Below, in pieces: positions 1-35,277 of a stretch of DNA of 35,277 nucleotides. Positions within the stretch are counted from its first letter, which is position 1, and each line of letters starts with the position of its first letter. Source of the DNA: Candidatus Euphemobacter frigidus (GTDB lineage Bacteria > Auribacterota > Erginobacteria > Erginobacterales > Erginobacteraceae); the NCBI GenBank assembly GCA_030765805.1, contig JAVCDH010000105.1, positions 1 through 35,277 on the forward strand, in the 5' to 3' direction. Below the pieces are notes generated by a model. It made no database searches. It worked only from the letters and a program-made list of their open reading frames with translations, and was not told the DNA's origin. The position numbers and the translations under genes were made by a program.

Positions 1-3000
1 ACATAGATATTGGAAATACCTGCGCCGGTCTCCCGGTCATAGACCCGGCCCGAGATCGGGCCATCCACCGGCACCGGTGTCGGCGTCGGCGACTGCCAGT
101 CGATCGGGGTCGGCCGGTAGGGTGTTGGCGTCGGCTCGGCCCATGAACGGTAGATCTTATTTGAGGTGGTTGAACCTATCCCATAGACATGCCGGTTATC
201 AACCGCCGAGAGTTGATAGAGTTTGGGGAGAGTGTCGGCTTCAACGACCCACTTGGAACCGTTATAATGAAGCAGAAGCTTGATATCGCCGATGCTGCCG
301 GAGACCCAGACGTTATTACCGTCAAGGACCTCGATACACTCAAAATTGACATAATACACTTGGGTTTGGAAGTTCCAGTTTGATCCGTTATAGTGATAAA
401 TAACTCCGCAGTCACCGGCGGCCCAGAGAAGGGTTGATCCGTCCTGGTCGATACAGCCGCCGAGGGGATGGTCGCCCAATCCCCAGCCTCCGAAGCTGCC
501 GAAGTTCGTGAAGGTAGTCCAGTCGCTGGTATAAAATACGGTGGAGCTGACCGTGGCAGAGGATTTCCTCATGAGGTATACCTGATCGGGTCTAAGGTAG
601 GCGCAGCCGTATAAAGAACCACTCTCTCCGGTACTGGTGAGGTTCCAGGTAGTGCCGAGGGGGGTGTCGACCGGGTCATAGTGAATCCATCCGGAGGAGC
701 AGCCGGCCGCGACATGGGTAGGATCCGCCCCGTCCATACAATATACTGTTTTTCCAATTCCGTAATTCGACGGGGCCCAGTAAGAGCCATTGTAGTGATT
801 AATGAGCCCTCCGGAACCCCCGCCGTATACATCATCACTGTCAAGGGCGATAAACTCATTGACATTGGTCCCCAGCATCGGCTCTCCTCCCTGATCCGCC
901 TGAAGTTTCCAGTCGTCGCCGTTCCAGTAATAAACCAGGCCGCAGCCACAGCCGAGCCAAATGTTGTTGTTATCAAAGGCCTCAATACTGATAATGGGAC
1001 ACTCGGTATCAATTTCCATCCAAACCTCCCACTCGAGGGGGATATAATCCTGCCGGGGCTGGTAGCCCGTCAGGGTGAAGTCGGCGTCCGAGATACCGGG
1101 CAGGCCAACCCCGCCGACTTCCGAGACCCTAACCCGAGCGTTGGTAGTGGTAATATTCGGGATAGGCCAGGGATAATAGCTTCCCGTATTGGGCTGATTG
1201 GCCGCGATCTGGTACCAGGGGCCCGCAATGCCGGTGATTGAATAATCAATATTGACGTTACCGGAGATCCCGGACGTAAAGGTCCAGGTAATTTCTTCTT
1301 TGTCTGGATAATACCAGTACTCCTCGCCGGCGGGCGAGGTTACGGTAAAGAAAGGCGAAGCAATGGTAAAGACGGCCGGAGACTGGCCGGATATGCCCGA
1401 AGAGGGCTGGCGGACACGGACCAGGCAGTTGCTGCTGTTCTCATAGGGAATGGTCCAGGGATAGGGACTGGAGCCGATGGCAACCCCGCTGGCAATCAGC
1501 GTCCACAATGAACCGTTGTTGGTCGAGTAGTGAAGATCGACGTTGCCGAGACCGACATCGGGCCCGTAGGTCCACTCTATATTGTAGACTCCGGTCCGGT
1601 ACCAGATCTCGCCGCCCCGGGGCGCATCGACATTGATAGTATCCCGCCGGACGATCCGGAAGAGGTCGGACTGGCCGGAGACGCCCCCTCCCCCGGTCTC
1701 CTGGACCCGGACCCGGGCCTGGTCACTGGGATCGGGGAAAACATTCCAGGGATAGGTTCCGGTATCGGCGATGTTGGTATCGACCGGCGTCCAGGGACCG
1801 CCATCGGTGTTGTAATGAATATCGACATTCCCGGTGACCTGGTACGAATCCCAGGTGATATTATTAATTGTATTGATGTACCAGGCCTCGTTCAATGTCG
1901 GCGAGGTGACGATGATGGCCGGCGCGTGCGTCAGGGAGAACATGTCAATGTAGACATTATTGTTATTATTCGCGGTTTCCATGGCGGCTATATATATCCG
2001 GACCTGGTCGGCGCTGGCGGGTGCGGTCTCGCGGTACTCCCTGTTCTCCCAGTCTTCAAAGCCCGCCAGAAACCAATCGGAGTCACTGTCGGTACTGACG
2101 ACGATACCGCCGCTCAGCCATTCGATATTAAACTTGAACTGGGTGTCGGTGATGCTTCCCCCCTCGTTGGCAACACGGAACCAGCCGCCGACGTCATAGT
2201 CATCACCACCTATGATCGAGACCTCGCCGGAGCGAATCCCCTGATCACTGTAACTGTCGGTCACATAGCCGGTGGCGCTGAACGTACAGGAATAAATACC
2301 GTCGTAAGCCTGATCAGTCGACCTTGCAACATACGGTTTGACGGCCATTCTCGTCCAGCCGGGGATGAGGTCGGCCGGATCAGTTCCAGTACCAAGTTCG
2401 AAACTTGGATTGGGGAAGTCGGTGTAGGGGGTCCCGGTGGGTGAAGGGGACGGAGCTAATGTCGGAGTAGCGGTGGGGACGTAGGCTGTCGGGGTAGGAG
2501 TAGTGATATATGCCGTCGGGGTAGGAGTCGGAGCCGCATCGGTGGTGTTCACGAAGTCAAAGGCGATAGCGCCCACACCCGTCTGAAATGTAAACTTGGC
2601 AATTGTAGCTTGGAAATTCAATTCTATGGGATCGAAATAGATGCCGTCGGCAGTCGGGAGATCCAGAATGCTGGTCACTGTTGACCAGCTGGCGCCGGAA
2701 TAATACTCCTCCACCAGCAGGGTGCTGTTGGCATTCGTTCCCATTCCCTTGACCCAGAATCTCAGATCAGACTGATGGAAGAAGGTTTCGGTCTGGATGT
2801 AGTAGGTGTTTGCGACGAGCTTGATCGAGGGGGAACCTGAGGGGATATCTGGATAATAATTACCGGCTGAAGTGTAGGTATCCCAGTCATTATTGCAGCC
2901 GTTGAAGATCCAGTCGGCCGGGCGGGTTCCGGTATCGAAATTATCAAATCCCTCGGTAATCGCTCCCCGGCTGTTCCCGGGGATAACCATGGCACAGAAG

Positions 3001-3068
3001 AAGAAAAAGATAACCATGGCCGGAACGGCCTTCTTTAATGTTCTGCGGTCCATCGCTGATACTGACAT
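1..3068 (-). CDS. Giant modular secreted protein, C-terminus beyond the left edge
   Basis: I translated this frame by hand and it stays open from the ATG at 3068 to the window edge (about 1,022 codons). An AGGAG lies 7 nt before the ATG, and the N-terminus is a signal peptide (basic MDRRTLKK, then VPAMVIFFFFCAMVI). Modules in order: a jelly-roll-like domain (about 37-175, EGFDNFDTGTRPADW); a Pro/Thr linker (about 180-215); a CBM4/9-like jelly roll (about 219-383, starting NPSFELG); three Kre9/KNH-like beta domains (about 385-475, 475-568, 569-665; motifs such as GGEIWYRTGVYNIEWTY and YPWTIP); a propeller-like region with repeated NNIWLGCG/YYWNGDDW motifs (about 670-975); a second P/T linker; and the start of a carboxypeptidase-regulatory-like domain (SGRVYDRETGAGISN). 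Its first domain recurs twice in the gene at the other end of the window. It is probably a surface or extracellular protein; ligand and role are unknown. Confidence 0.85.
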   Translation of the reverse strand, partial: MSVSAMDRRTLKKAVPAMVIFFFFCAMVIPGNSRGAITEGFDNFDTGTRPADWIFNGCNNDWDTYTSAGNYYPDIPSGSPSIKLVANTYYIQTETFFHQSDLRFWVKGMGTNANSTLLVEEYYSGASWSTVTSILDLPTADGIYFDPIELNFQATIAKFTFQTGVGAIAFDFVNTTDAAPTPTPTAYITTPTPTAYVPTATPTLAPSPSPTGTPYTDFPNPSFELGTGTDPADLIPGWTRMAVKPYVARSTDQAYDGIYSCTFSATGYVTDSYSDQGIRSGEVSIIGGDDYDVGGWFRVANEGGSITDTQFKFNIEWLSGGIVVSTDSDSDWFLAGFEDWENREYRETAPASADQVRIYIAAMETANNNNNVYIDMFSLTHAPAIIVTSPTLNEAWYINTINNITWDSYQVTGNVDIHYNTDGGPWTPVDTNIADTGTYPWNVFPDPSDQARVRVQETGGGGVSGQSDLFRIVRRDTINVDAPRGGEIWYRTGVYNIEWTYGPDVGLGNVDLHYSTNNGSLWTLIASGVAIGSSPYPWTIPYENSSNCLVRVRQPSSGISGQSPAVFTIASPFFTVTSPAGEEYWYYPDKEEITWTFTSGISGNVNIDYSITGIAGPWYQIAANQPNTGSYYPWPIPNITTTNARVRVSEVGGVGLPGISDADFTLTGYQPRQDYIPLEWEVWMEIDTECPIISIEAFDNNNIWLGCGCGLVYYWNGDDWKLQADQGGEPMLGTNVNEFIALDSDDVYGGGSGGLINHYNGSYWAPSNYGIGKTVYCMDGADPTHVAAGCSSGWIHYDPVDTPLGTTWNLTSTGESGSLYGCAYLRPDQVYLMRKSSATVSSTVFYTSDWTTFTNFGSFGGWGLGDHPLGGCIDQDGSTLLWAAGDCGVIYHYNGSNWNFQTQVYYVNFECIEVLDGNNVWVSGSIGDIKLLLHYNGSKWVVEADTLPKLYQLSAVDNRHVYGIGSTTSNKIYRSWAEPTPTPYRPTPIDWQSPTPTPVPVDGPISGRVYDRETGAGISNIY

Positions 3069-3154
3069 GGCCCTGCTCCTTTGGTTAGATAGGCGTTTAA
3101 TATTTGGAAGTATTATGAACTTACTTAAACAGTAAGATAGAACAACGCATTTCT

Positions 3155-3182
3155 ATCATATCACTTTTTCATTAATTGTCAC
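3155..3182 (-). promoter_or_regulatory. Putative sigma70 promoter of the modular protein gene
   Basis: On the minus strand, GTGACA (3182-3177), a 16-nt spacer, then TATGAT (3160-3155). This would give a leader of roughly 80 nt before the ATG at 3068. Motif match only. Confidence 0.45.
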
Positions 3183-3257
3183 TAAAAAAATTTACTTCGG
3201 GGATTTTTTCCTATTTCTAATATACTCCATTACATTACCTGGTGAATTTTCGAATTA

Positions 3258-4049
3258 TCAGGCCAGTTCAATTCTGCCCCCGGCGGCGATCAGACCACCG
3301 CAGGCTACAAGATAACCGTGAACTCCGGGGATGGCCCGGATAAACTCCCCCGCCCTATCTAAAACCGAGCGCTCCTCCCGGTAAATCCGATTGCTGAGGG
3401 CGGTAGCGGCCCCATCGGCCAATACCGGGTCGGAGGCCAGCACCACCGCGGCGTCCGCTATTCCCCAGCTCAGGGAACGGCCCAGCCTCCCGCTGGAGGC
3501 GGCCACCCCGAGCGGCATCTCCTCCGGCCGGATCCGGAGAGCGATCGTCCGTCCGTCTGATGACAATCCCCGGCCGGAGAATACCGCGACAACCCGTTCC
3601 TTAGAAGAGTTAAGATATATATCCCCGCCGTTCTCAACAATTATTTCCGATGAAAAGGCGCTCAGCTTTCTTCCCACGCAATAAGCGAACGCCCCCGCCA
3701 CCGTCGCCATCGGACCGACCCCACAGAGAGTAGCGGCTCTCGTCATCTCGCGGACGATGGGAGGGGCTTCGTCCCCGGCGGAGACCGGGACCAGACTCTC
3801 TCCAAAATCCGGATGAAGTTTCAGATAATCCTCGAGGTCCTTCCGATAGCGGGCCAGAACCTCCCGGGCCGGTCCCGCGACTTCCCGTTCGGCTCTGATC
3901 AGGAGATCGCTCTCCTTGATCCGCACCCGGGTGGAGACCAGATCGGCGGCGAAAATCAGTGAACGATAATCTTCCGCTGTGAACAAGATAACAGTCCTTG
4001 CCGGAAAAGGTCCGCGACTACGGGAAATATTGATTTCATTACCACTCAC
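3258..4049 (-). CDS. UPF0280 (ApbE-like) family protein
   Basis: The sequence matches the UPF0280 family, which is related to the flavin transferase ApbE; the biochemical function is not established. Landmarks are DLVSTRVRIKESDLLIRA near the start, CGVGPMATVAGAFAY in the middle and IVENGGDIY after it. I chose the GTG at 4049 because it overlaps the stop of the upstream HhH gene as GTGA, has GGAAG upstream and gives a family-like length of 263 aa. A GTG at 4082 (274 aa) would read through the zinc ribbon of the upstream gene in another frame. There is no signal peptide, so it is probably cytoplasmic. It is translationally coupled to the upstream gene, and the stop is TGA. Confidence 0.85.
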   Translation of the reverse strand: MSGNEINISRSRGPFPARTVILFTAEDYRSLIFAADLVSTRVRIKESDLLIRAEREVAGPAREVLARYRKDLEDYLKLHPDFGESLVPVSAGDEAPPIVREMTRAATLCGVGPMATVAGAFAYCVGRKLSAFSSEIIVENGGDIYLNSSKERVVAVFSGRGLSSDGRTIALRIRPEEMPLGVAASSGRLGRSLSWGIADAAVVLASDPVLADGAATALSNRIYREERSVLDRAGEFIRAIPGVHGYLVACGGLIAAGGRIELA

Positions 4050-4705
4050 CTCAGCTTCCACTTCGCGCCGCAGAAGGGGCACGTTCCACTGGTTCTATTT
4101 TCTCCCACGGCAAACTTTTTTCCGCACCGCCAGCATTTTACGATCCGGGGCCCGGAGGGCGGCGGCTTCGACCGGCTTCGGTCGGAGGAGCCCCCGGAAT
4201 GAACGGTGATCAGGTCTTTCAAGGTCTCATAAGTCCTGGGGCCGATCCCCCAGACCTCCACCAGCTCTTCCACCCGCTTAAATCCTCCCTGCTTCTCCCG
4301 GTATTCAATAATCCTGAGCGCCTTGATTGGGCCGATCCCTGGCAATGACTCCAGCTCCACCTGGGTGGCCGTATTGAGGTTGATCTTCGGCGCCTTCTTT
4401 GCCTTGTATACGCGGCCTTCCTGCCGGGAGGCAGTGATCAGGTCTTTGATGGCTTCATACTTCTTCCGCCCGAGGCCATAGACCCTGATAATATCTTCCG
4501 GGTCTTTAAACGAGCCGTTCGATTCCCGGTTGGTGACGATTCTCTGGGATAAGACCGGGCCGATCCCGGGGAGCCGCCGGAGCGCAGTGGCATCGGCGGT
4601 ATTTATATCAACCAGTTTGCCGGCATATGCCGGACCGGTGGATAGAAACATGAGAATGAAGATCACACCCGATACAGCCCGATAGTTTTTCGGCATGATT
4701 CGCAT
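4046..4705 (-). CDS. Exported double helix-hairpin-helix (ComEA-like) protein with C-terminal zinc ribbon
   Basis: 219 aa. A signal peptide (cleavage likely after PAYA, about residue 28) precedes two tandem ComEA-type HhH modules: INTADATALRRLPGIGPVLS (about 34-92) and LNTATQVELESLPGIGPIKA (about 108-170). The last 29 residues hold a C4 zinc ribbon, C191-x2-C194 and C209-x2-C212. ComEA proteins bind incoming DNA during competence, and HhH pairs bind the DNA backbone non-specifically. The duplication and the appended zinc ribbon are not the usual ComEA layout. It could be an envelope DNA-binding protein, although export of a cysteine zinc ribbon is odd. No other competence genes are seen nearby. 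Confidence 0.8.
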   Translation of the reverse strand: MRIMPKNYRAVSGVIFILMFLSTGPAYAGKLVDINTADATALRRLPGIGPVLSQRIVTNRESNGSFKDPEDIIRVYGLGRKKYEAIKDLITASRQEGRVYKAKKAPKINLNTATQVELESLPGIGPIKALRIIEYREKQGGFKRVEELVEVWGIGPRTYETLKDLITVHSGGSSDRSRSKPPPSGPRIVKCWRCGKKFAVGENRTSGTCPFCGAKWKLR

Positions 4706-4707
4706 TT

Positions 4708-4738
4708 ACCAGTCACCAGTCACTATTCACCAGTCACC
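4708..4738. repeat. Short tandem ACTGGTGA repeat at a gene end
   Basis: On the minus strand, GTGACTGGTGA-type units occur three times across the end of the TPR gene and into the 17-nt spacer before the HhH gene. One unit supplies the TAG TGA double stop. Probably a slippage-prone repeat. Confidence 0.6.
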
Positions 4739-5208
4739 ATCTCCAGCTTCTTTCTCAACATCCGGAGACTGTTTTTAGCCGGCAGATATCCGGGGTCAAG
4801 AAGATGGGCTTCTTCCAGTTCGCGACGGCTTAACTCAAAGTTTCCCCGAAGAAAATAGATCATCCCCAGACGATAGTGAGCCGGGACCAGGTAAGGATCA
4901 GTCTTTAGGGCCGCCTGAAGGGAGTTCTCGGCGCTCTCGAAGAGGTCCCGGTAGCCGTACGATATGGCTAAATCGTAATATACTTCAGCCAGCTCGAGAT
5001 GAACAGCAGCGACATCCGGATCGGCCTGGAGCGACCTTTCGTAATAATGAATCTTCCGGTAGGAGGACCGGGGAGCGGCCAGGGCCTTCTCCCGCCAGTA
5101 CCACCCTTCACGGATAGAGCGTTCTTCATGGAGCCCTTCCTGGCTGCTGAGGGTGAGAAGGCGGAGGATAATATTGAGAAGGACAACGTTGGAGACGAAT
5201 GTGCCCAT
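4723..5208 (-). CDS. Small TPR protein
   Basis: 161 aa. A hydrophobic N-terminus (VSNVVLLNIILRLLTLSS) could be a signal or anchor segment. It is followed by about three TPR units: YYERSLQADPDVAAVHLELA, AENSLQAALKTDPYLVPAHYR and ELEEAHLLDPGYLPAKNSL. TPRs are protein-interaction helices; the partner is unknown. The start is uncertain: no clear ribosome binding site precedes the ATG at 5208, and an in-frame stop lies a short way upstream. The stop is TAG followed at once by TGA. The HhH gene begins 17 nt downstream, so the TPR, HhH and UPF0280 genes are probably one operon. Confidence 0.7.
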   Translation of the reverse strand: MGTFVSNVVLLNIILRLLTLSSQEGLHEERSIREGWYWREKALAAPRSSYRKIHYYERSLQADPDVAAVHLELAEVYYDLAISYGYRDLFESAENSLQAALKTDPYLVPAHYRLGMIYFLRGNFELSRRELEEAHLLDPGYLPAKNSLRMLRKKLEMVTGE

Positions 5209-5326
5209 TAATCTGTGAATGGAAGCGTCTTCCCGCCGACCAGAGACGGAAGACTACCAAATTCCGGAGAGAAAATCGACAGCCCGGGGGCGCCTTTTAT
5301 GGGGAGGTACCGGCCTCGGGGGATGT

Positions 5327-6151
5327 TTATCTCTTTGCCTCGGCTTCTTTCAGGGCGTTACTCAGGAAACCGCCGGTCAGGGCGTCGATATTGGCCGTAA
5401 CCCGGGCGATCTGGAGCTGGAGGTCTATCTTGGAACGAACATCTCCCGGGGGGGAGAAGAGCATCTCGATCTGAGCCCGACGTCGGTCGAAGAAATAGGT
5501 GTTCACCTCCTCCAGAACATCCTGCCGGAGCTCGACCAGGTCCCGGGCTTCTTTACTGATTCGGATCTGCTCTTTATTGAAGATAAAATCACGCAGATCC
5601 CATTCGAGTTTAATCTTCCAGCGCTTATCACGGTCTGTTTTCTCACTTTCGTCGTGCTTGCGGCTCTCCCCGCTCTCCTCCCCGTAACTCTCCGAACTCG
5701 ACCACTGGTTGTCGACATCGGTCGTCCACTTCTCCTTCAACGACCAGGCGCCAGTATCGAGCTCACCGTACTCCCGGGTATGGTTGTCCTCCTCGCTAGA
5801 TTCATTCCCATAGTCCGTGGAGTAAGAGGTGTCAAAGCTGGTCGAGAACTCATCCTCGACATTGATTTCAAATGACTTCTTCCAATCATAATCAAATTGG
5901 ACCTCGGGGAGGAAGGCACGGAGTGAAGCGCCCCGGCGCCAGGCAGCGATCTTATCGGGATGAACTTCAGCGTAACGCATCGCCACCTGCTGGATCTGTT
6001 GATAACTGGGCTCATAAGCAAAGAGCGCCTCCATATCAGCCATCGTCTCTATCGGCGGGGGTTCGGTGGTCTCTTGGGTGGAGCCGATGGTCACAAGGAC
6101 AAACAGGCAAATAATTCCCGCTGTAAACTGCAAGGCTTTCTTCAGGGACAT
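5327..6151 (-). CDS. Secreted TolC/OEP-like domain protein (short paralog)
   Basis: 274 aa with a signal peptide (MSLKKALQFTAGIICLFVLV) and a GGAGG ribosome binding site. The mature protein has a SYQQIQQVAMRYAEVHPDKI segment, an AWRRGASLRAFLPEV motif, a very acidic Ser/Tyr-rich strand-like middle (about 90-190) and a conserved C-terminus (about 195-274: KLEWDLRDFIFNKEQIRIS, then EARDLVELRQDVLEEV and YFFDRRRAQIEML). The same block ends the neighbouring 938-aa protein, so the two are paralogs in this domain. It resembles an uncharacterised family in myxobacteria and related groups that looks like the coiled-coil/barrel of outer-membrane efflux proteins. An outer-membrane location is an inference. 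Confidence 0.75.
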   Translation of the reverse strand: MSLKKALQFTAGIICLFVLVTIGSTQETTEPPPIETMADMEALFAYEPSYQQIQQVAMRYAEVHPDKIAAWRRGASLRAFLPEVQFDYDWKKSFEINVEDEFSTSFDTSYSTDYGNESSEEDNHTREYGELDTGAWSLKEKWTTDVDNQWSSSESYGEESGESRKHDESEKTDRDKRWKIKLEWDLRDFIFNKEQIRISKEARDLVELRQDVLEEVNTYFFDRRRAQIEMLFSPPGDVRSKIDLQLQIARVTANIDALTGGFLSNALKEAEAKR

Positions 6152-6173
6152 GGCAGCCTCCTTTTAATTCGAT

Positions 6174-6203
6174 TATATATGTTACGTGTTATTCTATTCT
6201 CAA
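6174..6203 (-). promoter_or_regulatory. Putative sigma70 promoter for the 274-aa gene
   Basis: Minus strand: TTGAGA (6203-6198), an 18-nt spacer, then TATATA (6179-6174), about 25 nt before the ATG. A strong AAAAGGAGG ribosome binding site lies between. Confidence 0.45.
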
Positions 6204-6211
6204 TATAAGTT

Positions 6212-6228
6212 GGCACCTTCGGCGCTAA
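6212..6228. repeat. Copy of the GTTAGCGCCGAAGG short element
   Basis: On the minus strand this reads GTTAGCGCCGAAGGTGCC, nearly the same as the plus-strand element at 9361-9380. The two copies lie in opposite orientation on either side of the 938-aa gene. Here one arm is mutated (GGTGCC instead of GGCGCT). Confidence 0.5.
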
Positions 6229-6346
6229 CTTATTGGAAAAGCACTGAAGCTAACACCATTTGAGAAAGCAATAATCTTCAGGCAATACAATACCTATTGA
6301 AATAATCTGTTTATTGTCCCGATATTTATTATTGAACAAATCGGGA

Positions 6347-6364
6347 TCCCGATAGATATCGGGA
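6347..6364 (-). terminator. Hairpin downstream of the 938-aa gene
   Basis: TCCCGATA-GA-TATCGGGA is a perfect inverted repeat, with another CCCGAT/ATCGGG pair just beside it (6318-6346). It lies about 35 nt beyond the stop at 6398 and before the promoter of the next gene, so it may end that transcript. It lacks a strong T-run. The same CCCGAT/ATCGGG design recurs elsewhere in the window. Confidence 0.4.
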
Positions 6365-6397
6365 AAATTCTAAAGCAGTTCGTTATCTCCTCTTTAG

Positions 6398-9214
6398 TTA
6401 CTTCTCCCTCTCTTTGATGGTGCGGGTAAAATACCCTCCCGTCATCGCGTCCAGACTGGCATCCAGCTGCTGGATCTGAAGCAGCATCTCCACCCGGGAG
6501 TAGGCGTCGGCGGGGGGATTCAAGATCATATCTATCCGGCTAGTCCTGCGGTCGAAGAAATAGAGGGTGACCTGCTCCAGGACATCCTGCCGGAGTTCGA
6601 CCAGGTCCCGCGCCTCTTTACTGATCCGGATCTGCTCTTTATTATAGAGGAATTCGGCCAGATCCCACTCCAGCCCGATCCCCCATCCCTTCTCGCTAGT
6701 ATTCCGGTAGCCGGTGGAGTCTCCCCTCTCCTCTCCGTAATCTTCGCCATACCCTTCACCGGAATCGTGACCGGTTTCATCCCGGTTCTTTTCATAATCT
6801 TTCCGCTCGAACTCATAGACACCACCCGTATAGATGGTCTTAAATTCATCTCCGGTGTCGAGCGAATCTTCTCTGTATCTCCCGCTCTCCTCATCATAGC
6901 TGGTGGAGTAAGAATACTTTTCAGACCAGTCGGAGTCTTCCCGTGACCGGAACCTCCGCCCGAAGTCAAAATCAACTTCCGGGAGAAAAGCTCGGAGAGA
7001 GGCTCCCCTCCGCCAGGCGGCGATCTTATCGGGATGGACCTCGGCCCAGCGGGCGGCGGCCTGCTGAACCTCAACCCAGGTCGGCTCGGCCCGGAAGTAG
7101 ACGTCCAGATCCTCCAGCCCGGAAATTTCCTCGGGCGAGACCAACTCGGCGGCCGCCTCTTCTTCCGGGGTAATTACCGGCGCTATCCGGGAGAGGCCGA
7201 ACCGGGGCACCCCGTCGGCAATCTCTTCCAGGGTCACGGTCAGATCGTTCTTGCCGTTGCCGGTCAGGTCTATCTCGGCGCTCTCCCCGATCTTGAGTTT
7301 TATTGTCTGCGGTTCGGACTGAATGACGATCGTCGCCACTCCATTCTCCTCATCGATGTTCTCGATGGTTATCCGGTGACGTTCCTTCCCATCGACAGTG
7401 ATCTCCCCGCTGCCGAGCAGGGTCACCGCCTCCCCGGAAGAGAGATCCAGATAGGGAGGGGCCTCGCTCTGGAAGGCCCGGTTGTCGGTAATCATCCAGA
7501 CTACCGCGGCATTGAGGGGGTCGAAAGCGAGGAAGTTGCTTCCTTTGAATGTCAATCCAAAGGTAAGCCTCCGCCATTGATTGCCCCCGTCGGTAGTGCC
7601 GAAGACGCCTCTATCGGTGGCAAGATAGACCACCTCGGGGTTAGTCGGGGAGACAAGCAGGTCACGGATCTCAACCGTGGACCCGAGACCCAACCCCATC
7701 GCGGACTCCCAGCTTTCGCCGCCATCCACGCTCTTATAGGCACCGCTCCTGGTGCCGGCGTAGATCATCTGCGGCTGGGAGGGCGCGAACTTAATCGAGA
7801 GCACCATATTGGCCTTCTGGGAGGCCTTGGAGAAACACTGGGTCCAAGTAGCGCCGCCGTCAGAGCTTTTGAAGATCCCCTTTCCGGCCACGCCGGCCAG
7901 GACGACCTGCGAGTCGAAGGGATGAATCGCGAGCCGGGTGATGACTTTGTCACTGACCCGGCCAGCCGGCCGCGCCCAGGTTTGGCCGCCGTCGGTAGTA
8001 CGGGCAATACCGCTCAAGGTGCCCACGAAGACGGCATCCGGATTGGAGGGGTCGATGGCCAGGCAGAGCCCCGCCGACTGGGAGGGATTGGCACCGGCAT
8101 AAACTTTGCTCCAGGTTACTCCCTTGTCTCCGGACTTATACACCCCGTCAAAGGTGGCGAGAAAGATCGTCTCCGAGCTGGAGGGATCAACCTCGATATA
8201 GGTCACGCCCTTCACAGTCCTTTCAATCGACGCGGCTTCAGCTTCGGCGGCGCCTGCGTCCTCGGCGGCGGGGGCTCCCCAGGGGGGCACCGCTTCCGAA
8301 GCGGCTGCCTTATCTTTCATATCATCCAGGGCTTTCTCGGCCGAGGTCCGGGCGGTATCGGTATCGCTCACGACTGTCTTAGCCTCCCGGACCTTCTCCT
8401 CGAGATTCTTGATCGACAGCTTCGCCGGCTCAAGCTCGTCCTGGGCCGCGGAGACCGCGTTTTTCAATTCAACCCCTTCGGCGGCCTGGGCCTCCAGATA
8501 GGTCTTCAGGGTATCCTGCATTTCGTGTCCGTCGCTACCCGCTGACAACCCCCGCTCGGAGAGCCAGGCCTCCAGTTTGGCGTAATCATTTTCATCCATA
8601 TAATCACTGCCGATCCAGGTCAAGGAGTCGACGTCGGCGATGGTGAGTGTATCCGGTGTCCACTGGGAGAACTTCAGTTCAGCCTGTTGTACCTTCTTCT
8701 CGGCTGGAACGATGGCATCCTGGGCCTCCTTGAGTTGCCGCTCCAGGTTCTTCAGATTCTGGACGGCGGATTCTGCCCCGATTTCTTTTTCCGTTACTAC
8801 GGTCTGGGCCGAGGCCACTCCCTCCTCCTCGACAGATTCCTGAAATGTTTCCCGGCCGGTTTCCTGGGACTGAGGGGCGGGGCCATCGCCGGTCTCTTCA
8901 ATCAGCCCGAGGATCTCGCGCGCCTCCGGGCTCGTGGCGGAGATTGATACACTATTGTTCCGGAAACTCTGGCCGGCGGCCCAGGTCTCTCCTCCATCGT
9001 AACTCCCGACAATCGCGATATCGGTTCCGAGATAGATAACCTGCGGGTCGAGGGGATCGATAGCCAGAGCCCTTAAATCATCTTTCAGGTTGAGATACTT
9101 GACTTCCCAATTAGTCGGCAGGTTCTGGGAGAAGCAGATGGTAGAGATCAACGTCAACCCGATAACGGCCAAGAAAAAAGCAGTAGGTACGGTGCAAATC
9201 CTGGTTTTGATCAT
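6398..9214 (-). CDS. Secreted Asp-box propeller interrupted by a coiled coil, fused to the TolC/OEP-like domain
   Basis: 938 aa with a strong AAGGAGGT site and a signal peptide (about 1-30). An Ycf48/sialidase-like propeller shows six Asp-boxes (SYDGGETW, SGDKGVTW, TTDGGQTW, SSDGGATW, SVDGGESW, TTDGGNQW). The first (about residue 70) is separated from the other five (about 350-590) by a long Ala/Glu/Lys-rich coiled coil (about 105-330). A beta-rich linker follows (about 600-690; DLTGNGKNDLTV), then the TolC/OEP-like domain (about 715-938) shared with the 274-aa neighbour, including AWRRGASLRAFLPEV and FLYNKEQIRISKEARDLVEL. Likely location is outer membrane or periplasm; function is unknown. 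Gene order and the shared domain suggest the two proteins act together. Its own promoter lies upstream. Confidence 0.8.
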   Translation of the reverse strand: MIKTRICTVPTAFFLAVIGLTLISTICFSQNLPTNWEVKYLNLKDDLRALAIDPLDPQVIYLGTDIAIVGSYDGGETWAAGQSFRNNSVSISATSPEAREILGLIEETGDGPAPQSQETGRETFQESVEEEGVASAQTVVTEKEIGAESAVQNLKNLERQLKEAQDAIVPAEKKVQQAELKFSQWTPDTLTIADVDSLTWIGSDYMDENDYAKLEAWLSERGLSAGSDGHEMQDTLKTYLEAQAAEGVELKNAVSAAQDELEPAKLSIKNLEEKVREAKTVVSDTDTARTSAEKALDDMKDKAAASEAVPPWGAPAAEDAGAAEAEAASIERTVKGVTYIEVDPSSSETIFLATFDGVYKSGDKGVTWSKVYAGANPSQSAGLCLAIDPSNPDAVFVGTLSGIARTTDGGQTWARPAGRVSDKVITRLAIHPFDSQVVLAGVAGKGIFKSSDGGATWTQCFSKASQKANMVLSIKFAPSQPQMIYAGTRSGAYKSVDGGESWESAMGLGLGSTVEIRDLLVSPTNPEVVYLATDRGVFGTTDGGNQWRRLTFGLTFKGSNFLAFDPLNAAVVWMITDNRAFQSEAPPYLDLSSGEAVTLLGSGEITVDGKERHRITIENIDEENGVATIVIQSEPQTIKLKIGESAEIDLTGNGKNDLTVTLEEIADGVPRFGLSRIAPVITPEEEAAAELVSPEEISGLEDLDVYFRAEPTWVEVQQAAARWAEVHPDKIAAWRRGASLRAFLPEVDFDFGRRFRSREDSDWSEKYSYSTSYDEESGRYREDSLDTGDEFKTIYTGGVYEFERKDYEKNRDETGHDSGEGYGEDYGEERGDSTGYRNTSEKGWGIGLEWDLAEFLYNKEQIRISKEARDLVELRQDVLEQVTLYFFDRRTSRIDMILNPPADAYSRVEMLLQIQQLDASLDAMTGGYFTRTIKEREK

Positions 9215-9261
9215 GAGCGACCTCCTTAATAGAAAATTGACCTAATTTACTAATTTATCGT

Positions 9262-9290
9262 ATAATAAAAAAACATCGGTCTTTGGTCAA
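9262..9290 (-). promoter_or_regulatory. Sigma70 promoter of the 938-aa gene
   Basis: Minus strand: TTGACC (9290-9285), a 17-nt spacer, then TATTAT (9267-9262), about 48 nt before the start codon. Good match and correct spacing. Confidence 0.6.
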
Positions 9291-9361
9291 TAGAAAATTT
9301 GATATTTTTTCACAGGGATGAATACCCTTGCTAATCAAGAATCATTGCCAAAACAATAAAG

Positions 9362-9380
9362 TTAGCGCCGAAGGCGCTAA
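9362..9380. repeat. Perfect palindromic element TTAGCGCC-GAA-GGCGCTAA
   Basis: An 8-bp perfect stem with a GAA loop in the intergenic region between divergent genes. A mutated copy lies at 6212-6228 in the opposite orientation. REP-like dispersed palindrome. Confidence 0.6.
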
Positions 9381-9403
9381 TTTACTGCTTCGGAATTTTA
9401 ATA

Positions 9404-9476
9404 AACCACAGAGAACACAGATTATTTTTAAATATACTCTTAAATTATCTCAGTGTCCTCTGTGCTCTCTGTGGTT
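9404..9476. repeat. Inverted pair of AACCACAGAGARCACAG repeats
   Basis: Left arm AACCACAGAGAACACAG (9404-9420) and right arm CTGTGCTCTCTGTGGTT (9460-9476) are inverted copies with one mismatch, separated by 39 A/T-rich bases. The element ends about 20 nt before the glycosyltransferase start. It could form a long hairpin in that leader. Confidence 0.65.
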
Positions 9477-9496
9477 AATAAAGTTGCCCGAATGAA

Positions 9497-11401
9497 ATGA
9501 AGACTAAGTTCTATATTATGTCACGGATTACCAACTACCCAATCATCTTGCTCATATTACTGGTCGCCGCCGGCATCCTCTACTCCCCTTCCCTCCGTTA
9601 TCCCTTCATCTGGGATGACATGCCGGTGGTACGGGATAATTCGTATCTCCGCTCCCCGACCACATACCGTATCTTCTTCCAGCCGTCCTACTGGCAGAAG
9701 AAGCTCCCTGTCTCCCGGTTTGACTACCGCCCCCTCCAGATGATCGCGCTCTCCGCCATATCCCGGGCGGGAGGCCGGAACCCTTTTCTTTTCCGGGCTG
9801 CCAATCTCCTCCTCCACCTTCTGACCTGTCTGCTAATCTGGAAGCTGATCTTGCGGATAGGGGCCGGGAAGGGTCCGGCCCTCTTCGCGACGGCCTTCTT
9901 CGCCTTTCACCCGGTCCATGTGGAAGCGGTCGTTAACGCCCGCAATATCTCCGAACTGATGACCGCCATTTTACTGCTTGCTGCTTTCATTCTCTTTATC
10001 CGGAGAACCGGGGCCGTCTATCTCTTCCTCTCCTGTCTCTGCTTCCTGTTGGCCCTTCTCTGCAAAGAGAACGCGCTCATCTTTCCCGCGCTCCTGACCA
10101 CCACCGTCCTGATTCTGAAGAAGGAGACCGCCAGGGAGTACGGACTGCGACGGACTATCCCGTTCTGGTTGATCGCGTCCGGGGGGGTGGCGACCAAGCT
10201 CCTCATCTCGTCCGACGTGCCGCTTAGGGATCCACCCGCAATACCCGCCTTTATCGTCGGCTCCGCCCGCCTGATCGGCACCTATCTCCATATGCTGATA
10301 TTTCCTGCCCGACTCAAGGTCCTCTATCCCTTTAATAAGCCTCTCAGCTGGACGGAGCCGGAATGGTTTCTCTCCCTCCTGTTAGTGGTGGGATTATTTA
10401 TTGTCGCTGTCCAGCGCTTCAAGAAAGGGGGCTTCCTTTCCTGGGCGGTCGCCTGCTTGCTGATCAGTCTCCTCCCTACCCTGGCCAAGATCGGTCAGAT
10501 CGGGCGGATCGTGGCGGAACAGCGCCTCTATCTCCCCTCGATCTTCTTCTGCATCGCGGGAGCGGTTCTTCTCAATCGAACTGGATCGGAAGATCGGCGC
10601 CGTTTTCCAGCCGCGACCGGCATAGCAGCCTTCATCATCTGTCTCTCTTTTGCCGGGCTGACCGGGGAATATCTTTTAAGCTGGCGGAGCAACTTCTCCC
10701 TCTGGACCCGGGTGACGAGCCTCTCTCCCCGCGCGGCCATTGCCTACAACAACCTGGCGATTGCCTTTCACCGCCGGGGGAATGATGACCGGGCAATGGT
10801 AGAATTAGAAACGGCATTGCGTATCGATCCCCGGCACAAGGAAGCTCGCAGCAACTTGGGGGTGCTCCATAGCCTGGCCAGACGGTGGGAAGCCGCGATC
10901 GATGAGTTCAAGCAGAGCCTGGAGTCCGATCCGTCATATTACCCCGCCTCCCTTCATCTGGCGCAGGTCTACCTGCGTCGAGGCCGACTGGATGAAGCCG
11001 AGGAGATCTTGCGTTCGGTACTGGATCAGAATCCTTATCTCCCGGAAGCCTGCAACGGACTGGCGATCGTCCTGGAAGAGAAAGGGGAGAGCCGGGAGGC
11101 GGAGGCTCTGTACCGGAAGGCGGCTCAACTCAACCATGAGTACGTCATTCCCCTGAGGAATCTGGCCGCGCTTTACCATGAACGGAAAGAGTTCGACCAA
11201 GCGATCGAGGTCGGAAGAGAGGCGATCAGCAAAATGCCGGGTCACCCGAACGGCTACCTGGCCCTGGCCCGGGTCTACACCACCATGGACCGGCTTGAAG
11301 AAGCGCGAGTCCTGCTCCGGGAAGCATTGCGCCGCAATCCCGACAATTGGAAGATCAGGAGCCGGCTCATGGCCCTTGAGTCCGTCCGGCCGGGGGAATA
11401 A
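9497..11401 (+). CDS. TMTC-like membrane glycosyltransferase with C-terminal TPRs
   Basis: 634 aa. The N-terminal two thirds (about 10-400) are a multi-pass GT-C-type membrane domain with the family landmarks YPFIWDDMPVV near the first loop and FHPVHVEAVVNARNISEL after it. The C-terminal third (about 410-630) has about six TPR units, for example AYNNLAIAFHRRGNDDRAMV and ACNGLAIVLEEKGESREAEA. In eukaryotes TMTC proteins are O-mannosyltransferases using a lipid-linked sugar; bacterial homologues are mostly uncharacterised. The two Asp in FIWDD fit the expected catalytic loop. The start could be the ATG at 9497 or 9518; neither has a clear ribosome binding site. It may glycosylate the Thr/Ser-rich secreted proteins encoded nearby, which is speculation from context. 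Confidence 0.8.
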   Translation: MKTKFYIMSRITNYPIILLILLVAAGILYSPSLRYPFIWDDMPVVRDNSYLRSPTTYRIFFQPSYWQKKLPVSRFDYRPLQMIALSAISRAGGRNPFLFRAANLLLHLLTCLLIWKLILRIGAGKGPALFATAFFAFHPVHVEAVVNARNISELMTAILLLAAFILFIRRTGAVYLFLSCLCFLLALLCKENALIFPALLTTTVLILKKETAREYGLRRTIPFWLIASGGVATKLLISSDVPLRDPPAIPAFIVGSARLIGTYLHMLIFPARLKVLYPFNKPLSWTEPEWFLSLLLVVGLFIVAVQRFKKGGFLSWAVACLLISLLPTLAKIGQIGRIVAEQRLYLPSIFFCIAGAVLLNRTGSEDRRRFPAATGIAAFIICLSFAGLTGEYLLSWRSNFSLWTRVTSLSPRAAIAYNNLAIAFHRRGNDDRAMVELETALRIDPRHKEARSNLGVLHSLARRWEAAIDEFKQSLESDPSYYPASLHLAQVYLRRGRLDEAEEILRSVLDQNPYLPEACNGLAIVLEEKGESREAEALYRKAAQLNHEYVIPLRNLAALYHERKEFDQAIEVGREAISKMPGHPNGYLALARVYTTMDRLEEARVLLREALRRNPDNWKIRSRLMALESVRPGE

Positions 11402-11526
11402 AATAGCGGATGGGAATGCTCGGCCCGGGGGATATTATCCTAGTCCAAGCGAATACAGTGAGATGAGGTGAGATGAGACTTAGCGACAACTTCAGGCACT
11501 TTAGTTCACTGTAGGCACTTCACTTA

Positions 11527-12309
11527 CTATTGCCCGTCCTCCACCACGTCTTTCACGTCATCGACTTTATCCCCCACATCCTTGATATCGCTGGTATCGT
11601 CTTTTATGTCCTCAACAATATTGAGGATATCCTTCAGCAGATCCATATCATCCCGGATATCGGCGACATCATCGGCAACATCTTCAACATTATCGGCAAT
11701 ATCACGACCATTGGATTGATTCTCAACCGCGTCAAGTGTATCATCGGTTGTGTTCTCGATATCATCCAGGCGGCTGTCCAGTTCAGCGATCTCGCCGGTA
11801 TCGTCCTGGATATCTGATACCGTGTCGCTGATATTCCCTATCTCCTTGGTATCGGACGCCACCTGCGAGATAGACTTCTTCAACTCAGTGTTCTCCCGGG
11901 TAAGTAAAATCAACTTCTGGAGGATTAATTGCTGCTGGCGAACCAATTCCTCCTGATGCTGGGCGATCCTGTTCCGGGCGGCCGGGTCGTTTTTAAACTC
12001 CAGTTTGAAGAGGATCTTATTTTCAATCAGGTTAATATTGCGGGGGGTCTCTTCCAGGATATACTCCGTCTCCGGCCTGACCAACCCGGGCACGTTCTCG
12101 GCGGCGGTCTGGCGGAAGAGAGCCAGAGCTCGCGCCATCTTCTCCCGGGCGAGTGTCTCATCTCCTTCCTGCCGGGCTTGATAGGCTTCCTGTAAGACAG
12201 TGTAGGCCCGGTCAATGTCCGGGTCGGCGTTCTCCTGGGAAAAGCCGGTCGAATAACCTGGCGGAATAAACATAAGATTGATAACCATTAATAAAAGAGT
12301 TTTTTTCAT
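11527..12309 (-). CDS. Secreted Asp-rich coiled-coil protein
   Basis: 260 aa with a signal peptide (MKKTLLLMVINLMFIPPGYS). Residues about 30-115 are helical and charged. About 110-160 is a Gln/Leu coiled coil (EELVRQQQLILQKLILL). From about 160 to the end the sequence is an Asp/Ile/Val repeat (DIQDD, VEDVADDVADIRDDMD, DIKDVGDKVDDVKDVVED), typical of a very acidic long coiled coil. It has no recognised family. It could be a fibrous periplasmic spacer or a cation-binding rod. The stop is TAG followed at once by TAA. It lies 77 nt downstream of the PQQ-propeller gene in the same orientation. Confidence 0.7.
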   Translation of the reverse strand: MKKTLLLMVINLMFIPPGYSTGFSQENADPDIDRAYTVLQEAYQARQEGDETLAREKMARALALFRQTAAENVPGLVRPETEYILEETPRNINLIENKILFKLEFKNDPAARNRIAQHQEELVRQQQLILQKLILLTRENTELKKSISQVASDTKEIGNISDTVSDIQDDTGEIAELDSRLDDIENTTDDTLDAVENQSNGRDIADNVEDVADDVADIRDDMDLLKDILNIVEDIKDDTSDIKDVGDKVDDVKDVVEDGQ

Positions 12310-12329
12310 TGATCCTACCTATAACTAAT

Positions 12330-12352
12330 TTCAACAGTTCAAACTGTTTGAA
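12330..12352 (-). promoter_or_regulatory. Imperfect palindrome upstream of the Asp-rich gene
   Basis: Minus strand: TTCAA(A)CAGTT and AACTGTTGAA form a 10-bp inverted repeat with one bulged A, about 20 nt before the start codon and next to TATATT. It could be an operator or leader hairpin. Confidence 0.35.
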
Positions 12353-12386
12353 TATACCATAATCCCTTCAGTTGACTATGAAAATT

Positions 12387-13616
12387 TTACCGTCTTCCTA
12401 TAACTTCTCCCAGGCAATATACCTTCCGGTCGGGAGCCGCGGCGAATATCCGGTCTCCGGCCACGGTTAACCAGGCCGGTTCACCGCTGAAGAGATTGTA
12501 TTCCCAGATTACACCCCCTTCTTTTGGATCCAGGCAGTAGATAACACCATCGTCGGATGAGAGCACGATTCGGCCGAAGAATAAGCGGGGAGATGAATAG
12601 AATCGGCGAGAGATATGAAGTGACCAGAGCTTCCGGCCGTCTTCCAGCCGAATAGATACGATATTCCCATCTACGGTTGCTGCGAAGAGGGCCCCCCGGG
12701 AGATAATCGGAGCAGCAGCCAGAGAACCATCGATCTTAACTTCCCAAACCGGTCGGCCCGACTTAATCTCGATGCAGCGCAACTTCTCATTGGCCGCACC
12801 CACATAGACCCTCCCGGCCCGGCAGACCGGAGCCGCGACGATTCGTTCTCCAAGATCGAGACTCCATCGTTGTCTCCCTTTATGATGTAACTCAAGACAA
12901 CTGATCGAACCATCCCGCGACCCGACCAGGACCATCCCCTCCCAGACGACCGGGGATACATCCACCGGAGCGCCGGTCTTAAAGACCCAGTTAACACTTC
13001 CGGTCTCCCGGTCGAGACAATAAACTTTGTAATCAAGGCATCCCACCAGCAACATGTCTCCACTCAGGGTGAATTGGGAATGAATAGGTCTGGAAAAGTT
13101 CCGTTTCCAGCGCCGTTGGCCGTGACGAAGCCCCATACATCTTACCTCACCTTCCTCCTCTATCGTTTGGACAACCCGGGACGACGATCCGAATATGCCT
13201 CCTCCGGACTCCTGATGATAAGTAATCTCTCGCCGGGAGAGCGCGGCGAATATTCTCTCACCGGCGACAACCGGAGATGCCGCAAAGTAGCCGGAAAATC
13301 TCCGGGACCATATCTTATGCCCATCATCCGCCGAGAGGCAGATCAGAGCGCCCGATCTGTCTCCGATTACAATTTTTCCTTGAGCTACGACCGGCGCGGA
13401 GGAAAAGGAGCCCTTCGACTTAAACTTCCAGAGGAGATGGGGGCGGGGAAGAAACTCACTCTTATCCCCGTCCGGAGCGTTTCCGCGCTCCCTGTGCGCG
13501 AGATCGGGCTTTCGCGGAAGTTCATTGCCGACAGTTGAGATATGCCTCTCAGCTAAGACATGGGGTGAGAAGGTGAGTGTGGAATAAACAATAAGGAGTA
13601 GAGCAACCTTAGTCAC
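12387..13616 (-). CDS. Secreted PQQ-type beta-propeller (BamB-like)
   Basis: 409 aa. It starts at a GTG that overlaps the TPR gene stop as GTGA; this start is supported because a signal peptide begins immediately (MTKVALLLIVYSTLTFSPHV). About seven PQQ-like repeats follow, for example GALICLSADDGHKIWSRRF, YKVYCLDRETGSVNWVF, EKLRCIEIKSGRPVWEV and GVIYCLDPKEGGVIWEY. Such eight-bladed folds include BamB and PQQ dehydrogenases. The dehydrogenase catalytic residues are not apparent, so a scaffold role is more likely than an enzymatic one. It is translationally coupled to the TPR gene. No lipobox cysteine is seen after the signal peptide, unlike BamB lipoproteins. Confidence 0.8.
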   Translation of the reverse strand: MTKVALLLIVYSTLTFSPHVLAERHISTVGNELPRKPDLAHRERGNAPDGDKSEFLPRPHLLWKFKSKGSFSSAPVVAQGKIVIGDRSGALICLSADDGHKIWSRRFSGYFAASPVVAGERIFAALSRREITYHQESGGGIFGSSSRVVQTIEEEGEVRCMGLRHGQRRWKRNFSRPIHSQFTLSGDMLLVGCLDYKVYCLDRETGSVNWVFKTGAPVDVSPVVWEGMVLVGSRDGSISCLELHHKGRQRWSLDLGERIVAAPVCRAGRVYVGAANEKLRCIEIKSGRPVWEVKIDGSLAAAPIISRGALFAATVDGNIVSIRLEDGRKLWSLHISRRFYSSPRLFFGRIVLSSDDGVIYCLDPKEGGVIWEYNLFSGEPAWLTVAGDRIFAAAPDRKVYCLGEVIGRR

Positions 13617-15037
13617 TTGCCCGAGGAGATATTTTTTTTGATCCGGGATTTTTCCGAAGGCTTGAGGTACGTCTGTCGGAGCAGGCCGTGGATAATCTTA
13701 TCTTCACTCTTATGAAGGGAGGTCTTCTTCTGAAGTTTGTAAGAGAGGCTGATCACCGTATGGGCCCGGATCCGTTCCCGGATATACATTGGCCGGACAT
13801 TCTCCAGCGCGCGGCGGCATAACAGGATGGCTCTATCTGTGTCGCCTTGCTTCAGGTAGATCTCCCCCAACCCGACCTGCGCGCGGGTATTGTGGGGGAA
13901 GAGTTCCATGATCCGGAGAAAGACATCGGTCGCTGACTTCAGCTTTTTCTTCTTCAGTAGGCTCTCGGCCAGCTTGATTAACGATTCATACGTATCTTTG
14001 CCCGCGATAGCGGTTGCCAGCAGATGATGCAGCTCAGATTCTTCCTCATTGCCCAACTCCCGGCTGGCCCGGGAGAGGATCCGGTGGGCGAGGACCTGTT
14101 CCCAGACAAAGTAGAAAGTGGACTCTTTCAAGCTCTGCTGACAATATTCAATCGCCTTCTCCGGTTTTCCCTGCTTGAGAGCGATCCAGCCCCGGCAGAT
14201 ATCCACCCGGGCATTATTGGTGGTTTTCTTCTCAATTGCTTCCAGATAGCCAAACGCTTCATCGAGCTTCTCCTCCTGGATCTTCAGTTCCGCCAGGTGG
14301 ATCAGCCCCTGGAAAGAATCGGATTTTATCTTCAGTATCTCGTTAAACTCATATTCCGCCAGCCGGAGATTGCCGAGTTCCTTGAGGGCGATCCCCAGCC
14401 AGGTCCGGGTCTCTATACTCCGGGGGTGGAAGGCAACCGCGCTTTCAAAACTCTGTACCGCGCCTAAGAAATTACCCCGGCGTAACTCGAGTTTCCCCAG
14501 CTCAAGGCAGCGGGCATAGGACTCTCCGTAATTTTTAATCGCTTCCCGGAGTATCCTTACCGCATTGTCCATGTCCCCTTCCACCGCGTAAACATGGAAA
14601 AGGCGATTTAAACTGAGTTCTTTAATCGGGTTGACGAGCGGGATGCCGGTATAAAGTTCAATGGCTTTGTCAAAATTGAGCGTCCGCCGGTAAATTTTTT
14701 CCAGCCGAACATAGGACTGAAAAAGGTCAGGGAACCGACCAGTAAGTCGCTTGTAGGTGCGGATAGCCGCAATCTCCTCCCCGGCGTTTTCGTAGGCCAG
14801 GGCAAGTTTCAGAAGGAGACGATAGGAATGAGGATGCTTGCGGACGGCATGCCGATATAATAGTACCGCTTCATCAAATTGGCCGTCCCGGGTAAGCCAG
14901 TGCCCCAGGCGGAGAAAGTTGGTGATATACTGCGGATAGGCCACAATCTCCTTCCAGAGCTGGTGTTTCTGAGGATTAACCAGCCGGGAGGAGAGAGTCT
15001 TCCCATCCGGTTCCAATTTAAAACTTTTCGCGGACAT
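13613..15037 (-). CDS. Large cytoplasmic TPR protein
   Basis: 474 aa with no signal peptide. About ten TPR-like helical pairs run from residue 35 to 430, for example LGHWLTRDGQFDEAVLLYRH, LGIALKELGNLRLAEYEFN and GLGEIYLKQGDTDRAILLCR. The C-terminus is basic (KPSEKSRIKKNISSGK). TPRs mediate protein contacts. Its stop overlaps the start of the secreted propeller gene (GTGA), so the two are co-translated and may work in one envelope-assembly process; that is an inference. Acylphosphatase lies 46 nt upstream in the same orientation. Confidence 0.8.
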   Translation of the reverse strand: MSAKSFKLEPDGKTLSSRLVNPQKHQLWKEIVAYPQYITNFLRLGHWLTRDGQFDEAVLLYRHAVRKHPHSYRLLLKLALAYENAGEEIAAIRTYKRLTGRFPDLFQSYVRLEKIYRRTLNFDKAIELYTGIPLVNPIKELSLNRLFHVYAVEGDMDNAVRILREAIKNYGESYARCLELGKLELRRGNFLGAVQSFESAVAFHPRSIETRTWLGIALKELGNLRLAEYEFNEILKIKSDSFQGLIHLAELKIQEEKLDEAFGYLEAIEKKTTNNARVDICRGWIALKQGKPEKAIEYCQQSLKESTFYFVWEQVLAHRILSRASRELGNEEESELHHLLATAIAGKDTYESLIKLAESLLKKKKLKSATDVFLRIMELFPHNTRAQVGLGEIYLKQGDTDRAILLCRRALENVRPMYIRERIRAHTVISLSYKLQKKTSLHKSEDKIIHGLLRQTYLKPSEKSRIKKNISSGK

Positions 15038-15083
15038 GATCGTTCAATGATGGTTCCCTATCTTAAATAGAATATTTATCCTA

Positions 15084-15377
15084 TCATCTGATTCCAAATG
15101 AGGGAAATGAATTTTTTGGGCTCTCCCACCTCAGCTCGACTCCGGTGACCACCGCTCCGGGTGGTCCGTGCCGGGCCCAGGCCAGCAGTCTTCTCAGTTT
15201 CGCCTCCTCTCCCTCGGCGACTATCTCCACCCGACCGTCATAGAGATTCGTCACGTAACCGGTCAGCCCGAATTCCTCGGCGTGTCTTCGGATATCGTAC
15301 CGGAAGAAGACCCCCTGCACCCTCCCGGAGACCAGGATGTGAATTCTACGATATAGCTCTCTCTTCTTAACTTTCAC
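15084..15377 (-). CDS. acyP: Acylphosphatase
   Basis: 97 aa, the usual family length. It hydrolyses the carboxyl-phosphate bond of acylphosphates such as carbamoyl phosphate. The active-site signature GRVQGVFFRYDIRRHAEEFG is present with catalytic Arg26, followed by GYVTNLYDGRVEIVAEG with catalytic Asn44. The N-terminal extension (MKVKKRELYRR) is short and basic. Cytoplasmic. It stops with TGA 46 nt before the TPR gene. Confidence 0.93.
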   Translation of the reverse strand: MKVKKRELYRRIHILVSGRVQGVFFRYDIRRHAEEFGLTGYVTNLYDGRVEIVAEGEEAKLRRLLAWARHGPPGAVVTGVELRWESPKNSFPSFGIR

Positions 15378-15446
15378 TCACTTGAATTCACTTTAGGCAC
15401 CCTCCTTCGCTATTACATAGCTACGGCGGGTAAACTTTAGCTTACT

Positions 15447-16289
15447 TCACGTCGTATGCTTCCCCCAAAATTTTTCCAGGGGATATTTTTCGCGATTGAG
15501 TTTCAGTTTCCGGCTGATCGCGGCGCTGAGATCGACATTCATAGTATGGCAGAAACTGAGCAGGTAGATGGCGATATCGGCGATCTCCTGAATTACCTGA
15601 TCGTACTTCTCAGGGGTTCGGGTCAGGAAGCGGGCCTCGGACACCGTGAGCCACTGAAAGTGCTCCATCAATTCGGCGGCTTCGATCGCGATCGACATGC
15701 TGAGATTCTTGGGGGAATGGAACTGCTCCCAATCTCTCTCCGCCACGAACCGGTTGACCTCCCGTTTCAACTCGCCGACCGGGCAGTCCCGATCGGAAAG
15801 AACCCGCTCAAGGGGTACTTCCGGTCCGCCCGGGTGGAGATCGGGACGGGCATAGATGTTCCTCAACTTATTAACAATCACGTGATCGGCGGCGGCGAAG
15901 TCATATTCGTCGAGTTTCTCCACCGTGACCCAGCGGAAGTCATGCACATCCCGGGCCTCCGGTGTTCCTTTCCGGTAGGCACAACTATAGGCCAGCATCA
16001 ACACATGACTGACCTTCTTCGGGGTGGGCTGATAATTATGGGAACTGACACAGAAGATATCTCCTGCCTCAATCTCAAAGTTCAACTCTTCCTTGATCTC
16101 CCGTTTCAGGGCGGACGCGGGGTTCTCGGAGAATTCAATCTTGCCGCCCGGGAATTCCCATTTCAGCGGCTCCAGGCGGGAGTCAGGCTTTCGTTGAGCG
16201 ATCAGCAGTTCCCTCCCCCGCCATATTATTCCGCAGGCTACCAGGATGATCCGCGCCCGGAGCTTTTCGTTATCGCCAATTGGGTTCAT
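15447..16289 (-). CDS. Nudix hydrolase fused to a dCTPase/MazG-like nucleotide pyrophosphohydrolase
   Basis: 280 aa with two house-cleaning domains. Residues about 12-145 form a MutT-like Nudix domain; the Nudix box runs G49 to F71 with R63-E64 and E67-E68, but its final Gly is Asn70 (EELNF), a change tolerated in some MutT-like enzymes. Residues about 171-280 are an all-alpha NTP pyrophosphohydrolase closest to the RS21-C6/DCTPP1 type, with E203/E206/E209 (IEAAELMEHFQW) and E235-x2-D238 (EIADI), then FCHTMNVDL and NREKYPLEKFWG. Both halves hydrolyse NTPs to NMP and PPi, so the fusion probably sanitises damaged or non-canonical nucleotides. A good promoter ends only about 9 nt before the ATG, suggesting a leaderless transcript. 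Confidence 0.88.
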   Translation of the reverse strand: MNPIGDNEKLRARIILVACGIIWRGRELLIAQRKPDSRLEPLKWEFPGGKIEFSENPASALKREIKEELNFEIEAGDIFCVSSHNYQPTPKKVSHVLMLAYSCAYRKGTPEARDVHDFRWVTVEKLDEYDFAAADHVIVNKLRNIYARPDLHPGGPEVPLERVLSDRDCPVGELKREVNRFVAERDWEQFHSPKNLSMSIAIEAAELMEHFQWLTVSEARFLTRTPEKYDQVIQEIADIAIYLLSFCHTMNVDLSAAISRKLKLNREKYPLEKFWGKHTT

Positions 16290-16298
16290 AAGAAAGAA

Positions 16299-16326
16299 TA
16301 TATAGCACGATCCCCCGGTTGGTCAA
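16299..16326 (-). promoter_or_regulatory. Promoter of the Nudix-MazG gene, probably leaderless
   Basis: Minus strand: TTGACC (16326-16321), a 16-nt spacer, then TATATA (16304-16299). The ATG is at 16289, so the expected start site falls within a few bases of it and there is no Shine-Dalgarno sequence. Confidence 0.55.
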
Positions 16327-16351
16327 TGGAAGAAGTGAACTAACCCGGCGC

Positions 16352-16380
16352 TTGATCAAAAACCATTACCATGATATAAA
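16352..16380 (+). promoter_or_regulatory. Sigma70 promoter of the purine permease gene
   Basis: TTGATC (16352-16357), a 17-nt spacer, then TATAAA (16375-16380). It is divergent from the Nudix-MazG promoter, with the two -35 boxes about 25 bp apart. Confidence 0.65.
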
Positions 16381-16403
16381 TCGATAAAACTAAAGACAGT
16401 GAG

Positions 16404-16419
16404 ATGGAGGAGCCTCCAT
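16404..16419 (+). promoter_or_regulatory. Shine-Dalgarno and start codon held in a perfect palindrome
   Basis: ATGGAGG-AG-CCTCCAT spans the ribosome binding site (GGAGG) and the first two bases of the ATG at 16418. A hairpin with a GAGC loop would hide both. It could limit translation of the permease unless opened. Confidence 0.55.
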
Positions 16420-17782
16420 GCTGGCGAGTTATTTTAAATTTCAGGAGAATCGGACCAACCTGCGGATCGAGACCGGCGCCGGGATAACGACCTTCATGAC
16501 CATGGCCTACATCATCTTTGTTCAGCCCGCCGTTCTCTCCGGGCAAATGTTCGGGATGGATACCGGGATGGACTTCGGGGCGGTGATGATGGCGACCTGC
16601 CTGGCCGGGGCACTGGCCACCTTTATCATGGGGATCTATGCCAATTACCCGATCGCCCAGGCGCCGGGGATGGGTGAAAACTTCTTCTTTGTCTTCTCGG
16701 TCATCCCCGCCGCCGCCACCCTGATCGCCACCCGGGAGTGGCAGGGGGCACCACAGCCTGGCAGGTCGCCCTCGGGGGTGGTCTTCATAGCAGGGGTTAT
16801 CTTCCTCATCCTCTCGCTTCTGAAGGTCCGCCAGTATCTGATCGACGCTATCAGCCCCAGCCTCAAAAACGGGATTGCCGTCGGGATCGGTCTTTTTATC
16901 TCGTTCATTGGCCTTAAGAATGCCGGGATCATTGTGGGCAGTTCCGGCACGCTGGTTACAATGACCGGCTCGATCGCGCATGCAAACGTGCTGGTCTTCG
17001 GGATCGGGTTCATAGTAATGATAATCTTCCAGGTCCGGAAGATCCGGGGAGCGATTCTCTGGGGGATCGCAGCCGGCTTGATAGTGGCCCTGATCCTCAA
17101 GAAGACGACCTTCACCGGGTTTGTCTCCTCACCCCCGGCCCTGACACCAACTTTCTTCAAAATGGATGTTCTCCACGCCCTGGCATTCAAGCTCTGGCCG
17201 CTGATCATCATCTTCTTATTCATGGATATCTTCGACACGATCGGAACCCTGATCGGGGTTGGCGAGCAGGCCGGATTTATCAAGGATAATAAGCTCCCCC
17301 GGGCGGGGAAGGCGCTGATCTCCGATGCTGTCGGGACAGTGACCGGGGCGGTGATGGGAACCAGTACGGTTACGTCCTTTATCGAGAGCACGGCCGGGAT
17401 CTCCTAGGGGGGGCGAACGGGGTTCACCAGCGTGGTTACCGCAGTATGTTTCCTGCTGGCGATCTTCTTCAGTCCGCTGGTTAAGATGGTGGCCCATTAT
17501 CCACCGATCACGGCGCCGGCTCTGGTGCTGGTGGGTATGATGATGATGAGGAACGTGGTCAAGATTAACTGGAAAGACTACACGGAGGGCACCCCCGCTT
17601 TCCTGGTCACAGTTGGTATCCCGCTCTGCTTCAGTATCGCCGACGGGATTGCCTGGGGTTTTATCTCCTATCCTTTGATCAAGCTCTTCAGCGGGCGGGG
17701 CCGGGAAGCAAGCCTACTGATGTATATAACGGCCATCCTCTTTATTCTCCGCTATCTGCTTCCCTTCTTCGGCCTCATTTGA
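16418..17782 (+). pseudogene. AzgA/PbuG-type (NCS2) purine permease interrupted by one in-frame TAG
   Basis: The first 329 codons match an AzgA-like guanine/hypoxanthine permease: NLRIETGAGITTFMTMAYII at the start, a YPIAQAPGMGENFFF helix, and FLFMDIFDTIGTLIGVGEQA followed by MGTSTVTSFIESTAGIS. Codon 330 (17405-17407) is TAG. The same frame continues without shift as GGRTGFTSVVTAVCFLL through the rest of the family to a TGA at 17780-17782. Family members normally have Glu or Ala there (GVAEGGRTG in PbuG), so a GAG to TAG change explains it. With readthrough the protein would be about 454 aa, the normal size. It is either a fresh nonsense mutation, a sequence error (a run of seven G follows), or suppressed. 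Confidence 0.85.
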
Positions 17783-17812
17783 GGGACTGTTACCCAGATC
17801 CACGTGAGCCGA

Positions 17813-17916
17813 GTTGCTGTCAATTTTGAGGCTTAGACAAGGCACGCGAGTGATGGAATACCCTCTGTGGTATTCCGAGAGAGCGTAACGCAGTATAAGT
17901 CCAAAATTGACGCAAC
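17813..17916. mobile_element. MITE-like 104-bp imperfect palindrome
   Basis: The termini GTTGCTGTCAATTTTG and CAAAATTGACGCAAC are inverted repeats (15 bp, one bulge), and the centre holds GGAATACC-CTCTGT-GGTATTCC. It carries no coding potential. It sits between the convergent permease and smpB genes and could double as a bidirectional terminator. Whether it is mobile is inferred from its structure only. Confidence 0.55.
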
Positions 17917-17948
17917 CCGAAGGGCCACGTCGATTTGGGCAACAGCCC

Positions 17949-18419
17949 CTAACACCTTCTCCGGGCACCCTTGAGGGCCTGCGATACTTCCCGTTCGGCA
18001 TCCCGTTTCTTGATGGTCTGGCGCTTGTCATACATCTTCTTTCCTTTCCCAACTCCCAGTTCGATCTTGACCACTCTCCCCCGCAGGTAAAGCCGGAGGG
18101 GGATCAGGGTATGTCCCTTGACCGCGGTCACACCGATCAGCCGCTTGATCTCCCGCTTGTGGAGGAGCAATTTTCTGCTCCTCTTGGGGGAAGGGGCCAG
18201 GACCCCGCTATGCTCGTAAGGGGTGATATGCAGGCCGTGGATCCAGACTTCGCCATTCTCCACCGCGGCGTAACTACCAAGCAACGAACCCTTCCCCTGG
18301 CGGAGTGATTTGACTTCAGTCCCCTTCAGGACAATGCCGGACTCGGTCGTGTTAAGAATAGAATAATCCCGCCGCGCTTTGCGGTTGGTGACCAGTACCT
18401 TTACTGGTTTTATTCCCAT
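17949..18419 (-). CDS. smpB: SsrA-binding protein SmpB
   Basis: 156 aa. SmpB binds tmRNA (SsrA) and brings it to stalled ribosomes for trans-translation. Family landmarks are NRKARRDYSILNTTESGIVL, GTEVKSLRQGKGSL, HITPYEHSG, RSRKLLLHKREI, LRLYLRGRVVKIELGVGKGK and the basic tail KMYDKRQTIKKRDAEREV. It overlaps the upstream exported-protein gene by 10 nt, so the two are co-transcribed. The stop is TAG with no second stop directly behind it. No tmRNA gene was seen in the window. Confidence 0.95.
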   Translation of the reverse strand: MGIKPVKVLVTNRKARRDYSILNTTESGIVLKGTEVKSLRQGKGSLLGSYAAVENGEVWIHGLHITPYEHSGVLAPSPKRSRKLLLHKREIKRLIGVTAVKGHTLIPLRLYLRGRVVKIELGVGKGKKMYDKRQTIKKRDAEREVSQALKGARRRC

Positions 18420-18844
18420 CCTTTCTTCACTTCACTGGCAAGAATTATGTAGATATCCAACTTGTACCTGTCGGTAATACGACCATCCGCCCTCTTCACT
18501 TTTGCTTTGGGCTGTTTGACGGTACCCCTGATGGTAATCCGCTCGCCCTTTTTAAATTGGGCGATGAGATTCTCATTAGCGGAGTTGCGCCGGAGGAAGC
18601 ATCGCATCCCGGCTGTCTTGCATCCAAAGGTGATATACTTTTGCGTGGTATATCCGGCCGCGGTGAGGGCCGGGGGAATTCCCGCCCGTACGTTAATAAA
18701 GTTATCCTGAAGAACAATGGACAGATTCTTATACTTAACCGGGCTTATCTTCAACTCATTTGGATCCACCGTGTTCTGGGTGAACGCCGGTACGGCGCCC
18801 CAGCAGATTCCAATTATTACTCCAGACATAAGCATAATCTTCAT
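18410..18844 (-). CDS. Small exported protein, possibly OB-fold
   Basis: 144 aa with a strong GGAGGAGAG site and a signal peptide (MKIMLMSGVIIGICWGAVPAF). The mature part is beta-rich: a KNLSIVLQDNFINVRAGIP segment, then FKKGERITIRGTVKQPKAK and a final YKLDIYIILASEVKKGW strand. The pattern of a short strand, KGERITIRGTV and a last strand resembles small OB-fold proteins, but I do not recognise the family. It is first in an operon with smpB, overlapping by 10 nt. Confidence 0.65.
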   Translation of the reverse strand: MKIMLMSGVIIGICWGAVPAFTQNTVDPNELKISPVKYKNLSIVLQDNFINVRAGIPPALTAAGYTTQKYITFGCKTAGMRCFLRRNSANENLIAQFKKGERITIRGTVKQPKAKVKRADGRITDRYKLDIYIILASEVKKGWE

Positions 18845-18920
18845 GCTCTCCTCCTTGGTTTGTAATCTCCCTCAGAAAGGGAGGTATTATGTCGCCGTAA
18901 TAACATTCATATTTACAGTA

Positions 18921-18949
18921 ACTATACGCTTAACCCACGAAACCGTCAA
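18921..18949 (-). promoter_or_regulatory. Sigma70 promoter of the exported-protein/smpB operon
   Basis: Minus strand: TTGACG (18949-18944), a 17-nt spacer, then TATAGT (18926-18921), about 77 nt before the ATG. The leader contains a small CTCCC/GGGAG hairpin. Confidence 0.6.
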
Positions 18950-19023
18950 TCACTTGCCATCTTATTTCCCGGCCACCTGATCATTCCAAAACCGGGAGTA
19001 CAAAAATAGAATCTTTTTTTTAT

Positions 19024-19051
19024 TTATCAACCGGCCCGGTTAGATTATATT
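19024..19051 (+). promoter_or_regulatory. Putative glnS promoter with embedded palindrome
   Basis: TTATCA, a 16-nt spacer, then TATATT. A perfect AACCGG-C-CCGGTT palindrome (19029-19041) lies between the two boxes, where an operator would sit. AAGGA follows. Confidence 0.35.
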
Positions 19052-19076
19052 AAGGACGTATTACTATATCGGAATA

Positions 19077-20789
19077 ATGAATACAGACTCTAAAAATACC
19101 CGGGGCAGAAAAACTTCCCCATCCGATTTCATCCGGGCGATCATTGCCGAGGATATAAAGACAGGAAAGAACGGGGGCCGGGTCGTGACCCGGTTTCCTC
19201 CGGAGCCAAACGGGTACCTCCATATTGGCCACGCCAAGTCGATCTGTCTCAACTTCGGGATCGCCCGGGAGAACAAGGGCGGCGTCTTTCATCTCCGCTT
19301 TGATGATACCAACCCCGCCAAAGAGGAAGCTGAATATATTCGCTCGATCAAGGAAGACGTCCGCTGGCTCGGTTTCGAGTGGGGTGACCATCTTTATTAC
19401 TCGTCGGACTACTTCGATCAACTCTACCGCTACGCAGTCCGATTAATCGAGAACGGTAAAGCGTACGTCTGCAGTTTGAGCCGTCAGGAGATCAGGGAGT
19501 ATCGCGGCACCCTGACCAAGCCGGGCCGGGAGAGCCCTTATCGCGACCGGACGGTCGGGGAGAACCTGGACCTCTTCGAACGGATGCGGGACGGCGAGTT
19601 TGAGGACGGGACCCACGTCCTGCGGGCAAGAATCGACATGGCGTCACCGAACTTGAATATGAGGGATCCGACCATCTACCGAATCCGGCGGCAGTCCCAT
19701 CACCGGACAGGCGATAGGTGGTGTATCTACCCGATGTATGACTTCGCCCATTGCCTCTCCGATTCCATCGAGGGGATTACCCACTCCATCTGCACGCTGG
19801 AATTTGAGAATAACCGCCCGCTCTACGATTGGTTTCTGGACCAACTTAAGGTCCCCTGCCATCCCCGCCAGATCGAGTTCGCCCGGCTTAATCTCAGCCA
19901 TACTGTCTTAAGCAAGCGAAAACTTCTGGAACTGGTGAAGAAAGGCTGCGTCACCGGCTGGGACGATCCGCGGATGCCCACCCTGGCGGGATTGCGCCGC
20001 CGGGGCTACACCCCGGAGTCGATCCGCGCTTTCTGCGAGACCATCGGGGTAGCCAAGAGAGAGAGCGTGGTTGATATCGCGCTCCTCGAGCACTGTCTCC
20101 GGGTCGACTTAAACCGGCGGGCGAAACGGGTGATGGGAGTTCTGCGTCCGCTCCGGGTGGTCATCGAGAACTACCCGGAAGGAAAGGTGGAGGAACTGGA
20201 AGCGATCAACAACCCGGAGGATCCCGGCATGGGCTCACGGAAGATCATCTTCTCGCGGGAACTCTTCATCGAGAAAGATGATTTCCGCGAGGACCCGCCG
20301 AAGAAGTTCTTCCGGCTGGCCCCGGGGAGTGAGGTCCGCCTTAAACACGCTTATTTTATCAAATGCCGGGAGGCAATCAAAGACCCTCAGACCGGAGAAG
20401 TTGTCGAGTTGCGCTGCACGTATGACCCGGAGACGCGGAGCGGTTCATCTCCGGACGGCCGAAAAGTTAAAGGGACTCTCCACTGGGTCTCGGCTCCCCA
20501 CTCGATCGAGACCGAGGTTCGTCTCTACGATACGCTCTTTAAGGACCCGGATCCGGGCGGAGAGGGTGGTGACTTGAAAGCCGCTCTGAACCCTGATTCA
20601 CGAGAGATCCTAACCTCCTGCCGGGTGGAACCGGGTCTGGTCGGAGCCCTCCCCGGCAGCCATTACCAATTTCTGAGAATGGGCTATTTCTGCGTCGATC
20701 CCGACTCCTCCGACGGGAAACTCGTCTTCAACCGAACTGTTCCGCTCCGGGACACCTGGGCCAAGATCGAACGGACGGGAAAGGGTTGA
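19077..20789 (+). CDS. glnS: Glutaminyl-tRNA synthetase
   Basis: 570 aa, slightly longer than the E. coli enzyme. It charges tRNA-Gln with glutamine. Class I signatures: [20 protein letters not shown] (HIGH at 49-52) and the KMSKS-like VLSKRKL (S279-K282), followed by the GlnRS-typical [18 protein letters not shown]. The two C-terminal beta-barrel regions are present and the end ([20 protein letters not shown]) is intact. GlnRS is patchily distributed in bacteria, many of which use GatCAB instead. The gene is single, with a likely terminator at 20859. Confidence 0.96.
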
Positions 20790-20819
20790 GCAAGAAAAAC
20801 CGTTCACTGCTTATCGGAG

Positions 20820-20836
20820 CCCCGATTGTATCGGGG
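20820..20836. repeat. CCCCGAT-TGT-ATCGGGG hairpin element
   Basis: A perfect 7-bp stem, one of a set: 6347-6364, 21126-21139 with an adjoining 21144-21158, and 28452-28469. REP-like dispersed family. Confidence 0.6.
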
Positions 20837-20858
20837 TAGACTCCGCGGAGATCCCGAG

Positions 20859-20881
20859 GCCACGCTAACAGCGGGGCTTTT
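20859..20881 (+). terminator. Putative glnS terminator
   Basis: GCCACGC-TAACA-GCGGGGC stem (6 of 7 pairs) followed by TTTT, about 70 nt after the glnS stop. Confidence 0.45.
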
Positions 20882-21094
20882 CGGGACGGACTCCTTACTT
20901 CTGACTCCTGCCTTCTCCGATCTCTCCCCAGAGGGCATCAAGATCGGAAGAAGAGGTGCCCTTGATACATCTCCCCTGCTCTTTTGACGTACTCCATATT
21001 TTTCCTCCCTAAAAAGAAATGGTTCTTAGTCATTTTGTGTGGGTAATCTTCAATAAGATAACGATCTATATGAATGTAATTTGTAGTTGCAAAA

Positions 21095-21124
21095 CTTGTA
21101 CTTGTGCTTGTGCTTGTGCTTGCA
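21095..21124. repeat. CTTGTG hexamer microsatellite
   Basis: CTTGTA, CTTGTG three times, then CTTGCA, directly followed by the CCCGAT hairpins. Slippage-prone. On the minus strand it would read as Thr-Ser repeats in a doubtful ORF. Confidence 0.7.
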
Positions 21125-21254
21125 TCCCGATTCATCGGGGCATCCCGATTATTTCGGGGCTCTGCCTGAGGTTAAGTAAACTTGCTAGTATCTGTCGACC
21201 TTCCTTCGGCTTCGCTCAGGATCTTCGAAAAGGTCGACGGCTACGACATCTTCG

Positions 21255-21360
21255 TAGTAATGAAGTATTGCGATATTCTACAACAACGTCGCTGCGCTTT
21301 AGCACGGTGGCGTTTTTTAATTATTTTTAAAATGATTTAAAATAACTTCAGCAAAAAATA
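21255..21360 (+). repeat. Orphan copy of the paralog 3' flank, with terminator
   Basis: TAATGAAGTATTGCGATATT and the following terminator (CGTCGCTGCG-CTTTAG-CACGGTGGCG then six T, 21287-21318) match the sequence found downstream of each of the four propeller paralogs, including the A/T-rich tail also seen at 26037-26070. No paralog precedes it here, so it looks like the remnant of a lost copy. Confidence 0.75.
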
Positions 21361-21399
21361 ATTCTGTCAAATAATTCTGTCAATTCTGTCAAATAATTC
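21358..21399. repeat. Period-13 A/T-rich repeats before promoter of copy 1
   Basis: AATAATTCTGTCA-type units (two full and one short) end exactly at the -35 box. Copy 3 has five such units; copy 2 has an unrelated 13-nt unit (AGCGAAAAATAAT) in the same place. They may act as an UP-like element and could vary by slippage. Confidence 0.7.
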
Positions 21400-21428
21400 T
21401 TGACTTGTGAAACCGGATGTTGTATATT
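21400..21428 (+). promoter_or_regulatory. Sigma70 promoter of propeller paralog copy 1
   Basis: TTGACT (21400-21405), 17 nt, TATATT (21423-21428). Predicted start near 21435. Confidence 0.75.
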
Positions 21429-21496
21429 GATGATAAATATCAAGGTGTGAGAATGAGAATGAATTCTCCTATACAATTTTCCTTGAAATTTAATTG

Positions 21497-21531
21497 GCCC
21501 GGATAAGGTATCTCCATATCCGGGCTTTTTT
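21497..21531 (+). terminator. Leader terminator/attenuator hairpin, copy 1
   Basis: GCCCGGATA and TATCCGGGC form a perfect 9-bp stem around the loop AGGTATCTCCA, followed by six T. It lies between the promoter and the gene, so transcription would stop after about 97 nt. The loop bases ATCTCC (21510-21515) can pair with the Shine-Dalgarno GGAGGT at 21562-21567 (one G-U pair). The hairpin is identical in copy 2 and one base different in copy 3. Confidence 0.75.
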
Positions 21532-21575
21532 ATGGCTTTTAATTTCAAACCCAGTATTTAGGGAGGTGATTTGAA

Positions 21576-23402
21576 ATGAAGAAGATCGGATTTTGCAGTC
21601 TTTGTATAATAGGGACGATTTTGCTTCTGGTTCAGGTGGTACACGGCGCTGATGGAACCTGGGAGTTCCAGACGGTGGACTCTGAAGGCGATGTGGGTAT
21701 GCATACTTCTTTAGCACTCGGTCCTGATGGATATCCCCATATTAGTTATGTTTTAAACACAACGCCTCAACCTGGAGCTAAAACTGCACTAAAATACGCG
21801 TCTTGGACCGGCACACAGTGGAATATTCAGACTGTGGATCCTGGAGACTATGTAGGGAAGCCTAACTCACTCGCCTTAGACTCTTTAGGGAAGCCTCATA
21901 TAAGCTACTTTGAGGGATCGGACGAAGACCTCAAATACGCCTCCCGGAATGGCGCCAGTTGGAATCTGCAAACTGTAGATTCCGGTGTGGGTACTGGACA
22001 ATATTCCTCTATAGCGCTGGATTCATCGGGTCATCCCCATATAAGCTATAGAGCCCGGCTCGCCGGCCTCAAATATGCCTACTGGGACAGCTCGCAGTGG
22101 AATATTCAGACTGTGGTGACCGTAGAAGTTAGCAGGACGTCACTCGCGCTGGACTCATCAAATTACCCTCATATAAGTTTCGGAAGTTCCTGCAGCCTCA
22201 AATATGCCAGATGGACCGTCTCGACCTGGGATATTCAAACGGCACCAGCCGGTGGCAGTCTCGCCCTCGATACCTCCAATAAGCCCCACATAAGCTATAA
22301 TAAGCTGGGCGATCTTAAATATGCTTCCTGGGACGGCTCGCAGTGGAATACAGAGGTGGTAGATTCCGGAAGTGGTATTATGGAATACTCATCTCTCGCA
22401 CTGGACTCCTCCGGCAAACCGCATATAAGCTATTATGATTATACAAATTATGATCTTAAGTATGCCCATTGGGACGGCTCCCAATGGAATATTCAAACGG
22501 TAGATTGGGAAGGTTATGTAGGCCTACATGGTTCTCTTGCCCTGGATTCTTCCGATAATCCTCGTGTCAGCTACTATAGTTGGACCGATAAAGCTCTCAA
22601 ATACGCCCATTGGGTTCCTTCCCAGCCGGTGACTGATTCGGGAGATTACAATGGCGATGGAACATCAGACATAGCGGTTTTTCGCAAATCAAGAGAAAGA
22701 TGGTTTATCAGGGGTATTACCCGCCTTTACTTCGGTACTTCTTCCGACATACCCGTCTCCGGTGATTACGACAACGACGGAACCACTGATATCGGCATCT
22801 TCAGGGACTCTTCCGGTCTCTGGACGATCAGAAATGTCACCAGAGCTTATTTTGGTACTTCTTCCGACATCCCTGCCCCCGGTGACTACGACGGAGATGG
22901 CTATTGCGATATGGCCATATTCAGAGAGGTGAGCGGTCTCTGGGCGATCAGGAATTTAACACGCGCCTACTTCGGAACCTCAAGCGACCGGCCGATTCCC
23001 GGTTATTACACCGGGAGCAGGGCTAAGGACATAGCTATCTTCCGGGAAAGCTCAGGACTCTGGGCTTTGAGAGACCTCAGCCGGATATATTTTGGAAGAT
23101 CCAGAGACCAGCCGATTCTGGCAGATTACGACGGAGACGGCACCTGTGAAGTTGGTATCTTCCGACCCGCCTCGGGTCTCTGGGCGATCAATGATGTCAC
23201 ACGAGCTTATTTCGGCCAATCTTCTGATCTTTTGGCATCGGGAGATTATGATGGGGATGGGATAGATGATATAGGCATCTTTCGGGATTCAAGCGGATTG
23301 TGGGCTCTGCGAGGATTCACCAGGGTTTATTTCGGGACGAGTGGAGATGTTCCAGTATCAGGGCGAGTATGCAATCCGGTAACAACGACACCAAGTCCAT
23401 AG
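21576..23402 (+). CDS. Secreted double-propeller protein, paralog copy 1
   Basis: 608 aa. The GGGAGGTGAT site is optimally spaced from the ATG. Signal peptide 1-25 (IGFCSLCIIGTILLLVQVVH). Residues about 27-350 have seven repeats of about 45 aa with SLALDSSGxPHISY and LKYAxWDGSQWNIQTVD, consistent with a seven-bladed propeller. Residues about 352-590 have six FG-GAP/VCBS-type repeats (GDYDGDGTxDIAIFR, SGLWAIRxVTRxYFG); DxDGDG loops probably bind calcium, but the fourth is GYYTGSRAKD and lacks the ligands. The protein stops abruptly after CNPVTTTPSP with TAG TAA, where related proteins would continue into a P/T linker. It has no anchor domain. Probably secreted; ligand unknown. Confidence 0.85.
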   Translation: MKKIGFCSLCIIGTILLLVQVVHGADGTWEFQTVDSEGDVGMHTSLALGPDGYPHISYVLNTTPQPGAKTALKYASWTGTQWNIQTVDPGDYVGKPNSLALDSLGKPHISYFEGSDEDLKYASRNGASWNLQTVDSGVGTGQYSSIALDSSGHPHISYRARLAGLKYAYWDSSQWNIQTVVTVEVSRTSLALDSSNYPHISFGSSCSLKYARWTVSTWDIQTAPAGGSLALDTSNKPHISYNKLGDLKYASWDGSQWNTEVVDSGSGIMEYSSLALDSSGKPHISYYDYTNYDLKYAHWDGSQWNIQTVDWEGYVGLHGSLALDSSDNPRVSYYSWTDKALKYAHWVPSQPVTDSGDYNGDGTSDIAVFRKSRERWFIRGITRLYFGTSSDIPVSGDYDNDGTTDIGIFRDSSGLWTIRNVTRAYFGTSSDIPAPGDYDGDGYCDMAIFREVSGLWAIRNLTRAYFGTSSDRPIPGYYTGSRAKDIAIFRESSGLWALRDLSRIYFGRSRDQPILADYDGDGTCEVGIFRPASGLWAINDVTRAYFGQSSDLLASGDYDGDGIDDIGIFRDSSGLWALRGFTRVYFGTSGDVPVSGRVCNPVTTTPSP

Positions 23403-23482
23403 TAAAGTGGGAGTAATGGAGTAGTGGAGGAATAGAGGAATGAAGTATTGGAGTAATGAAGCATTGAGATATTCTATAACAG
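23403..23482 (+). repeat. GGAGTAATGA-type minisatellite in 3' flank, copy 1
   Basis: Imperfect 8-9-nt units (GGAGTAATGGAGTAGTGGAG and similar). Related tracts follow copies 2 (25945-25985), 3 (28128-28165) and 4. Confidence 0.6.
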
Positions 23483-23515
23483 CGTCGCTACGTCTTAGCG
23501 TAGCGACGTTTTTTT
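23483..23515 (+). terminator. Terminator of copy 1
   Basis: CGTCGCTACG-TCTTAG-CGTAGCGACG, a perfect 10-bp stem, then seven T. Confidence 0.9.
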
Positions 23516-23556
23516 AACAACTTCGCTGAAATCTCAAGCCAAAGATTTATCATCAA

Positions 23557-23865
23557 GTGATACAAAAAACAAAAGTAAGCTCAGTCGCCCTATCGGGATT
23601 AGCAATTGTCCTGTTTTTAATCTCCTTCCCTGCCTTCCCTCTCGATCTTGAGTGGTCGTGCAAAGAGCACGCAAGGACATTATCGGGGGGTGAGGGGTTG
23701 GAAACTCGTATAAATAAAACGCCAATCTATCAGAGAACTTTTACCATATCAGGTATGTCAAATAACGACGTTATTGTGAACACCACTGCGTTTTGGGATT
23801 TAGCTCTGTCCAGGGGAGGCCTCTGCCCTGGAATTTCCACTTGCCGCGAAACCTTTAATGGGTGA
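23557..23865 (+). pseudogene. Truncated 5' end of a paralog of the giant gene
   Basis: 102 codons from a GTG. The first 30 residues nearly match the signal peptide of the giant gene at 30630 ([25 protein letters not shown]), and similarity continues more loosely (LEWSCKEHARTLSGGEGLET against [24 protein letters not shown] at the same place). It then ends at TGA with none of the later domains. The upstream 40 nt are also shared with the giant gene. This is most simply the stump of a second giant gene that once followed copy 1. Confidence 0.7.
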
Positions 23866-23938
23866 CCCCTATTTTGACTGATAAATTACTTGACAGTATA
23901 ATAGTGAAATAGCGAAAAATAATAGCGAAAAATAATTC

Positions 23939-23967
23939 TTGACTTGTGGAAACGGGTGTCGTATACA
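23939..23967 (+). promoter_or_regulatory. Sigma70 promoter of copy 2
   Basis: TTGACT (23939-23944), 17 nt, TATACA (23962-23967). It is preceded by tandem 13-nt AGCGAAAAATAAT units. Confidence 0.7.
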
Positions 23968-24037
23968 TTAGAATGTCGTAGACATAGAGTATAGAAAAAA
24001 TGAATTCTCATATAAAATTTTTCTGGAAATTTAATTA

Positions 24038-24072
24038 GCCCGGATAAGGTATCTCCATATCCGGGCTTTTTT
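24038..24072 (+). terminator. Leader terminator/attenuator hairpin, copy 2
   Basis: The stem, loop and six-T run are the same as in copy 1, although the sequence between promoter and hairpin has diverged. The predicted leader RNA is again about 98 nt. The Shine-Dalgarno GGGAGGTGAC follows. Confidence 0.75.
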
Positions 24073-24116
24073 ATGGTTTCAAGTTTTAAACCCAGTATTT
24101 AGGGAGGTGACTTAAG

Positions 24117-25940
24117 ATGAAGAAGATCGGATTTTTTAGTATTTGTATAATTGGTATGAGTCTGGTCCTGTTTCACATAGTCTACGGCGCTGATGGAACC
24201 TGGGAGATTCAAACGGTGGACTCCGCGGGAGACGTGGGCCAGGATACTTCTTTAGCCCTCGGTCCTGATGGATATCCCCATATCAGCTATATTTTATACA
24301 CAACGCCTCAACCTGGAGCTAAATCTGCACTAAAATACGCATTTTGGAACGGCTCGCAATGGAATATCCAGACCGTAGAACAAGGAGGGCATTTAGGCAT
24401 TCCTAACTCACTCGCCTTAGACTCATCAGGAAATCCTCATATAAGCTACTTTGAGGGATCGGACGAAGACCTCAAATACGCCTCCCGGAATGGCGCCAGT
24501 TGGAATCTGCAAACTGTAGATTCCGGTGTGGGTACTGGACAATATTCCTCTATAGCGCTGGATTCATCGGGTCATCCCCATATAAGCTATAGAGGCCGGC
24601 TCGCCGGCCTGAAATACGCCCACTGGACCGGGTCACAGTGGAATATTCAAACGGTGGTGACCGTAGAAGTTAGCAGGACGTCACTCGCGCTGGACTCATC
24701 AAATTACCCTCATATAAGTTTCGGAAGTTCCTGCAGCCTCAAATATGCCAGATGGAACGGTTCGACCTGGGATATTCAAACGGCACCAGCCGGTGGCAGT
24801 CTCGCCCTCGACTCCTCCGATCAGCCCCACATAAGCTATAATAAGCTGGGCGATCTCAAATATGCCTCGCGGTCCGGCTCGCAGTGGAATATTCAGGTAG
24901 TGGATTCGGGAGGAGTTGGGGAATATTCATCTCTCGCACTGGACTCCTCCGGTAATCCTCATATAAGCTACTATGATTATACTAGTTACAATCTTAAATA
25001 TGCTTACCGGAACGGTTCCCAATGGAATGTTCAAACAGTGGATTCAGAAGGGAGCGTTGGTCATTTCTGTTCCCTGGCTCTTGACTCCTTTAATAGTCCT
25101 CGTATCAGCTATTATAGTGGGCCCGATAGAAATCTTAAATACGCTCACTGGATCCCATCACAGCCGGTGATTGATTCCGGGGATTACGACGGAGATGGAA
25201 CCTCAGACATTGCCGTCTTCCGGAAATCCTCGGGGGGATGGTTTGTCAGGGGTGTAAGCCATCTTTATTTCGGCACACAGGATGACGTGCCGGTATCTGG
25301 AGACTACAACAATGACGGCACTACTGACATAAGTATCTACCGAGGAAGCTCCGGCCTCTGGGCCATCCGGGGAGTCACCCGCGCCTACTTCGGTTCTCCT
25401 TCCGATTACCCCCTTCCCGGAGATTACGACGGAGACGGCTATTGCGATATGGCTATATTCAGGGAGGTAAGCGGACTCTGGGCAATCAGGAATTTAACAC
25501 GCACTTACTTCGGAACCTCAGGCGACCGGCCTGTTCCCGGTTATTACACCGGGAGCAGGGCTAAGGATATAGCTATCTTCCGGGAAAGCTCAGGACTCTG
25601 GGCCTTGAGAGACCTCAGCCGGATATATTTTGGGAGATCCAGAGACCAGCCGATTCTGGCAGATTACGACGGCGACGGCACCTGTGAAGTTGGTATCTTC
25701 CGACCCTCCTCAGGTCTCTGGGCAATCAGGGGCGTTAGCAGAACATATTTTGGCGATTCTTCAGATAGCCTTATCCCAGCAGACTATGATGGAGATGGGA
25801 TAGCTGATATATCTATCTTCAGAGATTCTTCCGGTTTGTGGGCTCTCAGGGGACTCACCAGAATCTATTTCGGGACAAGCGGTGATGTTCCGGTATCAGG
25901 GCGAGTATGCAATCCGGTAACAACGACACCAAGTCCATAG
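24117..25940 (+). CDS. Secreted double-propeller protein, paralog copy 2
   Basis: 607 aa, same architecture as copy 1: signal peptide with its own sequence (FFSICIIGMSLVLFHIVYG), seven SLALDSS/PHISY repeats and six VCBS-type repeats, again with the degenerate fourth loop (GYYTGSRAKD). Long tracts are identical at DNA level to copy 1 (for example 24662-24755 against 22122-22215), while the fifth to sixth VCBS repeats (WAIRGVSRTYFGDSSDSLIP) match copies 3 and 4 instead. Stop TAG TAA. Its own promoter and attenuator-type leader are present. Confidence 0.85.
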   Translation: MKKIGFFSICIIGMSLVLFHIVYGADGTWEIQTVDSAGDVGQDTSLALGPDGYPHISYILYTTPQPGAKSALKYAFWNGSQWNIQTVEQGGHLGIPNSLALDSSGNPHISYFEGSDEDLKYASRNGASWNLQTVDSGVGTGQYSSIALDSSGHPHISYRGRLAGLKYAHWTGSQWNIQTVVTVEVSRTSLALDSSNYPHISFGSSCSLKYARWNGSTWDIQTAPAGGSLALDSSDQPHISYNKLGDLKYASRSGSQWNIQVVDSGGVGEYSSLALDSSGNPHISYYDYTSYNLKYAYRNGSQWNVQTVDSEGSVGHFCSLALDSFNSPRISYYSGPDRNLKYAHWIPSQPVIDSGDYDGDGTSDIAVFRKSSGGWFVRGVSHLYFGTQDDVPVSGDYNNDGTTDISIYRGSSGLWAIRGVTRAYFGSPSDYPLPGDYDGDGYCDMAIFREVSGLWAIRNLTRTYFGTSGDRPVPGYYTGSRAKDIAIFRESSGLWALRDLSRIYFGRSRDQPILADYDGDGTCEVGIFRPSSGLWAIRGVSRTYFGDSSDSLIPADYDGDGIADISIFRDSSGLWALRGLTRIYFGTSGDVPVSGRVCNPVTTTPSP

Positions 25941-26004
25941 TAAAGAGGGAGTGATGGAGTGATGAAATATTGGAGTAATGAAGCATTACGATATTCTACA
26001 GCTA

Positions 26005-26036
26005 CGTCGCTACGCCTTAGCATGGCAGCGTTTTTT
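26005..26036 (+). terminator. Weakened terminator of copy 2
   Basis: CGTCGCTACG-CCTTAG-CATGGCAGCG then six T. Compared with copy 1 the stem has two C-A mismatches and G-U pairs, so readthrough towards copy 3 is possible. Confidence 0.7.
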
Positions 26037-26076
26037 AATTATTTTTAAAATGATTTAAAATGACTTCAGCAAAAAA

Positions 26077-26146
26077 AATAATTCTGTTAAATAATTCTGT
26101 TAAATTCTGTTAAATAATTCTGTCAAATAATTCTGTCAAATAATTC
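26077..26146. repeat. Expanded period-13 repeats upstream of copy 3
   Basis: Five units of AATAATTCTGTTA/AATAATTCTGTCA (one short), compared with about three before copy 1. They are followed directly by AATAATTCAAGG, where copy 1 has its promoter. Confidence 0.75.
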
Positions 26147-26201
26147 AAGGTGCGAGAATGAAAATGAATTCTCCTATACAATTTTCCTTGAAATTTAATT
26201 G

Positions 26202-26236
26202 GCCCGGATAAGGTATCTCCATATCCGGGTTTTTTT
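26202..26236 (+). terminator. Leader terminator/attenuator hairpin, copy 3
   Basis: GCCCGGATA / TATCCGGGT with the same AGGTATCTCCA loop and seven T. The closing pair is G-U. No sigma70 promoter remains directly upstream. Confidence 0.7.
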
Positions 26237-26280
26237 ATGGCTTTTAATTTCAAACCCAGTATTTAGGGAGGTGATTTGAA

Positions 26281-28122
26281 ATGAAGAAGATCGGATTTTG
26301 CAGTCTTTGTATAATAGGGACGATTTTGCTTCTGGTTCAGGTGGTACACGGCGCGGATGGAACCTGGGAGTTCCAGACAGTGGACTCTGAAGGTGATGTG
26401 GGTAGATATACTTCTTTAGCGCTCGGTCCCGATGGATATCCCCACATTAGTTATGTTTTAAACACAACGCCTCAACCTTTAGCTAAAACTGCACTAAAAT
26501 ACGCGTCTTGGACCGGCACACAGTGGAATATTCAGACTGTGGACCCCGGAGACTATGTAGGGAAGCCTAACTCACTCGCCTTAGACTCTTTAGGGAATCC
26601 TCATATGAGCTACTTTGAGGGATCGGGCGAAGACCTCAAATACGCCTCCTGGGATGGCGCTAGTTGGAATCTGCAAACTGTAGATTCCGGTGTGGGTACT
26701 GGACAATATTCCTCTCTAGCGCTGGATTCATCGGATCATCCCCATATAAGTTATAGAGGCCGGCTCGCCGGCCTTAAATATGCATTTTTGACCGGCTCTC
26801 AATGGAATATTCAAACTGTGGTGACTGGAGCAGCTGTATATACGTCACTCGCGCTGGACTCTTCAGGAAATCCGCATATAAGCTATTTGGGTGGGAATGG
26901 TTGCGTCAATTATGCTTTCCGGGACGGCTCGCAGTGGAACATTCAGACGATAGTGAATGAAACGGGCACATATATCTCTCTTGCACTCGACTCATCCGGT
27001 CATCCCCATATAAGTTATACTGAGCTGGGTGATCTCAAATATGCCTCTCGGGACGGCTCGCAGTGGGATATTCAGGTAGTGGATTCGGGAGGTGGAGTTG
27101 GGGATTATTCATCTCTCGCACTGGACTCCTCCGGTAGACCGCATATAAGCTATTATGATTATATAAATTACGATCTTAAATATGCCCACCGGAACGGTTC
27201 CCAATGGAATGTTCAAACAGTGGATTCAGAAGGGACTGTAGGCAAACATACTTCTTTGGCGTTGGATACAGAGGGAAATCCGCGTATAAGCTATCGCGAT
27301 TCGACCAACAAAAGCCTTAAATACGCCCACTGGATACCATCCCAGCCGGTAATTGATTCCGGTGATTATAACGGGGATGGAACCTCAGACATTGCCGTCT
27401 TCCGGATATCATCGGGGGGATGGTTTGTCCGGGGCGTAAGCCACCTCTATTTCGGTACACAGGATGACGTGCCGGTATCTGGAGACTACAACAATGACGG
27501 CACTACTGACATAAGTATCTACCGAGGAAGCTCAGGCCTCTGGGCGATTAAAGATGTTACCAGGGCCTACTTCGGCGCAGCCTCCGATATTTCTGTCCCC
27601 GGAGATTATGACGGAGACGGCTATTGCGATATGGCCATATTCAGGGAGGCCAGTGCTCTCTGGGCGATAAGAAATATTACACGGGCTTATTTTGGCAGCT
27701 CGAATGATCGGCCGGTTCCCGGTTATTACTCAGGGAGCAAGTCTAAAGATATAGCTATCTTCCGGGAGAGCTCAGGCCTCTGGGCTTTGAGAGACCTCAG
27801 CCGGATATATTTTGGAAGATCCAGAGACCAGCCGATTCTGGCAGATTACGACGGAGACGGCACCTGTGAAGTTGGTATCTTCCGACCCTCCTCAGGTCTC
27901 TGGGCAATCAGGGGCGTTAGCAGAACATATTTTGGCGATTCTTCAGATAGCCTTATCCCGGCAGACTACGATGGTGATGGTATAGCTGACATATCTATCT
28001 TCAGAGATTCTTCCGGTTTGTGGGCTCTGCGAGGGGTCAGCAGAGTCTATTTCGGAAGGAGGGGGGATATTCCAGTATCAGGGCGAGTATGCAATCCGGT
28101 AACAACGACGCCGAGTCCATAG
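26281..28122 (+). CDS. Secreted double-propeller protein, paralog copy 3
   Basis: 613 aa with the same layout. The first roughly 120 codons are almost identical to copy 1, including the signal peptide, whereas propeller repeats 4-5 (GGNGCVNYAF, ETGTYISLALDSSGHPHISY) are unique to it. The first two VCBS repeats match copy 2 (VRGVSHLYFGTQDDVPVSGD) and the last three match copies 2 and 4. The fourth VCBS loop is GYYSGSKSKD, again without calcium ligands. Its leader lacks the 42 nt that hold the promoter in copy 1, so expression may depend on readthrough from copy 2. Stop TAG TAA. Confidence 0.85.
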   Translation: MKKIGFCSLCIIGTILLLVQVVHGADGTWEFQTVDSEGDVGRYTSLALGPDGYPHISYVLNTTPQPLAKTALKYASWTGTQWNIQTVDPGDYVGKPNSLALDSLGNPHMSYFEGSGEDLKYASWDGASWNLQTVDSGVGTGQYSSLALDSSDHPHISYRGRLAGLKYAFLTGSQWNIQTVVTGAAVYTSLALDSSGNPHISYLGGNGCVNYAFRDGSQWNIQTIVNETGTYISLALDSSGHPHISYTELGDLKYASRDGSQWDIQVVDSGGGVGDYSSLALDSSGRPHISYYDYINYDLKYAHRNGSQWNVQTVDSEGTVGKHTSLALDTEGNPRISYRDSTNKSLKYAHWIPSQPVIDSGDYNGDGTSDIAVFRISSGGWFVRGVSHLYFGTQDDVPVSGDYNNDGTTDISIYRGSSGLWAIKDVTRAYFGAASDISVPGDYDGDGYCDMAIFREASALWAIRNITRAYFGSSNDRPVPGYYSGSKSKDIAIFRESSGLWALRDLSRIYFGRSRDQPILADYDGDGTCEVGIFRPSSGLWAIRGVSRTYFGDSSDSLIPADYDGDGIADISIFRDSSGLWALRGVSRVYFGRRGDIPVSGRVCNPVTTTPSP

Positions 28123-28284
28123 TAACGAGGGAGTGATGAACTGATAAAGGAATGGAGTAATGAAGTATTGCAATATTGTGGTATTCATCCCGCCAAGAGG
28201 TGGGACGCTTAGTAACGTCGCTATGCCTTAGCGTGACGGCGTTTTTTAAACAATTTAAACAATTTTTTAAACAATTTTACTTAC
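28123..28284 (+). terminator. 3' flank and terminator of copy 3
   Basis: The minisatellite GTGATGAACTGATAAAGGAA is followed by a TCCCGCC-AAGA-GGTGGGA hairpin (28187-28204) and then the terminator CGTCGCTATG-CCTTAG-CGTGACGGCG with six T (28216-28247). Confidence 0.7.
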
Positions 28285-28313
28285 TTGCAATTTGAAGAGT
28301 ATCATGTTATTGT
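28285..28313 (+). promoter_or_regulatory. Putative promoter of copy 4
   Basis: TTGCAA (28285-28290), 17 nt, TATTGT (28308-28313). The leader of about 245 nt is unrelated to those of copies 1-3 and has no attenuator hairpin. Confidence 0.4.
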
Positions 28314-28552
28314 TAATACGAAGAGGGTAGCAGAAAGAAAGGAAATGAACATTGGTTCTGATGAAAATTTTTTTCTGCTTCAATATCGCGCCTGCCCCGA
28401 ACTGCTCCGGGATGTAAGCAGAAGGCGCTCCTACAGGGATTGTTGGAATTTCCCCGATAGTGATCGGGGCAGGCGAGGCAGGAGGTTAGCCTGGATAGAT
28501 TGGTTCTGTCCAAGTTTTTGTGTACATTAGTTATAGAAATCTAAGAATTTCA
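28314..28552. other. Unique leader region of copy 4 with dispersed repeat
   Basis: No gene seen. It contains a CCCCGAT-AGTG-ATCGGGG hairpin (28452-28469) within a CCTGCCCCGAACTGCTCCGG-type dispersed repeat segment. It replaces the leader and attenuator of the other copies. Confidence 0.5.
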
Positions 28553-28566
28553 GGAGGTGATTTGTG

Positions 28567-30420
28567 ATGAAGAAAGTTAAGTATTTATATTTCTGTCTCA
28601 TTTGTGCGGTAGTCAGTGGCTTGGTTTTATTGCCGATCTCTACAGTTCACGCTGCGCAGGGAAGCTGGAATATTCAGACGGTGGATTCGGAAGGGGATGT
28701 TGGTCAGCATACTTCTTTAGCACTCGGTCCCGACGGCTCTCCCCACATCAGTTATATTTATTTAACGCCTCAACCTGGAGCTAACAGTTTTCTAAAATAT
28801 GCCTTTTGGACCGGCTCACAGTGGAATATCCAGACCGTAAAACCAGGGGATTACTCTGGGAAGTTTAACTCCCTCGCCTTAGACTCGTCAGTGAATCCGC
28901 ATATAAGCTACTATAAAACACAGCAAACAAATCTCAATTATACCTATTGGAACGGCTCCACCTGGAATATTCAAACAGTGGATTCTTACGGCACTGTGGG
29001 ACAAGACAGCTCTCTGGCACTGGATTCATCGAATCATCCCCATATAAGTTATAAAGGCCAGTATCTCTCCATCGGCCTTAAATATGCTCACTGGAACGGT
29101 TCACAGTGGAATATTCAGACGGTGGCGCCTGAAATAGGTAGCTATACATCACTCGCACTGGACTCCTCCGATCACCCTCATATAAGTTACGGAAATTCCA
29201 ACGGTCTCGGATATGCCGTCTGGAACGGCTCGACATGGAATATTCAAACGGTAGATAGTGGTGGTGGATATTGCAGTCTCGCGCTCGACTCCTCCGATCA
29301 GCCCCATATAGCCTATTCTGTTCTGGGTGGCCTCAAATATGCCTCCTGGGACGGCTCGGAGTGGAATATAGAGGTGGTGTACTCCGAGAGTGTACACGCA
29401 GAATATTGCTCACTCGCACTGGACTCCTCCGATAGACCGCATATAAGCTACTATGATCCGTCAAATGAGGATCTTAAATATGCTTACTATGACGGGTCCC
29501 GGTGGAATATACAGACAGTGGACTCTGAAGGGAGGGTTGGACTTTTCAGTTCCCTGGCTCTCGACTCCTTCAATAATCCCCGGATCAGCTACTATCGTGG
29601 GGGCAATAAAGACCTCAAATACGCCCACTGGATACCATTACAGCCGCTAACCGACTCCGGTGATTACGACGGGGACGGAACGTCCGACATCGCCGTTTTT
29701 AGGGACAGCTCAGGCTTATGGGCAATCAGGGGAATAACACGGGCTTATTTTGGTACTTCCTCCTATATCCCGGTCTCGGGTGATTACAACAATAATGGCA
29801 CCACCGATATAGGGATCTACCGGAAGAGCTCAGGCCTCTGGGCGATTAAAGATGTTACCAGGGCCTACTTCGGAACTTCTTCTGACATTCCTATTCCCGG
29901 GGATTACGACGGGAACGGATATTGCGACCTCGCCGTATTCCGGGAAGATAACAGTCTCTGGGCGATCAGGAATTTAACACGCACCTACTTCGGAACCTCA
30001 GGCGATCGGCCGGTTCCTGGTTATTACACCGGGAACAGGGCTAAGGATATAGCTATCTTCCGGGAAAACTCAGGACTCTGGGCCATGAGAGACCTCAGCC
30101 GGATATATTTTGGAAGATCCAGAGACCAACCGATTCTGGCAGATTATGATGGGGACGGCACCTGTGAAGTTGGTATCTTCCGACCCACCTCAGGTCTCTG
30201 GGCAATCAGGGGCGTTAGTAGAACATATTTTGGCGATTCTTCAGATAGCCTTATCCCGGCAGACTATGATGGAGATGGGATAGCTGATATAGCTATCTTC
30301 AGAGGGACTTCAGGCTTGTGGGCTCTACGAGGGGTCAGCAGGGTTTATTTCGGTACAAGCGGAGATGTTCCGGTATCAGGGCGAGTATGCAATCCGGTAA
30401 CAACGACGCCGAGTCCATAG
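28567..30420 (+). CDS. Secreted double-propeller protein, paralog copy 4 (most diverged)
   Basis: 617 aa. By homology the start is the ATG at 28567, not the GTG at 28564: GGAGGT is then spaced exactly as in copies 1-3. The signal peptide is different (MKKVKYLYFCLICAVVSGLV). The seven propeller repeats are clear but diverged. The VCBS half again shares the block RDLSRIYFGRSRDQPILADY with all copies and GVSRTYFGDSSDSLIPADYD with copies 2 and 3. Stop TAG TAA after CNPVTTTPSP. The first half seems older or exchanged, while the 3' end is homogenised. Confidence 0.85.
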   Translation: MKKVKYLYFCLICAVVSGLVLLPISTVHAAQGSWNIQTVDSEGDVGQHTSLALGPDGSPHISYIYLTPQPGANSFLKYAFWTGSQWNIQTVKPGDYSGKFNSLALDSSVNPHISYYKTQQTNLNYTYWNGSTWNIQTVDSYGTVGQDSSLALDSSNHPHISYKGQYLSIGLKYAHWNGSQWNIQTVAPEIGSYTSLALDSSDHPHISYGNSNGLGYAVWNGSTWNIQTVDSGGGYCSLALDSSDQPHIAYSVLGGLKYASWDGSEWNIEVVYSESVHAEYCSLALDSSDRPHISYYDPSNEDLKYAYYDGSRWNIQTVDSEGRVGLFSSLALDSFNNPRISYYRGGNKDLKYAHWIPLQPLTDSGDYDGDGTSDIAVFRDSSGLWAIRGITRAYFGTSSYIPVSGDYNNNGTTDIGIYRKSSGLWAIKDVTRAYFGTSSDIPIPGDYDGNGYCDLAVFREDNSLWAIRNLTRTYFGTSGDRPVPGYYTGNRAKDIAIFRENSGLWAMRDLSRIYFGRSRDQPILADYDGDGTCEVGIFRPTSGLWAIRGVSRTYFGDSSDSLIPADYDGDGIADIAIFRGTSGLWALRGVSRVYFGTSGDVPVSGRVCNPVTTTPSP

Positions 30421-30424
30421 TAAA

Positions 30425-30537
30425 AAGGAGTGACGAAGTGATGGCGGAACGGAGTGATGGAGTGATGAAATAATGGAGTGATGGAGTGATGAAATAATGG
30501 AGTTATGGAGTGATGGAGTATTGAAGTAATGAAGCAT
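30425..30537 (+). repeat. ATGGAGTGA minisatellite after copy 4
   Basis: At least eight imperfect units of GGAGTGAT/GAAATAAT type. Many read ATG GAG TGA, with TGATG overlaps between units. The longest of the four 3'-flank tracts. Confidence 0.75.
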
Positions 30538-30555
30538 TGCGATATTCTACAACAG

Positions 30556-30587
30556 CGTCGCTACGCCTTGGCGTGGCGGCGTTTTTT
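30556..30587 (+). terminator. Terminator of copy 4
   Basis: CGTCGCTACG-CCTTGG-CGTGGCGGCG (10 pairs, two G-U) then six T. Confidence 0.85.
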
Positions 30588-30629
30588 AAACAATATTGCT
30601 AAAATCTCAAGCTAAAGATTTATCATCAA

Positions 30630-33600
30630 GTGATACAAAAAACAAAAGTAAGCTCAGTCTTTCCGGCAGGATTAGCAATTGTCCTGTTTTTAATCTCCTC
30701 ACCTGCCTTTCCTCTCCAACTTGAGTGGTCGGGCAAAGAGCACGCGAAGACGGTTTCGGGTGGAGCCGGGATGGAGAGTCGAAAGTTAGCGGTTTTTACG
30801 CTGGAATATAGTTCGCGCGACGGACTAATGTCAGCGGGCGACAATGTATTAGCTTCATATGCATTCTGGGACGTGAGGCGGTACAATGATGATGCGCAAG
30901 ATATAAAAATGGGTTATGATGGCAACCCTGCGTCAAATTACACTGATGTATTCGGGATAGTATCTCCATTACACGCCCCCAATTATGGCGCCAAAGCGTA
31001 CTGGGCCAATGTATATGGAATAGTGGAAGGGGCAAGGCAGTGGTGGAACCCTGTTACACCGGTTATCACTACGGCGGACTGGCCGGGAGGGGCGCAAGAT
31101 AATGGTTTGAGCATCATAGCCGCGGTTTCTAATCCAAACTATCCTTATCAGGAGATACAGATAAAAAATACTGCCGGCTGTACAAGACACACAGATGATA
31201 CACCACACTATACTCCCGCATATTCTTTCCAGATTACGCCGTCTATTCGCGATAGGGATGGAATTTTAACACTGATCATAGGCGGTGCAAGCGGCGAGCC
31301 GCCGGAACACTATGATCAGCTATGGATACTTACGAGAACGGAGCCTCCTACGGGAAATTTATGGGATTATATCGATGAACCTTGGAAGGAGGATATATTT
31401 GATGCGGGGGATAATGGTGCTACTCAGCAGCAATATGTTAGTCCTCCACTAGGAGAAGTTGATTGTATAAAAGTACCACCGGGACATAGCTATGTCAGCT
31501 TCCAGATTTGGGGGGAGCATGACAGTCTTATCCTTTCCGGAGCTTCTTTTGAAATTCCCACAAAGCATCCGAACATATATGTAAATAATCAGACCGGTGT
31601 TGAAGGGACTGAACTGCAATTTTCAGTAACCGCCGATGACCCTGAGGGGGATATCGTTACTATTTCAGCTATTTCGTTGCCGGCGTGGCTGAAAGAGATT
31701 GATAACAATAGCCCGGCTCAATTTGCCGTAATGACTCTGGAAGGCACATCAGGTGACAATGATGATTGGACGGCGATTTTTGAAGCAAAAGATAACCAAC
31801 CTGTACCCGGAACTGCCAGAAAACCTATAACCATCACAATTGAAAATGCACCTCCAGTTATAACGAATTTCTCCAGTGACAGTCCTGTGGGAAGCTGCAA
31901 GCATGTGGGAGAGTGGGTTAAATTCACGGGAACATTTACCGACCCGGGCTGGCTGGATACACATATTGTGGAATTAGACTTCGGCGATACTCAGACCAGC
32001 AACCTGTGCAGTATTCCCGGTCTCTGGGTAGTAAGAAATGTATCCAGATTATATTTCGGCGGCGGGTGCGATATTCCCGTTCCGGGCGATTATGACGGGG
32101 ACACAACGACGGAAGCGGCTATCTTCAAACCTCCTGATAGATTGTGGGAGATCAGGGGCGTTACCCAATTCAATTTTGGAGTCATCCACGATAAACCTGT
32201 TCCGGAGGATTATAATGGAGATGGGAAGGATGATGTCGCGGTTTTTCGCCCCGGTACCGGCCTCTGGGCGGCGAGGGGCGTTACCAGAATTTATTACGGA
32301 ACATATGGTGACTTGCCGGTGCCGGCGGACTACAACGGGAACGGGAAGGCGGACATAGCGGTATTCAGGCCGAGTAATAATCGTTGGTACATCAAAAATG
32401 TGACCAGAGCTTATTTCGGCAACTCCACCGATATCCGTGTTCCCGCAGACTATAACGGCGATGGGAAAGATGATATCGCGATTTTCCGCCCCGGTACCGG
32501 CCTCTGGGCTGTGCGGGGAGTCACCAGGGTTTATTACGGAAGAGACGGCGACATCCCTCTCCCGGCGGACTATAATGGAAACGGCCGGGCGGATATAGGC
32601 TTCTTCAGGTCCACGACAGGGCTATGGGCCATCAGAGGGATAACCCAATCTTTTTTTGGAGAAGGTGGAGATAGTCCCAGCCCTGACGATTACAACGGCG
32701 ACGGGATAGATGATATCGCCATCTTTCGTTCAGCAGTTTACTACGAGAACCTTGATCCGCCTGACGCAAAACAATGCAGTTTTAAGGTAATGCATTTTTA
32801 TGATAATGCGGACCAATATGGAGTTACGGCAACCGTGACCGATGACGACGGTGGAGGAGATACTGCTCAGACCACTGTGGAGATATGTGGGACTTGCACG
32901 CCAACTCCTAAGCCCTCAGCGACACCGACCTCTACGGCGACGCCTAAGCCGACGCCTCCACCGAGCGTGACACCTACTCCGTCTGTCATCCCTACTGTAA
33001 CTCCTACGGCCACGCCGACGCCTTCGGTGACGCCCACCCCCACACCCACGATCGGCCCCCATGTTATGATCGACCAGGTTTACGGAAGCAAAATACTTGA
33101 CTACGTGGTGCTCTACAACTCCACTGCCGGCAGCATCGATCTCGGGGCCGGGGGATACGTCCTCAACAACCAGGACAACCCTGACCCCACCGCCGCCTCC
33201 GACGACAACTTATTCACCTCCTGCGACACCATCCCCGCCACCTCCTACTTCCTCGTTGCTTCTACCTATTATATCGCCCCCGATCCGCCTTACCGTCCCG
33301 ACGGCGTAGTCGCCGACGTGGTCATGAATATTAACGTCATCAAGGGGAGCAATGCCGGCCACTCCTGGGTCCAGCTCACCGACAGTGCCGTTGCGGAGGT
33401 CGACGCCCTGGGGTGGGCCGCCGGCGGCGGCATGCCCACACACTACGAGGGGACCGCGATCAACGCCGATATGGCCACCAATAAAGCCTTCTTCCGCCAC
33501 GGTGTCCATGACGATACTAATAATAATACCGCCGACTTCTACCAGGACACCTTCTCCCCTTACTCCTCCGGCCAGATCCCCTACGATGGGACCGGCTCCT

Positions 33601-35277
33601 GGTTCAGCCACACTCTCTGGCCGACCTTCGACGAGCAGACCCAGGAGTGGACCCGGACCTGCGGTGGCTGCAGCTACTACTACCAGGCCATCAACGAGGG
33701 TCATCCGCCGAGCGATGGCAACTACGTGCTCGAGAGCTACGATGGCAGCCCCACTGAGGATGCCTGGTTCGGCATCGCCGACTTCAGCCAGAACACCGGT
33801 GTCGACTGCTGGGGCCGGGTCTTCGTCGAGGTGGTAGCCTGGGGGTACCAATCTTCCACCACGGGCCAAAAGTGGTCAAAGGTCTACCTCAAGTCCGGGT
33901 CGACGATCACGTCCCGAGATGTTGGCTTCGCCCAGGACTCCAGCGCCTCTCCCTCTTTCAGCCTGGTCAACAGTAAACCCTGGAACCGGGACCCTGATAC
34001 CAACTTCGCCTGGGACTCGGACTCTCTCGATAACCTGGTCATCGGCATCAGGAACGACGATAATAATGTCAAGATAGCTATATCCCAGTTATACGCCCTG
34101 GTCTGGTACACCGGGGTGCCGCCGCCGCCGCCGACTCCTACGGCCACTACAACACCGCCGACTCCCACACCAACACCCAGCGTGACACCGACACCGTCGC
34201 CCACACCGACGGCCTACGTCCCGTCTCCCACGCCGACGCCCAGCGTGACACCAACTCCAACTCCTTCGGTTACTCCTACGCCTTCAGTAACACCTACACC
34301 GACGCCAAGCATCCCCCCGACGCCGGAGAAGACTCCTCCTCCTTCGCCATCGCCCACAGCGACTCCGATAACCCCAACCCCGACACCCAGCAGCACATCT
34401 ACACCAACACCAAGTACGACTCCCACGCCGAGTGTGACACCGACGCCCACGCCGAGTATGACTCCGACGCCGGAGATCTGCACGCGGCTGGACGAAGGCT
34501 TTGACGACTTCCAGATCGGGACCCGACCGAGCGGGTGGACGTTTACTAACTGTAACGCCAACACCGATACTTATACCACCGCCGGAGACTATGGCCATGC
34601 GCTCCCCTCGATCAAACTCGATGCCACCGGTGATCTAATTGAGAGCACCTCCTTTGCCGATGGCGAATGGCTGAAGTTCTGGACTAAGGGAATAGGCACC
34701 GATACCACCAGCAGCCTGCTAGTAGAGGAATATTACACCTCCTGGCAGGAGGTCACCGATATCAACAATCTGCCCACTGCCAGTGGGGTTATCTATGGAC
34801 CCCTGAGCCTGGATGCGAGCACCACCCGTCTCAGGTTCAGCTATACCAAAAGTGTGGGGGACCTGGCCTTTGACGATGTGATGGTGAACTGCCTGATTAC
34901 TCCGACTCCCACGCCCACTCCGGAGACGACCCCCACGCCGACACCCTCAGTGACGCCCACTCCAGAGATAACTCCCACCACGACGCCGAGTGTAACCCCG
35001 ACTCCATCGGTAACCCCGACACCGGAGACCACGCCCACTCCGACACCCTCGGTAACTCCCACGCCGATCACTCCCACGCCCACAGCCTCGGTTACCCCCA
35101 CAGCCACCCCCACTGCTTACATTCCAACCCCCACCCCAACGCCGGAGATCTGCACCCGCCTGGACGAAGGCTTTGACGACTTCCAGATCGGGACCCGACC
35201 GAGCGGGTGGACGTTTACTAACTGTAACGCCAACACCGATACTTATACCACCGCCGGAGACTATGGCCATGCGCTCC
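30630..35277 (+). CDS. Giant chimeric modular surface protein, runs off the right edge
   Basis: The frame is open from the GTG at 30630 to the edge (over 1,549 codons; read by hand). Signal peptide 1-29. Unrecognised N-terminal domain (about 30-312). Ig/cadherin-like domain (about 315-407, [18 protein letters not shown]). PKD domain split into 408-457 ([15 protein letters not shown]) and about 710-754 ([15 protein letters not shown]) by a six-repeat VCBS cassette (458-706; GDYDGD and [15 protein letters not shown] loops). P/T linker (about 756-808). Lamin-tail-like domain (about 810-960, [16 protein letters not shown]). Beta-rich domain (about 985-1163). P/T linker. Jelly-roll-like domain (about 1285-1420, [16 protein letters not shown]). 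P/T linker. Then a near-identical second copy of that domain. Probably a long surface adhesin or stalk-like protein. Confidence 0.85.
32001..32752 (+). repeat. VCBS cassette inserted in the PKD domain, flanked by AACCT
   Basis: AACCT at 32001-32005 and again at 32748-32752 flank a 747-nt, in-frame (249-codon) block of six DxDGD-type repeats. Removing it rejoins a standard PKD sequence. The block starts mid-repeat ([14 protein letters not shown]) and ends after AIFRSA, i.e. circularly permuted relative to the tandem paralogs. Confidence 0.6.
34472..35277 (+). repeat. 672-nt in-frame tandem repeat (domain plus P/T linker)
   Basis: The sequence from GGAGATCTGCAC at 34472 returns at 35144, an offset of 672 nt (224 codons). 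The second copy matches the first with only about two changes over the visible 134 nt. The array is cut by the window end. Confidence 0.85.

Follow-up and report, generated by a model that had tools for sequence, protein, structure and literature searches.

Four adjacent genes for secreted proteins form a patchwork at the DNA level, and we consider it very probable that they arose by tandem duplication and were then reshaped by repeated non-reciprocal recombination among the copies, with no dedicated machinery taking part. The window analysed is the entire contig C14, 35,277 nucleotides in length, and belongs to a genome of 2.26 Mb in 116 contigs that is 94.7% complete. Four head-to-tail paralogs occupy positions 21576-30420, between a glutaminyl-tRNA synthetase (GlnRS) gene (19077-20789, named from its own sequence) and a large incomplete gene, here called gene 5:

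21576-23402, + strand: copy 1, signal peptide, seven PHISY repeats and six FG-GAP/VCBS repeats, 608 aa
24117-25940, + strand: copy 2, architecture as copy 1, 607 aa
26281-28122, + strand: copy 3, architecture as copy 1, 613 aa; promoter region deleted
28564-30420, + strand: copy 4, the most divergent of the set; neither its signal peptide nor its upstream region is related to those of the other copies
30630-35277, + strand: gene 5, a large secreted protein cut by the contig end; its full start follows copy 4

An earlier sequence-only reading had described four adjacent genes of a single architecture, and this is what we find: each encodes a signal peptide followed by seven PHISY-type and six FG-GAP/VCBS repeats, and all four reading frames are intact and full-length, with a ribosome-binding site in front of each. 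The start of copy 4 is probably the ATG at 28567, judged by its spacing to the ribosome-binding site. The Pfam family FG-GAP scores above cut-off in all four proteins and FG-GAP_3 in copies 1-3 only, and the PHISY-type repeats match Pfam BNR_4 / DUF7253.

Mosaic structure of the array

Overall DNA identity among the four paralogs is 75-84%, but divergence is far from uniform: in 90-nt windows pairwise identity ranges from 51% to 100%, stepping between neighbouring windows from 51-70% up to 96-100%, and the nearest partner of a given copy shifts along the gene. The particular resemblances pointed out earlier are all present. Copies 1 and 3 are 92-100% identical at their 5′ ends over about 160 codons; copies 1 and 2 match exactly at 22113-22215, a little beyond the 22122-22215 first reported; VCBS repeats 5-6 of copies 2, 3 and 4 are mutually 89-99% identical, with copy 1 at only 68-70%; and the RDLSRIYFGRSRDQPILADY block and the 3′ end are common to all four copies, at the DNA level included. 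The longest exact tracts are the following:

21526-21649, + strand: 124 bp, copy 1 = copy 3 (26231-26354), from the leader through and across the start codon
21894-22053, + strand: 160 bp, copy 1 = copy 2 (24435-24594)
22113-22215, + strand: 103 bp, copy 1 = copy 2 (24654-24756)
23058-23168, + strand: 111 bp, copy 1 = copy 3 (27778-27888), including the block common to all four
25674-25777, + strand: 104 bp, copy 2 = copy 3 (27856-27959), VCBS repeat 5

Two further exact tracts of 51-53 bp span stop codons, so the patchwork extends into noncoding DNA. Polarising the direction of the tracts would take an outgroup array.

The clustering of shared sites is well beyond chance. At 120 sites the copies divide two against two, and the three possible quartet trees are backed almost equally, by 38, 40 and 42 sites; support switches between trees 42 times along the gene, compared with 79.9±5.1 in shuffled orders and a minimum of 61 in 10,000 shuffles. 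Runs of agreeing polymorphic sites reach 54, 48, 38 and 36, lengths not equalled in a global permutation (p 0/2000). Within a single gene pair synonymous divergence climbs from 0 to above 1 (saturation) between neighbouring windows. Whole-gene dN/dS is 0.19-0.27 and no window has dN clearly above dS; purifying selection dominates these genes. Because exact tracts cross start and stop codons and dS runs from 0 to saturation, selection at the protein level is not the cause of the mosaic. Sliding identity, clustering tests, exact tracts and steps in dS thus bear out the repeated gene conversion that had been suggested.

Flanking sequences and the origin of the mosaic

The intergenic regions carry a set of recurring elements, listed here in order:

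21256-21320, + strand: terminator-region remnant 5′ of copy 1, 88% identical to 30525-30589
21356-21400, + strand: 13-bp repeat AAATAATTCTGTC upstream of copy 1
21400-21428, + strand: promoter-like TTGACT-17-TATATT upstream of copy 1
21497-21533, + strand: leader terminator-like hairpin GCCCGGATA..TATCCGGGC plus T run; also upstream of copies 2 and 3
23481-23516, + strand: intrinsic terminator 3′ of copy 1, with equivalents after copies 2-4
23541-23865, + strand: truncated gene-5 start between copies 1 and 2, with a 46-bp exact match to 30614-30659
23874-23902, + strand: second promoter-like match, TTGACT-17-TATAAT, upstream of copy 2
23939-23967, + strand: promoter-like TTGACT-17-TATACA upstream of copy 2, homologous to the copy 1 promoter as read from the sequence and its alignment
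26076-26146 (region 26076-26160), + strand: expanded 13-bp repeat AAATAATTCTGTY in place of the copy 3 -35/-10
30427-30538, + strand: 8-bp GGAGTRAT repeats 3′ of copy 4

The leader hairpin, a stem of 10 bp followed by a T run about 50 nt 5′ of the start codon, is the same in copies 1 and 2, and in copy 3 a G-U pair makes it weaker; the leader of copy 4 is unrelated. Of the proposal that these leaders are attenuators, the strong terminator-like hairpin stands, conserved in copies 1-3 only, but no alternative antiterminator fold is conserved, the candidate stems of the copy 1 and copy 3 leaders not being retained in copy 2. An Rfam search of the whole window gave no match, to a riboswitch or known attenuator family or to any other, and a search of the rest of the genome showed the leader to be confined to the array.

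Slippage-prone repeats, also pointed out earlier, are present in both the 8-bp and 13-bp forms. GGAGTRAT-type repeats lie 3′ of every copy, shorter or degenerate after copies 1-3 (degenerate after 1 and 3), and 14 of the 18 matches to the pattern in the genome fall inside the array. In copy 3 the 13-bp repeats abut the leader directly, the -35/-10 elements being gone and the leader, ribosome-binding site and reading frame kept. The promoter was probably lost through a deletion between AAATAATTC and AAATATC, possibly a repeat-mediated one. We also note that 61-71 bp of the stretch at 23799-23869 match, at 79-84%, sequences 5′ of module genes on contigs C7 and C102, with a shorter match on C91, and constitute a short dispersed repeat.

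Remnants had likewise been described near the array, and the truncated start of gene 5 does sit after copy 1; the piece of terminator region 5′ of copy 1 points to a further unit that has been lost or was copied only in part. Both fit duplication and unequal exchange. Gene 5 has features of its own: a six-repeat FG-GAP block (window 32007-32760) lies inside a PKD domain, which scores 37.9 bits against PKD_4 with its flanks joined compared with 17.2 and 22.3 for the halves, and this block begins and ends in mid-repeat and is apparently circularly permuted. An exact 118-bp repeat occurs at 34488-34605 and 35160-35277, its second copy finishing at the contig end, which indicates that gene 5 is incomplete because the assembly broke within a duplicated domain.

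Very probably a unit of leader, gene and terminator was duplicated to yield the tandem array, after which repeated non-reciprocal homologous recombination (gene conversion) made the copies alike piece by piece; unequal crossing-over may also have been involved, leaving the truncated gene-5 fragment. General homologous recombination between near neighbours is the probable cause. The four diverged copies would provide either dosage or a range of ligands. The array is monophyletic in a tree of the C-terminal six-repeat modules (support 100/99). Parts of it are now less than 75% identical, too diverged for easy pairing today, and conversion must therefore have been seeded from conserved patches or have occurred earlier. 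The loss of the copy 3 promoter is unexpected for a simple dosage array and counts against this explanation.

The distribution of exchange elsewhere in the genome bears on the mechanism. We aligned 33 modules of the genome and examined each pair for local excess identity, using a null that takes account of how conserved each column is and how far the pair has diverged. At p<0.01 an excess is seen in all six array pairs, in 2 of 9 other same-contig pairs, and in 2 of 513 unlinked pairs. The top non-array pair consists of two adjacent genes on contig C83, with 91-94% identity in their last 200-250 bp and 54-82% elsewhere. Exchange thus tracks proximity, as general homologous recombination would give. 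Conversion between the unlinked modules on C7 and C50 was also considered, on the basis of a 71-bp exact patch (p=7.6e-4); it fails correction over the 513 pairs. In a separate case, a protein on contig C31 (L091:14361-16715) carries two complete six-repeat modules in tandem, whose central parts are 90-96% identical and whose ends are 66-81% identical, a pattern that suggests conversion within one gene.

The sequence-only reading had favoured a surface-variation system, in which copies 1-4 would act as donors and acceptors, copy 3, lacking a promoter, would be kept in silent reserve, and the repeats would modulate expression; we regard this as improbable. The genes are indeed mosaic, 13-bp and 8-bp slippage-prone repeats flank them, and copy 3 retains everything from leader to reading frame without its -35/-10; this last is the only feature that leans towards a variation system, and it keeps the idea weakly alive. 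Against it, there is no silent-cassette/expression-site layout: every reading frame is full-length, consensus-like promoters precede copies 1 and 2, and the dN/dS values are those of constrained genes. A similar patch is seen in the adjacent paralogs on C83. Neither of the two relatives whose GlnRS locus was read has an array adjoining that gene, in a genome set that comprises one genome per species and in which the nearest relatives belong to other genera. A diversity-generating retroelement is likewise rejected, as the genome, at its 94.7% completeness, contains no match to the reverse transcriptase family RVT_1 (PF00078), which the same search recovered in three well-known control genomes.

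Misassembly of the array is unlikely, and it is very doubtful that the patchwork is an artefact of joining short reads that came from different paralogs or strains. The assembly is in 116 contigs, the end of this one falls exactly inside the 118-bp repeat, and exact matches of 160 and 124 bp might lead an assembly astray; but these two, which alone among the array repeats exceed 118 bp, are nested and not interleaved, which would leave a single linear order, most tracts are shorter, all the reading frames are intact, and the tracts differ in age (0-8% divergence). Equally poor in prospect is the import of whole or partial copies by homologous exchange with related strains, which would likewise yield patches of different ages; each tract has its exact counterpart in a sibling copy of this very array, and donors within the genome suffice. 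Functional constraint alone, with important repeats conserved and identity uneven as a result, is refuted by the synonymous-site pattern and deserves almost no credence. The shared block does hold residues of the FG-GAP motif that the module family as a whole conserves, but within tracts the noncoding flanks and the synonymous sites match just as closely, and the pair that is alike changes along the gene.

The two repeat domains and a family-specific C-terminal module

AlphaFold2 models the N-terminal domain confidently as a seven-bladed propeller (pLDDT about 85, mostly 75-94) nearest to lectin folds, the best Foldseek matches being the PLL/PHL seven-bladed lectins of Photorhabdus (E about 1e-15); a PDB sequence search with the array profile gave no match. 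The array proteins are likely to bind an extracellular or surface glycan or polymer. A PHISY plus VCBS protein is also encoded in the genome of another genus (L109:7926-9800), where the VCBS module groups with different modules, and the pairing of the two domains therefore probably arose more than once.

The C-terminal six-repeat module matters more than the array itself, and is a lead worth following. It was found only in the bacterial family of the source genome, within the phylum as sampled: the count is 38 modules for the source genome and, for three genomes of the same family, 28, at least 54 and at least 59, whereas the search of 40 further genomes of the phylum (44 searched in all) gave none. 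Among 28 non-array module proteins read from the source genome, the module ends within 12 residues of the stop codon in 26, a simple rule detects a signal-like N-terminus in 24, and 22 terminate in P-x-[TS]-[RKH], typically GDIPVTR-COOH. The array proteins constitute a minority class, in which the module runs on as SGRVCNPVT and a short TP-rich tail. The N-terminal partners in 34 scanned proteins include C1, C39 and S8 peptidases, GDSL lipases, GH64, exo/endonuclease-phosphatase, a metallo-beta-lactamase-fold protein (ComEC-like by NCBIfam) and other propellers; examples of module-capped proteins are L096:4910-6745, L098:7216-9540 and L104:4563-8006. Three unlinked genes with unrelated N-termini share 74-82% DNA identity in the module, beginning at the module boundary. 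Modules of different genera interleave in the module tree, which implies that much of the expansion predates the genera.

Models of the C-terminal module are unreliable, with pLDDT values of 34 (with a broader alignment) and about 40; that it is a propeller is suggested by its repeat count and family, and it is probably Ca2+-binding. Its likeliest role would be that of a cap shared by many C-termini, serving in sorting, anchoring or retention, or stability. We tentatively raise the further possibility, which we think less likely than not, that the module may be an undescribed lineage-specific tag, directing or anchoring dozens of secreted proteins that are otherwise unrelated and spreading between genes as a whole unit, as a propeller-based counterpart of the T9SS CTD or PEP-CTERM. 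In the open-access literature we found no paper on a family-specific C-terminal module of this kind. That one bacterial family caps proteases, lipases, nucleases, glucanases and binding proteins with the same domain and a near-constant C-terminus is noteworthy, and should the module prove to be a tag for sorting or anchoring, a route of protein display not yet described would come to light.

Comparison with known systems

The module resembles the VCBS/FG-GAP (integrin-like) propellers in its DxDxDG-type motifs and its six repeats, six being the median blade number for highly repetitive VCBS propellers (PMC8023676, PMC9218822); it differs in its short 40-aa repeats and in having been passed as whole six-repeat units to many C-termini, and is known from sequence. 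The N-terminal domain as modelled shares the fold of the Photorhabdus PLL/PHL lectins at a sequence identity of about 15%.

Segmental gene conversion among clustered copies is shared with the Borrelia vls locus, where a single expression site is accompanied by silent cassettes that are often broken (PMC11499132); here copy 3 has a ribosome-binding site and no promoter. The array differs in having neither a single expression site with truncated silent cassettes nor the diversifying selection that mark vls/pilE-type systems, its genes being under purifying selection, and its copies are about 75-84% identical compared with about 90% in vls (PMC11499132). It shows clearly, and in a form that can be quantified, how gene conversion shapes a family of secreted proteins, here in a genome known as an assembly only, and cautions against taking mosaicism alone as antigenic variation.

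The array is a new example of a known process, one that is ordinary for tandem copies. A close parallel is with the adjacent PE_PGRS17 and PE_PGRS18 duplicates of Mycobacterium tuberculosis, which have undergone gene conversion (PMC1762029): in both cases sequence has been transferred locally between tandem bacterial paralogs, proximity and identity being enough with no dedicated system. That example concerns two copies with strain data, whereas here there are four copies, of a different protein family, in one genome.
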